Below are positions 1-64,000 of a stretch of 64,000 nucleotides of DNA, one piece after another; the stretch's first letter is position 1; every line of letters starts with the position of its first letter. The notes below the pieces were generated by a model. It was not told where the DNA came from. It saw only the letters and a program-made list of their open reading frames with translations, and did no database searches. Both the position numbers and the translations under genes were made by a program. Origin of the DNA: Cohaesibacter gelatinilyticus (GTDB lineage: Bacteria; Pseudomonadota; Alphaproteobacteria; Rhizobiales; Cohaesibacteraceae); the NCBI RefSeq assembly GCF_900215605.1, contig NZ_OBEL01000006.1:124001-188000 (forward strand), written 5' to 3'.

Positions 1-557
1 CACTTTTGACGATCTTCGATATTTTTAGTCTCAGGCGTTCGCAACATCAAGAAAGCGCGCAGAGCTTCCTTGATATCACTTTCACATTGAGTGGAATCAT
101 AGCCACTCTTCGGGACAGGGGGCAAGGTTTGATTGTCTGGCTGGTAGACTTTGCTTCTATCACGAATGAAAGAACAGAGAAGGCTTTGTGCTGGAATATA
201 GTGGCCCTCTGGATCTGCCAACGCGAGTTCCTTCAAAGCGAAAATTCCAGCTTCTCGTATAGAAAGTGCGCTGTCACTCAACATGGATGCAGCCTTCGCA
301 TAGCGATCTGCGAACTGGGCTTGTTGCGCTATATTACGTTGATCACTTGCAATTTTGGAGCGCCAGACAGCCAACCCCATACCAATGAGCGCCAGAGGCA
401 GAAGACCCCAGTTACGAACGATTGCAGACAAGCTTTCCTGACTCTCCAAACCGGCAGGCCAGGTGATACCAAAATCACCCAGAAAGAACCAAAGCAGCAC
501 AGCCAGCACAGAGCCAGCACCCAAAGCAAACGCCAATATCAAGCGGCCATCCATCAT
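1..557 (-). CDS. Membrane protein with the N-terminal module of alphaproteobacterial pentapeptide-repeat proteins (3' end outside window)
   Basis: An open frame on the minus strand runs from an ATG at 557 off the left edge without a stop. Two hydrophobic segments (about residues 5-27 and 47-63) are followed by a soluble helical part with the blocks DRYAKAASMLSD, IREAGIFALKEL and LCSFIRD. This layout (two membrane helices, then an R-x-x-K-A-x-x-ML and S-x-R-x-x-G-I-x-A-L-x-x-L region) is the usual start of alphaproteobacterial proteins that carry pentapeptide repeats further on; that is family knowledge, and the repeats themselves would lie outside the window. A GTG at 575 is an alternative start, but GGGGCG lies just before 557. 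The gene points away from the phage late genes, so it may be prophage cargo or part of the lysogeny region. Confidence 0.7.
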   Translation of the reverse strand, partial: MMDGRLILAFALGAGSVLAVLLWFFLGDFGITWPAGLESQESLSAIVRNWGLLPLALIGMGLAVWRSKIASDQRNIAQQAQFADRYAKAASMLSDSALSIREAGIFALKELALADPEGHYIPAQSLLCSFIRDRSKVYQPDNQTLPPVPKSGYDSTQCESDIKEALRAFLMLRTPETKNIEDRQK

Positions 558-706
558 CCAGTCGCCCCAAAACACAAAGAAACGCTAAGTTGCAGCTATA
601 GAGCAAACACACCCAATTCGCAATTAGGGCAGATCCCCGCAAATTCCAATCATCTGTTCAACCCGAAATCCGCAGCGTGTTGACCCGTCTGAGAAAAGGA
701 AAAGCT
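558..706. promoter_or_regulatory. Divergent intergenic region
   Basis: The 149 bp between the leftward membrane gene and the rightward phage genes should hold promoters for both directions. I see no clear -35/-10 pair or palindrome in it. Confidence 0.3.
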
Positions 707-1402
707 ATGTCTGAAAACATAACTGAAAAACTTTCACTCCTGGACATCGATGTCGTGGATTATGCAAGCGATGTGGCACATATGGCGGCCTTCAGCCTGA
801 TTGCCAAGGTGGCCGGGGTGGACGCGGAAGAAGGCCAGGACAAAGAGCGCTGGTACAGCCTGTATATGCTTCCGGCAGATACAGAAGCCCAAGACCAAGC
901 GGATGACCTTTATCAGTTGGCCAAATATGTCTGTCATCGACATGAGAATGTGTCTGGTGAGCAGCTATGGCGCAAAGCGGCTGAGTTGAACCTACACAAT
1001 CAGCCAGCATCGAGCTATTTTGACCAGGCATTCGAGATTTGCCTGGCTTACACGCTGTTTGCTCGCGTCTGTCGCCTTGTCTTCATTGATATCGAGATTG
1101 AGCAACGGGAAATTTCAGCCAAACTGCGACGCGCCACATCAAGCGAGCGCAAGCCAATTCCGGAAGAGGACCGGGCCATCACGATGGAAGAAGGACCGCT
1201 GGCGAAAGACCCTGTCTTTGAAGCTGCGGCAGACGCCATCAAGTCCATGCCAGCACCCAAAGCTCCGGCCCAGGCGAAAGAACCAACGCCGGACAATGAG
1301 CCGATGAGCATTGGCGAGCAACCGGTAAAGCACCAGGGCAAACCAAAGCGCGGCGGTGCACGGACACCTTCGATCCCTCGCACTCAAAAAGACAAGAATT
1401 GA
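707..1402 (+). CDS. Phage protein of unknown function upstream of the helicase
   Basis: A 231-residue protein starting at the ATG at 707, which has GAAAAGGAAA just upstream; the open frame reaches back to 677 but that start has no ribosome site. The first 150 residues look globular and helical. The last 80 are rich in Pro, Lys and Glu and end in a basic tail (KPKRGGAR), as in nucleic-acid-associated proteins. I recognise no family. It ends 8 bp before the helicase-like gene and reads the same way, so the two probably form one transcript and may act together in phage DNA replication; that is inferred from position only. Confidence 0.75.
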   Translation: MSENITEKLSLLDIDVVDYASDVAHMAAFSLIAKVAGVDAEEGQDKERWYSLYMLPADTEAQDQADDLYQLAKYVCHRHENVSGEQLWRKAAELNLHNQPASSYFDQAFEICLAYTLFARVCRLVFIDIEIEQREISAKLRRATSSERKPIPEEDRAITMEEGPLAKDPVFEAAADAIKSMPAPKAPAQAKEPTPDNEPMSIGEQPVKHQGKPKRGGARTPSIPRTQKDKN

Positions 1403-1410
1403 GGTGAAGC

Positions 1411-3255
1411 GTGAGTGCAGGCGCTGAAAGAATAAAAGATCTGGTTCAACCGGCAATAGACAGGGTGACAAATGTTGCCGGTCGGCGGCAGGCGGCTATC
1501 CCTGACCCGAAACCGGGCGGATATCGCAATGACGTGCCACCGGGAGACTGGGAGCCGGACGAACTGGGCTTGCCGCCAGATTGTCCGGTAGAGCCTTTGG
1601 GCATGGATGGCGATATCATCTATATGATCGATGCCATGGGGCAATTGGCAGCCGTTACTCCATCAAGCTTTGGACGCGGATATATTCAGCGCTTGTTCGC
1701 CAACAGGATCAACTATGCCTATTGGGCATGGCCGCAAAAGACCCTGAAAAGCAATGAGATTAAGAACTGGAATGGTGAACTAATCAAGGAAACCTTCTAT
1801 ACAGCTGCGGCGAATAAAGGCCTATGGAATGCTGTCGACAAGGTGCGCGGACTGGGAGCCTGGAAGGGTGAAGATGGCAAGCTGATCCTTCATTGTGGGG
1901 ATTGCCTTTGGATGAATGGTGAGCGGCACGAGACCGGCGAGGTGGGGGAGTTTTTCTATCCTCGACGGCCGCCCATCGGCAAACCGTGGCATGAAGAAAT
2001 CACTCTAGAGAACAATCCGGCCATCGATCTGTTTCGAAGCTTGAAGACCTGGAACTGGCAACGGCCAGACGTGGATCCATTTCTGTTTCTCGGCTGGCTT
2101 GGCGCTGCCATGATTGGCGGTGCCCTGGTGTGGCGTCCGTCCGTGTTTCTCGTTGGTGATATGGCTGTTGGCAAATCTACACTGCATGGTTTGATGGCCG
2201 AAATTCTGGGAAGCACTCTTGTCAAGTCGGCCGATGCATCTGCAGCCGGGATTTACTCGCGGGTTGGTAGCGGCTCTTTGCCTGTCGCCATTGATGAACT
2301 GGAAGCCACGGCCGATAACCGGAAAGTGTCGGCTGTTGTCGATCTGGCGCGTCTTGCCGCTAGCGGCGCTGCGAAGCTACGCGGGGCACAAGATCATTCC
2401 TCTGCTGAATTCAATGCCAGATCCTGCTTTCTCTTTTCTGCCATCAATCCACCACCAATGACACCGGCGGACAAATCCAGAATGGCGTTTCTCTCCATTG
2501 GCAAGCTCGACTTCAACAAAGCCAAGGCTCCTCCCCCATTGCCCCCACATGCGGGTGCGAAAATCCTGAGAAGACTGGCCGACCAGTGGGCACGTTTTGA
2601 TGAGACCTGGGACGCATATAGCCAAGTCCTCAAACAGGGTGGTCATGCAGGACGAGGGCAAGACACGTTTGGCACTTTGCTGGCATGCGCCCATTTGATG
2701 CTGGGGGATGACGGACTGGAAGACCTTGGCTATCGATCTGACGATTTGTCCGGTTGGTCTGAGCTTTTGGCTGCTGCAAACCTGAGTGAAAAAGAAACAT
2801 CCAGTGAGAACTGGAGAGATTGCCTTGAGCATTTGCTGACCAGCCGCGTGAACACCTGGCGCAATGGCAAACAGCATTCAATTGGAGCTGTGCTGGAAGC
2901 ATATCGAGATAGCAACAACACTTTCATGTCACTGAGCGAAACAAGAGAGATGCTGGCGCAAGTTGATCTTGGCTTTTTGCCAAAGGAAAAACGCAAAAAG
3001 ACAGACCAGTATGGCCAGCCCTATCTGGACCCCAACAGTGAATACCTTGCTATTCCAAACAAAGGCCCTGCCCTCAACGAACTGTTTGAAGGCGAGCGCT
3101 GGGCCAAAGAGGTTTGGGTCGATGCGCTACGGCAAGGGCCATCTGAGGTCATCAATTTCAGCAAAGAAGTCAACAAGATGAAGATTGGCGGCATTTCAAG
3201 GCGATGTACGCTCGTCAATCTGACCGCCTTTGATCAGCTATCGGAGGAAGGATGA
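1411..3255 (+). CDS. Phage primase/helicase-like P-loop ATPase
   Basis: A 614-residue protein with a GTG start preceded by GAGGTG (1401-1406). A Walker A motif GDMAVGKST lies at about residues 249-257 and a Walker B-like strand ending in IDELE at 294-298, followed by a sensor-type Asn in FSAINPPPM. The 240 residues before the ATPase contain no obvious metal-binding primase motif (HCGDC near 161 is the only Cys/His cluster). The overall plan is that of prophage SF3/DUF927-like helicases that work with a separate initiator. Probable role: unwinding at the phage origin. The motif-rich non-coding stretch directly downstream could be that origin. Confident as a phage ATPase, less so for the exact helicase class. 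Confidence 0.75.
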   Translation: MSAGAERIKDLVQPAIDRVTNVAGRRQAAIPDPKPGGYRNDVPPGDWEPDELGLPPDCPVEPLGMDGDIIYMIDAMGQLAAVTPSSFGRGYIQRLFANRINYAYWAWPQKTLKSNEIKNWNGELIKETFYTAAANKGLWNAVDKVRGLGAWKGEDGKLILHCGDCLWMNGERHETGEVGEFFYPRRPPIGKPWHEEITLENNPAIDLFRSLKTWNWQRPDVDPFLFLGWLGAAMIGGALVWRPSVFLVGDMAVGKSTLHGLMAEILGSTLVKSADASAAGIYSRVGSGSLPVAIDELEATADNRKVSAVVDLARLAASGAAKLRGAQDHSSAEFNARSCFLFSAINPPPMTPADKSRMAFLSIGKLDFNKAKAPPPLPPHAGAKILRRLADQWARFDETWDAYSQVLKQGGHAGRGQDTFGTLLACAHLMLGDDGLEDLGYRSDDLSGWSELLAAANLSEKETSSENWRDCLEHLLTSRVNTWRNGKQHSIGAVLEAYRDSNNTFMSLSETREMLAQVDLGFLPKEKRKKTDQYGQPYLDPNSEYLAIPNKGPALNELFEGERWAKEVWVDALRQGPSEVINFSKEVNKMKIGGISRRCTLVNLTAFDQLSEEG

Positions 3256-3822
3256 AACCCATCTAGTTCCTACTCCCCGACCCTCTTAGCCAAAAAATGA
3301 CGCCCCATGGAGATAACCAATGATCTCTAAAAAATTTATCTCTGTTTCCCAGACCCTTAACTGTCCAGATGGACCGCGCCACGTCACGGCTTTTGCAAGG
3401 GAGCAAAAGCCCTGCCGGGCTAGCGGACAGTTGACCAGGAGTGAACGGCCGTATGGTCAAACTTGCTGCGGAGCTGTCCCTGCTTCCTGACGGGTCCGGG
3501 GGCATTGGGGACACTAAAAGTTCCACGGGGGACACCTTGGGGACACCTAGTGTCCCCAAATTCAACAAATGAAATCAGACGATTAGTCCAAAAGTTCCAC
3601 GGGGACACCCAAATAGCCACACGTATGCGCTCGCGCACATACATACATATATACAGGTGTCCCTAGTGGAACTGTGGAACTATTCTTATAAACATATGAT
3701 TTCATTAATTTAATTTGGGGACACCAAAGGGGACACCAGCAAATATTGGTGGAACCCTTGTGTAAATCAGCGCTCTTTGCAGCTCTGCTCGTTTGAATAA
3801 AATATTGAGGTTTATCAAATAG
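3256..3822. other. 567-bp non-coding region with repeat motifs; candidate phage origin or packaging region
   Basis: No credible gene. The first half contains an inverted repeat AACTGTCC (3359-3366) / GGACAGTT (3425-3432) that encloses a perfect 9-bp hairpin GGCTTTTGC / GCAAAAGCC (3388-3396 and 3403-3411, loop AAGGGA). The second half contains the GGGGACAC/AGTTCCAC array described separately, then an AT-rich stretch at 3682-3716. Position between a replication ATPase and the terminase genes fits an origin, a pac/cos region, or both. Confidence 0.6.
3507..3755. repeat. Array of GGGGACAC and AGTTCCAC motifs (iteron-like)
   Basis: GGGGACAC occurs at 3507-3514, 3528-3535, 3539-3546, 3601-3608, 3717-3724 and 3729-3736, and inverted at 3550-3557 (with a 7/8 copy at 3657-3664). 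Copies 3539-3546 and 3550-3557 form a perfect palindrome around CTA. A second motif AGTTCCAC occurs at 3519-3526 and 3593-3600 and inverted as GTGGAACT at 3666-3673 and 3674-3681, with a GTGGAAC remnant at 3749-3755. In two places the composite AGTTCCAC(G)GGGGACACC is intact. Such clustered short repeats in both orientations are typical of binding arrays for an initiator, small terminase or repressor. Confidence 0.75.
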
Positions 3823-4452
3823 ATGAGTAGCGATGGCAATCAAATGGATCTGCTTCAGACAGATGAAAATGACGGGTATGAAGACGCGCCGACCGCGATT
3901 TTCCCGCCAACTCGGACAGAAAAGCGCGGTCCCGGTCGACCAAAAGGCGCAAAAAACAAGAAAACCGCCACCATTGAGAAGCTGTATCACTCCAAAGGCT
4001 ACCGAGATCCGCTGTTATTTCAGGGTGAGATCATGTCCAGTCATCCGCTGGATCTGCATCGTTGGTTCATCTTCATGCAGGCAGAAGCCCAAGGCGTAAA
4101 GCGAGACAAGGCGATCCAAGCTTTCAAGGATGGCAGGCTCAATGGCATCCCGAACATTGCCGAGATCGTGGCGATGCAGACCAAAGTTGCCGATCAGCTC
4201 ACGCCCTACCTCTACGGTAAGAAGCCTGTCCAGGAAGACAATGACGATGAAGGCAAGCTTCCAGTGCTGATGATCGATCTGGGAGAGGATAGCGTCACAG
4301 CAAATCAACCAGGTGAAGATGTGTTTTCAATCGGGATGCCAGAACCAAGCGAAAGCGAGGAAAATCAATCACTTAGCGAAGATCAATCAAACAAGTCTCA
4401 TGACACCATGTCTCATGAAACAGCTAACCTCATGAAAGATAAGGGAGAATAG
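3823..4452 (+). CDS. Terminase small subunit-like DNA-binding protein
   Basis: A 209-residue protein just upstream of the large terminase. Residues 35-48 (RGPGRPKGAKNKKT) are an AT-hook-like basic stretch typical of the start of some phage small terminases, followed by a YRDPL helix block. The last 70 residues are acidic and Ser-rich (GEDSVTANQPGED, SESEENQSLSED), likely disordered. Small terminases recognise the packaging site and load the large subunit. The call rests on position and on the GPGRPKG-x-KNK start, not on a full domain match. The ATG at 3823 has GAGG 12 bp upstream; a second ATG at 3844 is possible. The repeat array just upstream would be a natural binding target. Confidence 0.65.
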   Translation: MSSDGNQMDLLQTDENDGYEDAPTAIFPPTRTEKRGPGRPKGAKNKKTATIEKLYHSKGYRDPLLFQGEIMSSHPLDLHRWFIFMQAEAQGVKRDKAIQAFKDGRLNGIPNIAEIVAMQTKVADQLTPYLYGKKPVQEDNDDEGKLPVLMIDLGEDSVTANQPGEDVFSIGMPEPSESEENQSLSEDQSNKSHDTMSHETANLMKDKGE

Positions 4453-4766
4453 AGAATGTACCTACTGATAGAATATCAGCAGGAAGCCCCCCTTATTTTG
4501 AGGGGACCGGCAATTTTTGAAGGGCATCATTCTGGATCGATTGCCCCCCTCTGGATCTTGCTTGCTTTGGTTGCCACGACGAAAAGAATGGCAGAAATCC
4601 GCGAGCCTTCCCCGGAAACACCCCCCCACCCCCCATATAGGGGTGTTCTGCGACACACCGTTTTGGATTTTGAAACGGTTCGGATTTGGAAAAATCGCGT
4701 AACCCTCTGGTTCGGTCTGGGGGACGGGGGGCGCGTTTTCAGTCTCGATCTGAGAGGGGTCAGGGG
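4453..4766. other. 314-bp non-coding, C-rich region between terminase genes with two hairpins
   Basis: No supportable gene. A run of seven C, then A and six C (4621-4634), sits inside a perfect 8-bp stem AACACCCC (4617-4624) / GGGGTGTT (4640-4647). A second perfect 7-bp stem ACCGTTT (4657-4663) / AAACGGT (4673-4679) follows. GGGGGACGGGGGGCG at 4721-4735 adds G-rich sequence before the large terminase. It may hold a cos site or a control element; nothing here proves either. Confidence 0.45.
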
Positions 4767-6344
4767 ATGAGCTCAATTCCTTCACAGGATCATTTCAAGG
4801 ATCTGATCACCCCTTCTGACATCGATGTCCGGAAGCTGTTGCAGCAATATGAGATCGATGATGATTTTGATCCCTATCGCTATGTTCCTCCTGGTCCTGT
4901 TACACGAAATTTCATCCGCGACAGAATCATGTCCAAGTTTATCATGGGTCCGGTTGGTGGCGGCAAGACTGTTTCTTGCGCCTTTGCACGGATTATGGCC
5001 GCAACCTTCATGCCGCCTTGCAAAGATGGTGTAATCCGGGATCGCTTTGTGGTGGTTCGTGAGAGCTTCAGAGACGCCGAAAGAACGGTTTTGAACTCAT
5101 GGCTTCAGTGGTTCCCTAAAACCTATGCTGGTTCAACCTGGTCAGGAGGGAATGACAGACCCGCAAAGCATGTTCTGCGGTTCCGTTTGCCTTCAGGATA
5201 TCGAATTGAGGCTGAAACCATGTTCATCGGCATTGGTGATCAGTCCATTGAGGACATCTTGCGCGGATTGGAGATTTCAGGTGGATGGATGAATGAATCC
5301 GACACTCTGGCATCCAACGTGTTGCGTTACATCGAGCAGCGTACGGGCCGCTATCCCAAAAAAGAGGATCTGGCAGATCCGACCGCTCTCCGCGCCCGAA
5401 CGGTTCTTGGTGATTTCAACGCTCCGGACATGGATAATTGGACCTATGAGCAGCTAGTCGAGGATTGCGCCGAACACCGGCGCTTGTATCGTCAGCCCTC
5501 CGGACTATCACCCAATGCAGAAAACCTCTCCCGACTGGAGCCGAACTATTACCAGCTGATCGCAGCAGCTGAACCAGAATGGTATGTGCGCCGGTTCGTT
5601 CATAACGAATTTGGATATAGCCGTGAAGGCTTACCAGTCTATCGATCCTTCAACCAAACGCGCCATATCGGACCTAAGATCGATCCAGATCCTGATTTGC
5701 CCGTTCTTCTCGGAATGGATGCCGGGCTTAACCCTGCTGCTATTATCGGGCAGCCACGCACCAACGGCCAGCTTATCGTGATAGATGAACTTTGCCCTGG
5801 CGCTGGTGTCGGGGCTGATAGATTTGGCGATATGCTGAATGATCTTTTGGACCGGCGTTATGCAGATTGCCGCGACATTCGGGCCTGGGCAGATCCTGCT
5901 TCTCAGTATGGAGCTGATCGTGAAGGTGGCGAGTTAGCCTGGATTGATACCGTCACAGCCAAACTTGGCATTCCTGTCCGCATTCCTGCCAATGGCTCGA
6001 ACGAGTTAGGTTTGCGCATTGGAGCCGTAGAAGGTGAACTTACCAAAATGATCGATGGTGAAACACCGAGAATTCTCGTCTCAAAAAACTGCCCTATTCT
6101 CATCCGCGGCTTCATGTCCGGATATCGATATAAGAAAATCAAAGGTCAAGATGGGCTATATTCACTCACTCCAGACAAACAGAACGAATATTCCCACCCT
6201 CATGACGGGCTTCAATATTTGGTTCTCGGATATCGCGGCCGGCAAGCAGTAACCGGTACCAATTCCGAAAATAGCCGGCGCAACTCTGTGCCTTCTGCCG
6301 GCAAGAAAAAAGGGCGGCAAATCGACCCGCATAAATATTCATGA
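4767..6344 (+). CDS. Phage terminase large subunit
   Basis: A 525-residue protein starting at the ATG at 4767, preceded by GAGGGGTCAGGGG; the frame extends back to 4686 but without a ribosome site. Walker A is GPVGGGKT at residues 61-68. The region ISGGWMNESDT supplies the Walker B-like acidic pair, and a nuclease domain follows, with VLLGMDAG giving the first acidic residue of the RNase H-like fold and HPHDGLQYL close to the end carrying the last. This is the ATP-driven motor and nuclease that cuts concatemers and fills the prohead. Order terS-terL-portal supports the call. The stop overlaps the next start (ATGA). Confidence 0.92.
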   Translation: MSSIPSQDHFKDLITPSDIDVRKLLQQYEIDDDFDPYRYVPPGPVTRNFIRDRIMSKFIMGPVGGGKTVSCAFARIMAATFMPPCKDGVIRDRFVVVRESFRDAERTVLNSWLQWFPKTYAGSTWSGGNDRPAKHVLRFRLPSGYRIEAETMFIGIGDQSIEDILRGLEISGGWMNESDTLASNVLRYIEQRTGRYPKKEDLADPTALRARTVLGDFNAPDMDNWTYEQLVEDCAEHRRLYRQPSGLSPNAENLSRLEPNYYQLIAAAEPEWYVRRFVHNEFGYSREGLPVYRSFNQTRHIGPKIDPDPDLPVLLGMDAGLNPAAIIGQPRTNGQLIVIDELCPGAGVGADRFGDMLNDLLDRRYADCRDIRAWADPASQYGADREGGELAWIDTVTAKLGIPVRIPANGSNELGLRIGAVEGELTKMIDGETPRILVSKNCPILIRGFMSGYRYKKIKGQDGLYSLTPDKQNEYSHPHDGLQYLVLGYRGRQAVTGTNSENSRRNSVPSAGKKKGRQIDPHKYS

Positions 6345-6751
6345 AGCTGGTTTCTCCTGCCACTCAATATGACCTTGCCTGCTGCATGGGCCGTTGTCAG
6401 ATGATGGCCTGGCAGTGCGCAAAACTTCAGATCGAACATGGTGAAAGCTGGGTTTTGCGAACAGATGAGGGAGAAACGGTCGCTGTCGGGGGGCTGTGGC
6501 CCAATGAGGACGGAACGGCCGATGGTTGGTTCATGTGTACCAAATTAGCCCGAAAGCACCTGAAATTGATTGTCAGGCTCATTCGGTTGACCTTGCCTCG
6601 ATCTGCCTATCCTTCCATTGACGTGGTAGTCATCACCAAAGCCGGGGCGCGTATAGCCGAAATCTGCGGACTATCACGAACTGAAAACCGTGATGGAATG
6701 GAGATCTGGCGATATGGGCGCACTTTTCGGGGGCGGCAAGAGCAAGGATAA
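6341..6751 (+). CDS. Small phage protein, possible GNAT-like fold
   Basis: A 136-residue protein whose ATG overlaps the terminase stop by 4 bp, so it is translationally coupled. The block ETVAVGGLWPNEDGTADGW followed by a helix and IDVVVITKAGARIAEICGL resembles the strand-turn-helix core of acetyltransferase-like proteins that many podoviruses carry between terminase and portal, but no acetyl-CoA loop is clear. Function unknown; probably head assembly. It overlaps the next gene by 38 bp. Confidence 0.7.
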   Translation: MKLVSPATQYDLACCMGRCQMMAWQCAKLQIEHGESWVLRTDEGETVAVGGLWPNEDGTADGWFMCTKLARKHLKLIVRLIRLTLPRSAYPSIDVVVITKAGARIAEICGLSRTENRDGMEIWRYGRTFRGRQEQG

Positions 6752-6938
6752 CGGCGCTGTCGCGCTGCAAAAGAAGACTGCTGCTGAAAATCAGCGCCGC
6801 CAGCTTGCGGCAGTCGCAAAACAAAGCGCCGAAATTGATCAGGCACGCGCCAAATCCAAAGGCGGCGGCCGCAAAGCCCAAGGCAATCGCCTGCTTACCT
6901 ACATTGGCTCCACTTCTGGCCAAAGCACATTGGGGTAG
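6714..6938 (+). CDS. Small Lys/Gly-rich phage protein
   Basis: A 74-residue protein that starts with MGALFGGGKSKD, has a helical Gln/Ala/Lys-rich middle (ENQRRQLAAVAKQSAEIDQ) and ends in GRKAQGNRLLTYIGS. Similar short proteins often stand just before podovirus portal genes. I choose the ATG at 6714 because it gives this recognisable start; an ATG at 6690 is possible. It lies 3 bp before the portal gene and overlaps the preceding gene in another frame. Role unknown. Confidence 0.65.
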   Translation: MGALFGGGKSKDNGAVALQKKTAAENQRRQLAAVAKQSAEIDQARAKSKGGGRKAQGNRLLTYIGSTSGQSTLG

Positions 6939-6941
6939 GTC

Positions 6942-8546
6942 ATGGCAGGCAGCAAGCGGAAACCCAAGAATGAACCTGCACAAAAGAAGATTGCACAAGA
7001 AAGCTCATCGCTGAAAAGGCTGAAGCGTTTCAAGGCTATCGCTGAAAAAGAATTTCAGACCATGAAGCCTTTGCTGGATGAAGCATTTGACTATGCGATC
7101 CCCTTTCGCAAAGGATCATCTGATGGTACCGGCCAGAAGCGCGTCAACAAGGCTTTTGACCAAACTGCAATTGTTGGGGCCTTTCGTTTTGCCGGTCGTC
7201 TTTGGCAAGATTTTGTTTCCGAGGAAATGTTCACGCTTAAACCGGGCGATATCCTGCCAGACGATATCAAGAACCAACTCCGGCCAGAACTGGAAAAATA
7301 CACAACCATTCTGACCGCCATGTGTTCCAATGGTGAATTCGACCTGGCATTTCATGAAATGGGATTGGATTTGTCAGCCTCGACCGGCGCAATGTATGTG
7401 CAGCAAGGTGACAAAGATCTTCCAGCTCGTTTCCTGACAGTACCGATTGATGAGCTTCGTCTGCTTTGTGGGCCTCACGGGGATGTCATGGGCGTCTTCT
7501 GGGACCGGAAATGGCCGGTTTGGCATATTGAGGAGGAATTCGAGGACGAAAAATCCCGCTTTGGTGAAAAGCTGCAGGACAAGATCCAGAACAAACCAGA
7601 AGATGGAATCACTCTGACGGTTGCCACGCTTTACGACAAGAAATCCAAAGGCTGGATCACCTCGACATGGGTTGATTGCGATGACGTGATTTTCCGAGAG
7701 GAAAAGACCAGGACTAATCCTTGGATCACCCCGCGTTATTTCCGTGTTCCTGGCGAAACCTATGGTCGCGGTCCTGTCATGCTGGCGATGCCAAGCATCA
7801 AGACACTGAACACAGCACAAAGTCTGTCACTCCAATCAGCCGCTATTGCGCTCCTTGGGATCTGGACCGCCGTAGATGATGGTGTCTTCAATCCGGACAT
7901 GTCCGATATCGAGCCGGGCGCAATCTGGACCGTGGCCCGAAATGGTGGTGTTTTAGGGCCATCCATCCAGCGTATGCAGGATCCGCGCATCGATGTCAGC
8001 AATATCGTGCTGAACGATCTTCGCATGGCCGTGCAATCAACCATGATGGATCAAAGCTTGCCGCCAGACGGGGCATCAGTGCGATCAGCAACCGAGATCC
8101 TTGAGCGCGTCAAGCGATTGGCGTCTGATCATACAGGGGCTTTTGGTCGCCTGGTTTATGAGATCATCGTTCCGCTTGCCCGTCGTTTGCTGGAAATCGC
8201 TTCGAACCTCAATCTGATCGAATCCGGATTGAACATCGATCAGCTTCTTGTGCAGGTCAAAGTCTCGTCACCTATCGCAACATCCCGTGCAGCCCAACGC
8301 ATGGAAAAAATCGTCCAGTTTGTCGAGATATGCCTGGCTATCCTGCAAGAGCGGGCAAGCAATGTGGCCAAGCTCGAAGATGCTTTGGAACATATCGGCC
8401 ATGAGCTGGGCGTACCGTCCAGATTTGTTGTGACTGCTGAAGAGCGCGCAGAAATTCAGAAGCGGGAGCAAGAAATGGCTGCTATGGCGGCTGCAGCTCA
8501 AGCCATGGGCGAAAATGTGTCAGGTGTTGAGGGAGTGGCGGCATGA
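6942..8546 (+). CDS. Portal protein (podovirus head-to-tail connector)
   Basis: A 534-residue protein of the head-tail connector family (T7 gp8-like). Visible family features: the N-terminal helical LKRFKAIAEKEFQTMKPLLDEAFDY, the GQKRVNKAFDQTAI block with RFAGRLWQDF soon after, a mid-protein YGRGPVMLAMPSIKTLN segment that fits the channel-wall helix, and an Ala-rich C-terminus. Portals form a dodecamer at one capsid vertex through which DNA passes and to which the tail attaches. Length matches the family. It begins 3 bp after the preceding gene and overlaps the next by 4 bp. Confidence 0.93.
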   Translation: MAGSKRKPKNEPAQKKIAQESSSLKRLKRFKAIAEKEFQTMKPLLDEAFDYAIPFRKGSSDGTGQKRVNKAFDQTAIVGAFRFAGRLWQDFVSEEMFTLKPGDILPDDIKNQLRPELEKYTTILTAMCSNGEFDLAFHEMGLDLSASTGAMYVQQGDKDLPARFLTVPIDELRLLCGPHGDVMGVFWDRKWPVWHIEEEFEDEKSRFGEKLQDKIQNKPEDGITLTVATLYDKKSKGWITSTWVDCDDVIFREEKTRTNPWITPRYFRVPGETYGRGPVMLAMPSIKTLNTAQSLSLQSAAIALLGIWTAVDDGVFNPDMSDIEPGAIWTVARNGGVLGPSIQRMQDPRIDVSNIVLNDLRMAVQSTMMDQSLPPDGASVRSATEILERVKRLASDHTGAFGRLVYEIIVPLARRLLEIASNLNLIESGLNIDQLLVQVKVSSPIATSRAAQRMEKIVQFVEICLAILQERASNVAKLEDALEHIGHELGVPSRFVVTAEERAEIQKREQEMAAMAAAAQAMGENVSGVEGVAA

Positions 8547-8953
8547 ACCAGACAGCATTGGGAATTCAGGATCTGATCGCCGGTCTCGGCACAGAAGCGC
8601 ATTGGGGCAATCTGGAAGGCTTGATTGATCAATTCAGTCATCCAAGCCGCAAGGATGCATCTGCAGAAGAACAAGCCAGGCGCGAAGCTGAACGCCACAA
8701 GTGGCTCGCAAATTTGAAATCAGTTTTCGAGACCGAAGCTGGGCAGCACGTCTTGAGACAGTTCGTGCAAACCACGCTTCAAAGGCCCTCTGTGACCGTC
8801 TCACCAGAAACCATGCATTCCTTAAGCAGTGACCAGGTGGCGATGATCAGCACTTATCGAGAAGGCCAAAATTCCATCATTCGCACGATTTTGAAAGATC
8901 TGGCTGAAGCCGGATATGACCCGTCCAACAATAAGGAAAAACCCAATGCTTAA
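8543..8953 (+). CDS. Phage head-region protein of unknown function
   Basis: A 136-residue, mostly helical and charged protein between portal and scaffold, coupled to the portal by an ATGA overlap. It overlaps the scaffold start by 8 bp. I recognise no domain; helix-rich segments (AEEQARREAERHKWL) suggest an accessory scaffold or chaperone-like role, which is inference from position alone. Confidence 0.75.
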   Translation: MNQTALGIQDLIAGLGTEAHWGNLEGLIDQFSHPSRKDASAEEQARREAERHKWLANLKSVFETEAGQHVLRQFVQTTLQRPSVTVSPETMHSLSSDQVAMISTYREGQNSIIRTILKDLAEAGYDPSNNKEKPNA

Positions 8954-9782
8954 ATCTGCTTTGCTCACTCCACGCTCCATAGCCTGGCTTGCTTCAGCTC
9001 CCTTTGGCCCTCAGATTGCCTTCGCTCCGGAAGATGGTACCGGCACTGGTGATGGTGAAGGGGCCGGAGATGAAAACAATCAGAACGAAAATAGCCAGGA
9101 CAACAGTCCCTATCGCCCTGAAGGACTGGCAGAAGACTATCACGGTGAGAATGACCAAGAGACTATTGACCGCCTGGTTGCCAGTCTAAATGCATCCAAT
9201 CCGCAATTGCCGGAAGATGTGAGCGGCTATGACTTCAAACCTGATGACGAGCTGAAAAGCTATTTCGGTGATACTGACGATCCTCTATTGAATTCCGCCA
9301 AAGCAGCCGCGCTCGAATGCGGCATCACTCCGGACAAGTTTCAGGACTTCATCAATAAAACCTTCAAAGGTCCTGTTGCTGAAGGCCTGTTAACCCCGGC
9401 ATATGATCCAAAGAAGGAATTTGACACCCTTGCTGGCTATCTGAAGACAGATCCCCAAGGTGCTGAAAAAGCCGCAAATGATGCCCTGGCCATTGCCGAG
9501 AATATGGGCAAAAATCTGGGACTTCCCGAAAGTGCACAAGGCTTCATGTCCGGCATGAGCGAGATTGCCGACGGCATCATGATCATTCGCGCAATTGAAA
9601 ATATGGCACAGGAAAAAGGCGTTGCTCTTGGTGAAACAGCCGATGGCTCTACTGCCTTCTTCTCAAAGGAAGAGCTGGCCAGAATGGGGGATGATCCCCG
9701 ATTGAAACCGAGTTCATCAAAATATGACGCAAGCGTCGAGAAGAAATATAACGCTAGCTATCAGCATCATTATCCAGGCTAA
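8946..9782 (+). CDS. Capsid scaffolding/assembly protein
   Basis: A 278-residue acidic protein between portal and capsid genes, where T7-like phages encode the scaffold (gp9-like). After a hydrophobic start comes a strongly acidic Gly/Glu/Asn-rich stretch (GTGTGDGEGAGDENNQNEN), then PYRPEGLAEDYHG, a motif common in capsid assembly proteins, and helical repeats to the end. The ATG at 8946 has AAGGA 8 bp upstream; the frame reaches 8916 but without support. Scaffolds guide capsid polymerisation and then leave the head. An inserted unit separates this gene from the capsid gene. Confidence 0.8.
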   Translation: MLKSALLTPRSIAWLASAPFGPQIAFAPEDGTGTGDGEGAGDENNQNENSQDNSPYRPEGLAEDYHGENDQETIDRLVASLNASNPQLPEDVSGYDFKPDDELKSYFGDTDDPLLNSAKAAALECGITPDKFQDFINKTFKGPVAEGLLTPAYDPKKEFDTLAGYLKTDPQGAEKAANDALAIAENMGKNLGLPESAQGFMSGMSEIADGIMIIRAIENMAQEKGVALGETADGSTAFFSKEELARMGDDPRLKPSSSKYDASVEKKYNASYQHHYPG

Positions 9783-9812
9783 TCGGAACTTTGTTCCTTG
9801 GTCACCAAACGA

Positions 9813-9853
9813 GGGGACTGTTACGGCATAGTGCGAAATGACCCCCTAAGGCC
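9813..9853 (+). repeat. Left terminal inverted repeat of the passenger unit
   Basis: 41 bp matching the reverse complement of 11503-11543 at 35 positions; mismatches are scattered (positions 5, 11, 15, 28, 31 and 40), so the ends have diverged since insertion or are naturally imperfect. Confidence 0.75.
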
Positions 9854-10201
9854 TGACGGATCGCAACCTTAAAAATTTGTCGTTTGAGAAATACTCAAAT
9901 GACAGCTCTGAGTCCATTTTGCATGATGTTGCACGATGTTCGAATGTCGGCTTCGATAGTTGATCTAGGTTCATACAATCGAGTGTTTTGAGAGGTTTGT
10001 TCTTGAGAACGAGCTCTGAAACATGAGAATGCATCCGTTCTCGACATTTGTTTGGCTGTGCTTCACGGGAGTTGTTTGAGCTTTGTCATTTATCTCAAGG
10101 TTCGGAACCGCAGCTGAATAGATTTTGCGAAAAGTCACATTTGAAGAGAGCGTGGAGCGCAACTCAATGCGCTCCTTGCCTTATTCCGGAGAAGGCTCGA
10201 T
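9854..10201. other. Non-coding 3' flank of the passenger gene
   Basis: Lies between the left repeat and the stop of the leftward secreted-protein gene. It holds no supportable gene. A perfect 7-bp hairpin GGAGCGC (10154-10160) / GCGCTCC (10169-10175) lies 27 bp past that stop and could end its transcript, but no T-run follows. Confidence 0.4.
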
Positions 10202-11296
10202 TTACTTGATCTTGAAGCAAATGACCTCAACACGAAGGCTAAGATTTGGATCAGGATCCGTGTGTAAGTCTAACACCCAATGTCCGCTCTTGGATGTCCT
10301 GAAATAGGCATTGTCTCCCGAGTTTCCCAATCTTCCTTGTAAACCCCCAACAGTACAAACTGTTTTATCTGCTTTTACCGGAAGAATGTGCTGTTTCTCT
10401 GTGTGGTATCTTTTTCGGTGAACAATTTCTACCGATAGCCCTTTGATACGCTCATTCAAAGCCTGATCGGCCATCTCGGTAACTTGAGTTAGATTTTTAA
10501 TGCTCATTTTTAAGTCGGTGATTTCCGAGTTCAGTCTCAGCACTTCCGCTGTCGGTGCCGTTGGCTCAGTCAACTCAGTAAAGTAAACTTGTACTGGCCC
10601 GGCGGTAGTGAACATGTTTACCTGTCCCCAGTCTTGCACTTTGTAGTCGCCGCCAGCTAGCGAAACCGTCAATGGATCATTTCTTGTGCAGCTGAGGTTA
10701 ATTGCACCTGTTGAAATTGCTACTGGGGTCTTGGCGGAAGCAATGCCACCTCCAGCAATCACTTCGGAACAAACGAATCCGCGGACCTCGTAGCCCATAT
10801 AAGAAACTTTTCCAGGGTTGGTATATCTAAGTCCGACGGCCACCGCTTGATTATTCGGTGTAATTTTAACGTCCACTTTAAGTCCATCTTTGTTCAGTGC
10901 TTTGCAATCGTTCCAAGCTCGGACGGCTTCTCCATACAGAGAGCGAGACTCTTCGTACAAATCAGCACTGCTTTCAGCTAACTCCTTATTGGTTTTGCAC
11001 CACTGAAGTAGGTCGGATGAAGTCTTGGTTGTGTTGAAGTTTGCTTCACCACCTCCATATCCTAGAACCTCCACACTAATGTCGGCAAGTGTTTCGGCAT
11101 TCATACTTGAAAACTTTTTGTGGCAGTGGTTGTGGTACTTTGTAGCGATGGATGCTCGGGCAGATTTCTTAATCGTTATGTTTGTAATGCCATGTGCCAA
11201 AATTGCATCACAAGTTGCAGATAAAGATGGTTGCGCGGTAAAAAGAACTGCTGCAGAAAGAGCAGTTACCCTCCAGTATTTTTTAAACAAAAGCAT
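10202..11296 (-). CDS. Secreted protein of unknown function carried by the inserted unit
   Basis: A 364-residue protein with a clear Sec signal peptide (KKYWR, hydrophobic core, cleavage near SLSA at residues 24-27). The mature part starts with CDAILAHGI and has Cys residues spaced for disulfides, a helical LQWCKTNKELAESSADLYEES block, a beta-rich middle (KVSYMGYEVRGFVCSEV), a coiled-coil-like stretch near residues 255-285 (LRLNSEITDLKMSIKNLTQ) and a beta-rich C-terminal domain ending HWVLDLHTDPD. I do not recognise the family. The start has GAGGAAA directly upstream and a well-formed promoter. Opposite orientation and more AT-rich sequence than the phage late genes mark it as a foreign moron, likely expressed in the lysogen. 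Confidence 0.8.
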   Translation of the reverse strand: MLLFKKYWRVTALSAAVLFTAQPSLSATCDAILAHGITNITIKKSARASIATKYHNHCHKKFSSMNAETLADISVEVLGYGGGEANFNTTKTSSDLLQWCKTNKELAESSADLYEESRSLYGEAVRAWNDCKALNKDGLKVDVKITPNNQAVAVGLRYTNPGKVSYMGYEVRGFVCSEVIAGGGIASAKTPVAISTGAINLSCTRNDPLTVSLAGGDYKVQDWGQVNMFTTAGPVQVYFTELTEPTAPTAEVLRLNSEITDLKMSIKNLTQVTEMADQALNERIKGLSVEIVHRKRYHTEKQHILPVKADKTVCTVGGLQGRLGNSGDNAYFRTSKSGHWVLDLHTDPDPNLSLRVEVICFKIK

Positions 11297-11329
11297 TTTC
11301 CTCTATATAATTTTTGATTGTTTTTATTT

Positions 11330-11358
11330 ATTATACAACTTTCTATCGTTTACTTCAA
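11330..11358 (-). promoter_or_regulatory. Sigma70-type promoter of the secreted-protein gene
   Basis: On the minus strand TTGAAG (11358-11353), 17 bp, TATAAT (11335-11330). The likely start of transcription is near 11323, 27 bp before the ATG at 11296. The -10 is a consensus match and the spacing is ideal, so expression should not depend on phage late transcription. Confidence 0.65.
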
Positions 11359-11708
11359 ATCTCCCATAAACTGATTTGCTGAAACTCGTGTAGTAAGCCC
11401 GCTGAATTGGACTTTCTTCTTAATAATTTTAGCTTTTTGTGAGACGACACCGCAGCAGTCATCGAAAACAGAATTGCGAACGTCTCAAAAGTCCGCAGTG
11501 CCGACCTTAGGGTGTTATTTCGCACTATTCCGCAACAGACCCCAACGTCGCTGGGGATGTAGGTAGATCTTGCAGCAGGCCTGCCATCGGTTGACCAATC
11601 CATGAGGCGGTTAGCGTTGAGTTCATGCCAGAGCTCAATGCGCCGCTTTTCTCTTGTCCGCAGTCGGCTCTGTCTCTGGCGAGATAAAACTCGCAATCAG
11701 AAGGCTGA
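11359..11708. other. Non-coding stretch upstream of the capsid gene
   Basis: Contains the right terminal repeat (11503-11543) and 165 bp of sequence before the capsid gene. Short frames here show no recognisable protein. The part after 11543 should hold the original scaffold-capsid spacer and the capsid leader. Confidence 0.4.
11503..11543 (-). repeat. Right terminal inverted repeat of the passenger unit
   Basis: Reverse complement matches 9813-9853 at 35 of 41 positions. The outer end is GGGG on both sides. Confidence 0.75.
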
Positions 11709-11711
11709 ATG

Positions 11712-12617
11712 ATGAGCAACGACGTCCCAAATTGGTTCAAGACCCAATATAACGACAAGGTCCGTCAAAAATTCCAAGCCAAGGGATTTATGATGAAGTC
11801 GACCGTGACCTCGGAAACAAAGATTGAAGGGTCAAAGGCGATATTCCGTATTATGGGAAAAAGCCAGGCCCATAAGAAAAAACGTGGCCAGGCAGCCCGA
11901 AAGAACAACTCCCAGAAGAAAACAGTCGAAGCACATCTGGAGACCTGGGAATTCTTCGACACCTGTGAAACCTATGATGTCTCGCGCATGGGACCTGGTG
12001 AAAAGGAAAATCTGACAACTTCTGGCGCCATGGCTCTTGGTCGCGGTGTGGATCACGCCATTTTTGACGCTGGCGACAAGCTTTCCAGTACAAATGCTGG
12101 CACCGGTGCCGGTGTAAAGCCCCTTCTCGACGCAGATGGTCGTCCGGGCATGATTGGCGGGAACAACAAAGACTTTGTCCTTGATCTGCTTTTGATGATG
12201 AATACGGCGCTTCAAAATGCGGATGTGCCATGGGATGGCAATGTGTATTGTCCGCTGCCGTCTTTGATCTGGAACCAGTGCTTAGCCTACAAGCAGTTCA
12301 ACAATGCTGATTGGACAGGTGACCAGCTTTCTTTCCTTCGCAATACCGTCTCCAAATTCTGGGGTGGTGTGCACTATTTCCTCGCACCGGATGAATATTT
12401 CACCGAGGTCGAAGAAGGTCATTACGACTTCAACATGTGGCACAAGGAAGCCATGGGCTGGAGCAATAACAAGGATCTGCAAACCATCTGGGATTGGGAA
12501 AATGATTTCGGCCATCACTCCATCCGTATGGAGGTTGAGGGCGCGGAAGCGGGCCTGATGGAAGAAGGTATTGTCCGTTGTCGCGTCAAGATACCAACCG
12601 AAATCACCCTCCAATAA
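11712..12617 (+). CDS. Major capsid protein
   Basis: A 301-residue protein between scaffold and tail-tube genes, the place and size of a podovirus major head protein. It has no HK97-type protease partner. A basic N-terminal third (MGKSQAHKKKRGQAARKN) that would face DNA is followed by GAMALGRGVDHAIFDAGDKL and a beta-rich C-terminus ending GIVRCRVKIPTEITL. Two ATGs stand in tandem (11709 and 11712); I choose the second because AGAAGG (11699-11704) then has a spacing of 7. The call rests on position plus overall resemblance to podovirus capsid proteins; a hit to a characterised capsid would settle it. Confidence 0.75.
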   Translation: MSNDVPNWFKTQYNDKVRQKFQAKGFMMKSTVTSETKIEGSKAIFRIMGKSQAHKKKRGQAARKNNSQKKTVEAHLETWEFFDTCETYDVSRMGPGEKENLTTSGAMALGRGVDHAIFDAGDKLSSTNAGTGAGVKPLLDADGRPGMIGGNNKDFVLDLLLMMNTALQNADVPWDGNVYCPLPSLIWNQCLAYKQFNNADWTGDQLSFLRNTVSKFWGGVHYFLAPDEYFTEVEEGHYDFNMWHKEAMGWSNNKDLQTIWDWENDFGHHSIRMEVEGAEAGLMEEGIVRCRVKIPTEITLQ

Positions 12618-12648
12618 GCTCATTTTGCCAAGCCAAGGAATTTAAAAG

Positions 12649-12924
12649 ATGGCCTTTCAATTGAATGGATTCGTTCGATTGGCTTCTATCGGAGCCGTCG
12701 GAAGTGGTGCCAATGCCACAAAAGCACTTTGCACCTACCACACCAATGATGATGCGGCCGCTGTTGAAGCTGCCGGATATTTCGACAACCTGGCCAAGGA
12801 TCTGGCCAAGGGCGATTTCATCATGGCCGGTCTGGACATTGATGGTACTCCCCAGCTCAAAAATTACATCGTCACCACTATTGCGGCGGGGGTCGTGACA
12901 ATTGCTGCGCAGACCACTGCATAG
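12649..12924 (+). CDS. Small phage structural protein, possible capsid decoration protein
   Basis: A 91-residue protein with AAGGA 9 bp before its ATG. The block GYFDNLAKDLAKGDFIMAG followed by a short beta-rich end (KNYIVTTIAAGVVTIAA) is seen in small proteins encoded right after the capsid gene in several podoviruses. Role not known; head decoration is a guess from place and size. A strong terminator follows. Confidence 0.7.
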   Translation: MAFQLNGFVRLASIGAVGSGANATKALCTYHTNDDAAAVEAAGYFDNLAKDLAKGDFIMAGLDIDGTPQLKNYIVTTIAAGVVTIAAQTTA

Positions 12925-12955
12925 CCGCATGTGTAGTGTTGGCAATTGTTGACCA

Positions 12956-12990
12956 TGGCCCGGTGTTCCTTTCCGCCGGGCCATTTTTTT
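12956..12990 (+). terminator. Intrinsic terminator after the capsid genes
   Basis: TGGCCCGGTG / CGCCGGGCCA stem (one G-T pair) with an 8-base loop, followed by seven T. It sits between head and tail genes and should lower read-through into the tail module. Confidence 0.85.
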
Positions 12991-13015
12991 ATCTCGAGTT
13001 CGCAGGATCTTTGCA

Positions 13016-13633
13016 ATGTTGAATGAAATCGAAGTGATCCGACGTGCATGCGATCGGATTGGAATTCGCGCCCCTGAAAATCTGTCTGAAGAAGTCACGG
13101 CAGGGGTCACGGCTGATCGGTTATATGAACAGGAAGCCTCCTTTGCCCTAACGCTCTATCCCTGGTCATTTGCTCAAAAACTGGTTCGTCTGACCAAATT
13201 GGATGACGAACCAATTGCGGGATTCTCGGTCATTTTTCAAATGCCGGTCGGTGACAATGTTTTGCTTCTGGATCGGGTTACCGATCAACCTGATATCCCT
13301 GATCGCAATTTCACAGACTTCAAGCGCTTTGGTGACAAGATCTATTCCAACGCTGATGACTTATATGCAGTCGTTCGCTCCATGGCTTCACCTCACCTGT
13401 GGTCCCCCATTTTTGCCAAAGCTGTCAGCACTGGTCTTGCCGGTTTGCTGATTGAGGCAATTGCCTCTGATGGCAAACGAGCGGATGAGCTGAAACGGCA
13501 GGCCTATGGCAATCCAAGCGAACAAAACCGGGGCGGATTGATTGGTACTGCCATGCAAACCGATAGTTCCACAACACCAAACAAACGGATGCGCATGGGG
13601 CGCAATCCCTTGACTGAAGCATGGAGTAGCTAA
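13016..13633 (+). CDS. Tail tubular protein A-like (adaptor, T7 gp11-like)
   Basis: A 205-residue protein beginning with an alpha-helical LNEIEVIRRACDRIG and the family-typical YPWSFA near residue 43, then a short beta-insertion (VGDNVLLLDRV) and a helical bundle ending AYGNPSEQNRG. These match gp11-type adaptors that form the ring between portal and nozzle. The gene directly abuts the nozzle gene. AGGA lies 10 bp upstream of the ATG. Confidence 0.85.
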   Translation: MLNEIEVIRRACDRIGIRAPENLSEEVTAGVTADRLYEQEASFALTLYPWSFAQKLVRLTKLDDEPIAGFSVIFQMPVGDNVLLLDRVTDQPDIPDRNFTDFKRFGDKIYSNADDLYAVVRSMASPHLWSPIFAKAVSTGLAGLLIEAIASDGKRADELKRQAYGNPSEQNRGGLIGTAMQTDSSTTPNKRMRMGRNPLTEAWSS

Positions 13634-15670
13634 ATGGTTGCTCGTCCTGGACGCCTCATGGCGACTTTTACCGCTGGCGAGCTTGACCCGCTGGAGATCG
13701 ACCGCACCGAGCTGAAATATTTCAATGCCGGTGCCTTGCATGTCGAGAATGTCGAGATCCACCCGCAAGGTGGTTTCACCAAACGCGGCGGATTGCGCCA
13801 TGTCGTCAATGTCGATAATTCAACAGCTCGCCTTATTCCGTTCAAAAACTCGGCCGGTAGCAGCTTTGAAATCGCGTTGCGCGATGGTCATGCAGATGTG
13901 ATCGATGGCGCTGCGATCACTGCCAGTTTTGCCCTGCCCTTCAATGTTGCTCATTTGCCGGAAATCACCTGGACACACCGCCAGGACACAATGTTCCTCT
14001 TTCATGAAGATGTGCAGTCTGTCCGGGTTATCAATACAGATTCAGGTTGGAGCCAAGGCAATCTGCCCTATGAAGAGATCCCGAATTATGACTATGGCGG
14101 GAACTATACCAATGGTGAACCTGCAGAATGGGAATTGCAATTCGTTGGCTTCTCCGCTGGTGACCGCTTCCGGGTAACCGTATCCGGACAAGACACCACC
14201 ACCATTGATATGCCTGGCGGGATCAATTGGGACAGTGTGGCAACCCTGATCAAGAATGCCATTTTGGAATTGCCCAACGTCGCCCCTGGTCTCGTCGTAA
14301 CTCAGAAGGCCAGCGCTCGCATTACAATCAGATTTGAAGGCAAGGAAAATCAGGGGGATGGCTGGGCCATTTCTGGTACCGCAATCAACAAAGCCGATGC
14401 CGCTATCCCAGCTTATAAGATCAAGGTTGGTTTGCAACCAGGTGAACCAATCATATCAGCGACACGCGGCTGGCCTCGTTGCGGGATGTTTTTCCAACAG
14501 CGTTTCTTTGCCGGTGGCTTCAAAAGCCGTGGTAACAACTGGATGACCTCGATTGTCGGTCGATATTTCACCTTTGATACGCGACTGGATGAAGCAAACG
14601 GGGCTTTTGTGGTGCCGCTGGACAGTGAAGGCGGCGAAAAGATCAATCACATTGTGCCTGGACGCAATATGCTGGTCTTCACGTCCGAACGTGAATACTG
14701 GATTTCCGAACGAACCATCGACAAGACAAAGCCAACCGTTCACGTGGAAGCCTCAACCCATGGAACAAAACCGGGCGTGCCAGTCGTCAAGAATGAAGGC
14801 GCGGCCATCTTCGTGCATAAATCGGGATCGGTCATTTCCGAATTTCGCTATACCGATGTAGATGGAAACTTTGTCAGTCAGCCAATTTCCATTCTTTCCC
14901 CACACTTGTTTGAAGACGTCACCGACATGGCCATGCGCCGTGCCAAACTCTCAACCGATGCAAATATGCTTGGTGTCCTTGATGCCAAGGGCCGCATGCG
15001 TGCCGGTTTCCTGCTGCGCCAACAGGATGTAACCGGCTTCGGCCGTATCACTTCCCAAGAGGATCTGTTTAGAGCAATTTCCGTCAATGGTCGCGATGAA
15101 ATGGCTGTGGTCATGGAGCGCAATAATCAAAGACGATTGGAACGCTTTGAACGAGGGCTTTTGCTGGATGCAGCCAAGCCTTTTACCTTTCCGGATGCTC
15201 GCTCCGAGATAACGGGCCTGGAACATTTGGAAGGGCGGGATGTCTGGGTCTTGGGGGATGGTGATGTTTATGGGCCCTGCAAAGTTCTGAATGCCAAGAT
15301 CCAGGTACCAACTCCGGTCCAGACTGGTGAGGTTGGCTTGTTTGCCCCACCCAAGGTAACAACATTGCCGCCCCCTCGCGACATTGGACCAAAGACCGTT
15401 TTGCGTCGTCAGGCTCGCATTCATTCAGTGTGGGTTTCGGTTGTCAATACCACATCCCTTGCCATTGCTGCCAACGGAGAGGAACCGGTTGACGTGCCTC
15501 TACGCGCTTATGATGGGAACATGGACAAGCCGGAACTGGACGCTGGCTATACCGGCATGATCGAGCTGCGAGGTCTGAAAGGCTTCGCCCATGAACCAAC
15601 AGTCACGATCACGCAGACCAGACCGGGCCGTCTGGCGGTGAGATCCATAACGATTGAAGCCAAATTGTAG
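13634..15670 (+). CDS. Tail tubular protein B-like (nozzle, T7 gp12-like)
   Basis: A 678-residue beta-rich protein that starts with the signature FTAGELDPL, then a long block ending VEIHPQGGFTKRGG (residues 43-56), typical of podovirus nozzle proteins. The middle contains WTHRQDTMFLFHE and GWPRCGMFFQQRFF, also common in the family. The protein forms the hexameric tail tip that holds the fibres and keeps DNA in the particle. It begins right at the end of the adaptor gene. Confidence 0.85.
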   Translation: MVARPGRLMATFTAGELDPLEIDRTELKYFNAGALHVENVEIHPQGGFTKRGGLRHVVNVDNSTARLIPFKNSAGSSFEIALRDGHADVIDGAAITASFALPFNVAHLPEITWTHRQDTMFLFHEDVQSVRVINTDSGWSQGNLPYEEIPNYDYGGNYTNGEPAEWELQFVGFSAGDRFRVTVSGQDTTTIDMPGGINWDSVATLIKNAILELPNVAPGLVVTQKASARITIRFEGKENQGDGWAISGTAINKADAAIPAYKIKVGLQPGEPIISATRGWPRCGMFFQQRFFAGGFKSRGNNWMTSIVGRYFTFDTRLDEANGAFVVPLDSEGGEKINHIVPGRNMLVFTSEREYWISERTIDKTKPTVHVEASTHGTKPGVPVVKNEGAAIFVHKSGSVISEFRYTDVDGNFVSQPISILSPHLFEDVTDMAMRRAKLSTDANMLGVLDAKGRMRAGFLLRQQDVTGFGRITSQEDLFRAISVNGRDEMAVVMERNNQRRLERFERGLLLDAAKPFTFPDARSEITGLEHLEGRDVWVLGDGDVYGPCKVLNAKIQVPTPVQTGEVGLFAPPKVTTLPPPRDIGPKTVLRRQARIHSVWVSVVNTTSLAIAANGEEPVDVPLRAYDGNMDKPELDAGYTGMIELRGLKGFAHEPTVTITQTRPGRLAVRSITIEAKL

Positions 15671-15679
15671 GAGCTGCAC

Positions 15680-16258
15680 ATGGAGTTGGCATTGGGCGCA
15701 TTGGGAGCGTTAACCGGGGGTGGCGGAGCTGCTGCGGCTGGTGGTGCTGCGGCTGCGGGAACGGCTGCTGCAACTGCTGGCACAGCCGCCACGGCTGCAA
15801 CCACGGCCGGGAGCGGTTTGAGTGTGAGCGGGATCTTGAAAGGCGTTGTCGGCATTGCCAGCGCCTTGACGGCTGTCCAGGCTGCAGACATTCAGGCCGA
15901 ACAATATGACATGAAAGCGGACGATTCAGAGAGCGCAGCGCGTGATGAAGAAGTCAAAGGCATGCAGCGTTCGACCAATATCAAGCGGCAATTGGCAAAA
16001 GCCCTGGGCGAAAATGCGGTGAAGTTCGCGGCCTCCGGTCAGCTCGTCGGGGAAGGCGTTTCTGAAGATAACGCCCTTTCCCTGGAAGAACGGGCGAGCT
16101 CTGACATTACGGTCGACCGTGCCGACACAGATGCACGCATGGCTTTGCATCGCGCCCGGGCTGCTGGCTGGCGTCGTGTTGCCTCCCGAACCAGGAGCGC
16201 TGGCCGGTCACGTGGGCTGATTGGTGCATTGGGAGCAGCTGCGGGGATGTTTGGATGA
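15680..16258 (+). CDS. Internal virion protein, gp14-like
   Basis: A 192-residue protein with GGAG 6 bp before the ATG. The first 60 residues are almost only Ala, Gly and Thr and could insert in a membrane; the rest is a helical Glu/Ala/Arg-rich region (DDSESAARDEEVKGMQRSTN) with a Gly-rich end. This matches T7 gp14-like ejected proteins, which open the outer membrane during infection. It overlaps the next gene by 4 bp. Function by analogy in order and layout. Confidence 0.75.
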   Translation: MELALGALGALTGGGGAAAAGGAAAAGTAAATAGTAATAATTAGSGLSVSGILKGVVGIASALTAVQAADIQAEQYDMKADDSESAARDEEVKGMQRSTNIKRQLAKALGENAVKFAASGQLVGEGVSEDNALSLEERASSDITVDRADTDARMALHRARAAGWRRVASRTRSAGRSRGLIGALGAAAGMFG

Positions 16259-18750
16259 CGAATAGACAAGGTAGAAGCCCTGGCAATCTGACCAAATTGA
16301 ACACTCAGGGGCAGGTTTCCACGAAACCAACCACGGCCGTGGATCCCAATGTGAGCATTTTCTATGCCTTGCAGCGAGATCTTCAACGCATGGGATCTGC
16401 TTTGAGTCAGATGGCCCATAAGGCAATGGCCAGGCAAAAGACAGCTTCAATAGAAGCAGGAAAGACACAAGGTCATAAAGATGCGTACAGCGTCGATCTG
16501 GGCACTGGCAGTAACCAAACGGCAGGAGAACCATCCGATATCGGCAATCGCCTCATGGTCGATATGCAGAAGGATCTAAACCTGACCAAAGCGCAAGCCG
16601 CCGGGTTTGTCGGCAATCTGGCCCATGAAAGCGGGAACTTTAAAACACTGCAAGAGGTGTCCCCTCTAGTGAAAGGCTCCCGTGGTGGTTTTGGTTATGC
16701 CCAATGGACCGGTCCCCGGCGTCGCCAGTTCGAAGCCTTTGCACAGGAGAAAGGACTTGATCCTGCATCATACGAAGCCAATTACGGCTTTCTAATTCAT
16801 GAGCTGACCAATAGTCCGGAAGGTTCTGTTCTGGATGCACTGCGTCAAGCTGGCGATGCCCAATCCGCTGCTGAAATAGTCTCAAAGAAATTTTTGCGGC
16901 CCGGCATCCCACACATGAAAAGTCGCATGAAATGGGCCAGCCGATTTGCAAATAGTGAAGTCTCGGCAGGTGCGCCTGTTGCTGGATCAGGCAGACCAGG
17001 GCCAACAGGGCCAGCATTGGCATTGCGTTCAGATGATACACCCGGTGGAAAAGCCTATAACGCTACGCTTAACCGGGATCTTGCCCGTCGCGTGCCGGTA
17101 GAGATCAATCAAAAAATTGATGAAATCTACGAAGAACACAAAGATGATCCGACTGCATTGACCAAGGCGCTAGATGCTGCACAAAAAGAAATACTTGGCA
17201 ATATAAGCTCGATTCCTTCAGACCCCGCTGTACAGTGGCTGGCTGAACAGACATTTGCCAGAAAGCGCCTTGTGTTCGAAAGGTCTGCCATTGCTGAACA
17301 GGACAAGCGTGTCAGAGAAGGCGAAAGATCAAACTACGATGCTGCACTGACTTCTCAATTTTCCAGCTTGGAAAAGCAGGCTTATCTTGTTGGAGACGAT
17401 ATTCAGGCGGGTGCAGACCTTGAAATATCGATGAATGAGGCCCTGGGCAATATTGAGGAAGCCCGGTTTGCGGGTGTCATTTCTCCCAAGTTGGCCGAAA
17501 AGCAAAAAAGAGAGGTACTCGGTACTGTCACCTCTGCTCGACTTCGCGGTGTTTTTGACAGTTTGCCAGATGCGGATAGCAAGGAAGCCTATGTAGCAGA
17601 AATGCGCAAACAATGGTCTAGCGGAGCGGAAGAGTTCGCTTCTCTTTCTCTTGATCAGGTTCGTGCAATAGAGCGCAATTTCAAAGCTGTGATTTCGCAA
17701 GAACGCAGACAGGCCCATGCCGACGCCAGAATACAATCCCGAAAAATGGAACGCCTGATCAATGATGATCTTGCCAGCATTTCCCGTGATGGTGTTGGTC
17801 TTGCCATCGATGGTGCAGAACTGACATTTGACCAAGTCAGCTCGATCCTGGGCAAAGAGCGAGCAACTGAATGGGACCGAAAACGCGATATCAGTGCAGC
17901 AAGTTATCAGGCGATTTCCGGTCTTGATGTCCTACCCGCCGATGAAATTGCAGAACAGTTGCAAAAGCTGGAACCAAAGCCCGGTATCAAGGGTTATGTC
18001 GATCAGTTGGAAATCTTGTCGAACGCCAACAAAGCGGCGCAACAGATTCTAAAACTTAGAAAATCTGATCCAGCTCAAGCAGTGGATGAAGCCTTTGACG
18101 AATTGGTACCGCTCAAAGATGAAGCGATGGACGGGGATCTGGCCAGTCTGGAAGAGCTGATCAAAGGTCGTTTTGATGCTCAAGAGGTTCTTGGTATTCC
18201 AGATAAGACACAAGCTCCCCTCACCTTATCAGAATTGACCGCCCTGGCTGAACCTGTAGCAAAAGATCCGGACAAGCAAACCTGGTTGGATCTGGCTGGC
18301 AAGATCGATCAGACCTATGGCCCATTTGCTGATGAAGTCATGATCCAGGTGATGCGCTGGAAAGGTCTACATAAGGATGTTGCTGAAGCGGCCGTTGGCC
18401 ATTTGCGCAACATCGAGCTAGGCAAAAAACCAAGCCGGTCTGAAGCAAGGACCATTGAGGACAAGGCACAGGCTTCCAGCGCCACTCAGTCCCTGGAAGG
18501 TCAATATGACCAGGTGAAATGGAAAGAGCAGCCAACAGGATCTGCAATTTCGTTGCTTCGAGACAATCCGGACAAAGCTGGTGAATTTGACCAAAAATTC
18601 GGGGATGGAGCTGCTGATTATTACTTGCGAGCCATAGAAGCCGCCCGACAGGAAACAGAACGCTATCAAGCCACCTTGGATAATCACGGCATTACGATCC
18701 ATGAAGATGGATCTGAAGATTATGACCCTGCAAAGGATCGTCGCAAATGA
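16255..18750 (+). CDS. Internal virion protein with tail-lysozyme domain
   Basis: An 831-residue protein. Residues about 98-230 form a phage tail lysozyme domain: LTKAQAAGFVGNLAHESG puts the likely catalytic Glu at 125, followed by GGFGYAQWTGPRR (144-156) and a C-terminal helix pair. The remaining 600 residues are long helices rich in Glu, Lys and Ala, as expected for ejected core proteins that span the periplasm. The enzyme would locally cut peptidoglycan during DNA entry. ATGA-type overlaps link it to both neighbours. Confidence 0.85.
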   Translation: MTNRQGRSPGNLTKLNTQGQVSTKPTTAVDPNVSIFYALQRDLQRMGSALSQMAHKAMARQKTASIEAGKTQGHKDAYSVDLGTGSNQTAGEPSDIGNRLMVDMQKDLNLTKAQAAGFVGNLAHESGNFKTLQEVSPLVKGSRGGFGYAQWTGPRRRQFEAFAQEKGLDPASYEANYGFLIHELTNSPEGSVLDALRQAGDAQSAAEIVSKKFLRPGIPHMKSRMKWASRFANSEVSAGAPVAGSGRPGPTGPALALRSDDTPGGKAYNATLNRDLARRVPVEINQKIDEIYEEHKDDPTALTKALDAAQKEILGNISSIPSDPAVQWLAEQTFARKRLVFERSAIAEQDKRVREGERSNYDAALTSQFSSLEKQAYLVGDDIQAGADLEISMNEALGNIEEARFAGVISPKLAEKQKREVLGTVTSARLRGVFDSLPDADSKEAYVAEMRKQWSSGAEEFASLSLDQVRAIERNFKAVISQERRQAHADARIQSRKMERLINDDLASISRDGVGLAIDGAELTFDQVSSILGKERATEWDRKRDISAASYQAISGLDVLPADEIAEQLQKLEPKPGIKGYVDQLEILSNANKAAQQILKLRKSDPAQAVDEAFDELVPLKDEAMDGDLASLEELIKGRFDAQEVLGIPDKTQAPLTLSELTALAEPVAKDPDKQTWLDLAGKIDQTYGPFADEVMIQVMRWKGLHKDVAEAAVGHLRNIELGKKPSRSEARTIEDKAQASSATQSLEGQYDQVKWKEQPTGSAISLLRDNPDKAGEFDQKFGDGAADYYLRAIEAARQETERYQATLDNHGITIHEDGSEDYDPAKDRRK

Positions 18751-21700
18751 CCAATTTCTTTGACGAAGCACAACAACAAGGGGAAAGCGGCGTCCTGAAG
18801 GAAGCCCCACGCCCTGGTCTGGCTGAACGATTTTACATCAACATGGAAGCCGCAACCCGCAAAGGCACTGTGACCGGCGCTTTGCGCGACGTGAACAGGG
18901 TTGAAGATCGCAAACGCTTTGAAAGTCGATATCAGAGTTTCCCGGAATGGGATGGAATGGGCGAAGGCGCGGCCGCTCTTGCTGGTCAGCTTGCTGGTAC
19001 CATCGTGGATGCCGAGCGTGGTACGCCTCATCTGGAAAACCTCTTACCGATTGGATTGGGTGAAAAAGCCCTTGCTCTTGGCGGAAAAGGTTTGACCAGC
19101 CTTCGCGCTCGTTTGTTTGCCGGGGCGATTGATAGTGCTGCAGTAAATGCTGGAACAGATGCGGCTATCCAGGGCCTTGAAATGGGGGCAGGCTTTAGAG
19201 AAGCCTTTGACCCAATCCAGTTTGCAAGCTCTGTCGGTCTGGGTGCTGTTGCCGGTGGCGCCCTTGGCCCAATCACGCATAGGCCAAGCACAGGCGGGCG
19301 CGTGGCTAACAACCTGGAACGGAACATCGATGAAATCGAGCCGGTCACACAATCATCTCTGCTAGAAGCTCCCGACCACGTTTCCATCGAGCCAAACAGG
19401 CCCAAAATGGACGTTGTGGACTCGACAGGCGCAAAAGTGGAACTGGATGGCATTGACACCCTCCAAAGTGATGCAAGGCGCTCTGTGGCCTCGTCTGAGG
19501 CTGATTTGGAGCCTGTTGCCCTTGGTGATCAGCTCATGCCCCATTCCGAGCGCAGTGTCAGGGTCTCGGAGGAAACAAGGGCATTCGGCTCTGAAGCAAA
19601 ACCAACTGCCAATCAAGACGGAATTCATGACGGCCCAGATGTATTGTCCCTAACGGACGATGCTGACCTAACAGCAACCAAAGCTCGAACGTCCCAAATG
19701 ACCGGTGAATTGCAGCGCAATCCTGATGGCGTCACACGAGAACAGTCAGCAGCAAATCAGGAACGGGCATTTGAACGCCTGAAGGATATTTCCGAAAAGC
19801 TGGCTGATCTGGTCGAAGCGGCCGCAACCAGGCAAGGCGTTCTGAAATGGATGGGCGGCAAAATGAGCAAAGCCCTGGGAACGCATAATTTGCGTACCGG
19901 CGTTATCCGCCTTCAGATCCAGGATGATTTTTCAGTCTATGCCCATGAGATCGGTCACCATGTTGAAATCAAACTGGGCACAGATTTTCAAAAGCTCATG
20001 CGGCTGAATGCCATTGAGCTGGAACCCATGGCCTATATCGGCGCAGATCCCAAGGTCAAACTGGAAGAAGGGTTTGCCGAATTCTTCCGCGTTTACATGA
20101 CCAACCCCAATTATGCAGCCACTAAAGCACCAAAGTTCAATAAGGAATTCACTCGCTTCCTGAAGGAGCATAAACCGGACTGGTTAAAGGGATTGGCCGA
20201 TATCCAGGATGCCTTCCATCAATGGCGCACTTTGCCATCCGATGAAGCCATTGCCAGCTCTATTGTCACCAGCAAACGCAAGGGCCTTGTCGGGCAGGCC
20301 AAAGAGGATGCCAAGCGTTTCGGTATTGGTCATACCATTGGTGATTTTTTGCATGATGCCTATGGCATGTTCTTGGACTTCAAGCATCCAATCCAGCGCG
20401 GTGTGCGTGAGCTGGCAAAAATCTATTCAGAGAATACCGGCCGCAAGCTGGATTTGAATGCGGCTGAAGATCCTTATAAGCTGGCTCGAATGCTCGATGG
20501 TGCGCAATCAGCCGGTCACATGGATATCATGCATGGTGTCCATGCCTATCGCTCGATGGACCCATCATCCGCTTCCTTGCGCGATGCTCTTGTCGAGGCC
20601 ATGGGCGGCGCAAATGTGCTATCGAAATGGGACGAGGATCTGCTGCAGAAATTCGGTGCCTATTTATGGGCCCGGCGTGCTGTTGGTGAATGGGACCGGT
20701 TCGACAAGGGCCTGATCCCAAACGAGCCGGACAAGTTCACTCGTGGAGATCATGCCCGTGCCATCCAAACCCTTGAAGCTGACCATCCGCAATTCGTAAG
20801 CGCGGCCGATAAGGTCTATGACTGGAACCGTGCCATGTGGCGCAAAAAGCTGGATGCAGGATTGATCACCAAGGCCCAATATAGCGACGGTTTGCTCATT
20901 CGCGATTATGTTCCTGGTCTTCGCAAATTCGACTATGACGGGGATCCAGTCGGAGACGGTGGCGGCCGGAAAAGCAAAAGCGCAAAATCTGACCAGGTGA
21001 AGCGGTTTGTCGGGTCCAGTCGTGATGTTGTCAATCCGTTGGAAAGCCTGATGGCAGATGCCTATCACACTGCCAGCGCCATTGCTCACAATAACATAAT
21101 CCGTTCTCTTGATCGTCTCGCGCTGCGAGCTGGTCATGGTGGCGGTAAAATTGCCGAACGTATTCCGGCCAAGGAATTGCGCATGGTGATGAAAATCGAT
21201 CCAATGGAAGCCTTTGCCGATGCAGCCAAGCAAAATGGCTATGGACCGATGGAAGTTTCGACGTTGCGTGATGCTTTGGAAGCAACATTAGGCGATACCA
21301 AGGGGCGCATTTTCCGGCCACAGGTCATTTCAGAGAATGGACAGAATATCGTCTTCTTCCGAGATGGTGGCCAGCTTCAAGCGCTCCGGCTTGCTGATGG
21401 CAAGTTGGGCCAGCAAATGATGCAGTCATTCGGCTTGATGCAAAAGCATGAGCAAAATTTCTGGATTGAAATGCTGTCTACTTCCGCAACTACTTTGCGC
21501 ACTGGTGTAACGGCCGCGCCAGAATTCATTGCCGCCAACCTGATCCGCGACCAGGTGATGGCCACCATCTTCTATGGCAAGCCCTTTGCTCGCGTCAAAG
21601 CAACAGCTTCAGGTGTCATGGATGAGTTGCGCGGCCGGGATGCGGCGCGGCATTACAATGTCATGGGCGGTATCATGGGTGGTGAGAATGTGGCCAGTTT

Positions 21701-23384
21701 GCGCAATGGCGCAGTGAATCGAGATCTTCAGGCCTTGCGCAAAAAGGGGTATGTCGCTCATCATCTGGCAAACAAAAATCTCAAGGATGCCCTAAAAGGT
21801 TGGATGGCCTTGACTGAGGTCTCAGAGACTTCAACCCGGATCGGTTTGTTCAAGACCTTCTTCGAAGAGGCCAAATTACGTGGACTCTCCGAATATGAGG
21901 CGGCGTTAGAGGCCTCCTATCGAGCGCGGGACCATATCGACTTTGACCGGCGTGGTTTTGCCATGACTGGCCTTGCTCGCATTATTCCCTTTCTCAATGC
22001 CAGCTTGCAGGGCATGGACAAAAGCACCCGTCAAATGATGCTCCCAATTGCAAAGAAAATGATGGGCAAGGTTCTGACGGCTGAAGACGAAGCGGCCTTG
22101 CCGATGGCGGCAAAGAGCTGGGCGCGTCTCTCCACTCTCATGATGGCCGGTCTGGGCATTCATGCTCTCATGAGCCAATATGATGATTATCAGGAAATCT
22201 CGGACACCACCCGCGCCACACATTGGATGATCAAAAGCGGGAACACCTGGATTGCCGTACCCAAACCTTTCGAAATGGCCGTGTTTCTGAATATCGCTGA
22301 AGCGGCTTTTGACGGGATAATAAAAGACGATGCGCTGGCTTATGAACGGTGGCTGGAAGGGTCAATGAAAACCCTTTTCCCGCCCAATGTCATCGAAGGG
22401 AACCCGGCGATAAGATCCTATTTTGAGAAAAAATCCAATACGGATTTCTTTAGCGATCGGGAAATCGTTCCAGAGCATATGAAAGGCCTTGAACCACATT
22501 TGCAATATACCGCTCGCACCTCGGAATTTTCCAAGCTTCTGGGGGAAGCCATGGGCTGGTCTCCAGCAATGACAGATAAGATGATTGTCAATTTCTTTGG
22601 CGGTCTCGCCCGCTCCGCACTCGCCCTTTTTGATGCCGGTACCAGCGACAAGCCAGATCAGTCCCTTGATGACATGGCCATTTTGCGCCGCTTCATCAAA
22701 TCGTCTTCGAAGGGGTCCCGGTCCTTAAATGGATTTTGGAAGCTGGTCGCACCATCGATGGGCAGTTTCGAGGGAGCCAGCAAGAGCTATGATGCCATTC
22801 TGCAAGCAGGTGATGAAGCAGACGCGGCGGACTATCTGGCAGACATGGACGAAGAGAAGCGGGTCTGGCTGGTTTCTCGTCATGGCGATAGCAAAGCCAA
22901 GAAACTGCATCCCCTTGATCGCGCCAGGCGAGCCGTGCGGGCAATCTCCAAACTTCGCAGAGATATGGCAGACGACAAGGTGACAGGCTCCGATGGGGAA
23001 AGCCTGTTCACCTCTCAGCAGCGTGGGGTGTTGACAGATATTCTGGAAGAGATTGCAGTGATCGAAGCTCGCAATGCTCTTGTCTTGCTTGAACAGCCTG
23101 GATGGGCGCAGCGTGGTATCATGGATCTGCAAGGGCATTATCGCGAACTGAAGGCGGTCAATCCGAAAATGCACCAGATCCTTGCTGACCATTATGCAAC
23201 GGGCAAGGTCATTCCCTGGCAAACAATTCAAGAGGCTTGGCCGGACTATCGCAAACGTCTACTGGAAGATGGATCTTCAGCTCCAATGAAGGATCTGGCC
23301 TTGCTTGAAAAACAAGGTTACGAGCTGAATGGGGTGAAAATCAAACGCCCATCGAGGCCGGAGATCCCCGGAATGCGAGACTAG
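18747..23384 (+). CDS. Giant internal virion protein with HExxH metallopeptidase motif
   Basis: A 1545-residue protein, the largest in the phage and probably the counterpart of T7 gp16. A zinc-protease motif HEIGHH starts at residue 400, and EEGFAEFF at 440-447 can supply the third ligand, so an active gluzincin-type site is plausible. The N-terminal 300 residues are Ala/Gly-rich, then Glu/Asp-rich and probably disordered; residues after 500 are helical, with amphipathic blocks such as GLARIIPFLNASLQGMDKST and a hydrophobic RLSTLMMAGLGIHALMSQY near 1140. Proteins of this type are ejected with the DNA and form the translocation channel. Its TAG stop shares the bases CTAG with the stop of the convergent antitoxin gene. 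Confidence 0.82.
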   Translation: MTNFFDEAQQQGESGVLKEAPRPGLAERFYINMEAATRKGTVTGALRDVNRVEDRKRFESRYQSFPEWDGMGEGAAALAGQLAGTIVDAERGTPHLENLLPIGLGEKALALGGKGLTSLRARLFAGAIDSAAVNAGTDAAIQGLEMGAGFREAFDPIQFASSVGLGAVAGGALGPITHRPSTGGRVANNLERNIDEIEPVTQSSLLEAPDHVSIEPNRPKMDVVDSTGAKVELDGIDTLQSDARRSVASSEADLEPVALGDQLMPHSERSVRVSEETRAFGSEAKPTANQDGIHDGPDVLSLTDDADLTATKARTSQMTGELQRNPDGVTREQSAANQERAFERLKDISEKLADLVEAAATRQGVLKWMGGKMSKALGTHNLRTGVIRLQIQDDFSVYAHEIGHHVEIKLGTDFQKLMRLNAIELEPMAYIGADPKVKLEEGFAEFFRVYMTNPNYAATKAPKFNKEFTRFLKEHKPDWLKGLADIQDAFHQWRTLPSDEAIASSIVTSKRKGLVGQAKEDAKRFGIGHTIGDFLHDAYGMFLDFKHPIQRGVRELAKIYSENTGRKLDLNAAEDPYKLARMLDGAQSAGHMDIMHGVHAYRSMDPSSASLRDALVEAMGGANVLSKWDEDLLQKFGAYLWARRAVGEWDRFDKGLIPNEPDKFTRGDHARAIQTLEADHPQFVSAADKVYDWNRAMWRKKLDAGLITKAQYSDGLLIRDYVPGLRKFDYDGDPVGDGGGRKSKSAKSDQVKRFVGSSRDVVNPLESLMADAYHTASAIAHNNIIRSLDRLALRAGHGGGKIAERIPAKELRMVMKIDPMEAFADAAKQNGYGPMEVSTLRDALEATLGDTKGRIFRPQVISENGQNIVFFRDGGQLQALRLADGKLGQQMMQSFGLMQKHEQNFWIEMLSTSATTLRTGVTAAPEFIAANLIRDQVMATIFYGKPFARVKATASGVMDELRGRDAARHYNVMGGIMGGENVASLRNGAVNRDLQALRKKGYVAHHLANKNLKDALKGWMALTEVSETSTRIGLFKTFFEEAKLRGLSEYEAALEASYRARDHIDFDRRGFAMTGLARIIPFLNASLQGMDKSTRQMMLPIAKKMMGKVLTAEDEAALPMAAKSWARLSTLMMAGLGIHALMSQYDDYQEISDTTRATHWMIKSGNTWIAVPKPFEMAVFLNIAEAAFDGIIKDDALAYERWLEGSMKTLFPPNVIEGNPAIRSYFEKKSNTDFFSDREIVPEHMKGLEPHLQYTARTSEFSKLLGEAMGWSPAMTDKMIVNFFGGLARSALALFDAGTSDKPDQSLDDMAILRRFIKSSSKGSRSLNGFWKLVAPSMGSFEGASKSYDAILQAGDEADAADYLADMDEEKRVWLVSRHGDSKAKKLHPLDRARRAVRAISKLRRDMADDKVTGSDGESLFTSQQRGVLTDILEEIAVIEARNALVLLEQPGWAQRGIMDLQGHYRELKAVNPKMHQILADHYATGKVIPWQTIQEAWPDYRKRLLEDGSSAPMKDLALLEKQGYELNGVKIKRPSRPEIPGMRD

Positions 23385-23665
23385 GACGCCAATGCATCTA
23401 TCACTGCTTTTGGGTTTTTCTCCAAAACACGCAAAAGGGTTTGTGCAGGGCCGCTGACGGTTCTTCGGCCTTGTTCCCATTTCTGATAACCAGACAAGCT
23501 CATTCCCATGAGAGGGGCCATTTCAGCTTGTGTCAGTTTGGCTTTTTTACGGACTTCGCTTGGAGAGACGGCATGATGAATAACCATTCCTGGTACATCT
23601 TCGCCTTTTGTATATGCCGCCACTTCCTGCAAGGATTGAATGAGATCATCACCAAACTGTGTCAT
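23381..23665 (-). CDS. higA: HigA-type antitoxin (XRE helix-turn-helix)
   Basis: A 94-residue protein with a helix-turn-helix of the XRE class: VRKKAKLTQAEMAPLMGM is followed by a recognition helix (SLSGYQKWEQGRRTV) and the usual P-x-x-T/L-L-R-V-L end. Such proteins neutralise the HigB toxin and repress their own promoter. The toxin gene stands first and overlaps by 4 bp, which is the HigBA order. It lies inside the phage late region against the direction of transcription, so it is a cargo module that is probably active in the lysogen. Confidence 0.85.
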   Translation of the reverse strand: MTQFGDDLIQSLQEVAAYTKGEDVPGMVIHHAVSPSEVRKKAKLTQAEMAPLMGMSLSGYQKWEQGRRTVSGPAQTLLRVLEKNPKAVIDALAS

Positions 23666-24003
23666 GATTTTTCTCCTTTCAGATGTTTTTTGATTTCCTT
23701 CACCAACCTGACAACAATCTTCTTTTCTGCTGGATCAAGATCAGTTTTCTCGCCTTTGCCATAAACCAGTAGAGCAAAAATCGGATTATCCTTGTCGTAC
23801 CAATAATAAATGACACGGGCACCACCGCGCTTTCCCTTGCCTTTTGCTGGAACTCGCAATTTACGAATACCGCTCGTTCCGGGAATTTCATCCCCTTTCA
23901 GGGGATAGCTCGCCAGATAATCAATTACTTCTTTTTTCTCGTCAGGCGAGAAGAGTTTTTCCGCCTGTTTGGTAAAGCTTGGGAATTCCGAGACTGTTTG
24001 CAT
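23662..24003 (-). CDS. higB: HigB/RelE-type toxin
   Basis: A 113-residue protein of the RelE/HigB superfamily. FTKQAEKLFSPDEKKEVIDYL gives the N-terminal helices, IRKLRVPAKGKGKRGGARVIYYW the central beta hairpin with basic residues, and IFALLVYGKGEKTDLDP plus a helix the C-terminal part; this pattern is typical of HigB-2-like RNases that cut mRNA at the ribosome. Paired with the downstream HTH antitoxin and preceded by a perfect 12-bp inverted repeat. Confidence 0.88.
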   Translation of the reverse strand: MQTVSEFPSFTKQAEKLFSPDEKKEVIDYLASYPLKGDEIPGTSGIRKLRVPAKGKGKRGGARVIYYWYDKDNPIFALLVYGKGEKTDLDPAEKKIVVRLVKEIKKHLKGEKS

Positions 24004-24013
24004 AATGCCATAC

Positions 24014-24050
24014 TAACCCAATGGGGCACACAAAGCAACCCATTGGGTTA
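24014..24050. promoter_or_regulatory. Operator-like inverted repeat of the higBA module
   Basis: TAACCCAATGGG (24014-24025) and CCCATTGGGTTA (24039-24050) are perfect inverted copies separated by 13 bp, centred about 29 bp upstream of the higB start. Length and place fit autoregulation by the HTH antitoxin. Confidence 0.8.
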
Positions 24051-24116
24051 CCCATCATTGACACAGTTGACCAAGCCCACGTCATAGGATCATAGGCGGC
24101 AAAGATGGAGCTGCCT

Positions 24117-25334
24117 ATGGTCAATGCTATCACACAAGACAATCGAGAAACCTTTCCAATAGCAAATGCCGGACAGGTTGATTTCACTGTTTCCTTTGCC
24201 TTCCAGCAGGAAGAAGATCTGGAATTTTCCAAATGGGTCAATGAGGCCTATGTCCCCCTCATTCTCAATGTCGATTACACGGTGACAGGTGGCTATGGTG
24301 CGGCCGGGGGCCTTCACCTGACCACTCCTGCAGAAGCGGGTCAAAAATACAGGATCAAGGGTCTGGCTGAACTGGATATCAATATCCAGGTCACGGGCCA
24401 GCGACGAGATCCTGAGATTATCAATAGTCTGTTTGAGCGCTGCTTGATCTGGGCTACCGAGCAAGGCCGGGAAGTGGCGCGTGTCCTTGGACCATTCAAA
24501 GACTTACTCGAACAGGCTTTGCCAGCCGCACAAGCCGCCAGTGATCAGGCTAATGCGGCAATTGCCGCAACCACTCAGATCAAAGATGATGCAATCGCTG
24601 CTACTGGTCAGATCCTGACTGAGGCTCAAACAGCGAAAGATCAGGCCGTAGCGGCGAAAGATCAGGCGGAATCTGCAAGGAATGCGGCTCAAGCAGCAAC
24701 ACCAATCTCTGCTAGTGACAAAGGTCGCGAGCTGGTTGGAAAAGAAACCGCCTCAGAAATGCGAACAGTCTTGGGCGCTGCAAGTACTGTTGAACTCTCA
24801 ACTAAAGCGGATGCCTCACATAATCACGCAATTGGTGATATGACAGGCGTGAATACTGCATTCGATCTGGCTCAAGGTCTGTTCGGCGGTAAAGGTCCAT
24901 CCGACTTAGGTGGTGCGAAACCGATTGGTTTCAAAATCTTCACTTCGTCAACTCAAGCCACACTCACAGTCGGCACCAAATATATCCTAGTCCTCGCTAT
25001 TGGTGGCGGTGGTGGCAGCGCAAGTTACAATGGCGTGGTTGGTAATGGAGGGCCAGGAGCTACCACTCTAGGTTTCTCACTTACTCCTGATCCAGAACTT
25101 AGCGTTACCGTTGGCGGCGGCGGATCGAGTGGCTGGAATTCATCCAGTGCTGGTGGCTCATCCAGTGCTGGCACTGTTGTTGCCGGTGGAGGAGGAAGAG
25201 GGACAACTAACGGTGTAAGCGCTTATTCAGGAGGCAGAGGTTCTGCTCAAGGAGGAATGGATATAGGACTTTCTCATCCTTCGTACGGCAACCCTAAGGG
25301 ATCTGGTGTGGTTTGTATCTGGGAGTTTGGATAA
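24117..25334 (+). CDS. Tail fibre protein with T7-type N-terminus and Gly-rich tip
   Basis: A 405-residue protein starting at the ATG at 24117 with GGAG 6 bp upstream (the frame also has an ATG at 24105). Residues about 1-125 match the T7 fibre attachment domain: VDFTVSFAFQ, NVDYTVTGGYG and DPEIINSLFERCLIWATEQGREVAR. Residues 130-190 are an Ala/Gln/Asp coiled coil. The end carries poly-Gly clusters (IGGGGGSAS, VGGGGSSGW, VAGGGGRGTT), like adhesin tips built from polyglycine helices. It should bind the host receptor. The higBA insertion separates it from the internal virion genes. Confidence 0.85.
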   Translation: MVNAITQDNRETFPIANAGQVDFTVSFAFQQEEDLEFSKWVNEAYVPLILNVDYTVTGGYGAAGGLHLTTPAEAGQKYRIKGLAELDINIQVTGQRRDPEIINSLFERCLIWATEQGREVARVLGPFKDLLEQALPAAQAASDQANAAIAATTQIKDDAIAATGQILTEAQTAKDQAVAAKDQAESARNAAQAATPISASDKGRELVGKETASEMRTVLGAASTVELSTKADASHNHAIGDMTGVNTAFDLAQGLFGGKGPSDLGGAKPIGFKIFTSSTQATLTVGTKYILVLAIGGGGGSASYNGVVGNGGPGATTLGFSLTPDPELSVTVGGGGSSGWNSSSAGGSSSAGTVVAGGGGRGTTNGVSAYSGGRGSAQGGMDIGLSHPSYGNPKGSGVVCIWEFG

Positions 25335-25774
25335 TGAAATACGCAATTGTAAATGAAGCATCACGTATCATTGAAAACGTCATTGTACTGAATGATCCAG
25401 AAGGCTTCGCACCTCCCGAGGGATCTTATCTGAAAAAAGATGATCAAGGATTAGCCGTAATCGGTCAGGAACTCGATGGAGAGGGTGAATTCATTACACC
25501 TGAACCGGTGGATTTGACAAAACAGAAAGCACCTCTTCTGCCAGTCACGCGCAAACAGCTTATCGATGTTCTGATTGATCATGATCTTGATGAGCAGGTC
25601 GAGCCAGCACTAAACGCCATTCCGGATATCAAGGCACGAAAGAAGGCGCTGAACGCTTGGCAGAATGCCAGCCAGTACGAACCTGATCATCCATTGGTTT
25701 TGCAGCTCAAGGGCGTTCTCAAACTGACCAACGAACAGTTTGATGCCTTCTGGCGTGAGGCCATGGCGGCATGA
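25334..25774 (+). CDS. Putative tail fibre assembly/accessory protein
   Basis: A 146-residue protein whose ATG shares a base with the fibre stop (TAATG). The first 35 residues (MKYAIVNEASRIIENVIVLND) resemble the short beta domain seen at the start of many fibre-associated proteins; the rest is helical with LPVTRKQLIDVLIDHDLDEQVEPAL. Position and coupling suggest a fibre chaperone, but I cannot name the family. Confidence 0.7.
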   Translation: MKYAIVNEASRIIENVIVLNDPEGFAPPEGSYLKKDDQGLAVIGQELDGEGEFITPEPVDLTKQKAPLLPVTRKQLIDVLIDHDLDEQVEPALNAIPDIKARKKALNAWQNASQYEPDHPLVLQLKGVLKLTNEQFDAFWREAMAA

Positions 25775-26022
25775 TCCGGCGTTACATCCTCAATATTCTG
25801 ATCGCCATAGATCAGCTCTTCAGCGCTATCGCTTTTGGAGATCCGGACGAGACAATTTCCTCTCGCCTGGGCAAGTCGCAGCGCGGGGACCATGGCCCTT
25901 TTTGGAAGCACGTTTGGTGGCCGGTGCGATTGACGGTCGACGGCCTGTTTTACCTTGTTGGAGAACCCAATCATTGCATTCGGTCCATTGAAAAAGACGA
26001 GGGACAGAATGCCATTCTCTAA
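25771..26022 (+). CDS. Small phage protein of unknown function
   Basis: An 83-residue protein coupled by an ATGA overlap. The pattern of a hydrophobic N-terminal helix (YILNILIAIDQLFSAI) followed by GDPDETISSR and a C-terminal LFYLVGEPNHC is widespread in phages and prophages just before the lysis genes. It often accompanies lysis cassettes; its function is not known to me. Confidence 0.75.
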   Translation: MIRRYILNILIAIDQLFSAIAFGDPDETISSRLGKSQRGDHGPFWKHVWWPVRLTVDGLFYLVGEPNHCIRSIEKDEGQNAIL

Positions 26023-26034
26023 CGAGGCTGTCCC

Positions 26035-27102
26035 ATGTTTACCCAAGAGGTCCGGAACCTTGTCGACGATGAAGCCAAGCGCCTGAATATCTCACCTGCC
26101 GCTCTTCTCAGTGTCATCGAGGTGGAAAGTGCAGGCGTTTCTTTATGGTCTGTTGGCCACGAAAAGCTGCCCCCTATCCGATTTGAAGGCCATTATTTCT
26201 ATCGCCTTCTGTCTCCAGAAAAGCGCAAGATCGCTGTTCGCCAGGGCTTGGCCCATAGCAAAGCTGGCCGTGTTAAAAACCCCCGGTCTTACAAAGCCCG
26301 GTATGCTCTTTTTGAGCGTGCCATGAAAATCGACATGGATGCGGCCATCCAGTCAATATCCATGGGGCTTGGCCAGGTCATGGGCGCTCATTGGGAAAGA
26401 CTTGGCTATCAAAGCCCGCAACATATGTGGGCTGACGTTTGCGGTTCTGTCGCTGGACAGGTTCGCGCCATGATCCTGTTCATTGAGAAAAATAACCTGG
26501 TTTGCCATCTGAAGAGTTTGAACTGGCATAAATTTGCCCGTGCCTATAATGGCCCTGCCTATCGCAAAAATCGCTATGCCACAAAGATGGCTGCTGCTTA
26601 TGCCCGTCATTCGCGTGGTGAAGCCCATGCAAACAATAATGCGGTTCGAGAATGGCAAGGCCAAATTGCCGCCCTGGGCTATGATATGCCTGTCAATGGA
26701 CGTCCCAAAGCTCGCATTACAAAAGATACTGTGATGACGTTCCAGCGTGATCATGGACTGGTCGTTGACGGCATCGTTGGACCAATGACATTGGAAGCCA
26801 TTGAAGATGCCCTGCAGGCCAAACACCTGGCGAGATCCAGCCAAATGAAGGCTGTTGTGTCATCGACCGGAACCGGCATTGCAATTTCTGAAGTGACCGG
26901 TCAGACCGATATCGTCAAAAACGTCCTGGACAAAGCGGAAGAGATCGAGGGCGTGGCATCCACCCTCTCCCGCATCCTTTCCTATGCCGATGCTGTTCCT
27001 CTGCCCTGGTTGCTCGCTGCTGCCCTGATTGCTGCAGGCGGATATCTGACCTGGTCTTATTTCCAAAAAAGCCGAGGCACTGATGAGGGTCTGTTCGCAT
27101 GA
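26035..27102 (+). CDS. Endolysin: N-acetylmuramidase with peptidoglycan-binding and C-terminal membrane segment
   Basis: A 355-residue protein with three parts. Residues about 10-190 are an N-acetylmuramidase domain (VIEVESAGVS with the probable catalytic Glu, PPIRFEGHYFYRLL, SISMGLGQVMGAHWERLGY). Residues about 205-260 are a PG_binding_1 module (VREWQGQIAALGYDMPVNG, VMTFQRDHGLVVDGIVGPMT). Near the end a hydrophobic helix (WLLAAALIAAGGYLTW, about 323-340) is unusual for a soluble lysin. It degrades the cell wall at the end of the lytic cycle. GAGG lies 9 bp before the ATG. Confidence 0.9.
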   Translation: MFTQEVRNLVDDEAKRLNISPAALLSVIEVESAGVSLWSVGHEKLPPIRFEGHYFYRLLSPEKRKIAVRQGLAHSKAGRVKNPRSYKARYALFERAMKIDMDAAIQSISMGLGQVMGAHWERLGYQSPQHMWADVCGSVAGQVRAMILFIEKNNLVCHLKSLNWHKFARAYNGPAYRKNRYATKMAAAYARHSRGEAHANNNAVREWQGQIAALGYDMPVNGRPKARITKDTVMTFQRDHGLVVDGIVGPMTLEAIEDALQAKHLARSSQMKAVVSSTGTGIAISEVTGQTDIVKNVLDKAEEIEGVASTLSRILSYADAVPLPWLLAAALIAAGGYLTWSYFQKSRGTDEGLFA

Positions 27103-27344
27103 GCGCTTTAGCCTGGTTCACAAATACGAAACTGGGCCGCTGGTTGGTAACAGCCCTTGGCATTGTCGGGGCAATTCTTCTCGTTGCCTGGCGCGCATTT
27201 TCCAAAGGCAAGAAGGTGGCCAAACAGGAACAGCAGGCTGCCACCCTTGAAGCCCTAAAAGACAGGAAAAAGAGCGATGCGGACATTGATCGCCTTGGTG
27301 ATGATGACATTCGTAAGCGGATGCAAGACCACTGGTCCCGTTGA
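27099..27344 (+). CDS. Rz-like inner-membrane spanin
   Basis: An 81-residue protein coupled to the endolysin by ATGA. One N-terminal membrane helix (about 12-32) is followed by a charged helix (KKVAKQEQQAATLEALKDRKK), the layout of an i-spanin. A lipoprotein gene overlaps its 3' end in another frame, as in Rz/Rz1 pairs. Spanins disrupt the outer membrane after the wall is cut. Confidence 0.8.
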   Translation: MSALAWFTNTKLGRWLVTALGIVGAILLVAWRAFSKGKKVAKQEQQAATLEALKDRKKSDADIDRLGDDDIRKRMQDHWSR

Positions 27345-27480
27345 TTGGTGCCTGACCAATGAGCCAAGAATCTATTCCCCGGCCGCAATCGCAGTCATGA
27401 AGACTGAAGCATTACGCAAGGCCTATAAACACAATGAGTATGGCCGGAAAAAATGCGGCTGGAAGCGAGTAAGCGAATGA
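27277..27480 (+). CDS. Rz1-like outer-membrane lipoprotein spanin
   Basis: A 67-residue protein in the +1 frame relative to the i-spanin, starting inside it with AGGA 9 bp upstream. MRTLIALVMMTFVSGC is a short signal sequence with lipobox VSGC (lipidated Cys 16). The rest is small and basic. Overlap of 68 bp with the i-spanin gene is the classic partly overlapping arrangement. Low Pro content differs from lambda Rz1. Confidence 0.75.
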   Translation: MRTLIALVMMTFVSGCKTTGPVDWCLTNEPRIYSPAAIAVMKTEALRKAYKHNEYGRKKCGWKRVSE

Positions 27481-27722
27481 CCGACAAGAAGCGAGAACCA
27501 TGGCATTTGGACAAACGTGTCCCGGTCGCGCTAATCCTCACTCTGATGTTTCAGACTTTCGGGGCCATCTGGTGGGCTGCGACAATGAGCGAGCGTATGA
27601 ATAGCCTGGAACGAGAAGTCCAGTCTCGTGAAGGCCAAGATCGACGTCTGACCAGGCTAGAAACTACGGTTGAAAATATCGAAAAAATCGCTCAAAGGAT
27701 TGCAGACAAAATAGACAATTAG
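27477..27722 (+). CDS. Small membrane/coiled-coil phage protein, possible holin-related
   Basis: An 81-residue protein coupled to the o-spanin by ATGA. After a basic start (MTDKKREPWHLDKR) comes one membrane helix (about 15-36) and then a helix with heptad spacing (MNSLEREVQSREGQDRRL) to the end. It closes the lysis block, and no other holin candidate is seen, so it may time lysis; a structural role is equally possible. Confidence 0.7.
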   Translation: MTDKKREPWHLDKRVPVALILTLMFQTFGAIWWAATMSERMNSLEREVQSREGQDRRLTRLETTVENIEKIAQRIADKIDN

Positions 27723-27817
27723 TCCCTTGTCTGACGCTGTGAGATTTCCCATTGATAAAAGAATGATGTCTCACAGAAACTTCTGTAAAATATTGATTTT
27801 AAAGAGGTTTATATTAA

Positions 27818-27856
27818 TTAGAAGTCAGCTGCTCTATCCAACTGAGCTAAGGGGCC
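27818..27856 (-). tRNA. 5' half of tRNA-Arg(UCU), probable prophage attachment site
   Basis: Read on the minus strand from 27856: 7-base acceptor strand GGCCCCT, TA, D-stem GCTC / GAGC with AGTTGGATA loop, linker A, 5' anticodon stem GCTGA, loop CTTCTAA. The anticodon is TCT at 27822-27820, which reads AGA/AGG. The expected 3' anticodon-stem strand (TCAGC), variable loop and T-arm are absent; AT-rich sequence starts directly after the loop. This is a tRNA cut at the anticodon loop, a favoured site for tyrosine integrases, so it marks the right prophage boundary. The remnant cannot be functional. Confidence 0.85.
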
Positions 27857-27965
27857 AGCCTGTTGCAGCGGTGAATACACCATGCTGTTGAAGCACACTT
27901 GTACGAATCTCAGCTGCGCATTTCAATCTGTTTTTTTAATTGTCCGACAATCTGTGAAATCTGAT

Positions 27966-27998
27966 GAAAAAAGGCGCAGGAAGGAACCTGGCGCCTTT
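27966..27998 (-). terminator. Intrinsic terminator of pyrC
   Basis: On the minus strand AAAGGCGCCAGG, loop, CCTGCGCCTTT with one bulge, then a run of T; 17 bp past the pyrC stop. Confidence 0.8.
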
Positions 27999-28015
27999 GG
28001 GTTTTTGAACAGAAA

Positions 28016-29065
28016 TCAACCGAGATTCTCGACTTTCCAATGCAGCGGATAGCCCGGGTCAAATACGGTCACAGTCTCATCTCCGACCACAACCGTCCCA
28101 GGATAGGAGACCGGCTCATCCTGCTTGGTCAGACGCATTTTTTGGGCATTTGGCTGAATGCCATAGAAGGCAGCACCATTGAGAGAAGCAAAGGCTTCCA
28201 ACTTGTCCAGAGCGCCTTCTTCTTCAAAGACCTGAGCCAGACAGCTCATGGTGTTGATCGAGGAATAAATACCAGCACAACCGCAAGCACTTTCCTTGGC
28301 GGAAGTAGTATGTGGCGCGGAGTCAGTACCGAGGAAGAAGCGCGGATCACCAGAAACGGCTGCAGCGCGCAGCGCCAACCGATGCTCTTCCCGCTTGGCC
28401 ACTGGCAGGCAGTAATAGTGAGGTTTGATGCCGCCAACCAGAATATGGTTACGGTTGATGATCAGGTGATGTGTGGTGATGGTCGCCGCCAAATTTTCAT
28501 TGCCAGCAGCCGCATAATCAGCACCATCTTTGGTGGTGATATGTTCCATGACCACACGCAGTTCTGGCAATGCCTGACGAAGAGGATCCAGCACGGTCTC
28601 GATGAAGACTTTCTCACGATCAAAAATATCAATCTCGGCGTTGGTCACTTCCCCATGCACCAACAGAGGCAGACCGGCATCAGCCATTTTTTCCAGCACC
28701 GGCATAACTTTGGAAACATCACGCACTCCACTGGAGGAATTGGTGGTGGCACCAGCCGGGTACAGCTTGACCGCTTTGATCAGCCCATCCTTGGCACCAG
28801 CAATCACATCGTCTGCCTCGGTGCTCTCAGTCAGATAAAGCGTCATCATCGGCTCAAAAGCATGGCCAGCAGGCACCGCTGCCATGATGCGCTCACGATA
28901 GGCCCGGGCCTGCTCGGTATGCACCACCGGCGGCACCAGGTTAGGCATGATGATGGCACGACCAAAATCTGCGCTGGTATGAGGAGTTACAGCCTTCAAC
29001 ATATCGCCATCACGCAAATGCAAATGCATATCATCCGGGCGGGTGATCGTCAGATCGGTCGTCAT
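28016..29065 (-). CDS. pyrC: Dihydroorotase
   Basis: A 349-residue class II dihydroorotase, which closes carbamoyl-aspartate to dihydroorotate in pyrimidine synthesis. All metal ligands are visible: H14 and H16 in HLHLRDG, the carbamylated K100 in KLYPAG, H137 in LVHGE, H175 in EHIT and D248 in LGTDSAPH. The start at 29065 fits the family and has AGGAGT upstream; the open frame extends to 29128 into a repeat hairpin. It is the first host gene beside the prophage and appears to be monocistronic. No divergence from the family is seen. Confidence 0.96.
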
Positions 29066-29079
29066 CAGGCTACTCCTGT

Positions 29080-29140
29080 ACAGCGCGTCCCCGAAAAGTT
29101 GAAGCACTTTTCGGATAAGGACTCGCACAAAATATTGCTC
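29080..29140. repeat. Dispersed hairpin repeat, copy 1
   Basis: CCGAAAAGT (29091-29099) and ACTTTTCGG (29106-29114) form a perfect 9-bp stem with loop TGAAGC, flanked by ACAGCGCGTCC and ACTCGCA. A diverged copy with the same flanks lies at 55549-55610. Similar GCGCGTCC-CGAAAAGT repeats are common between genes in Hyphomicrobiales. Confidence 0.7.
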
Positions 29141-29305
29141 AAAATGGTCTCACAGCGCTCACAAAAAAGCGCCAAGTCGCCTTTCTTTAAGCCGTGCGAG
29201 CTACAAAAACAACCAGCAAATCGTCCATCACTAAGCCGAAACATCCAATTCCCTGACTTCCTTCAATTCCATGCCTTCGGTCTATTGGTGAGTATTCCAA
29301 AACAG

Positions 29306-29331
29306 AAAAGGCCACCCATTGGCTAGCCCTT
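29306..29331 (-). terminator. Probable terminator of the aas gene
   Basis: On the minus strand AAGGGCTAGCC, AATG, GGTGGCCTTTTC forms an imperfect GC-rich hairpin followed by TTTT, 30 bp past the aas stop. Confidence 0.5.
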
Positions 29332-29360
29332 TCATTCTTTCACGACATATCGAACTTTGA

Positions 29361-32300
29361 TCAATCCTCGGACAGGATCTCCTCGATCCGCTTCTTGGCC
29401 CCGGCAAAATCAAGTTTGCCCGATCCAAGCACTGGCACATCAGAATGGAAGATCTCGGACGGCACCATGAGATCACTGGCCTTGCGAGATTTGGCAAAGG
29501 CAACAAAGGCTGATCGCTGTGCTCCGGGATGATCCGTGATCATCACCAACCGCTCGCCCTTCTTGGGATCGGGAATGGTGGCAACCGCTGAAAGATATCC
29601 CGGCCACAATTCTTCTGCCAAGGCTTCTACGGCAGCCAGAGACACCATCTCACCGCCAATTTTGGCGAACCGCTTGGCCCGGCCACGAATGAAGACAAAA
29701 TCCTCATCATCCACTTCCACGATATCACCAGTATCGTGCCAACCATCGGCAGGTGGCTCCAGCTCACCAGGCTTCTCAGCTCGCAAGTAGCCCGCCATGA
29801 TATTGGCACCTTTCACCATCAAACGGCCACCTTGATCAATTCCCGGCACTTTCTCCAGCTTATAGTCCATACCAGGCATCAGCTTGCCGACAGAACCAAT
29901 GCGATTATACATTGGTGTATTGACCGCCAGGATCGGTGCGGTTTCTGTCACACCATAGCCTTCCAGAATACGCAGACCAAACTTCTCCATATAGATCTGG
30001 CGGGTGGTGGGTTTCACAGGTTCCGCCCCTGCAAAGCAATAACGAAGAGAGCGGAAGTCAAACGGATTTGCTGTGCGGGCATAACCCTGCAAGAAAGTAT
30101 CGGTGCCAAACAGGATGGTTGCATTGCTGCCATAAACCAGCTCCGGGATCTCCTTATAATGCAACGGCGATGGATAAAGATAGAGCGGCACACCGGAGAT
30201 CAGAGGTAGCAAACTTGCCGTGGTCAAACCAAAGGAATGGAAGATTGGCAAGACATTGAAGACCTTGTCTCCGGAATTGAAGTCGATCCGCGCTGCAGCC
30301 TGTGCCGCATTTGACAACATATTGCGATGGGTCAGAACCACACCCTTGGGCGTACCTTCAGAGCCAGAGGTAAAGAGGATCACACCCGCATCATCGGCAG
30401 AGCGCTTCACCTTCGGTGCGCCACGCCCCAGAAAACCCACGGCTTTCTCAAATATACTGAATGTCTCTCGCATTTCATCAACCCAGACGAACTCAACAGC
30501 ACTTGAGACATCCTTGACGATCTGCTCCAAACCGGCCTGCTCAATGAAGGTTTTTGAGCTGACAATGGTCTTCAGTTCTGCAGCCTTACAAGCCGCCATG
30601 ATGTTGGCAGACCCGGCAGTGAAGTTGATCATTGCCGGTACCTTGCCAGCGGATATCAGCCCCAGCATGACAGCAATGGAGCCATTGGCATTTGGCAGCA
30701 TGAAGCCAACATTAGTCTGATCAGAAAAGTCCTGTGCAAAACGATTGGCCAGTACGCGCGCTCCAGTCAGCATGCGCCCATAACTGAGCTTGCCAGTCAA
30801 AGGATCTTCAATGGCAACGCGCCCCATACCAAGCCCCTTGCCGGCCTTGATAACCTTTTCCAGAACCGTGATCTGGGTATTAGTGGTGCGGAATACCAGT
30901 TCAGACATGATCTGATAGAGATCAGCACCTGCCTTTTGGCGTCTTTGTTTGCCGGTCAGACCTTCTTCAATCTGCAATTCCACCGGCTCCAGAATTTTTA
31001 CTTTTACTTTCGGGAATAATTTACGTTTGACCAAGGCCGAGGTCAGACGAGAGAAGTAGCTCCGTTCCAGACCATCAATGCGGATCGGCACAACCTTGGC
31101 TCCGGTCTTGTCCGCAATCATCGCCGCACCATCATAAACCTTCATCAAACGACCGGTGACCGTGATGCGCCCTTCAGGAAAGATCACCAAAGGCTGACCT
31201 GATTGCATGGCTTTGATCATGGTACGCGTCGCCATAGGCTTGGTCGGATCCAAACTCAGAAAATTGCAAAATGACAGGAACGGGCGGGCCCACCAGCGCT
31301 GCGCAATGCCATGATCAACTGCAAAAATCGGTTCTTCATCACCCAAAGCAAGCGCAAGAGAACCATCCAGAAAACTCACATGATTGAGTGCAAGAATGGG
31401 CGCTGGACCAGCTTTGGCCAGATTGTCACGTCCCTCCACTTCCAGACGGAAGAAAACTCGAAAGCCAATCAACAGCAAATCCCGTAAAGGATTGGTTGGC
31501 AGAAAGACAAGCGCCAGAATTGCCACAATGCCATTGGCAACAGCAAGGCCAAGCAAAATATTGGCCAGCGTCAGACCGTAACTCTGACCAAAAGCAACCG
31601 CACCACCAGCAGCTACCATAAAACCGGCATTCAGAACATTGACCGCCGCAATCACCCGGGCGCGATGATCAACTCTCGCCCACGCCTGCACAGCGGTGAA
31701 AGCAGGCACCACCAAGAAGGCAGCAGAGAAAGCAAGGCCGAATAAATCAAACGCTACATGCTGAGACAGACCATGAGAGAAGAAGGTCATCACATCCTTG
31801 GCCACCAGTGGCTCGGTCGCCGCATCAATTGTGAAATAAAGATCCAAACCAAAGCCAGCCATCAGCAGGGCACCAATTGGAGCTGGCAGCAACACAATGC
31901 GTGCACCACACAGCCAGGCGGCAACAGCAGAACCAAGACCAATGGACAGGGCAAAGACCGCAAGATATGCAGTGATCGCCAGTTCATCACCACCCATGAC
32001 CTGTTTGACCATGGTGGGCAAAATGGACAACACGATCGCACCGACCAACCAGAACCAGGAAACGATCAGGCTGGCACGCCAGATATTGCGATCCCCTTTC
32101 AGTTCCTTGAGCAACAACCAGGTCGAGGCAAGAAAGTTGCGATGCACATGCAAACCTGCATCACCCGAACCAGTATCAGGAATGGAGCGGGAAAAGTGCC
32201 ATGCCAAAAAGGCAAAGATCATCATCAAAGGCCCGAAGATGGCAACATTGACGCCACCGACGGATGCCAAGCCTCCAATGATGGTGCCCCCAAGGATCGC

Positions 32301-32750
32301 CACGAAGGTTGCAGCTTCAATCCAGGCGTTGGCACGAGGCAGATCTGATTGTTCAAGATGATCTGGCAGGATGCCATATTTGATAGGGCCAAAGAGTGCA
32401 GAAATTACACCAAACAGAAAGAGTGCCCCCATCATCACCCAAATCGAGGAGAGTGCGAGACCGGCAATGGAAACCGCAGCCGCTCCCATTTCCGCAAGTT
32501 TCAGTTTCTCCGCCATACGGCCTTTGTCATGCTTGTCGGCCAGCTCTCCACCAAGAGCAGAAAATAGTAAAAAGGGCAGCATGAAAATGGCCCCGGCCAA
32601 CGTCACCATGGAAGCAGCTTCCTGAGCACCAAGCTTGGCAAGGATCAAAAAGATCAGAGAATTCTTGAGGAAATTATCATTGAAGGCGGACAGAAATTGC
32701 GTCCAGAACAGAGGCGCAAAGCGGTCCGACTTTAACAAACTAATACGCAT
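29361..32750 (-). CDS. aas: Aas-type fusion: MFS lysophospholipid flippase, PlsC acyltransferase and acyl-ACP synthetase
   Basis: A 1129-residue three-domain protein. Residues 1-410 are a 12-helix major facilitator module (LplT-like); the acyltransferase domain has NHVSFLD near 453 (the HX4D motif) and FPEGRIT about 65 residues later; the C-terminal half is an AMP-forming ligase with FTSGSEGTPKGV near 788, the GYGVTETAP block and a late GRAKR/KIGGE hinge. In E. coli flippase and Aas are separate; the fusion is frequent in alphaproteobacteria. It would take in lyso-phosphatidylethanolamine and re-acylate it. The ATG follows AGAGAGAC. A divergent TetR gene with palindromic sites suggests control. 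Confidence 0.92.
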   Translation of the reverse strand: MRISLLKSDRFAPLFWTQFLSAFNDNFLKNSLIFLILAKLGAQEAASMVTLAGAIFMLPFLLFSALGGELADKHDKGRMAEKLKLAEMGAAAVSIAGLALSSIWVMMGALFLFGVISALFGPIKYGILPDHLEQSDLPRANAWIEAATFVAILGGTIIGGLASVGGVNVAIFGPLMMIFAFLAWHFSRSIPDTGSGDAGLHVHRNFLASTWLLLKELKGDRNIWRASLIVSWFWLVGAIVLSILPTMVKQVMGGDELAITAYLAVFALSIGLGSAVAAWLCGARIVLLPAPIGALLMAGFGLDLYFTIDAATEPLVAKDVMTFFSHGLSQHVAFDLFGLAFSAAFLVVPAFTAVQAWARVDHRARVIAAVNVLNAGFMVAAGGAVAFGQSYGLTLANILLGLAVANGIVAILALVFLPTNPLRDLLLIGFRVFFRLEVEGRDNLAKAGPAPILALNHVSFLDGSLALALGDEEPIFAVDHGIAQRWWARPFLSFCNFLSLDPTKPMATRTMIKAMQSGQPLVIFPEGRITVTGRLMKVYDGAAMIADKTGAKVVPIRIDGLERSYFSRLTSALVKRKLFPKVKVKILEPVELQIEEGLTGKQRRQKAGADLYQIMSELVFRTTNTQITVLEKVIKAGKGLGMGRVAIEDPLTGKLSYGRMLTGARVLANRFAQDFSDQTNVGFMLPNANGSIAVMLGLISAGKVPAMINFTAGSANIMAACKAAELKTIVSSKTFIEQAGLEQIVKDVSSAVEFVWVDEMRETFSIFEKAVGFLGRGAPKVKRSADDAGVILFTSGSEGTPKGVVLTHRNMLSNAAQAAARIDFNSGDKVFNVLPIFHSFGLTTASLLPLISGVPLYLYPSPLHYKEIPELVYGSNATILFGTDTFLQGYARTANPFDFRSLRYCFAGAEPVKPTTRQIYMEKFGLRILEGYGVTETAPILAVNTPMYNRIGSVGKLMPGMDYKLEKVPGIDQGGRLMVKGANIMAGYLRAEKPGELEPPADGWHDTGDIVEVDDEDFVFIRGRAKRFAKIGGEMVSLAAVEALAEELWPGYLSAVATIPDPKKGERLVMITDHPGAQRSAFVAFAKSRKASDLMVPSEIFHSDVPVLGSGKLDFAGAKKRIEEILSED

Positions 32751-32984
32751 TGTCTCTCTTTCTTACAGAAATGAAGCGCGGCAGACACTCAATCTAACCT
32801 GATTACGTCTATTCGCATCTCTCAACTTTGAGAATTGGCAAAATGACGGAGAAGATCAAGTTCCTGCACTTATAAACGCTTACGAGCCATCGGTTTCCGT
32901 TCTTATCCCTGTTCAAGTCCTATCTCATTGATCGGATCACATCATGTGATGGATAAGTCTTGATTTAATCTTCAAACAAGAATA

Positions 32985-33054
32985 TGAACAACGTTCAAGA
33001 AAATAGATACAAGATAAATGAACATTGTTCAAGAATTAATTTGAACAATGTTCA
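32985..33054. promoter_or_regulatory. Three TGAAC-N3-GTTCA operators between aas and the TetR gene
   Basis: Palindromes TGAACAACGTTCA (32985-32997), TGAACATTGTTCA (33019-33031) and TGAACAATGTTCA (33042-33054), all with 5-bp arms and a 3-bp centre. The last is 33 bp before the TetR start. Likely targets of the TetR protein for self-control and control of aas, 235 bp away. Confidence 0.75.
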
Positions 33055-33087
33055 TTTATCTGATTTCAATTGGAAAAGAGGTGAGAC

Positions 33088-33687
33088 ATGAGCGACAAAC
33101 GCCAAGCCAAAAAAGAAGCCTTGCGCACTCGCCTGCTGGAAGTCACAACCGAGCAAATGCGCCAGAATGGTATCGAAGATCTGCGTGCCAGAGATATCGC
33201 CAAGGAAGCTGGATGCGCAGTTGGTTCCCTCTATACCACCTTTGAAGATCTCGATGATCTGATCCTGCATATCAATTCCAACACCCTGCAAAGCCTTGGT
33301 GCAGCTCTCGCCTTGGGCCAGCAGGAAATTGATGAGCCAGCCGCCCGCATGGAAAAACTGGCCTGCGACTATCTGGATTTTGCACTCCAAAATTACCGCC
33401 TTTGGAGAGCTGTGTTCGATCACAAATGGCCAGAAGAAAAACCAGTGCCAAATTGGCATTTGGACAATCAGCATCAGCTATTCTTGAAAATCGCAATTCC
33501 CCTGAAAGAGCTTCTACCCGATGCAGATGAAGAGCTGCTGTTATTGGAAGCAAGAACACTCTTTGCCGCCATTCACGGTATAATCACCCTAAGTCTCGAA
33601 GAACGTTACGCCGCCGTTCAAAAGTCGATCCTGAAACAGCAAATCATCAAATTCACCAAATTGATTATTGCAGGTCTTAGAGCCTAG
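33088..33687 (+). CDS. TetR family regulator
   Basis: A 199-residue TetR-type repressor. The N-terminal helix-turn-helix is ARDIAKEAGCAVGSLYTTFEDLDDLI (about residues 35-60), where GCAVGSLYTTF is the recognition helix signature; the helical ligand domain follows, with a WRAVFDHKWP block near 110. Divergent from aas and preceded by three palindromes, so it probably senses a fatty acid-derived ligand; the ligand is inferred from the neighbour. GAGGTGAG stands before the ATG. Confidence 0.9.
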   Translation: MSDKRQAKKEALRTRLLEVTTEQMRQNGIEDLRARDIAKEAGCAVGSLYTTFEDLDDLILHINSNTLQSLGAALALGQQEIDEPAARMEKLACDYLDFALQNYRLWRAVFDHKWPEEKPVPNWHLDNQHQLFLKIAIPLKELLPDADEELLLLEARTLFAAIHGIITLSLEERYAAVQKSILKQQIIKFTKLIIAGLRA

Positions 33688-33702
33688 GACCTGTTTACAA
33701 CA

Positions 33703-33736
33703 AAAAGCCCCGCATCGATCAGGATACGGGGCTTTT
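33703..33736. terminator. Bidirectional intrinsic terminator
   Basis: AAAAGCCCCG / CGGGGCTTTT perfect stem with T/A runs on both sides, between the convergent TetR and repeat-protein genes. Confidence 0.88.
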
Positions 33737-33758
33737 CGAGTTTCAATGAGCTATTGAT

Positions 33759-35804
33759 TCAGCCCAGAACATCATCAATGACCAAGACCTGATCATCAAA
33801 GACAACTTCTTCAAAGCCGGTGAGAATATCATGTTTTGAGGTCTCACGGTTCCAGATCACAAATCCGGTGCCATCGCGCGTTGCACCCCAGCCATAATCT
33901 TCGGCATTGCCATCAATGACGAACTGATCCTTGTCCCCTGCTCCATGGAGATATTGGGTCACGCCAGCAATATCCTGCACCACGACACCGTTCCCATTGC
34001 CGGTGCCAATGCCACGAATTTCATCGGTGGTGATGGTACCATCGTTGAAGCGGACGGCTTTATAATCCATCAGAATATCAAAGCCGCTATCGTTCCAGAC
34101 AACCACACCTTTCTTGTCGCGGGTAGCGCTCCAGGTATAATCGGCCATATTGCCATCAAAGACAAAGATCTCATCACCCGTAACACCGCGCAGATATTGG
34201 TTGGTGTTCGGATCATCCTGCACCAGAATTTCATCGACTGGACGTGGAATCGAGCCCCAGCTTGGCAAGGCTTCAAGATCGATATAAGCGTCCTTGAAAC
34301 GCACACCGTCAAAGCCAATCAGCACATCGATATTGGTCGCATTCCAAATCAGGATGCCATCACCATCTTCATTCGGTGCCCAACTGTAGTCATCGCGATT
34401 GCCATCAATCTCGAACACTTCACGAGAGGAGGACGCAGTCAGGGCCTCATTCTCATCGGCCTTGTCTTGAGTGAGCGGCACATTGGAGCGGGGAACCAGC
34501 GCCAAATCAGCCTTGGCATCATTGAACTGGATATATGCAAAGTCTGTCAGAATATCATGTTTGCCGGTCTCGGCATTCCAGACCACCGTTCCGCTCTTGT
34601 CACGGGTCGGAGCCCAGCGATACTCCGCCATATCCGCATCGATGATAAAAGTATCAACGTCATTGTCGGCGGTGAGATATTGGGTCTGATCAGCAATATC
34701 CTTGATACCATCAACAATCGGACCTTCAGAGGTCGGCCAATCCGCAAGGCTGAGTGTGCCATCAACAAAGCGCAAATGCTCAAAGCCATGCAGGGTGTCT
34801 ATGATGCCATCGGCAACCTTCCAGATTTCAACCCCCGTCCCATCTTCAGTTGGGCGCCATCGATATTCACTTCTCACACCCAGCGAAGAAAAAACATCCT
34901 TATTGGTGGAACCTGTCGCCGCATCAACCGCGCCGGACTGGTTGATCCAAACCGAATAGTCTCGATCATTCACACCACGTAGAAAACCATTTTCCAGTTT
35001 CACCTGATCTTCAGTGATGCCTTTGATATGAAAGCCATTGATCGTGACACCTTCACCACCATTATCGACAATGGTTGCATTGGGATCGAGCTTGGTGAAA
35101 AGGATCTGATCTTCATCAGGGTTGAAGTCTTCAATAAAGCTCACACCGGGTTGATAAGAGCCAACAATAACATCATCAAAGCCTTCACCAAGGGTAAGAG
35201 AGGCAGGCATCAAATCGCCAGTGGCAGAGATTTCATCACTGATCTGAATGAAATCATCTCCTTCACCCAAATCAATCACTGCTTTTTGACCATGTTGATC
35301 CATCACGTCAGATAGAAAAACAAGATCATCACCCTTACCCAACGAGAGTTCAGCACCAGCAACAGATTGGGAGATCACTGCAACATCATTAAAGTCAAAC
35401 ACGGTTGCCCAGAAGGCAGCAGGATTGGCATTGATGGTGGTTACATTCACCGCAAACAGATCGGCACCAATCACAATAGCAGGACCATGCACCTGCTCGG
35501 GATCATGAAAATGACGGATAATCCCGGTAAGCACCCCACCTATAAGTGCTCCATTCTCATCAAAGGCCAAATCATTACCAAAAAAGGTAATCCCATTCAC
35601 CTGAGCCGGGATTGAAGCTCCATCGGGAGCTGTTTCATTCTCGGTCCCGGTAGTGAACCAATAGCTCACCTGACCATCTATCGCCTTGGTAGCGATCGTG
35701 CTGTCAGACAATGCCTTGGTATGCAGCTGAGTAAAACCATCCTTGGGCCACAACGCCCAGTTAAAATCATTACTGGTAAAACCGGTTGTTCCAATAAGTC
35801 TCAT
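33759..35804 (-). CDS. Calcium-binding-like repeat protein, copy A (five repeat units)
   Basis: A 681-residue acidic protein with no cleavable signal peptide. The first 150 residues are unique (GFTSNDFNWALWP); residues about 150-240 have RTX-like acidic Gly-rich turns (LGKGDDLVFLSD, LGEGDDFIQISD, LGEGFDDVI). Then five units of about 70 residues follow, each with the pattern TQYL-G, D-F-IDG, DY-W, TRD-GV-VWN, DIL-F, V-FND. Such units occur at the C-terminal ends of RTX proteins secreted by type I systems. The start at 35804 has CAGGAA upstream. A paralogue follows upstream in tandem. No secretion genes are near; export and surface role are inference. Confidence 0.75.
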   Translation of the reverse strand: MRLIGTTGFTSNDFNWALWPKDGFTQLHTKALSDSTIATKAIDGQVSYWFTTGTENETAPDGASIPAQVNGITFFGNDLAFDENGALIGGVLTGIIRHFHDPEQVHGPAIVIGADLFAVNVTTINANPAAFWATVFDFNDVAVISQSVAGAELSLGKGDDLVFLSDVMDQHGQKAVIDLGEGDDFIQISDEISATGDLMPASLTLGEGFDDVIVGSYQPGVSFIEDFNPDEDQILFTKLDPNATIVDNGGEGVTINGFHIKGITEDQVKLENGFLRGVNDRDYSVWINQSGAVDAATGSTNKDVFSSLGVRSEYRWRPTEDGTGVEIWKVADGIIDTLHGFEHLRFVDGTLSLADWPTSEGPIVDGIKDIADQTQYLTADNDVDTFIIDADMAEYRWAPTRDKSGTVVWNAETGKHDILTDFAYIQFNDAKADLALVPRSNVPLTQDKADENEALTASSSREVFEIDGNRDDYSWAPNEDGDGILIWNATNIDVLIGFDGVRFKDAYIDLEALPSWGSIPRPVDEILVQDDPNTNQYLRGVTGDEIFVFDGNMADYTWSATRDKKGVVVWNDSGFDILMDYKAVRFNDGTITTDEIRGIGTGNGNGVVVQDIAGVTQYLHGAGDKDQFVIDGNAEDYGWGATRDGTGFVIWNRETSKHDILTGFEEVVFDDQVLVIDDVLG

Positions 35805-36140
35805 AGCGTAATTCCTGTTGCCCAATAGATCGGCAGATACAACTGCCATTTGCACTCAACAACCACAGCCCGAAGGCATTCATTTTTGCAATCCGCTGCA
35901 ACTTTACGCTTTATTAACTTTTTTGTCACCTCACCCAGACAAAAACAAAAGGTGAAGGTTAATTCAGTTAAATTCATAAAAATCAAAGACTTGATAAAAT
36001 AGATATGGATTTATACCAAGGTATCCAAATCACCCCTGAAATTTAAGGGAGCATGCAAAAGGCCCCGCGAAGTCATCTCCCGAGGCCTCAATGGAAATAC
36101 ACGAAAAACGAGTAGTGGGATTATCTCTACTTCGTTGCCA
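35805..36140. promoter_or_regulatory. Upstream region of repeat-protein gene A
   Basis: Holds the block 35895-35930 (CTGCAACTTTACGCTTTATT...) that recurs at 38286-38321 upstream of gene B with few changes; both lie 75-125 bp before a start. A terminator for gene B follows at 36057-36088. No gene. Confidence 0.6.
36057..36088 (-). terminator. Probable terminator of repeat-protein gene B
   Basis: On the minus strand CGAGGCCT-type arm reads AGGCCTCG..CGGGGCCTTTT: an 8-bp stem with one G-T pair and TTTT, 50 bp past the gene B stop. Confidence 0.6.
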
Positions 36141-38210
36141 CTAGATGACGTCCTCAACCACCAGCACCTGATCATTGAAGACCACTTCCTCAAAATCAGT
36201 CAGAATGTCATGGACCTTTGTCTCACGGTTCCAAACCACAAAGCCGGTTTCATCACGTGTCGCACCCCAAGCATAATCCTCAGCATTGCCATCAATGATG
36301 AACTGATCCTTGTCACCTTCCCCGTGCAGATATTGTGTCTCGTTCGCAATGTCTTTTATTTTGACACCGCTCACGTTGCCATCATCAATACCGCGGATCT
36401 CATTGGTGGTGATGGTGTCGTCATTGAAGCGAATAGCCTTGAAATCCATCAGGATATCAAATCCATCCTTGTTCCAGACCACGACACCTTTGCCATCGCG
36501 CGTTGGACCCCAGTTATAGTCGCCCTTGTTGCCATCAAAGACAAAGATCTCTTCTCCCGTCTCCCCACGCAAATATTGGTTGTCAGTCGGATCATCCTTG
36601 ATCAGGATTTCACCATTGGGACGAGGCACATCCCCCCATTGCGGTAGAGCTCTCAGATCGGCATAGCTATCGAGGAAGCGCACGCCATCGAAACCAATGA
36701 GAATGTCGATATTGCTTCCATTCCAAATGGCAATTCCCTCACCATCCGGGTTTGGTCCCCAGCTATAATCATCGCGATAACCGTCAATCTCGAAAACTTC
36801 TCGATGATTGTCAGCCTTGATGATTTCATCCTTATCGACCTGATCTTCGGTCGTCGGAGCATTGGAACGCGGATATTGGACCAAATCAGCTTTACCGTCA
36901 TTGAAATTGATCCAGGCAAAATCCGTCAGAATATCATGTTTGCCGGTCTTCACATTCCAGACCACGGTCCCTGTCCTGTCCTGGGTTGGCGCCCATTGAT
37001 AGTCGCTCATTTTACCATCAATGATAAAGGTCTCACCCCATTCATCGGCTTGCAGATACTGGGTCTGATCAGCAATGTCACGAATGCCCTCAACCGCTGG
37101 CCCTTCCGATGTGGGCCATTCGGAAAGCTGCAATGAGACATCATTGAACCGCAACACTTCGAAATCATAAAGCAGATCAGGTGTCTCGGTTTTGACATCC
37201 CAGATGACGATTCCCTTGTCGTCATCGGTTGCATGCCAGCGATAGTCATCACGCTTGCCGTCCAGCACAAACACATCCTTGCTTGTCGTGCCATGAAGAT
37301 GCTGCGTGACATCAGCATCATTCACGTGACGGGAATAGTCGCGGCCATTTATCCCGGTCAGATAGCCATTTTCAATTTTGATCTCATCACTAGATATTCC
37401 AGGAATAAACAGAGCACCCTCCGTCTCATCCGCTTGTGCTCGCTTGACCTCAACACCACCTTCCACTTGTCTGAAAACAAAAGCTTCATTGTCATTCAGA
37501 AATCTGATGCGATCTTGCTCTGGATTAAAATCCTCAATCTCACTCAAAGGATAGGGCCCACCCAAACGCATTTCGACATCATCAAATCCTTCACCCAAAA
37601 TCAGCTTGCCCGGATGCCCGGTAGTCCAGCCGGTAAAAATGGTCGTATCGCGAAAGAAATCATCTCCAGCTCCCATATCGACGCTAACCCCACCACCATA
37701 TCGAAACATTGGATCGGTGATTTCAAGGCTGTCATCCCCGATACCTAGATTGACATCAGCACCGAGACTGCTCTCCCAATAATTGAACTGGTCATTGCCA
37801 TCAAATATCTCCGGCCAGAATCTGCCAGCTTCCTCGTTCACCTTTGCAACATCCCAATCCAAATCCTTAGCTGCAAAGCTTGGAATTGGACCATTTGCAC
37901 CGTCGTGCCCGCCATAAAACCAGAAGAATTCGGTGATCTTTCCAGCAATCAAGGCACCGTTCTCATCATATTCCAGCCCTTCCCCTTTGAACGTCACCCT
38001 ATCAACCCACATAGGATAGGTTTCTCCTTCAGGGGGTGTTGCATCCTCTGGATATTTAATAACCCATACGCTCAGTTCTGTGTCAGATGAGGAGCTCGCA
38101 TATGCTTCAGTCGCTGAAACTAGTTTTTGCAAAGCCACAAAGCCATTTTGGGGCCAAAGAACCCAATCAAGGACAGTCTCATAAAATCCAACGGAGCCAT
38201 CAATTTTCAT
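36141..38210 (-). CDS. Calcium-binding-like repeat protein, copy B (five repeat units)
   Basis: A 689-residue paralogue of the protein encoded just downstream. Same plan: unique start with WVLWPQNGFVALQ in place of WALWPKDGFTQLH, RTX-like turns (LGIGDDSLEI, MGAGDDFFRD, LGEGFDDVEM, followed by IEDFNPEQDRI), then five 70-residue units (first TQHLHGTTSKDVFVLDG, last TQYLHGEGDKDQFIIDG). Each unit resembles most the unit in the same place of copy A, so the whole gene was duplicated after the repeats had diverged. The promoter block is shared too. AGGAA stands upstream of the ATG. Function unknown; likely exported and structural. Confidence 0.75.
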   Translation of the reverse strand: MKIDGSVGFYETVLDWVLWPQNGFVALQKLVSATEAYASSSSDTELSVWVIKYPEDATPPEGETYPMWVDRVTFKGEGLEYDENGALIAGKITEFFWFYGGHDGANGPIPSFAAKDLDWDVAKVNEEAGRFWPEIFDGNDQFNYWESSLGADVNLGIGDDSLEITDPMFRYGGGVSVDMGAGDDFFRDTTIFTGWTTGHPGKLILGEGFDDVEMRLGGPYPLSEIEDFNPEQDRIRFLNDNEAFVFRQVEGGVEVKRAQADETEGALFIPGISSDEIKIENGYLTGINGRDYSRHVNDADVTQHLHGTTSKDVFVLDGKRDDYRWHATDDDKGIVIWDVKTETPDLLYDFEVLRFNDVSLQLSEWPTSEGPAVEGIRDIADQTQYLQADEWGETFIIDGKMSDYQWAPTQDRTGTVVWNVKTGKHDILTDFAWINFNDGKADLVQYPRSNAPTTEDQVDKDEIIKADNHREVFEIDGYRDDYSWGPNPDGEGIAIWNGSNIDILIGFDGVRFLDSYADLRALPQWGDVPRPNGEILIKDDPTDNQYLRGETGEEIFVFDGNKGDYNWGPTRDGKGVVVWNKDGFDILMDFKAIRFNDDTITTNEIRGIDDGNVSGVKIKDIANETQYLHGEGDKDQFIIDGNAEDYAWGATRDETGFVVWNRETKVHDILTDFEEVVFNDQVLVVEDVI

Positions 38211-38501
38211 AACTCAATTCCTACAAAAATCAGGCCGAGGCACCACAACTCGGCGTCAAAACAAGTCGCACTGTATTTTCAATTCGTTGCAACTTTACGC
38301 TTTGTTAAGATTTTTGTCACCCTCGTCAACAACCAGACATGTCCTTATGGTAAAGATACAAAAGAAAGCAATTTCAATGACTTAAAAGATAAAATAATTA
38401 GCAAGCCGTCGCCGCATGCTCCTTCCCCTGAAATTTCAGGGAGAGACAATTTGAAGCAGAAAAGGCCTTTCGGCCTCTCCACTTATGTTCATTCCAATAA
38501 T
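38211..38501. promoter_or_regulatory. Upstream region of repeat-protein gene B and 3' end of the bdhA operon
   Basis: Contains the conserved block 38286-38321, an AT-rich stretch, the palindrome CCCTGAAATTTCAGGG (38427-38442) with GCATGCTCC close by (38413-38422), and the bdhA terminator. A related GCATGC/CCCTGAAATTTAAGGG pair occurs in opposite order at 36032-36056. No gene. Confidence 0.5.
38460..38477 (-). terminator. Intrinsic terminator of the acyl-CoA synthetase-bdhA operon
   Basis: On the minus strand AGGCC-GAAA-GGCCTTTT, a perfect 5-bp stem with tetraloop and T-run, 25 bp past the bdhA stop. Confidence 0.75.
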
Positions 38502-39305
38502 CTATTGAGATGTCCATCCACCATCAACAGGGATGGAGGTACCCGTCACATTATGGGCAATCGGTGAGCAGAGCCACAAAGCCAGAGCACCAATCTCGGA
38601 AGGATCTGACGTTCGCTGCGATGGTTGCTTTTCTTTCAAGAGATCAGCAACCCCAGCATCCCGATCCCCACCAAACAACTCGGCCCTCGCCGCAACTTGC
38701 GGCTCAATAAGCACAGTCTCGGTCCAGCCGGGACAGATACAATTGACCGTCACGCCACCGGACTTTTTGCTGCCCTTATTGGCATATTCCAAAGCTGCCA
38801 CTTTGCTTAGCCCGACAAGCCCAAACTTGGCGGACACATATGGCGCTTTATCAATGGAAGCCACCAATCCGTGGACGGAGGCGATATTGATCACCCGACC
38901 AAAACCTTTGTCCGCCATCCCCGGCATGGCACGGCGCATGACATGAAAAGCAGCGGAGAGGTTGACCGAGAGGATCGCATCCCAAAGCGCAGGCTCCACA
39001 TCAGCAAGACTGGCCGTCTTCTGGATGCCCGCATTATTGACGACAATATCGGCACCACCCCATGCTTCGATCTCATCCATCATGGCATCGATGGCAGCAA
39101 CATCACGTAGATCCGCATCAAAGAAACGAACCTCGCCCGCCCCGGTTTGCTCAAGTTCTGACTTTGCCGCCGCAATCTGCGTCTCGTCAGCCAGACCATG
39201 CAGAGCAATGCTGGCACCTGCATCAGCAAAGCTCTTGGCAATGGCCAATCCAATGCCCTGAACTGATCCCGTTACCAGCGCAATTTTTCCGCTCAGATCA
39301 CTCAT
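38502..39305 (-). CDS. bdhA: D-3-hydroxybutyrate dehydrogenase
   Basis: A 267-residue short-chain dehydrogenase. The NAD site is TGSVQGIGLAIA (residues 13-24), NNAG at 90-93, and the catalytic set is N114, S142, Y155 and K159 by motif (IASVHGLVAS, Y-x-x-x-K in YVSAKFG). HGLVAS and the end PVDGGWTSQ are typical of 3-hydroxybutyrate dehydrogenases, which make acetoacetate from 3-hydroxybutyrate with NAD. It overlaps the upstream acyl-CoA synthetase by 4 bp, pointing to use of ketone bodies or polyhydroxybutyrate. Confidence 0.87.
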   Translation of the reverse strand: MSDLSGKIALVTGSVQGIGLAIAKSFADAGASIALHGLADETQIAAAKSELEQTGAGEVRFFDADLRDVAAIDAMMDEIEAWGGADIVVNNAGIQKTASLADVEPALWDAILSVNLSAAFHVMRRAMPGMADKGFGRVINIASVHGLVASIDKAPYVSAKFGLVGLSKVAALEYANKGSKKSGGVTVNCICPGWTETVLIEPQVAARAELFGGDRDAGVADLLKEKQPSQRTSDPSEIGALALWLCSPIAHNVTGTSIPVDGGWTSQ

Positions 39306-40846
39306 CTTTCAGATCCTTCCTTATCCATGGTCTCCAAACGCTCTCGCAATTCGGTCTTTAAAATCTTGCCGTAATTGTTCTTGGGAAGATCTTCGAGGAA
39401 GAGATAGCACTTCGGTCGTTTGAAACGCGCAATAGCATCAAGGCAAAGCTTGTCGAGCTCGGCAGCATTGACTTTCTTTCCCTCAAATACAGAGGCAAAG
39501 GCGACGACCACTTCTCCCCATTCCTCGTCTTTTTGGCCGACAACAGCTGCTTCTCTGACGGACGGATGGGTTAGCAGCACCTCTTCCACCTCACGCGGAT
39601 AGATATTGGAGCCGCCGGAAATGATCATATCCTTGGAGCGATCTTGCATGGTGATATAGCCATCTTCATCAGCCCGGCCCATATCACCCGTCCAGAGCCA
39701 GCCATCCTTGATCGTCTCGCGCGTGGCTTTCTCATTACGCCAATAGCCGAGCATGACCGGAGATCCCTTGACGACAATCTCGCCAATTTGACCTGCTGGC
39801 AGCTCTTGTCCATCTTCATCGACAATCCTGACCTCGACAAAGCATTGCGCCAGACCAACCGACGCCAAACGCTCCATTGCTCGAGGATGGTCACGATCAC
39901 TGACATCCGCACGGCTAAGGGCGGTGATCGCCATCGGGCATTCCCCCTGCCCGTAAATCTGAACAAAGCGCGGCCCCATCACATCCACCGCATCCAAAAT
40001 ATCAGCCAAATACATCGGCCCACCGGCATAGATGATGGTCTTGATGCCCTCCCCGGTCTGACCACTATGCTTGGCAACATCCACCAGACGCCGCACCATG
40101 GTGGGGGCTGCAAACATGACGACATTGTCGATTTTCGGAGAAAGCTCCAGAATTTCACGGGCATCAAACCCGCCTGAAGGTGGCACAACATGCCGTGCGC
40201 CCTTCATGACGAACATGAAGTTGTATATGCCCGCTCCGTGAGACATGGGCGCGGCATACAGAATGGCATCGCCTTGCTCAACTTCATCCACCTCAAAGAA
40301 ATAGGCAGAGGCCATGGCTGCAATATTGCCTGCAGACATCATCACACCCTTAGGTGTGCCAGTCGTGCCCGATGTATAGAAAAGCCAGACCATATCGTCC
40401 TGTTCGACGATGGCAGGCGCAGGGAGCGACACTCCTTGCTTCATGGCTGCAAACTCATCCTGATCGACAGATATCAAGGAGCAACCAGAACTGGAGGTCA
40501 AAGCTTCCAATCCATCTGAAATATCATCAGACACAAAGGCGCAGGAAGCCTCGGCATTTTTCAAAATCCAGCCTGCTTCCTTCACGTGCAATTTGCCATT
40601 GATAGGAACCGCCACGGCTCCCAGATACCAGATGCCATAAAGCGCAATCAGATAGTCTGGCCGGTTGCTCATGAAGACACCAACCCGATCCCCAGCCTTC
40701 ACACCCTTATCAGCAAGAGCCTTGCCAATCGCACCAGCAGCTCGATCAAAATCTCGATAAGTGGCGATCTGCTTCTCTCCCCAGAACAGGGCCGGAGCCT
40801 CTGGCCATCGTCTAGCCGCTCGATCTAACCAACTTGCCGGGTTCAT
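39302..40846 (-). CDS. AMP-forming acyl-CoA synthetase (acetoacetyl/short-medium chain type)
   Basis: A 514-residue class I adenylate-forming enzyme. Motifs in order: FYTSGTTGTPKGV (about 170-182, ATP loop), YGQGECPMAI (about 305), GWLWTGDMG (about 390), DRSKDMIISGGSNIYPREVE (hinge) and a C-terminal PKNNYGKILK with the catalytic Lys. It activates a carboxylate to its CoA ester; with bdhA downstream, acetoacetate is a reasonable substrate but the fold does not tell. GGAGA lies before the ATG. Divergent from a LuxR-type gene. Confidence 0.87.
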   Translation of the reverse strand: MNPASWLDRAARRWPEAPALFWGEKQIATYRDFDRAAGAIGKALADKGVKAGDRVGVFMSNRPDYLIALYGIWYLGAVAVPINGKLHVKEAGWILKNAEASCAFVSDDISDGLEALTSSSGCSLISVDQDEFAAMKQGVSLPAPAIVEQDDMVWLFYTSGTTGTPKGVMMSAGNIAAMASAYFFEVDEVEQGDAILYAAPMSHGAGIYNFMFVMKGARHVVPPSGGFDAREILELSPKIDNVVMFAAPTMVRRLVDVAKHSGQTGEGIKTIIYAGGPMYLADILDAVDVMGPRFVQIYGQGECPMAITALSRADVSDRDHPRAMERLASVGLAQCFVEVRIVDEDGQELPAGQIGEIVVKGSPVMLGYWRNEKATRETIKDGWLWTGDMGRADEDGYITMQDRSKDMIISGGSNIYPREVEEVLLTHPSVREAAVVGQKDEEWGEVVVAFASVFEGKKVNAAELDKLCLDAIARFKRPKCYLFLEDLPKNNYGKILKTELRERLETMDKEGSER

Positions 40847-40866
40847 CTATTCTCTCCTCCCCAAGG

Positions 40867-40890
40867 CAATCCTGGATCTGTACAGGATTG
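40867..40890. promoter_or_regulatory. Inverted repeat in the acyl-CoA synthetase / LuxR intergenic region
   Basis: CAATCCTG (40867-40874) and CAGGATTG (40883-40890) are perfect inverted copies, flanked by GGCAATCC / GGATTGCC. Its place between divergent genes suggests an operator of the LuxR-type regulator. Confidence 0.6.
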
Positions 40891-40971
40891 GATTGCCAAA
40901 GTCTGTTCTTATTGTATGGTCGAAGACTAACCACCACGATCTAGCCTATGGATCCGTGAGATTACCTAAAA

Positions 40972-41529
40972 ATGCCAAATGATATGCAGGACCTAGCCAC
41001 TCTCGCCTTTGACCACGCCCCCGTCGGCTTAATTGTGACCAAAGATCGGGTAATTCAGCAAGCCAATCTGCGCTTTGCGGAAATGTTCGGCTATGAATGC
41101 ACGGATCTGACTGGCAGAAGCCTGTCACAGCTCTATCCCACCAGCGAGGAGTTCCTCAAAATAGGTGAACTGGGCCTTTCGAAAATGAGCCAGGATGGCC
41201 GCTATAATGACGAACGCATCATGCAGCGCCGTGATGGGACACATTTCTGGTGTCGAGTTCGCGGGCAATCCCTCACGCCGGACCAACCCTATAATCAAGC
41301 CATCTGGTCCTTTGCTGATATCTCCAATACACGCTCCATCACCCAGATGACCAAACGCGAGCGGCAAGTCGCAACGCTTCTGTCTGAGGGCCAAACCAGC
41401 AAGGAAATCGCTCGAGCACTCGATATCTCTCCCCGCACTGTCGATGTCCATCGCGCCCGCCTTATGGAAAAGTTCAATGCCCGCAATTCTCTAGAGTTGG
41501 TGGCGCACTTGGCAGGCATTCCCTTGTAA
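40972..41529 (+). CDS. PAS domain / LuxR-type response regulator
   Basis: A 185-residue protein: an N-terminal PAS domain (residues about 10-120; RVIQQANLRFAEMFGYE, then RDGTHFWCRVRG) and a C-terminal LuxR helix-turn-helix (TKRERQVATLLSEGQTSKEIA, then SPRTVDVHRARLMEKF). It lacks a phospho-acceptor receiver domain, so it probably binds a ligand or cofactor itself. Divergent from the acyl-CoA synthetase operon, its likely target. Confidence 0.88.
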   Translation: MPNDMQDLATLAFDHAPVGLIVTKDRVIQQANLRFAEMFGYECTDLTGRSLSQLYPTSEEFLKIGELGLSKMSQDGRYNDERIMQRRDGTHFWCRVRGQSLTPDQPYNQAIWSFADISNTRSITQMTKRERQVATLLSEGQTSKEIARALDISPRTVDVHRARLMEKFNARNSLELVAHLAGIPL

Positions 41530-41618
41530 ATCAAAGAAATTCCTTTCCTCACCCGGCCTCCATCAACAAGCTTGCGAATCTTCTAAACTACCATTGCCAG
41601 CCTGCGACAATTTGTAAT

Positions 41619-41640
41619 ACATTAACATAATTGAATATGT
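41619..41640 (+). promoter_or_regulatory. SoxR-like site upstream of the metallo-hydrolase pair
   Basis: ACATTAACATAATTGAATATGT: outer arms ACAT / ATGT and a core ATAATTGAATATG close to TAATTTGAATGTG at 55082-55105 (minus strand) and TTAATTGAATGTC at 53624-53638. It lies 20 bp before the gene start. Confidence 0.5.
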
Positions 41641-41659
41641 TCAGGTGAGGACCATTACC

Positions 41660-42577
41660 ATGCATAGACGTGATTTTCTGAAAACAACAGGAGTAATGGC
41701 CGGAGGCCTTGCCCTGACATCCCTGATCCCCAATCTGGTCCATGCCAGCCTTACTTTGGGTAACACCAAAATCTCCACCCTGAGCGACGGTACATTGGGC
41801 CTGCCTGGCGACATGGTCTATGGCCATCTGCCTCAGGACGAACTCGCGCCTATTCTGGAAAAATACAGCCTTGATCGCAAGCGTGTGGTGCCAGAATGCA
41901 ATGTAACCCTGGTTCAGTCCGGCGAGAACAAGGTCCTCTTTGACGTCGGAGCCGGCTCCAACTTCATGCCAACTGCAGGTAAAATCCTTGAAAGTCTGGA
42001 AGGAACAGATCTGAGCGTTGATGACATCACTCATGTGATCTTCACCCACGCTCACCCCGATCATATCTGGGGATTGCTTGATGACTTCGACGATCCGGTT
42101 TTTCCCAATGCCACCCATATGATCGGCAAGACAGAATGGGAATATTGGATGAATCCTGAAACGGTCAACTCAATCGAACCTTCTCGTCAGGCATTCGCTG
42201 TCGGAGCCAAAAATCGTCTCAGCGCCATTGAAGACGCGGTCAGCTTTTTCAAGGATGGAGAAGAAATCCTGCCTGGCATTGCCGCCCATGCAAGCTTCGG
42301 CCACACGCCCGGTCATATGGCTTTTGAAGTCAGAAGCGGCTCGGATGCTGCAATGATTGTTGGCGACTCCATCGTGAATCATCATGTTGCCTTCGAACGC
42401 CCGGACTGGCATTCAGGCTCCGATCAGGATCCGGAAACGGGTGCGAAAACGCGCATAGCTCTGCTGGACAAGATCACGACCGATAAAATGCAGCTCATCG
42501 GCTTCCATCTGCCAAATGGTGGAATTGGTCGTTGCGAGCGAAAAGACAATTCCTATCAATTCATTTCCGAGGCCTGA
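41660..42577 (+). CDS. Tat-exported metallo-beta-lactamase-fold hydrolase (SoxG/SoxH-like)
   Basis: A 305-residue protein. The start at 41660 gives a twin-arginine signal (HRRDFLKTTG) and has GAGGA 8 bp upstream; the frame goes back to 41645. The zinc motif HAHPDH is intact, followed by GHTPGHMAF, VGDSIVNHH and a late GFHLPNGG. Folded export by Tat fits metal loading in the cytoplasm. Periplasmic MBL proteins named SoxG and SoxH accompany sox genes in Paracoccus; their substrate is unknown. It is 2 bp from the next gene, so one operon. Confidence 0.82.
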   Translation: MHRRDFLKTTGVMAGGLALTSLIPNLVHASLTLGNTKISTLSDGTLGLPGDMVYGHLPQDELAPILEKYSLDRKRVVPECNVTLVQSGENKVLFDVGAGSNFMPTAGKILESLEGTDLSVDDITHVIFTHAHPDHIWGLLDDFDDPVFPNATHMIGKTEWEYWMNPETVNSIEPSRQAFAVGAKNRLSAIEDAVSFFKDGEEILPGIAAHASFGHTPGHMAFEVRSGSDAAMIVGDSIVNHHVAFERPDWHSGSDQDPETGAKTRIALLDKITTDKMQLIGFHLPNGGIGRCERKDNSYQFISEA

Positions 42578-42579
42578 TC

Positions 42580-43530
42580 ATGAAAAAGCTATTGCTGACC
42601 GCTGCCTTCGCCCTTTGCACCACTGTCCTACAGGCCAGCGAAGATATCGCTGATCAATATCCCGCTTCACCACTTTATTCAAAACCGGTGGAAGTCATCC
42701 CAAATGTCTTTTCCGCTATTGGTGCGACGGCCCCTCCAACCTATGAGAATTCCGGCCATAACAACAATTTGAGTTTCATCATCACCGGTCAAGGGGTCGT
42801 GGTCATCAATGGTGGCGGCGCGTATGTGTTGGCTAAAGCCCTGCACGAAGAGATCAAGCAGGTTACGGACCAACCAGTCAAACTTGTTTTTAATGAAAAT
42901 GGCCAGGGCCATGCCATGCTTGGCAACAGTTATTGGGCAGAACAGGGTGTCAAAATCGTGGCTCATAGCGAAGCCGCAGCAGAATTTGAAGAATATGGTC
43001 AGCAATCACTTGCCAATATGAAACGCCTGAACAAGGAAAAAGCAAAAGGCACAACGCTTGTTGGCCCGACTGAAACATTTGATGAGGACTATAAGGTCAC
43101 CATGGGCAGTTTCGAGATTGAGGCACGCTATCTTGGCCCTGCTCACAGCCCTGGCGATATTGTGGTCTGGTTACCGAAGCAAAGCATGGTGATCTCTGGT
43201 GACGTGGCTTTCCACGAACGCATGTTGCCAATCTTCGAGCACACGATGACAGCTGACTGGCTGGAAACATGGGACAATGAGTTCGAAAAACTGAATGCCA
43301 CCTACGTCATTCCCGGTCATGGTCACCCAACGAACATGGCCCAGGTACGTCGCTACACCAAAGGCTATCTGGAATATTTGCGCGGCAAAATCGGTGAGCA
43401 TCTGGAAAATGATGGCACACTGGCCGACGCCTATTATGTCGACCAAAGCCCCTATAAAAATCTCGATACCTTCGACGAGCTGGCGACAAAGAATGCTGGC
43501 CGCGTCTACGAGCAGATGGAATTCGAGTAA
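42580..43530 (+). CDS. Periplasmic metallo-beta-lactamase-fold protein with altered metal site (SoxH-like)
   Basis: A 316-residue protein with a Sec signal peptide (MKKLLLTAAFALCTTVLQAS). Start at 42580 follows GAGG. The fold is of the SoxH/quinoprotein-relay hydrolase kind: FSAIGATAPPTYEN, GVVVINGGGAYVLAKAL. Where the family has H-x-H-x-D-H it reads ENGQGHAMLGN, keeping only the last His; the downstream ligands GPAHSPGD, ISGDVAFHE and VIPGHGHP are conserved. So one metal site is probably lost or changed. Paired with an intact MBL protein in the same operon. Confidence 0.8.
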   Translation: MKKLLLTAAFALCTTVLQASEDIADQYPASPLYSKPVEVIPNVFSAIGATAPPTYENSGHNNNLSFIITGQGVVVINGGGAYVLAKALHEEIKQVTDQPVKLVFNENGQGHAMLGNSYWAEQGVKIVAHSEAAAEFEEYGQQSLANMKRLNKEKAKGTTLVGPTETFDEDYKVTMGSFEIEARYLGPAHSPGDIVVWLPKQSMVISGDVAFHERMLPIFEHTMTADWLETWDNEFEKLNATYVIPGHGHPTNMAQVRRYTKGYLEYLRGKIGEHLENDGTLADAYYVDQSPYKNLDTFDELATKNAGRVYEQMEFE

Positions 43531-43560
43531 GCAAGATCCAGAACCCATAATTCATCACCA

Positions 43561-43598
43561 AAAGAAGCCGGGCAATCGTATGATTGCCCGGCTTCTTT
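43561..43598. terminator. Bidirectional terminator
   Basis: AAAGAAGCCGGGCAATC and its perfect inverse around GTAT, a 17-bp stem flanked by A and T runs, between convergent genes. Confidence 0.92.
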
Positions 43599-43615
43599 GA
43601 TCACTTGAGCATCTC

Positions 43616-44668
43616 CTACGCCATAGAAGATCGATCCACCAACCATTGGGTCAACAAACCACCCATCCACATGGAGAAAATTGCCACCCAGGCAGTAATG
43701 GCAAAAACCGCACCACCAGTCACCCCTGCACCAACGGCACAACCACCAGCCAGCATGGAACCAAACCCCATCAGGAAAGCCCCTAGGAAATAACGCTCCA
43801 TCTTGGTTTCTGGCCCAAAGCGCTGTATCTCGAATTCCCCTGTTGCCAATGCCATCAAGCCAGACCCCAGAAACACGCCTGGTACCAAACCAAGCCCAAA
43901 GGTAAACACAATTTCGCGCTCATTGACCAAAGCCATCAGAGTATCGGTGGATGGCCCGGTAAAACTGACAGACTGCACGCTGATCGGCTCAAAGGAAACT
44001 TGAGCAACCTGATAAGTTAAAACCCACCCCAAAGAGACAGCAAAGCCAACCAGAACAGCGCCAATACCATGGGTCAGTCTGACAGATTTTTGTTTGGCCA
44101 ACCAGATTGCAAAGCCCAGAACTGCCAGAGAGATCAGAGCGGCCAATCCATGCCCAAGCGAGAAAACATGCAACAGATTGCGTGCTTCACCGCCATCAAC
44201 CAGCCAGAGCCCACCCACGGTCTCACGCACCGGCGCCATGAAACCGCGCAACGAGGCCTGAGCAACCAAAGTCAGAATAAGCCCCGTCACCATCGCCCTC
44301 AAATTACCGGTAGCCGACAGTACCAGCAAACGGCTGGCACAGCCTCGCGCCAAAATCATGCCGATGCCGAACATCAGACCACCAACAATCGCACCGGACA
44401 TGGAACCGGTAGCCGACAATTGCCGCGCGTCGGAAACATCAAGATATTCAAAGAAAATTGCCGCCTGAACAAACATCACGGCAGCAGAAAAGGCCAATAA
44501 CCAAAGCGCCAGTTTGGCTCCCAATTTCCGTCCGGCTGTCTCGACGATCGCAGCCCTCAAACAAAATCTGGAATGTTGCGCAGCGGCTCCAAATACCAGT
44601 CCAATCACAAGTCCGACCAGCATCATCACGGTGCTATCACCGAGTTGGTCAATTATGGCTTCCAACAT
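43616..44668 (-). CDS. YeeE/YedE-family sulfur-compound transporter
   Basis: A 350-residue inner-membrane protein with about nine helices in two similar halves. The family's Cys/Gly motifs appear as HSRFCLRAA (about 32-40), ARGCASRLL (about 107-115) and AGGCAVGAGVT near 310. Members (TsuA, SoxT) import thiosulfate. It is the last gene of the leftward sox block and a second family member (soxT) lies at 56.1 kb. Whether it shares the sox transcript is unclear because a hairpin stands in front. Confidence 0.87.
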   Translation of the reverse strand: MLEAIIDQLGDSTVMMLVGLVIGLVFGAAAQHSRFCLRAAIVETAGRKLGAKLALWLLAFSAAVMFVQAAIFFEYLDVSDARQLSATGSMSGAIVGGLMFGIGMILARGCASRLLVLSATGNLRAMVTGLILTLVAQASLRGFMAPVRETVGGLWLVDGGEARNLLHVFSLGHGLAALISLAVLGFAIWLAKQKSVRLTHGIGAVLVGFAVSLGWVLTYQVAQVSFEPISVQSVSFTGPSTDTLMALVNEREIVFTFGLGLVPGVFLGSGLMALATGEFEIQRFGPETKMERYFLGAFLMGFGSMLAGGCAVGAGVTGGAVFAITAWVAIFSMWMGGLLTQWLVDRSSMA

Positions 44669-44741
44669 AAGCCCAGTCCCTTCGCACTCCTCAAAATCGT
44701 TCCGACATTCCGACCATACGACAAAGAAGAGATGATGAAAT

Positions 44742-44771
44742 AGCGCACCCGCCCCTCAATGGGCGCGCTAC
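44742..44771 (-). terminator. Possible terminator after the DUF302 gene
   Basis: On the minus strand TAGCGC-GCCC...GGGC-GGGT-GCGCTATTT; stem with internal loop and a short T-run, 70 bp past the DUF302 stop. Confidence 0.5.
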
Positions 44772-44843
44772 TCGGTGTCCCAAACAGGCAAATCCGGGAT
44801 ACTTGCCTGTCCAAGCGAAATCCGTCCGCTCAAATCTCAAAAA

Positions 44844-45296
44844 TCATTCCGAGATTGCCTTGTTTGCAATTTCAGCAAGCAAGGCTTCAACTTCCTTCAT
44901 TGGTCCTTCAGGATAGACAGGGTGACCAATTTCCACCTTGCCATCACGTTTGGTGACAAACACCTTGTAAGGGCAATAAGCAATATTGGCTGGATCTGCT
45001 TCCATCACCTTGCGGGAGAGAACAGCCGAGCAGAAGAGAAAGATATCTGCCTTTTCAAAGATAGGCTTGGAAGAGCCGACATCTTTGGCAGTACGATTCA
45101 ACATATCACCGGTATGGCTGACATAATCAATCACCAAACCTTTATCGACAATCGCACTTTCAATGCCAAAAGTTGCATCTTCAAATGCACCATCAAAGGC
45201 ATAGGTCTTTGCTGCCTCACCTGCCTGGGCAACACTGGCACCAAGCGCCAAACCCAAAGCAGCTCCCAGAATTTTGAGGCTTGCTGACTTTTTCAT
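44844..45296 (-). CDS. Secreted DUF302 protein
   Basis: A 150-residue protein with signal peptide (cleavage near VAQAGE, about residue 24) and a DUF302 domain: EDATFGIESAIVDKGLVIDYV, then FCSAVLSRKVMEADPANIAYCPY. Two Cys (in FCSA and YCPY) are conserved in such sox-linked members. DUF302 proteins accompany flavocytochrome c and sox genes; a role in handling sulfur or electrons in the periplasm is inference. It lies 94 bp after soxF in the same direction. Confidence 0.85.
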   Translation of the reverse strand: MKKSASLKILGAALGLALGASVAQAGEAAKTYAFDGAFEDATFGIESAIVDKGLVIDYVSHTGDMLNRTAKDVGSSKPIFEKADIFLFCSAVLSRKVMEADPANIAYCPYKVFVTKRDGKVEIGHPVYPEGPMKEVEALLAEIANKAISE

Positions 45297-45390
45297 TGTT
45301 CAATTCCTTTTACTGATTGAGGGACAGTTATCTTCTTGAATCCCGATCAGAACGGCACTCATACCAAGCGCCGCCCCGACAAATGGTTGC

Positions 45391-46659
45391 TTAGCCGAAC
45401 ATGTCCTTGGTGATGCCAGCATACCAGCCCTGCGATTCCTTGTAATTGTTCGCACGGGTGGCAGCATCTTCACCAGTCTTAGAAATAAAACCCGAGACCT
45501 TGGCAATTTTCTCATCGGTCGCCTTGTAGCTTGCACCGACCTTGACACCATCGTCAGTGTCAATCAATGACCAACAGGTATTCGAGAATTTCGCCGGAAA
45601 GACTTTGGAACCGGTCAATTCACCACGAATGGCATTGGCACAAACCTTGGCCTGACTATTCGCTGCAAAGCCGGACTTTGGCATGTCACCTTGCATGGCT
45701 GCATCACCCAGCACATAAACATCCTTGTCAGCCTTGGACGACATATCCTTGGCATTCACAGGAGCCCAACGGCCATCAGATACACCAGCCAGTTCAGCAA
45801 TACGTCCAGCCTTCATGGCCGGGATCACATTGCAGACATCTACCTTGGTCACTTCCCCATCAATGGAAACGGTCATCTCATCGGCATTGACGGACACCTT
45901 GTCGCCACCAAAATCAGGTCCCACCCAATCGACCATGCCTTCATAATGATTGTTCCAACCTTCCTGGAACAATGCCATCTTGGAGAATTTGGGCTTCGGA
46001 TCAGCGATCAGAATCTTGGCGGTTGGATTGTGCTGCTTAAGCAGATGCGCCACCATGGAAATCCGCTCATATGGCCCGGGAGGGCAACGGAATGGGTTTG
46101 GTGGAGCCACCATGGCAAAGACACCACCAGCAGGCATGGCCATCAACTGAGCTTTCAATAACTCGGTTTGAGATCCGGCCTTATACGCGTGAGGCATTTT
46201 GTTCTGGGCTGAAACATCCCATCCTTCGACAGCGCCAGAAACAAAATCAATCCCCGGAGAAATGATCAACTTGTCATACGGCACTTGCGCACCACCGGCC
46301 AGGCTAACCACCTTCTTCTCCCGATCCACACCAATAGCCCAATCATGAACAACATTGATGCCATAACCAGATGCCAGTGTTCCATAAGAATGGGCAATGG
46401 AACTCAAATCGCGGAACCCACCGATATAGAGGTTGGAAAAGAAACAGGTATAGTAGCTGCGGCTTGGCTCGATCAGAGTTACATCCAATGCCCCCTTGCT
46501 ATCCTTTGCCAGATAACGGGCAGCCGTTGCACCGCCAGCGCCGCCGCCAATCACAACCACCTTGGGTTTTCCATTTCCCTTTGCAAAGACCTGCGGCGCC
46601 GCAAGTGTAGATGCAGCAACTGCAGCACCACCAATAAATACACGTCTGTTTAGTTTCAT
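45391..46659 (-). CDS. soxF: SoxF/FccB flavoprotein (sulfide dehydrogenase subunit)
   Basis: A 422-residue flavoprotein with a twin-arginine signal (NRRVFIGGAAVAAS). The FAD site is VVVIGGGAGGATAARYL (about 35-50) and a second nucleotide element is DVYVLGDAAM near 315. Cys residues in the YYTCFFS and FRCPPGPYE blocks fit the redox pair of flavocytochrome c sulfide dehydrogenases. With the diheme cytochrome encoded just before it, it would oxidise sulfide in the periplasm. In Paracoccus soxEF follow soxD as here. Confidence 0.92.
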   Translation of the reverse strand: MKLNRRVFIGGAAVAASTLAAPQVFAKGNGKPKVVVIGGGAGGATAARYLAKDSKGALDVTLIEPSRSYYTCFFSNLYIGGFRDLSSIAHSYGTLASGYGINVVHDWAIGVDREKKVVSLAGGAQVPYDKLIISPGIDFVSGAVEGWDVSAQNKMPHAYKAGSQTELLKAQLMAMPAGGVFAMVAPPNPFRCPPGPYERISMVAHLLKQHNPTAKILIADPKPKFSKMALFQEGWNNHYEGMVDWVGPDFGGDKVSVNADEMTVSIDGEVTKVDVCNVIPAMKAGRIAELAGVSDGRWAPVNAKDMSSKADKDVYVLGDAAMQGDMPKSGFAANSQAKVCANAIRGELTGSKVFPAKFSNTCWSLIDTDDGVKVGASYKATDEKIAKVSGFISKTGEDAATRANNYKESQGWYAGITKDMFG

Positions 46660-46689
46660 ATCATTTCCTCCCTAATCAATTCTTCGAAA

Positions 46690-47406
46690 TCAGTTTTCTA
46701 CATCGCGAAAAAACGCTGCCAGAGATGCAATTTCATCATCTGACAGCCGCCCTGCAATCATCTGCATGACCGGGTGCTTGCGCACCTTCTTCTTGTAAGC
46801 ATGCATCGCCATTACAAAGTCATCTTCCGGCCAGGACACAATGGACGGCACGCCATCATCCTGACCACTCGTCTGGTGACAAGCCGTACATTCACCCGAT
46901 AGATATTCGCCATATTCCGGGTCACCTTTCAGCGCCAGGATAGCCGGATCCAGATCATGGCCAGCATCTGATGTAGTCGGATCGGCTTCCGGAATATCAG
47001 CAGGATTGTCTGAGAATGTGCGCAGATAAGCAAGTAGATCCTCGCGGTCTTGCGGATCTTTCATGCCTCGAAAATTCATACGGGTGCCGGAAACCAGATT
47101 TTTTGGATTCTCAATATAGGCAGACAGATTATCAGCATGCCATTCAAGTCCGCCAGCGGCGGCCCGCTTGATCCCCTTGGAATATTTGAAACCCTCAATG
47201 GAAGCGGCGCGACGGCCAAATAGCATGTTCAGATGAGGACCAACCCTGTTCTTGGCACCCTTGCCAATCTGATGGCAAGCCCTGCACTTTTTGAAAAGCT
47301 TGCGTCCTTTTTCCTTGTCGCCCAACTCAACTGCAAAAGCCGGTTGCCCAAAACCGAGAAAAATTCCGATCGAAACCATCAGAAAAAGACGCAAGCCGCT
47401 CACCAT
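46690..47406 (-). CDS. soxE: SoxE diheme cytochrome c
   Basis: A 238-residue periplasmic cytochrome with two CxxCH sites: CRACH at 41-45 and CTACH at 173-177. The first domain resembles class I cytochrome c (GPHLNMLFGRRAAS, GTRMNFRGM with the axial Met), the second is FccA-like. A signal peptide is in residues 1-25. I start at 47406 (ATG, AGGA upstream); the frame reaches 47469. It passes electrons from SoxF. The start is 31 bp upstream of soxF in the direction of transcription, after a 295-bp gap behind soxD. Confidence 0.88.
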   Translation of the reverse strand: MVSGLRLFLMVSIGIFLGFGQPAFAVELGDKEKGRKLFKKCRACHQIGKGAKNRVGPHLNMLFGRRAASIEGFKYSKGIKRAAAGGLEWHADNLSAYIENPKNLVSGTRMNFRGMKDPQDREDLLAYLRTFSDNPADIPEADPTTSDAGHDLDPAILALKGDPEYGEYLSGECTACHQTSGQDDGVPSIVSWPEDDFVMAMHAYKKKVRKHPVMQMIAGRLSDDEIASLAAFFRDVEN

Positions 47407-47701
47407 AACTGCAGATCCTATTATTGTTGAACGCCTGACATGTCTGGTCGAATATTGTGCCCAAGACAATGTGGCACTCCCCCCTGAAATTCTCGTTACC
47501 GGTGCGGAGAGATTTGGCAGATTGCCTGGTCAGTTACGAAGCCATCCAACCTGCCAAATCCTCCAAAAGGTCGAAAAGACATCCCCCGACATCTTTCAAA
47601 CCCGCCAATTGCCTTGCCCATCCCTCCTTGGTCAAAACTCATGGCTATTGATCGGCAGTCGCAGAACCGCGCCCGCCGATCAGATACTTCCGATGACAGC
47701 T
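47407..47701. other. 295-bp structured gap between soxD and soxE
   Basis: No convincing gene (a 47-codon frame near 47,600 on the minus strand shows no family). It has an 8-bp perfect stem TGATCGGC (47649-47656) / GCCGATCA (47675-47682) just after soxD, and a 10-bp perfect stem GATTTGGCAG (47511-47520) / CTGCCAAATC (47551-47560). These may set the ratio of soxE/soxF message. Confidence 0.45.
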
Positions 47702-48346
47702 TTATTCCAAAGCCCCGCCACCTTCTTCCGGTGTCACATCCACGATGACGGCACGCTTGGTGATCTCAACACTTTTCTTGCATTCTTTCATGCAAGGCTC
47801 ACCGGTAAACTCCTTGAGTTCCTTGTCGGCGCGATCATCCATGAAGAAGTTTTCTTCATTTTCCAACTTGATGGTTTTGAAATTCTCATCGCTGAGCTCA
47901 AACTCATCATCCACCACATCATTCATGTTCAGAAGATAGGCAGTAATCGCATAGACCTCATCCGGTTCCAGCGTCTGAGCCGCACCAAAAGGCATCGCCC
48001 GTTGGATATAGTCGAACAAGGTAGAAGCATACGGCCAGTAGGAGCCGATTGTCTTGACAGGACGCTCATCTTTCAACGAACCGTGACCACCCGAAAGAAC
48101 CGGCCAGCGATCAACACCTTCACCAAAGTCACCATGGCAGGAAGCGCAATTGTCGATGAACAATTCTTCGCCCATCTCCACATTGCCCTTGCCTTTTGGC
48201 AGACCGGTGCCATCAGGACGCACATCAATGTCCCAGGCTTTCACTTCATCCGGCGTAGCCTCACGACCAAGGCCATATTTACCTGCAGCAACCGCAGGCG
48301 TTGCCAACAGGGAGGCAACGACAAATGCTTTAAGAAATTTCGACAT
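47702..48346 (-). CDS. soxD: SoxD c-type cytochrome, short single-heme form
   Basis: A 214-residue exported cytochrome with one CxxCH (CASCH, 67-71) and signal peptide up to about residue 21. IDVRPDGTGLPKGKGNVEMGEELF and YPYASTLFDYIQRAMPFG-type blocks (here YASTLFDYIQRAMPFG) are SoxD hallmarks. Paracoccus SoxD is a longer diheme protein; this one lacks a second CxxCH and has only CMKECKK near the end. It accepts electrons from SoxC. The start lies inside soxC (17-bp overlap). Confidence 0.9.
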   Translation of the reverse strand: MSKFLKAFVVASLLATPAVAAGKYGLGREATPDEVKAWDIDVRPDGTGLPKGKGNVEMGEELFIDNCASCHGDFGEGVDRWPVLSGGHGSLKDERPVKTIGSYWPYASTLFDYIQRAMPFGAAQTLEPDEVYAITAYLLNMNDVVDDEFELSDENFKTIKLENEENFFMDDRADKELKEFTGEPCMKECKKSVEITKRAVIVDVTPEEGGGALE

Positions 48347-49598
48347 TTTCCGCTTTCCCTTCTTCGTCAATCGCCCAGGTCTGGATGCCGTTATTGTGAT
48401 AGATGGAGTTCACACCGCGATGTTTACGCAACTGATCTTTGGTCGGCTGGACATAACCGGTGCTGTCATGAGCACGGCTCTGCAGCAGCAATGGCTTTCC
48501 ATCCCAGTCAAACTCGAAATAGAAACGATGCATGGATTTATCCAGACTCGGTCCGGAAATCCGCGCTTGATGCCAGGTAATGCCACCATCAATGGTCACA
48601 TCCACACGCGGGATGGTACCGCGTCCTGACCAGGCAAGACCTGTAATGACAGTCGGCCCCTTCTTATGGGTCAATGGTGCCTGCGGGCTTGGATTGGTAA
48701 TGACGGATTTTGCATCCATCTCCCAGGTAAAGCGACGGGCCTTACCATTCTCAAGCAAATCAGTATATTTGGAGGTCTCTTCGCGGTGATGCCAAGGCTG
48801 GTCACCCACTTCCAGACGGCGTAGCCATTTCACCCACATATTGCCTTCCCAACCGGGAACAACAAGACGAACAGGATAACCCTGCTCAGGACGTAGTGCT
48901 TCACCATTCATCTTGAAGGCAACAAGGCAATCATCCAGCGCTTTTTCCATTGGAATGGAGCGGGTCATACCAGATGCATCAGCACCTTCTGCCAGCAACC
49001 ATTTACCGGATGGTTTGACGCCTGCTTCTTCCAAAAGCGTACGCAGTTTCACACCGGTATACATGACGTTGTGGATCATGCCATGTGTGAACTGACAGCC
49101 ATTGAGCTGTGCACCACGCCATTCCATACCGGAGTTGGCCGCGCATTCCAGGAAGTAGACATGGTTCTCACGCGGGAAGCGCATCAGATCTTCCATGGTG
49201 AAAACCAACTGACGATCAACCAGACCGTTGATCATCAAACGATGTTCTTTTGGATCGATATGCGCAGTGCCGCCATGATGGCGTTCAAAGGCCAGACCAT
49301 TCGGCGTAATGATGCCGTCCAGCTCATGCAACGGAGTAAAGTTGATGGAAGAAACCGGATCCGCAGTCAACCACTCAACCGTGCGACGCTTCACATGCTC
49401 TTCAAACTCGGATGGCTTGCCATATGGCATCACATCCACACCATCACCAAGCTCGCTATTCCAAGGCTGAACTTCGGTAATCACCTTCTCACCGGCAGCA
49501 AGTGCAGCCCCTGTAGAAAGGGCTCCTGCGCTGGTGGCGAGCGCACCTTTCATAAAGGCGCGACGCGATGGCTTTTTGCCTTTAAAAATTACAGACAT
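48330..49598 (-). CDS. soxC: SoxC sulfane dehydrogenase molybdenum subunit
   Basis: A 422-residue protein of the sulfite-oxidase fold, Tat-exported (SRRAFMKGAL). The Mo-ligand Cys is C152 in YFLECAANSG; HHGG near 107 and the C-terminal dimerisation domain (GRGTIPRVDVTIDGGITW) are as in the family. With SoxD it removes the sulfane sulfur bound to SoxYZ, so the full thiosulfate pathway without sulfur storage is predicted. Confidence 0.95.
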   Translation of the reverse strand: MSVIFKGKKPSRRAFMKGALATSAGALSTGAALAAGEKVITEVQPWNSELGDGVDVMPYGKPSEFEEHVKRRTVEWLTADPVSSINFTPLHELDGIITPNGLAFERHHGGTAHIDPKEHRLMINGLVDRQLVFTMEDLMRFPRENHVYFLECAANSGMEWRGAQLNGCQFTHGMIHNVMYTGVKLRTLLEEAGVKPSGKWLLAEGADASGMTRSIPMEKALDDCLVAFKMNGEALRPEQGYPVRLVVPGWEGNMWVKWLRRLEVGDQPWHHREETSKYTDLLENGKARRFTWEMDAKSVITNPSPQAPLTHKKGPTVITGLAWSGRGTIPRVDVTIDGGITWHQARISGPSLDKSMHRFYFEFDWDGKPLLLQSRAHDSTGYVQPTKDQLRKHRGVNSIYHNNGIQTWAIDEEGKAENVEIS

Positions 49599-49621
49599 AA
49601 ATTATGTCTCCTTCCTCGTCC

Positions 49622-51319
49622 TCAAACGCCAACAACCTTGACGTTGCTCTCCCCTGAGACGCTCACAGTCCCTTTCTTGCGGATGAAGCTCTCTACAACA
49701 TCCCAGATTTGCGGCCCTTCGGTGCCTTCGTTCACGCTGGCCCAACCGGCAACCCAATATTCCTTGGAAGCTTCTATCTTCTCGCCAGTCTTGGTCAGCG
49801 TCAGATCAGAAATACGCTTGCCTTGCGGTTTGGAAATATCACAGGTGAAATTCAAACCACCGGTCCGAACCATGTCACCGCCTTGCTGGTAATATGGATC
49901 CGGGTTGAAGATATTGTCGGCCACATCTTCCAAAATCACATGGATGAACTCGCCAGTCATTTTGGTGCGATAGGCTTCGCCATAGGACATGGAGGTCACG
50001 TTGAACAGATCCTCACGGGTAATATCCTGACCTGGCAGAATGCTTGGTCCCCAACGCACGCCCGGTGACATGGAAATATCTGCTTCGCGCTCTTCGATCA
50101 GAGCCTCACAAATCAGATCATCCCAGGTACCAGAGAAGTTGCCACGGCGATAAAGAAGGCTATCGGACTTGCCGATCACTTCTTCCAATTCTTTCTTGTA
50201 TGGTGCCCGCTGCTCATCAATCAGTTTGGTAATGACAGGATCCGGTGCAATCACATCAGAGAAGACCGGGATCAGCTTATGCTTGATGCCCATCATCTTG
50301 CCATTGCGAATATCCAGATCGATACGGCTGACAAATTTGCCATTGGAGCCAGATGCCACGATATAGGTTTTCTCGATCAGCACTGGCTCCGGCAACGCAT
50401 CATGGGTGTGACCAGACAGGATGACATCAATACCCTTGACACGAGACGCCATTTTCTTGTCCACGTCAAAACCGTTGTGAGACAGGCAGACCACGCATTC
50501 AGCACCAGCAGCGCGAACTTCGTCGACCATTTCCTGCATATTCTCGTCACGAATACCGAAGCTGTATTCAGGGAACATCCAGCGCGGATTGGCGATTGGC
50601 ATATAAGGAAATGCCTGACCGATAACGGCAACCTTCACGCCGCCACGCTCAAAGAATTTGTATGGCTTGAACAGTTCGGCAGGCTCATCCCACTCGGCAT
50701 CAAAGATATTTTGACCAAGAGCCGCAAAAGGCAAACCTTCCACAATCTCGTTCACACGCTCGGAACCAAGAGTAAATTCCCAATGGAAGGTCATGGCATC
50801 CGGCTTCAATGCATTCATCACATTGACCATGTCCTGACCTTCTGTCTTGTAACAGGTCAGCGAGCCATGCCAGGTATCACCACCATCCAGCAGCAAGGCA
50901 TCAGGACGATCCGCGCGGATGGAATTGATGATGGTGGAAACGCGATCCAAACCACCAACCTTGCCATAACTCTTGGCAAGGGAGGAGAAATCTTCATAGG
51001 TCAGTGCATATTGAGCAGGTGTACCCTCACCAACGCCATAAGCTTTGCGGAAATCTGCCCCTGTCAGATGCGGTACATGACCCTTGTTCGACCCGACACC
51101 GATATTGATTTCCGGCTCACGGAAATAGATTGGCATCATTTGGGCATGAATATCAGTCACGTGAATGATGGAAACATTGCCAAATGTGTCAAATTCCAAA
51201 AGCTGGTCTTGGGTCAGGGCTTGCTGGGCAGCAACTTTGGCCCAGGCGCCAAAGCCCGACAGACCATAAAGCGATGCAGCTGCCATACTTACCTGGAGAA
51301 AATCGCGACGGGAAATCAT
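49622..51319 (-). CDS. soxB: SoxB thiosulfohydrolase
   Basis: A 565-residue dinuclear manganese enzyme with Tat signal (ISRRDFLQVS). The 5'-nucleotidase-like metal motifs are HVTDIHAQ (53-60), DGGDTWHGS (about 150, with the signature Thr/Trp/His) and SGHTHDALPEP near 300. SoxB hydrolyses sulfate from cysteine-bound thiosulfonate on SoxYZ. A terminator-like hairpin lies between it and soxA. Confidence 0.96.
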   Translation of the reverse strand: MISRRDFLQVSMAAASLYGLSGFGAWAKVAAQQALTQDQLLEFDTFGNVSIIHVTDIHAQMMPIYFREPEINIGVGSNKGHVPHLTGADFRKAYGVGEGTPAQYALTYEDFSSLAKSYGKVGGLDRVSTIINSIRADRPDALLLDGGDTWHGSLTCYKTEGQDMVNVMNALKPDAMTFHWEFTLGSERVNEIVEGLPFAALGQNIFDAEWDEPAELFKPYKFFERGGVKVAVIGQAFPYMPIANPRWMFPEYSFGIRDENMQEMVDEVRAAGAECVVCLSHNGFDVDKKMASRVKGIDVILSGHTHDALPEPVLIEKTYIVASGSNGKFVSRIDLDIRNGKMMGIKHKLIPVFSDVIAPDPVITKLIDEQRAPYKKELEEVIGKSDSLLYRRGNFSGTWDDLICEALIEEREADISMSPGVRWGPSILPGQDITREDLFNVTSMSYGEAYRTKMTGEFIHVILEDVADNIFNPDPYYQQGGDMVRTGGLNFTCDISKPQGKRISDLTLTKTGEKIEASKEYWVAGWASVNEGTEGPQIWDVVESFIRKKGTVSVSGESNVKVVGV

Positions 51320-51383
51320 CAGCCATTATCCTGAAGTCTTAATGCGACATATGCGCATTTTTGAATTTGTTTAGTTACGAAAA

Positions 51384-51412
51384 GTCCCGTGCTGCCACCG
51401 GCAACACGGGAC
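51384..51412 (-). terminator. Internal terminator/attenuator between soxA and soxB
   Basis: On the minus strand GTCCCGTGTTGCC, GGT, GGCAGCACGGGAC pair over 13 bp (one G-T type mismatch), followed by TTTT. It lies in a 105-bp gap, 12 bp past the soxA stop and 64 bp before the soxB start, and would raise XYZA over BCD levels. Confidence 0.75.
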
Positions 51413-51424
51413 ATCTCACATTGA

Positions 51425-52270
51425 CTAGTTTCTTACAGACGGGGTTTCCACCGTCAGACCTGCCCCACGACTGGCAAGGTAAAGCTGCAGAGCTTTGAAC
51501 TCATCAGACCCTTCCTTGAAAGGCTCGGCACGAATATTTTTCATGCAACCTTTAAAGCGGCCATGGATGGAATTCAGCTTGGCATTCTTCAGACGATAAG
51601 TCGGGAAACCATTGATCTGGCCCTGAGACAGATGGTCTGCGCGGATCATGTTGCCATAATTGTCCTCATGACAATTGGAACATGCCATATCCAACTGGCC
51701 AAAACGACTGTAGTACAACTTCTTGCCCTGTTCCCAGATTGGCTTCGCATCACCATCAATAGCAACCTTCACAGGCATGCCTCGTGACTGCAAACCGATA
51801 TAGGCAACCATGGAACTCATCTGGGTTCCTGACCATTTCCAAGCCTTGGCGCCCATATGTTCCGTACGGCAATTGTTGATAATCTCTTCCATGGTCTGCA
51901 CTTTGCCATCTTTCACACGTGGCATTGCGGCGCGCAGGCCTTTGAAGTCTTCGACATTCTCGTGACAGCTGGAGCAAGCCTTGTCAGCAGTTCCATCCAC
52001 TTCTTCATACAGATCCATTGCTGTATCGACAAAAACGAAACCCGGATTGTCAAAATCATCGGTCTGCAAAGTTTGTGTTTCATCTGCACGAAAAACCCAG
52101 CCCGAATAGATTTCGTCCAGATTCTCGGCATGAGCTGGCGCTTTTGTTTTCGTAACAAAGGTCTCGCCTTCAATCTCCAGGCTGGCACTCTCATCAGCCT
52201 GAGCGATTGAGGCAGTAGCGGCAAAAGCTGCCGCTACCATCATTGAAAGCAGGAATGAAGTCTTTTCCAT
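51425..52270 (-). CDS. soxA: SoxA diheme cytochrome (L-cysteine S-thiosulfotransferase subunit)
   Basis: A 281-residue periplasmic cytochrome with signal peptide (to about residue 25). Heme sites are CSSCH (99-103) and CSNCH (197-201), so this is the diheme type. The active-site Cys ligating the catalytic heme is C242 in FKGCMKN. SoxAX couples thiosulfate to the carrier SoxYZ. GYRLKN-type (TYRLKNAKL) and GFPTYR blocks are family-typical. Confidence 0.95.
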   Translation of the reverse strand: MEKTSFLLSMMVAAAFAATASIAQADESASLEIEGETFVTKTKAPAHAENLDEIYSGWVFRADETQTLQTDDFDNPGFVFVDTAMDLYEEVDGTADKACSSCHENVEDFKGLRAAMPRVKDGKVQTMEEIINNCRTEHMGAKAWKWSGTQMSSMVAYIGLQSRGMPVKVAIDGDAKPIWEQGKKLYYSRFGQLDMACSNCHEDNYGNMIRADHLSQGQINGFPTYRLKNAKLNSIHGRFKGCMKNIRAEPFKEGSDEFKALQLYLASRGAGLTVETPSVRN

Positions 52271-52297
52271 GCGGTGGTCCTCCCAAGAAAGCTACGA

Positions 52298-52627
52298 TTA
52301 GGCGATTTTGATTTTTTTCTTCGCCTCGTAGACTGATCCGTCGTCATCATACCAGGTGAAATGGAACTCACCTGCCTCTGGCACTTTTGCTTCAAACTGA
52401 AAGTACGGATTGGTCGAAACCGCAGGTTCAATAGTAACATCAATCACATTCTGACCATTGAAGTCACAAGTGAAACGATTGATGATTGAACGTGGGATGA
52501 GCTTACCGTCCTTACCCTTGCGCTGACCGGATTCCATTTTGTGACTGATCAGGGATTTGATCGTAATGGATTCGCCTGCTTCAGCTTTTTTCGGAACCTT
52601 CACGCGAGGTTTCACACCTTTAGCCAT
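52298..52627 (-). CDS. soxZ: SoxZ
   Basis: A 109-residue immunoglobulin-like partner of SoxY with no signal peptide, exported together with SoxY. Features: RVKVPKKAEAGESITIKSL, HKMESGQRK and FHFTWYDDDGSVYEAKKKI. It holds the SoxY arm in the carrier complex. Confidence 0.95.
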   Translation of the reverse strand: MAKGVKPRVKVPKKAEAGESITIKSLISHKMESGQRKGKDGKLIPRSIINRFTCDFNGQNVIDVTIEPAVSTNPYFQFEAKVPEAGEFHFTWYDDDGSVYEAKKKIKIA

Positions 52628-52649
52628 TCTTCTATTCTCCTGATCTTGC

Positions 52650-53072
52650 TTAGCCGCCGCAGCCGCCGATGGTTACCTTGACAGTGGTGGATGCACGACG
52701 GAATGAACCGTCTTTCATCTTTGCAATAGCAACCACGTCTTGGGTTTTGGCCAAACGGATACGGGTAGAAGCAGACTGAGATGGGCTCAGAGGACCAAAT
52801 TTGAAGGTCGCCACTGCAGGGGTTGGATTACCAGCAGCAAACAGGGTGATGCTCTCAGCACCTTCTGCATCGACTTCAACCGGCACAGTGTTACCGTTTT
52901 CGGCAATTTCCGGAGCGGACAGATCAATACCGCCCTCTTTTACTTCAGCGCCGCCAATCAGCGTCTTGATATCTTCCTCTACGGTGGAAGCAAAAGCTGG
53001 AAGGCTAACCATGCTGGCTGCCACAACGGCTCCTGATCCAAGCACCAGCACTTCCCTACGGGTAAGCTTCAT
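52650..53072 (-). CDS. soxY: SoxY sulfur carrier
   Basis: A 140-residue protein with a Tat signal (TRREVLVLGSG) that ends in GGCGG (136-140), whose Cys 138 is the carrier site. FAAGNPTPAVATFKF and the SPSQSASTRIRLAKTQ block match the family. With SoxZ it carries the sulfur intermediates through the cycle. SoxR-site-driven transcription from upstream of soxX would include it. Confidence 0.96.
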   Translation of the reverse strand: MKLTRREVLVLGSGAVVAASMVSLPAFASTVEEDIKTLIGGAEVKEGGIDLSAPEIAENGNTVPVEVDAEGAESITLFAAGNPTPAVATFKFGPLSPSQSASTRIRLAKTQDVVAIAKMKDGSFRRASTTVKVTIGGCGG

Positions 53073-53096
53073 CTTAATTCTCCAATAGTGGGTGGA

Positions 53097-53552
53097 TCAC
53101 TGTTCTTTCAGTGTCATCAGATAGGCAACAACATCCTCAACCTGTTGGCCGGAGAGAATGGACTTGCCCGCAAACTTTTTCAAAGGTCGCCCAATACCAT
53201 CGACGACATAAAAAGATGGCATGATGCTGCCTTCAAATGTCTTCTTGGAATTGGTCACAATCCCGCGCAACTCGGCTTCCGTCCAACGATCAGAAACACC
53301 GTCCAGAGTTGGACCAACTTCCCCGTGGAACAGCTCGTCTTTCATATCCGAATTGGCATGACAGGCCAGGCAATTGCCGAGCTTGCGATTTTTAAAGACC
53401 TTTCGCCCATTTGCGACATCACCAGCTTGACCGGTCAGAGACGCTTTCACGGCTCCCTCTTCAAACTGAACCTTGCCTGCCGGAGTGGGCTCTGCTGTGG
53501 CAACGCCAGCCCCGATAAGCAGGGCAGATAATGCCAAAACTGGTCTCTTCAT
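53097..53552 (-). CDS. soxX: SoxX monoheme cytochrome
   Basis: A 151-residue periplasmic cytochrome with one heme site CLACH (61-65), signal peptide to about 20 and a C-terminal ILSGQQVEDVVAYL helix. Axial Met is in SIMPSF. It forms the SoxAX complex. The start at 53552 is preferred to the frame's 53570. A palindrome 68-83 bp upstream is probably the SoxR operator. Confidence 0.93.
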   Translation of the reverse strand: MKRPVLALSALLIGAGVATAEPTPAGKVQFEEGAVKASLTGQAGDVANGRKVFKNRKLGNCLACHANSDMKDELFHGEVGPTLDGVSDRWTEAELRGIVTNSKKTFEGSIMPSFYVVDGIGRPLKKFAGKSILSGQQVEDVVAYLMTLKEQ

Positions 53553-53619
53553 ATTGGTCCTCCCTCTCAATTATTATGGATTTGCTCCGGGTATTTTTTC
53601 TCTGGTCACCCGATAACAA

Positions 53620-53635
53620 ATTCAATTAATTGAAT
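53620..53635. promoter_or_regulatory. Probable SoxR operator in the soxW-soxX gap
   Basis: ATTCAATTAATTGAAT is a perfect 16-bp palindrome, 68 bp before the soxX start, followed by GTCATAATGTGT. In Pseudaminobacter SoxR is reported to bind the soxS-soxV and soxW-soxX gaps; this is the second of these. Confidence 0.7.
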
Positions 53636-53667
53636 GTCATAATGTGTGAGGTGCGACAGTTTGGCAA

Positions 53668-54261
53668 TTATTTTTTTCGCGAAGCTATCATTCGAGCATG
53701 ATATTTCTGGAAAGACTCCTCTCCCGCATACCCTTTTTCAACAACCCAGCGCAACATATCCTCCGTCGTCATTTTCCCAAATGCACCAGGCATTTGCGCG
53801 ACTACGAGCTGGTTTGCAGGCTTCGATTCCGGAGCGGTTTCTCCAAAAAACATCACGGTTGGGGTAAACAACACCCCCCACTTTTTTACTATGTCTTTTT
53901 CAGACATTGTGGTGCCATCGAAGTCGGTTACTTCGACATCTCCAAACATATTGATCTGCACAACGAAGAAATTTTCCTCGATAAAATTAGAAATTTCGGG
54001 AATCGGATAGATCTCTTCATGCATTTTTTTGCAATAGATACAGCCGCGTTGCTCGATCATCACCATCAGCCGTTTTCCTTCCGCTGTGGCTTCCTCCAGA
54101 TCCTCACGCAAATCCTTGAATGTATCTCGCATCCACGTCTGCTTATGCAGGCCATCATCTCCAACACTGGCAGCATTGGTTGCTAATGGCGTCGTAACAA
54201 GCGCTCCAAGACATATTGCGCCAACAATGAAAAGCGCCTTCGTCTGATCCAAAATCCTCAT
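53668..54261 (-). CDS. soxW: SoxW periplasmic thioredoxin
   Basis: A 197-residue thioredoxin-fold protein with signal peptide and active site CIYC (in QRGCIYCKKMHEEIYP), and the cis-Pro in LFTPTVMFF. The start at 54261 precedes an obvious signal sequence; the frame extends to 54354 but runs into soxV. It takes electrons from SoxV and keeps the SoxY Cys or its partners reduced. Confidence 0.9.
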   Translation of the reverse strand: MRILDQTKALFIVGAICLGALVTTPLATNAASVGDDGLHKQTWMRDTFKDLREDLEEATAEGKRLMVMIEQRGCIYCKKMHEEIYPIPEISNFIEENFFVVQINMFGDVEVTDFDGTTMSEKDIVKKWGVLFTPTVMFFGETAPESKPANQLVVAQMPGAFGKMTTEDMLRWVVEKGYAGEESFQKYHARMIASRKK

Positions 54262-54311
54262 AGTTTCTCCTCCCAAAGAAATGAATAGCACCGAATTGAA
54301 AACCTGAATTT

Positions 54312-55052
54312 CTAGGTTAAACTTGTAAAACCGGGCACCACCTCGAGCATCCATTGTGCAATCACATTCACTGAATTGGTGGCAATCAAAAGCCCAAAAA
54401 CAATTAGCAATGCTCCCATGATCTTCTCCATCAGACTGAGATGTTTGCGGAATTTCATCATCCAGGCCATGAAAGGGCCAACAAAGAGAGCCGCCAGAAC
54501 AAAGGGAGCGGTCATGCCTGCACCATAGGCTCCCAGCAACCAGACACCCTGACCTGCCGTGTCCGTCCCTGCCGCCATGAACAATATGGAAGCCAGAACC
54601 GGTCCGACACAGGGGGTCCAGCCAAACGCAAAAGCAAGACCAATGACAAAAGCCCCGATATACCCCACTTGCTTGGTGCTGCCCGCATCGCTCCTGAATT
54701 GTCGATAGAGAAATCCTATTCGTATGACGCCAAGAAAATGTAGCCCCATGGCAATGATGATTGCAGCGGCCACCCAGCGTAGAATATCAAAATATTCACG
54801 TACCATCTGTCCAAATGCAGAGGCAGCTGCCCCCAGCCCCATGAAGATGGTCAAGATTCCGGCCGAAAAGCAAAGCGCGGCAAGAACCGCTCTGCGGCGT
54901 ACCGCGGCATCAATCTCAGCCTCGGCGGAAATCTGGTTCATTCCCACTCCAGCCAGATAGGACAGATAAAAAGGGACAATTGGCAAAATGCAGGGAGATA
55001 AAAATGACAGCAACCCCGCTATTACTGCCCCGAAAAGAGTGACTTCCAGCAC
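54312..55052 (-). CDS. soxV: SoxV, CcdA-type thiol transporter
   Basis: A 246-residue inner-membrane protein with six helices. The redox Cys pair is in SFLSPCILPIVPFYL and AFGWTPCVGPVLASI, as in CcdA/DsbD. I choose a GTG at 55052 because GGAGG (55058-55062) has ideal spacing to it; the frame also offers a TTG at 55064. It carries reducing power across the membrane to SoxW. Confidence 0.92.
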   Translation of the reverse strand: MLEVTLFGAVIAGLLSFLSPCILPIVPFYLSYLAGVGMNQISAEAEIDAAVRRRAVLAALCFSAGILTIFMGLGAAASAFGQMVREYFDILRWVAAAIIIAMGLHFLGVIRIGFLYRQFRSDAGSTKQVGYIGAFVIGLAFAFGWTPCVGPVLASILFMAAGTDTAGQGVWLLGAYGAGMTAPFVLAALFVGPFMAWMMKFRKHLSLMEKIMGALLIVFGLLIATNSVNVIAQWMLEVVPGFTSLT

Positions 55053-55081
55053 CAGAGCCTCCAAGACAACTTGTATAATTC

Positions 55082-55105
55082 ACACATTCAAATTATATTA
55101 TGTGT
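55082..55105. promoter_or_regulatory. Probable SoxR operator between soxV and soxS
   Basis: ACACATTCAAATTATATT followed by ATGTGT: arms ACACAT / ATGTGT around an AT-rich centre, 30 bp before the soxV start and 39 bp before soxS. On the minus strand it contains TAATTTGAATGTGT, shared in part with the soxX and metallo-hydrolase sites. Confidence 0.65.
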
Positions 55106-55143
55106 TAGAACAACGTCAATACGAGCCTTGCGCAAGGTTAAAT

Positions 55144-55542
55144 ATGAAAACACTAGTCTCCTCCATTCTGATGATGGTGATGATCACACTGTCATCCATG
55201 ATTTCATCTGCCCGGGCCTCGGACAGCTCAAAGCTTGAACTGGTCATGGTCGAGGAAGAAGGCTGCGTCTGGTGCGAACAATGGTTGCGTGAGATTGGTC
55301 CGATCTACCCCAAAAGCGATGAAGGCAAAAGAGCCCCGTTGCGTCGCATAGATATTTCAGATCCTCTTCCGCAGGATGTACAGGTCAATCGGGGTTTGCA
55401 TTATACCCCAACCTTTGTACTTCTGAAGGATGGCAAAGAGAAAGGCCGCATTGAAGGCTATCCCGGAGAAGACTTCTTCTGGGGGTTATTGGCACAAATC
55501 CTCGCTTCGATTGATAAAAAGCAGACATCTGGCGATAACTGA
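55144..55542 (+). CDS. soxS: SoxS periplasmic thioredoxin-like protein
   Basis: A 132-residue protein with signal peptide (to about residue 26) and active site CVWC (EEEGCVWCEQW), then HYTPTFVLLKDG with the cis-Pro. SoxS keeps SoxY active in Paracoccus. I start at 55144, with AAGG upstream; the frame to 54988 lies inside soxV. First gene of the soxSRT unit. Confidence 0.9.
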   Translation: MKTLVSSILMMVMITLSSMISSARASDSSKLELVMVEEEGCVWCEQWLREIGPIYPKSDEGKRAPLRRIDISDPLPQDVQVNRGLHYTPTFVLLKDGKEKGRIEGYPGEDFFWGLLAQILASIDKKQTSGDN

Positions 55543-55548
55543 ACTTGA

Positions 55549-55610
55549 CAGCGCATCCCAGAAAAGTTGTAGAACTTCTCAAAGACGGATTCGCAACAAA
55601 CTAAGATCAG
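55549..55610. repeat. Dispersed hairpin repeat, copy 2 (diverged)
   Basis: ACAGCGCATCCCAGAAAAGTTG...ACTTCTC...GGATTCGCA matches copy 1 at 29080-29140 base by base with about 15 changes and keeps a weakened stem AGAAAAGT / ACTTCT. It fills most of the soxS-soxR gap. Confidence 0.6.
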
Positions 55611-55668
55611 AGCATCAACTGAATTCCAGATGATGCGAGATACTCTGTAGACGGCTTGAGGAATTTCT

Positions 55669-56001
55669 ATGGCACTGCCAGTCTTCCACGAGAATATGCT
55701 TGAAAGCGACATGGAAAAGATGGAGAGCAACGCCACCCGTGCCTCCAATTTCCTGAAAGCGATAGGGCATGAGGGAAGAATGATGATTCTCTGCCACCTG
55801 GTCACCGGTGAAAAATCAGTCACCGAGCTTGAGGATCTCTTGTCCGCTCGTCAGGCAGCTGTCTCTCAACAACTCTCCAGATTGCGCCTGGAAGGGTTGA
55901 TCACACCACGCAGAGAAGGCAAATCAATCTATTATCGCTTGACCGATGACCGTTCCAAACAAATAATGGAAGTGGTCTATGAACTCTTCTGCAGGGATTA
56001 G
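55669..56001 (+). CDS. soxR: SoxR, ArsR-family repressor with two cysteines
   Basis: A 110-residue winged-helix repressor: KAIGHEGRMMILCHLVTGEKSV, recognition helix SARQAAVSQQLSRLRLEGL, wing REGKSIYYRL. Cys 42 and Cys 108 stand where the persulfide-sensing relatives SqrR and BigR have their reactive pair, so it is likely derepressed by persulfides. GAGGAA precedes the ATG. Confidence 0.93.
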   Translation: MALPVFHENMLESDMEKMESNATRASNFLKAIGHEGRMMILCHLVTGEKSVTELEDLLSARQAAVSQQLSRLRLEGLITPRREGKSIYYRLTDDRSKQIMEVVYELFCRD

Positions 56002-56101
56002 ACCTGATCGTAACTTCTTTTGTCGAGTTACGATTTGAGCCGAGGCGAATAAAAACAAACGCCCGGTTTTCTCGATTTTCGAGAGGGGAGGAAATCTGGC
56101 A

Positions 56102-57160
56102 ATGATGGAGCTGTTACTCAGCCACGAATTTCTATTGGCTTATGCTGGCCTTGCTGGTGGCATCCTGCTTGGATTGGCCGCCAGATTGGGACGCTTCTGC
56201 ACTCTAGGCGCTATTGAAGACTATTTCTATTCCAGCTCCGATCTTCGTCTGCGCATGTGGGGTATTGCCATCGGCATTGCCATCATCGGCACCTTTTCCC
56301 TCGTTCACTTTGACGCATTGCAACTACAAAATGCCACCTATCTGCGCCAGCAATGGAACCCGCTGGAGAGCATCGTTGGAGGCCTCATGTTTGGCTATGG
56401 CATGGCTATCTGCGGCAATTGTGGTTATGGCGCTCTCGCTCGTCTTGGCGGTGGAGATCTCCGCGCCTTTGTCATTGTCATCGTTATGGGCATCAGCGCC
56501 TATATGACAATTTCAGGACCATTGGCCTATATTCGCATCTGGCTCTTTCCGGTCAATCAAGTCGAAGACAGCCTGCCATCCTTCGCCACCAGCTTGTCGG
56601 AGCTTATTGGGCTGAGCAGCTCCGTGATAGGTATTCTGATAGGAATTGTTGTACTGATTGCCACAGCCGCTCCGAGGCATGTGCGTCAAAAACCATCAAC
56701 AATTTTCTGGGGAGCCATTGTCGGTCTGGCAGTGGTATCGGGTTGGGCTAGCACCCAATGGCTCTATACGGAGAGTTTCGAGGCCAATCCCGTTGTCTCA
56801 CACACTTTCTCAGGCCCTATTGGTGAAACAATCCTCTATGCCATGACCGCATCCGGCACCTCCCTCACATTTGGTGTAGGCTCAGTTGCTGGTGTCTGGA
56901 TTGGCGCTTTCATTGGCAGCATGATCAAAGGCCATTTCCGTTGGGAAGCGTGCGAAGATCCCCGTGAATTGCGCCGTCAGATCATTGGTGCAGGCCTGAT
57001 GGGTGTCGGTGCAGTTATTGCTGTAGGTTGCTCCATTGGCCAAGGCCTCTCAGCCATTTCACTGCTGGCCTATAGCGGCCCTGTTACCTTGCTCTCCTTG
57101 ATGGCCGGTGCAGCCCTTGGTCTCCGCCAGCTCATGGTCGGTTTCGCTCGCCCCGTCTAA
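56102..57160 (+). CDS. soxT: SoxT, YeeE/YedE-type transporter
   Basis: A 352-residue membrane protein with about nine helices and the family Cys motifs RFCTLGA (about 31-37), CGNCGYGAL (about 101-109) and VGCSIGQGLSA near 310. GGGGAGGA lies upstream; an ATG at 56105 is also possible. It stands after soxR as in the soxSRT arrangement and should import sulfur compounds or supply a sulfur signal. It is only distantly similar to the family member at 43.6-44.7 kb. Confidence 0.88.
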   Translation: MMELLLSHEFLLAYAGLAGGILLGLAARLGRFCTLGAIEDYFYSSSDLRLRMWGIAIGIAIIGTFSLVHFDALQLQNATYLRQQWNPLESIVGGLMFGYGMAICGNCGYGALARLGGGDLRAFVIVIVMGISAYMTISGPLAYIRIWLFPVNQVEDSLPSFATSLSELIGLSSSVIGILIGIVVLIATAAPRHVRQKPSTIFWGAIVGLAVVSGWASTQWLYTESFEANPVVSHTFSGPIGETILYAMTASGTSLTFGVGSVAGVWIGAFIGSMIKGHFRWEACEDPRELRRQIIGAGLMGVGAVIAVGCSIGQGLSAISLLAYSGPVTLLSLMAGAALGLRQLMVGFARPV

Positions 57161-57175
57161 AACACGGCAAAGCCC

Positions 57176-58501
57176 TTATGGTCTGCCCGGCCATTGCACA
57201 TGATAATCATCCACCACGAAGACATGGCTATGCACATGGCCATGGCTGTCTTTCAGATGCGGATGATCTGGCGGCAAATCATCGTGACTGTGTTCGATCA
57301 CCCGCTCTGCGTCCGCAGGCCACAGCTGAGTCGCAACAAGCGCAGCAGAAAGAGCAATCACAGTCAGAACCGACATGGTGACTTCACTCCCCATTGATGT
57401 CTGCATCCAACCCGCCAATGGATAGCAAATCAACCAACAAGCATGGGACAGTGCAAACTGCGCAGCATAGACAGCAGGACGATCTTCCGGGTGAGAGGAG
57501 CGCTGCAGCAACCGCCCTGATGGCGTCAAAATTGCGGAATAGCCAACGCCAATGAACAGCCAGCCAATCAGTAGACTTACAAAAGAAAACTGTCCGAGCA
57601 TCATAACTGTGATAAGAGCTCCATGAGCCAAAATCAGGATGGCAACGCCGCTTAACATCACTTGTCGATCAAGAAGCCTGTCCAGCAAGCGCGGCAGCGA
57701 CAATGCCGCAATCATGGATCCGGCCCCAAAGGCGGCATAGCTATAGGCCACATGCACATCCGCCAAACCCAACGTTTCCCGCACCAGAACAACACTATTC
57801 ACCAGAACCATGGAGCCGATGGCTGATACGGCCATGCACAGCGCCAGTAATCCACGAAGGCGCGGTGTTGCCAGATAGATCCAGATCCCACGGGTCGTTC
57901 GCTCATAGATACCCCGTGGTTCCGACGGCTTGGGATTGGGAAGAGCAACAGAAAAAATAAGCAGCGCTGAGGCTACAAATCCAATGATCGTGCCCACAAA
58001 CAACGCCTGATAAGCAAAGAATAGCAAAACAGCGCCCGCCAGCATCGGGCTCAGCAGACTTTCCAGATCATAAGCCAGACGAGAGAGCGAGAGCGCTTTC
58101 GTATAGTCCTGCTCATCTGGCAAAATATCCGGAATGGACGCTTGAAACGTCGGGGTAAAGGCAGCAGAAGCAGCTTGTAGCAGGAAGATCAGGCCAAAAA
58201 TCTGCCAGACTTCAGCCACGAACGGCAGCATCATGGCCACTCCTGCCCTCACCAGATCCAGCATCACCAGCATCTTGCGTCTTGGCAAACGGTCTGCAAA
58301 CGCCCCGGCAATCGGCGCAATTCCCACATACGCCACCATCTTGATGGTAAAGACCAAACCCAGAACCAGACCTGCCTTTTCTCCGGCCAGATCGAAAGCA
58401 AGCAAACCAAGCGCCACCGTAGCCAAACCGGTGCCAAACAATGCCACCAATTGAGCCAGAAAGAGCGGCGCAAACTGACGATGTTTTAAAATTTGCAACA
58501 T
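57176..58501 (-). CDS. MFS exporter with His-rich C-terminus, probable nickel/cobalt efflux
   Basis: A 441-residue 12-helix major facilitator (FADRLPRRKMLVMLD is the loop 2-3 signature; a central NPKPSEPRG loop). The last 40 residues are His/Asp-rich (HSHDDLPPDHPHLKDSHGHVHSH), typical of NreB-like metal exporters. Start at 58501 (ATG with GAGGA) preferred over a TTG at 58537. It lies downstream of a metal-sensing repressor gene in the same direction, so it is likely induced by Ni or Co. Convergent with soxT, 16 bp apart. Confidence 0.85.
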   Translation of the reverse strand: MLQILKHRQFAPLFLAQLVALFGTGLATVALGLLAFDLAGEKAGLVLGLVFTIKMVAYVGIAPIAGAFADRLPRRKMLVMLDLVRAGVAMMLPFVAEVWQIFGLIFLLQAASAAFTPTFQASIPDILPDEQDYTKALSLSRLAYDLESLLSPMLAGAVLLFFAYQALFVGTIIGFVASALLIFSVALPNPKPSEPRGIYERTTRGIWIYLATPRLRGLLALCMAVSAIGSMVLVNSVVLVRETLGLADVHVAYSYAAFGAGSMIAALSLPRLLDRLLDRQVMLSGVAILILAHGALITVMMLGQFSFVSLLIGWLFIGVGYSAILTPSGRLLQRSSHPEDRPAVYAAQFALSHACWLICYPLAGWMQTSMGSEVTMSVLTVIALSAALVATQLWPADAERVIEHSHDDLPPDHPHLKDSHGHVHSHVFVVDDYHVQWPGRP

Positions 58502-58557
58502 TGAGTCCTCATGCAAATCTGACTTTTTCTCACTCAAAACCTCTCTAAAAATGGGAG

Positions 58558-58854
58558 TTAGAGATATTTCGTAATGGCCTTGAAATCTTCGATCCCCTGA
58601 CGGGCATCATCCCCCCCACCTTCATTACCGGGGTGCAAGCTAGCTTCCAGGCAATGATCAATATGGTCCTGAATCAGAGTTCGTTTTGCATTGGCAATAG
58701 CTCGTTCCACTGCAAACAATTGCTGAGCAATGTCATGACAAGGATTACCTTGTTCAATCATATCAATAACATGACGCAAATGCCCCTGCGCACGCTTCAG
58801 ACGCTTGGCAATTTTGGGATGGTTCGGATGAAGATGGGAGTGATCATGTGACAT
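58558..58854 (-). CDS. RcnR/DmeR-type metal-responsive repressor
   Basis: A 98-residue helical repressor of the CsoR/RcnR/FrmR group. A His-rich start ([12 protein letters not shown]), [19 protein letters not shown], Cys in GNPCHDIA and [13 protein letters not shown] give a metal site with a Cys and several His. Such proteins, called DmeR in rhizobia, repress a cobalt/nickel exporter. Here the downstream gene is an MFS pump, 57 bp on. A GC-tract palindrome stands 13 bp upstream. Confidence 0.88.
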
Positions 58855-58866
58855 GACTTCGAATTT

Positions 58867-58883
58867 ATCCCCCTAGGGAGGAT
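58867..58883. promoter_or_regulatory. Probable operator of the RcnR/DmeR-type repressor
   Basis: ATCCCCCTAGGGAGGAT: a C-tract / G-tract palindrome with AT flanks, as in CsoR/RcnR operators, 13 bp before the repressor start. Confidence 0.65.
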
Positions 58884-58977
58884 GAGTCAAGATCACCAAC
58901 ACCCGCAATTCTCACTTGCAAAAAGCGGGCAGCTTTCTATGATCAAACGATTGATATCTGAGGAAAATATATCTGAA

Positions 58978-59427
58978 ATGCCCGAAATCTATGTCGATGC
59001 CGATGCCTGTCCGGTAAAGGAAGAAGTCTATAAAGTGGCCGAACGGCACGATATTCCGGTTCTATTGGTAGCCAATCAATGGATGCGGTTTCCCAGAGAT
59101 CAGGATATTCGCTTCATCAAGGTAGACGATGGCGCAGATAAGGCTGACGATTATATCGCCGAAAATTGCACAGAGGCATCAGTCGTCATCACGGCAGATA
59201 TCTTGCTGGCCCAACGCTGTATCGAGAAAAACGCCACTGTATTGGCCCCCACTGGCAAGGCCTTTACAGAAAGCTCCATCGGCAATGCGGTCGCCACCCG
59301 AAATCTGATGTCCGATTTACGCGAGTGGGGAGAGGTCACCGGCGGCCCTGCTCCGTTTTCCAAGCAAGATCGATCCCGTTTCCTCTCAAGCCTTCATGAG
59401 GCGATTTCGAAGCTAAAACGCGGCTAA
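58978..59427 (+). CDS. yaiI: YaiI/YqxD (UPF0178, DUF188) family protein
   Basis: A 149-residue protein of PIN-like fold: [20 protein letters not shown] at the start, [11 protein letters not shown] and [20 protein letters not shown], then the end [19 protein letters not shown], all of them family hallmarks. I choose the ATG at 58978 ([14 protein letters not shown]) with GAGGA upstream; an earlier ATG at 58882 overlaps the operator. Biochemical role not known. Confidence 0.9.
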
Positions 59428-59434
59428 AACTATC

Positions 59435-60595
59435 CTACCAAGCCGCCTGATAGATCGCCAAGGCCTCTGCCTCTGACACTTCACGTGGGTTGTTGACCAG
59501 CAGACGGGTCTGCAACATGGCATCGCTTGCCATACGAAGCAGATCCCCTTCGTCGATACCAACCTCTCGCAGGCGGGTTTCCAATCCCAGATCTTCCGCC
59601 AAAGCCGCCAATCGGTCGATCAGTGCCTCACAACGGCGATCATGCGCTGCGCTGCCAAGGTCAGGAAAGATCAATGGAGCCAGATCCGCATAAGCCTTGC
59701 CACAGGCGGGCATATTGAAGCGCATCACATGGGGCAGAACCAGCGCGTTCGATAGACCATGCGGCACATGGAAGATCCCCCCGATAGGATAGGCCAAGGC
59801 ATGTACAGCTGCGACCGGGCTATTGGCAAAGGCCTGCCCTGCCAGCAATGAGCCAAGCAACATGTCAGATCGTACTTGCGGATCTGTGCCATCCTTCACC
59901 GCCGAAACAATATTGGCACCAAGCAACAGCAAGGCTTGCTGTGCCAGACCACGAGAAATCGGATTGTTATTGATGGATGCCGATGTATAGGCCTCAATCG
60001 CATGCACCATGGCATCAATCCCGGTAGCCGCTGTCACATGCGGTGGCAGCCCAATTGTCAGACTGGCATCCAGCACCGCCAGATCAGGCAGGATCAACGG
60101 TGACACCACGCCTTTTTTCTCGGTTTCTCCCACGGTGATAATAGAAATGGGCGTCACCTCCGACCCGGTCCCCGCTGTAGTCGGGATCAACACCAAGGGC
60201 AATCGTTCTCCCTTGACCATCCCAACACCGTAAATGTCATCAAGCTGCTCATCACTTTTAGCCAGCAAAGCTGAGAGCTTGGCCACATCCAGCGAAGATC
60301 CACCGCCAAGACCGATAACAGCCTCAACGTCATCATCCCGAGCCTGCTGTTGCGCCGCCAGCACCAGATTGGCCGGAGGATCCGCTACCACATCATCAAA
60401 GATCACATACTCACCGCCAGCCTCACGGATCGAACGACAAAGCGGCTCAACCAGACCGGCAGCGAGCAATCCCTTATCTGTGACGATTTGAAGTTTACGG
60501 CCAAACTCCGCAACCAAACGCGGCCCCAACCCTGCTACAACGCCCGGCTCGCATAAAATGGATTTGGTGCTGTTAAATGTGAATGCCCCGGGCAT
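59435..60595 (-). CDS. Iron-containing alcohol dehydrogenase
   Basis: A 386-residue group III dehydrogenase. The NAD motif GGGSSLDVAKL is at about 97-107, TTAGTGSEVTPI at 139-150, and metal ligands occur as D and H in GIDAMVHAIEAYTS and HALAYPIGGIFHVPHGLSNA. It oxidises or reduces an alcohol/aldehyde; substrate cannot be read from the sequence, and maleylacetate reductase-type enzymes look similar. Single gene, no close partner. Confidence 0.92.
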   Translation of the reverse strand: MPGAFTFNSTKSILCEPGVVAGLGPRLVAEFGRKLQIVTDKGLLAAGLVEPLCRSIREAGGEYVIFDDVVADPPANLVLAAQQQARDDDVEAVIGLGGGSSLDVAKLSALLAKSDEQLDDIYGVGMVKGERLPLVLIPTTAGTGSEVTPISIITVGETEKKGVVSPLILPDLAVLDASLTIGLPPHVTAATGIDAMVHAIEAYTSASINNNPISRGLAQQALLLLGANIVSAVKDGTDPQVRSDMLLGSLLAGQAFANSPVAAVHALAYPIGGIFHVPHGLSNALVLPHVMRFNMPACGKAYADLAPLIFPDLGSAAHDRRCEALIDRLAALAEDLGLETRLREVGIDEGDLLRMASDAMLQTRLLVNNPREVSEAEALAIYQAAW

Positions 60596-60661
60596 GGTGT
60601 TCCCCCTGTTCTAATCTTGGGAAGAAGTCTAGACAGAATGTCGCAGCACAGGCAAGACAGC

Positions 60662-60699
60662 AAAAATACAGAAGGCCTTTGCAGCACGAACCGCAAAGG
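60662..60699 (-). terminator. Probable terminator of the metal ABC operon
   Basis: On the minus strand CCTTTGC, ten-base loop, GCAAAGG, then CCTTCTGTATTTTT; perfect 7-bp stem with a late T-run, 30 bp past the last permease stop. Confidence 0.65.
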
Positions 60700-60728
60700 T
60701 CTCTAATTTCATCAGCAATACTAAAAGT

Positions 60729-61586
60729 TTAGCTCGCAGCTTCCACCATCACCTTGCTGGCTGCCTTGGTCTTTTGAATAGCCCAAACAAAGGCAAAGAC
60801 AAAAACAGCACTCATCAAAAGTACAATGGTCGGCGCTGGAGCGCTATCCAGCCAGAAGCTCAAATAGACACCGCCCACACTACAGCCAATGGCAACGATT
60901 GAGGCAATCAGAAGCATGGAACGGAAGGTTCTGGTGAAGAGAAAAGCCACAGCACCTGGTGCTATCAGATAGGCGATGGACAGGATCAGACCAACGGTAG
61001 ACAAAGCCCCAACGACAGACAGGGAAATCGCAGCCAGCAGTCCATAATGGAGCCAGCGCGTCGGTAGTCCAATAGCCCGTGCATGCTGTTCATCAAAGGA
61101 AAGCGCAAGCAAGTCCAGACGTTTGATCAGCACAAATCCTGCGCAAATGAGCCCGATGATGGCCGCCTGTAGCAGATCAGCATAGGACACTCCAAGCATA
61201 TTGCCATAGAGGATGTGATCCAGATGAACATCTGTCTCGATCTTCAAATAAAGCACGATACCGAATGCAAACATGCCGGAGAAAACAATGCCAAGGATCG
61301 TATCTTCCTTGACCCGGCTATTCTCTTTCAAGAAGCCGGTGGAGATGGCGCAGAACATGCCCGCAGCAAACGCCCCGATCAGGAAAGGAATATTGAGAAG
61401 ATAGGCAATCACCACGCCGGGGAAGACAGCATGAGCAATCGCATCCCCCATCAAGGACCAGCCCTTCAGCACCACATAGCAAGACAATAGAGCCATGGGA
61501 AAGCTGACCAGAATGACTGCCAGATAGGCTTTTTGCATGAAAGGAAACTGGAAAGGCATCAAAGCCAGGTCAAACCATTCGCTCAT
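60729..61586 (-). CDS. Metal ABC transporter permease (SitD/MntD-type)
   Basis: A 285-residue permease of the ABC-3 family with about eight helices: GDAIAHAVFPGVVIAYLL, then GDAIAH-type loops near 51-60 and ARAIGLPTRWLHYGLLA. It starts inside the preceding permease gene (4-bp overlap). Together with the other three genes it imports manganese, iron or zinc. Assignment to a metal is not possible from sequence. Confidence 0.9.
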   Translation of the reverse strand: MSEWFDLALMPFQFPFMQKAYLAVILVSFPMALLSCYVVLKGWSLMGDAIAHAVFPGVVIAYLLNIPFLIGAFAAGMFCAISTGFLKENSRVKEDTILGIVFSGMFAFGIVLYLKIETDVHLDHILYGNMLGVSYADLLQAAIIGLICAGFVLIKRLDLLALSFDEQHARAIGLPTRWLHYGLLAAISLSVVGALSTVGLILSIAYLIAPGAVAFLFTRTFRSMLLIASIVAIGCSVGGVYLSFWLDSAPAPTIVLLMSAVFVFAFVWAIQKTKAASKVMVEAAS

Positions 61587-62476
61587 GATGCGCGCTCCTG
61601 TCCATCAACCTGATCCATGACTTGCTCATTCAATGCCTCTCTGGCTTTTTGGCGAGAAGCCAACAGGCCATATTTCGGAGCAAAGACAAAGGTGACGAGG
61701 AAGATCAAGGTCTGCAACACAACGATGATGCCACCAGTTGCTCCGTCCAGAAAATAGCTGAAATAGGCCCCGAAAAAGCCAGTCCCGGCGCCAATGGCGA
61801 TTGCTACAGAAATCAGTTTCGGAAACCGATCACAGAGCAAATAGGCCGTCGCTCCGGGCGTTACCACCATCGCAATGACAAGGAAAGCGCCTACCGTCTG
61901 CAACGCTGCAACAGTAGATGCACTGAGCAAAGTAAAGAACAGGACCTTCAGCATATCCGGGTTCAGACCAATGGAGCGCGCATGATTCTCATCAAAGAAG
62001 GCCACCATCAGGTCCTTCCATTTGAAGAACAAAATCACCAGTGTCACGCCACCGATCAGCAAGAGCTGAAAGGAGTCACTCTTTGTAATGGCCAGAATAT
62101 TGCCCAGGACAATCGTCTGAATATTCACCGAGGTCGGAGACAACGAGACCATGAACAGCCCAAGACCAAAGAAGGACGTGTAGATCAATCCAATAATCGC
62201 ATCTTCGCGCAACTTGGTTCGCTGATTGAGAAACAGCATGGAGATGGCAGCCAAGCCACCAGCCAGGAAAGCCCCAAGCGAGAAAGGAAGCCCCAGCATA
62301 TAAGCACCGGCAACGCCGGGAACAATAGAATGCGACAGCGCATCACCAATCAACGACCAGCCCTTCAGCATCAAATAGGCTGACAGAAAAGCACAGATCG
62401 TACCGACCAAAGCGCTGATCACCATGGCATTGACCATATAACGATAGGCAAAAGGCTCAAGGAGCAGATCAATCAT
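61583..62476 (-). CDS. Metal ABC transporter permease (SitC/MntC-type)
   Basis: A 297-residue ABC-3 family permease; [19 protein letters not shown] and [16 protein letters not shown] match the family as in its partner. Start at 62476 (ATG) overlaps the ATPase end by 8 bp; the frame extends to 62563. About eight helices. With a second permease it forms the membrane channel as a heterodimer. Confidence 0.9.
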
Positions 62477-63389
62477 ACCGAGCCTCTTGCGGCTTATCGA
62501 CCTTACCCTTCTCGCTCGCACCATCATCAGCTTCGCCATAGACAACAAACGGACGCTCATCATCAGTGATCACCGTTACCTGACGACTATCATCATCGTC
62601 ATGCAATTCCGAGCCACCCAGAATGAAGTGACGCAAGACACCACCGAAGGTCTTTTCCAAATTGGCCTGCGTAAAGACGTCCTTGGTGAGACCGGAATCC
62701 AGCACAGTTCGATTGATGAGAACCGTGCGATCACAAAATTCAGGGACGGAGCCCAGATTATGAGTGGAGACCAGCATCACATGTCCTTCCTCGCGCAACT
62801 CACGCAACAGAGCGGTAATCTGATCTTCGGTTTTCACATCCACGCCGGTAAATGGCTCGTCCAGCAAAATGACTTTGCCCTCCTGAGCCAGGGCCCGCGC
62901 AAGGAAAACACGTTTCTTCTGACCACCGGACAATTCGCCGATCTGGCGCTTGCGATAGTCAGCCATATTCACCCGCTCCAGCGCATCCTGAACCATTTCA
63001 TGGTCTTTGCGAGACGGAATGCGTAACCAACCCATATGGCCATAACGGCCCATCATCACCACGTCTTCCACCAGAACCGGAAAATTCCAATCCACTTCCT
63101 CGGCCTGAGGAACATAGGCAACCAGATTGCGTTTGAGGGCCTCGGCACCACTCATTCCCAAAATGGAGACGGAGCCGGTCGCCAGAGGAACAAATCCCAT
63201 CAAGGACTTGAAGAGGGTCGATTTTCCAGATCCATTCACCCCGACCAACGCAGTGATGGAGCCTTGCGGAATAGAGAAGCTTGCCTGCCGCAAGGCTGTA
63301 TGGCCATTGCGATAGGTAACTGTGATATTATCCGCGACTAGGCCCAACTCACGATTGTCGGGGTTTAGATCTGAGAACGGCTTTAGCAT
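62469..63389 (-). CDS. Metal ABC transporter ATPase (SitB/MntB-type)
   Basis: A 306-residue ATPase: Walker [10 protein letters not shown], signature LSGGQKKR, Walker B VILLDEP, and STHNLGS with the switch His. A long C-terminal tail of about 60 residues is rich in Asp and acidic (HDDDDSRQ), possibly metal-binding. ATG at 63389 lies 5 bp after the binding protein stop; the frame reaches 63416. Confidence 0.92.
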
Positions 63390-63393
63390 TATC

Positions 63394-64000
63394 TTATTCC
63401 ACCAACCCGTTCGCAATGGTCTGGGTGGTCACTTTGAGGAGATCCAAATAGGTCGGAACCGGCCCATCAGGCTCGGAAAGAGAGTCTACATAGAGCACAC
63501 CACCATATTGGGCGCCAGTTTCTTCCGCTACCTGTTTTGCACTTTTATCAGAGACTGTGCTCTCAGAAAAGATAACAGGGATTTTCTCAGCACGAACGGT
63601 ATCAATCACACGACGCACCTGCTTTGGCGTCCCCTGTTGATCGGCATTGATCGGCCACAGATACAATTCTTTCAGATCAAAGTCCCGTGCCAGATAACTA
63701 AACGCCCCTTCACTCGTCACCAGCCATTTTTTCTCATCCGGAATTCTGGAAAGACTGGCCCGAATCGGATCAACAATAGCTTTGAGCTGCTCGCTATAGG
63801 CTTTTGCATTGGCGTTATAGACGTCAGCATTGTCCGGATCATATTTCACCAGTGCTTTGCGAATATTATCGACATAGATCAGACCATCAGATGGTGACAT
63901 CCAGGCATGCGGATTTGGTTTGCCCTCATATGGACCAGACCCAATGCCCATAGGTTCAATACCTTCGGTCGCAACCACACTGGGCACATCAGACAGGTTG
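63394..64000 (-). CDS. Metal ABC transporter periplasmic binding protein (SitA/MntA-type), partial
   Basis: The C-terminal 200 residues of a cluster 9 solute-binding protein; the start lies outside the window. PNPHAWMSP contains one metal-ligating His, [11 protein letters not shown] and [20 protein letters not shown] carry the later Glu and Asp-region residues, and the end [16 protein letters not shown] is typical. It delivers Mn, Fe or Zn to the permeases. First gene of the operon. Confidence 0.9.

Follow-up and report, generated by a model that had tools for sequence, protein, structure and literature searches.

A probable non-autonomous Tn3-family unit at an apparent cargo hotspot between the scaffold and capsid genes of a T7-like prophage in Cohaesibacter gelatinilyticus

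The locus and its features

The window, by which we mean the whole stretch of 64,000 nucleotides that was analysed, contains the late region of a T7-like phage with genes for terminase, connector, scaffold, capsid, tail proteins and endolysin. We infer that this phage region is a prophage, since it lies within a bacterial contig of 321 kb and is also entered as a viral contig of 36.8 kb. Just past the phage genes a large gene runs leftward (29361-32750); its product combines MFS, acyltransferase and AMP-binding domains, and the gene probably belongs to the host, marking the border of the prophage. The scaffold gene (8916-9782) is 53-56% identical to the gene in the same place in six relatives of the same genus, and the DNA between it and the major capsid gene holds the unit that is the subject of this report. 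The features of this region are as follows:

8916..9782, plus strand: scaffold gene, left border of the hotspot (Phage_T7_Capsid, E 0.007, below the Pfam cut-off)
9808..9812, no strand: left candidate target-site copy, AACGA (imperfect, 4/5 with the right copy)
9813..11543, no strand: the whole non-autonomous unit of Tn3 family, 1,731 bp, with its single passenger gene
9813..9850, plus strand: left inverted repeat, 38 bp, GGGG...CTAAG (33/38 to the right repeat)
9878..9904, no strand: weak candidate for a resolvase subsite, a palindrome of 27 bp that ends in TGTC...GACA
10202..11296, minus strand: passenger gene, 364 aa, N-terminal signal peptide, no named family
11330..11358, minus strand: promoter-like TTGAAG-17-TATAAT of the passenger gene
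11506..11543, minus strand: right inverted repeat, 38 bp (33/38 to the left repeat)
11544..11548, no strand: right candidate target-site copy, AACGT (imperfect, 4/5 with the left copy)
11590..11708, plus strand: conserved capsid leader with GTTGACC box, hairpin and second hairpin
11709..12617, plus strand: major capsid gene, bounding the hotspot on the right (Phage_capsid_2, 3.8e-57; phrog_3437, 7.7e-38)

A transposase-less unit with Tn3-type ends

The unit has a GC content of 44.2%, against 51.5% in the surrounding phage DNA. When positions 9813-9853 and 11503-11543 are compared in inverted orientation they agree at 35 of 41 positions—the figure that the initial annotation had given—and the homologous part is the 38 bp listed above. 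A chance inverted repeat is ruled out, since only ~3e-6 pairs as good as these ends are expected anywhere in the 64 kb (analytic estimate, equal base frequencies) and the repeat pattern was matched in none of 100 shuffles. The two copies of the candidate 5-bp target-site duplication (AACGA/AACGT) agree at four of five positions. Neither the open reading frames nor the family matches yield a transposase or resolvase gene within the unit, which holds a single plausible gene, and the absence of a transposase that had been read from the sequence thus stands. No clear res site, which an element of this kind need not have, was found inside the unit beyond the weak palindrome, an equally good example of which arose in 12 of 200 shuffles, and an Rfam scan of 9780-11760 returned no match.

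The kinship of the ends was sought on plasmids with 39-nt queries from each end of the unit, which matched four places in all, two per end. Three of them, two on plasmids of Mesorhizobium and one on a plasmid of Sphingopyxis, have a query coverage of at least 97%, and the fourth is an 18-nt match to an unannotated Halomarina record. All three well-covered matches are ends of transposons in which a Tn3-family transposase is annotated, together with a recombinase gene: the left repeat is 84.2% identical to the repeats of the Mesorhizobium transposons, and the right repeat agrees with one of the repeats of the Sphingopyxis transposon at 82.1% over 39 nt. When both ends of each transposon are scored, counting the better of the two window repeats, the 6,278-bp Mesorhizobium transposon (on two plasmids of Mesorhizobium sp. 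L-2-11) reaches 32/38 and 31/38 and the 4,280-bp transposon on the Sphingopyxis sp. 113P3 plasmid reaches 31/38 and 29/38. Perfect 5-bp target duplications flank both Mesorhizobium copies, and the two distinct TnpA proteins match DDE_Tnp_Tn3 at 1.4e-132 and 4.4e-131. These transposons therefore share with the unit one type of end, at 29-32 of 38 positions, but unlike the unit they carry tnpA and a recombinase gene, and the interiors are not detectably related, as only chance-length matches to the three transposon copies occur outside the repeats. Because its repeats match both ends of Tn3 transposons, we regard the unit as a non-autonomous Tn3-family element with a passenger. This lends support to the earlier proposal of a mobile passenger cassette without transposase, for which a search for a transposase with matching ends had been suggested; transposases with such ends are those on the Mesorhizobium and Sphingopyxis plasmids.

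The transposons bear as well on a second account of the unit, namely that it is a complete Tn3 transposon that decayed by internal deletion of tnpA and tnpR, with the 364-aa gene as its old passenger. Related transposons do carry more than tnpA and a recombinase gene (one of them, L011, has a transglutaminase-family gene), and the two repeats of the unit are still 33/38 alike. Against such decay stand the lack of any transposase or resolvase gene in the unit and the chance-length similarity of its interior to the three transposon copies, and we consider this origin doubtful.

Other copies of the element were looked for widely. The host genome gave no match to the Tn3 transposase family PF01526, and neither there nor in 396 further genomes of the order did a search for the ends (up to three mismatches) reveal another copy, so mobility is deduced from one insertion. 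A close pattern found the ends in none of the genome_contigs, the patterns used on viral contigs matched the ends or the unit only in the same prophage, and a search of plasmids with the whole unit returned no match.

As described in the parts of the reports drawn on here (PMC4133298, PMC13367494), the closest known kind of element is the TIME element, which has 38-bp Tn3-type inverted repeats, lacks a transposase and is presumed to be mobilised in trans, all of which it shares with the unit; TIME derivatives of 1.2-3.9 kb carry other genes. On the same partial sources, the unit differs in being larger than a simple TIME (262 bp), in not consisting of two TIME copies as TIME-COMP does—similarity between its ends stops at 39-41 nt, and no longer TIME copies flank it—and in having no recombinase gene of the kind found in TIME-RES. 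It further differs from TIME in that it is present in a single copy, lies in the head module of a prophage and has repeats like those of alphaproteobacterial Tn3 transposons.

The passenger and its relatives

The gene and promoter-like site of the unit agree with what had first been described, i.e., one leftward gene with a signal peptide (10202-11296, minus strand, 364 aa) and a TTGAAG-17-TATAAT promoter (11358-11330). Five promoter-like sites occur in the scanned stretch against a mean of 2.4 in shuffles, and hence the promoter match alone is weak. By eye, the N-terminus of the protein has the shape of a cleavable signal peptide: a basic start, a hydrophobic core and small residues ahead of a probable cleavage site around residue 27. 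Its six cysteines (29, 58, 100, 131, 176 and 203) are invariant in a four-sequence alignment and again in a three-sequence alignment with the Crenothrix relative, and the C-terminal part, past a likely coiled coil, differs among homologues. Such a combination of a conserved cysteine-rich N-terminal part with differing C-terminal parts suggests a modular exported protein.

In searches for a family, Pfam gave only DUF5818 (E 0.029, below the cut-off), the best values for PHROGs and the PDB were E 0.02 and E 0.37, and NCBIfam and PADLOC gave no match. The passenger was thus placed in no known exclusion or defence family by PADLOC or NCBIfam, nor by Pfam other than below its cut-off. Relatives are scattered: among 60 related genomes one (G051) holds a relative at 37% identity and another (G034) a weaker one at 23%, a third lies on a Xylophilus plasmid (L013; 30% identity), and a search of 398 genomes of the phylum (own genome included) gave a weak one in G739. 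A further scan, which detects only relatives that have its short peptide patterns, found one in Crenothrix, its second locus (L015) being the G051 contig again. No homologue was found in the 17 relatives of the same genus or in the phage collection, and in viral contigs none besides this prophage. On the small Xylophilus plasmid, the homologue (L013, 3819-6245) adjoins an unannotated ORF that by eye resembles a recombinase, close to umuD and a Y-family polymerase gene.

The initial annotation had suggested looking for homologues beside the same ends, and none were found to have them. At the six homologue loci tested (L005, L006, L013, L015, L016 and L072; some of them short contigs), the best match to ends of the unit's type was 22/38; L016 has one generic GGGG...TAAG string without a partner.

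A junction with changing cargo

The capsid protein was sought in 101 genomes (own and relatives) and found in seven, six of them, own included, of the same genus; since one of these (G010) carries two, the genus gives seven sites. Gene order is kept at the sites, with the connector, a small gene and the scaffold gene before the junction and the capsid gene, a small gene and a tail gene after it. The gaps between scaffold and capsid genes measure 1926 (window), 3536, 4886, 2779, 3573, 132 and 3067 nt. Six of the seven sites hold different low-GC cargo (gaps of 1.9-4.9 kb), and the seventh (L030, 132 nt) is empty; the initial annotation had suggested a search for related phages with an empty site. 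At all six occupied sites the cargo has a GC content of 36-49%, against 51-59% in the flanks. Five viral contigs match the capsid alignment; these are the window prophage and four of the same sites, and they therefore add no independent site.

L028 and L029 are 86-87% identical up to the end of the scaffold gene and again from the leader onward, with differing cargo between, and L030 is 75-78% identical to both of them on both sides and empty. This pattern has the appearance of cargo exchange at a fixed place. Tn3 ends were found on none of the five other cargoes (best 21/38), and no other terminal repeats were detected at their ends (thresholds of 16/20 inverted and 11/12 direct). Since the five other cargoes lack Tn3 ends, the junction is a hotspot for cargo in general, with transposition accounting for the occupant of the window only.

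How the unit came to lie at this site can be asked from its flanks. If the unit and one 5-bp copy are taken away, the window junction up to the leader still measures 70 nt as against 13 nt in the empty site of L030, so the window site is not simply an empty site plus the unit. This excess of 57 nt, together with cargoes that lack transposon ends or other terminal repeats and that are bordered by the conserved scaffold gene and leader, fits a route in which cargo travels by homologous exchange between related phages and the Tn3 unit first jumped into an older cargo or another phage. Against this route, no second phage with this unit was found, and we rate it as less likely than not.

The same sites bear on whether the passenger could be a regular morphogenetic gene of the head module, its repeats being due to chance or serving regulation. 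It does lie inside the head module and breaks no gene. It is, however, oriented leftward and encodes a signal peptide, its repeats match Tn3 transposon ends, and the six related sites hold other cargo or none; together with the lack of a homologue in the same-genus relatives and the phage collection noted above, this led us to reject the passenger as a normal head gene, and we hold this reading to be highly improbable.

Beyond the genus the picture differs. A related capsid is found in 22 of 397 genomes of the order (own included), 16 of them outside the genus. Junctions of 14 of these 16 were examined (G218 and G254 were left out), with starts taken as first start codons, so that some gaps are uncertain by a few hundred nucleotides at most, and with the scaffold assigned by position only in two of the 14 (L067 and L070). 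The gap is ~230 nt or less in 11 of the 14 and longer in three (1704, 468 and 567 nt). Because the junction is short in these 11 sites, the hotspot is established for this genus only. The initial annotation had stated that the unit splits two genes that normally adjoin, without breaking either: neither gene is indeed broken, and the two do adjoin at most of the other-genus sites examined, but within the genus they adjoin at one site of seven, the other six holding cargo.

In the 1.7-kb gap of a site in another genus (L063) lies a 603-aa ORF with a long extra domain (2556-4367, minus strand). By eye, the start of this ORF resembles the small gene downstream of the capsid gene in the window, and PADLOC gave no match; on these grounds this gap was not counted as defence cargo.

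Predicted antiviral functions of the cargo

Judged by family profiles, and as a raw count, four of the five other cargoes are predicted to be antiviral, with matches to known or candidate families. In the L027 cargo, IetA (1e-72) and a partial IetS-like protein (4e-13) are accompanied by IS-like genes of DDE and helix-turn-helix type. The L028 cargo pairs a DUF4747 protein (1.4e-25) with a neighbour of 192 aa that has four hydrophobic segments; PADLOC matched neither of the two, and the assignment of the former comes from Pfam and the literature. In L029 a PD-Lambda-5_A-like protein (4e-12, N-terminal part only) is accompanied by a 319-aa protein without a match and a C5 cytosine methylase (1.5e-115), and in L031 PDC-M55A (3e-36) is found with PDC-M55B (2e-8). 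The remaining cargo (L026, 6656-9733) holds a 783-aa ATPase with weak matches only and no confident family, and a 197-aa neighbour without a match, which we put forward as a candidate antiviral pair.

Two of these loci have further features. L027 (4252-7630; also seen in L075) contains an IS-like unit of 1,151 bp with DDE_3 and winged-helix genes twice, in identical direct copies, and the IS-like unit adjoins the IetS-like gene, which is much shorter than its family profile. L028 has a 203-aa ORF (7267-7878) with, by eye, an NPPY motif like that of DNA methylases and no Pfam match.

The passages drawn on here from two reports (PMC7542560, PMC6426606) link the DUF4747 domain, by weak matches, to RexA and prophage exclusion proteins, and the RexAB-like pairs they describe (of lambda, Sbash, CarolAnn and Butters) resemble the DUF4747 and four-segment pair of L028. 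The likeness, as far as these excerpts go, is that of a relative's cargo and not of the window's, whose protein carries a signal peptide and does not match DUF4747.

Judged by its predicted gene content, the scaffold-capsid junction is an apparent defence hotspot. The closest known kind of locus, going by the portion of a 2022 study drawn on here (PMC9122126), are the P2/P4 hotspots, i.e., loci of ~1-5 kb with high turnover that lie between two conserved phage genes and are rich in antiviral systems. On this partial source, the junction shares with them that a small variable locus with predicted antiviral systems lies between conserved phage genes, and differs from them in its scaffold and capsid genes of a T7-like prophage, its conserved leader on the capsid side and its alphaproteobacterial genus, with an antiviral activity that is predicted. 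Among the literature matches listed, taken as titles and beginnings of abstracts, with subscription literature mostly outside, we found no report that places cargo or defence genes at the head or scaffold junction of a podovirus, nor, within the same scope, of this junction in work on prophage defence hotspots.

The leader of the capsid gene

The right border of the cargo is formed by a leader of ~120 nt that is kept in all seven genus sites, with GTTGACC first and a hairpin last. The 3' arm of this last, second hairpin holds GAAGG immediately before the capsid start. The hairpin covers the likely ribosome-binding site. Across the alignment 93.4% of cells are paired, a value reached in 8 of 500 shuffles, and the covariation score was likewise reached in 8 of 500. 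Only two of 26 pairs are changed on both sides, a count reached in 323 of 500 shuffles, and an RNA role of the leader is therefore not proven. The leader may function as a promoter or as a translation switch at the ribosome site. Either function would explain why cargo upstream is tolerated, leftward genes included.

Proposed mechanism and implications

Taken together, we consider it quite probable that a Tn3-type unit with one passenger sits at a cargo hotspot in a T7-like prophage, where it would have been mobilised in trans and would benefit the lysogen. The unit would have been moved by a Tn3 transposase supplied from another replicon and is one occupant of a genus-level hotspot, in which the cargo of relatives—for the most part predicted antiviral systems—sits between the scaffold stop codon and the capsid leader. 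Insertions there would be tolerated because the leader probably allows expression of the capsid gene regardless of what precedes it. In the lysogen the passenger would be read from its own promoter, and its product may be exported and disulfide-bonded.

That this secreted protein serves the lysogen is a reasonable proposal. The six-cysteine protein would be a lysogenic-conversion factor that most likely benefits the lysogen, perhaps through superinfection exclusion, which is our leading guess. A bolder proposal is that the passenger founds a new exported six-cysteine family of superinfection-exclusion proteins, carried as a one-gene Tn3 cassette in a scaffold-capsid cargo dock of temperate podoviruses that is insulated by the leader and serves the exchange of defence systems; in this full form we think the proposal speculative and unlikely.

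If the framework set out here is right, the scaffold-capsid junction of these temperate podoviruses would be a predictable place in which to seek new antiviral genes, and the secreted 364-aa protein and the L026 ATPase, both without a good known match, would become testable candidates. A one-gene unit of Tn3 type would moreover supply cargo to a phage hotspot, and would thereby link the transposons of plasmids to the cargo that phages carry.
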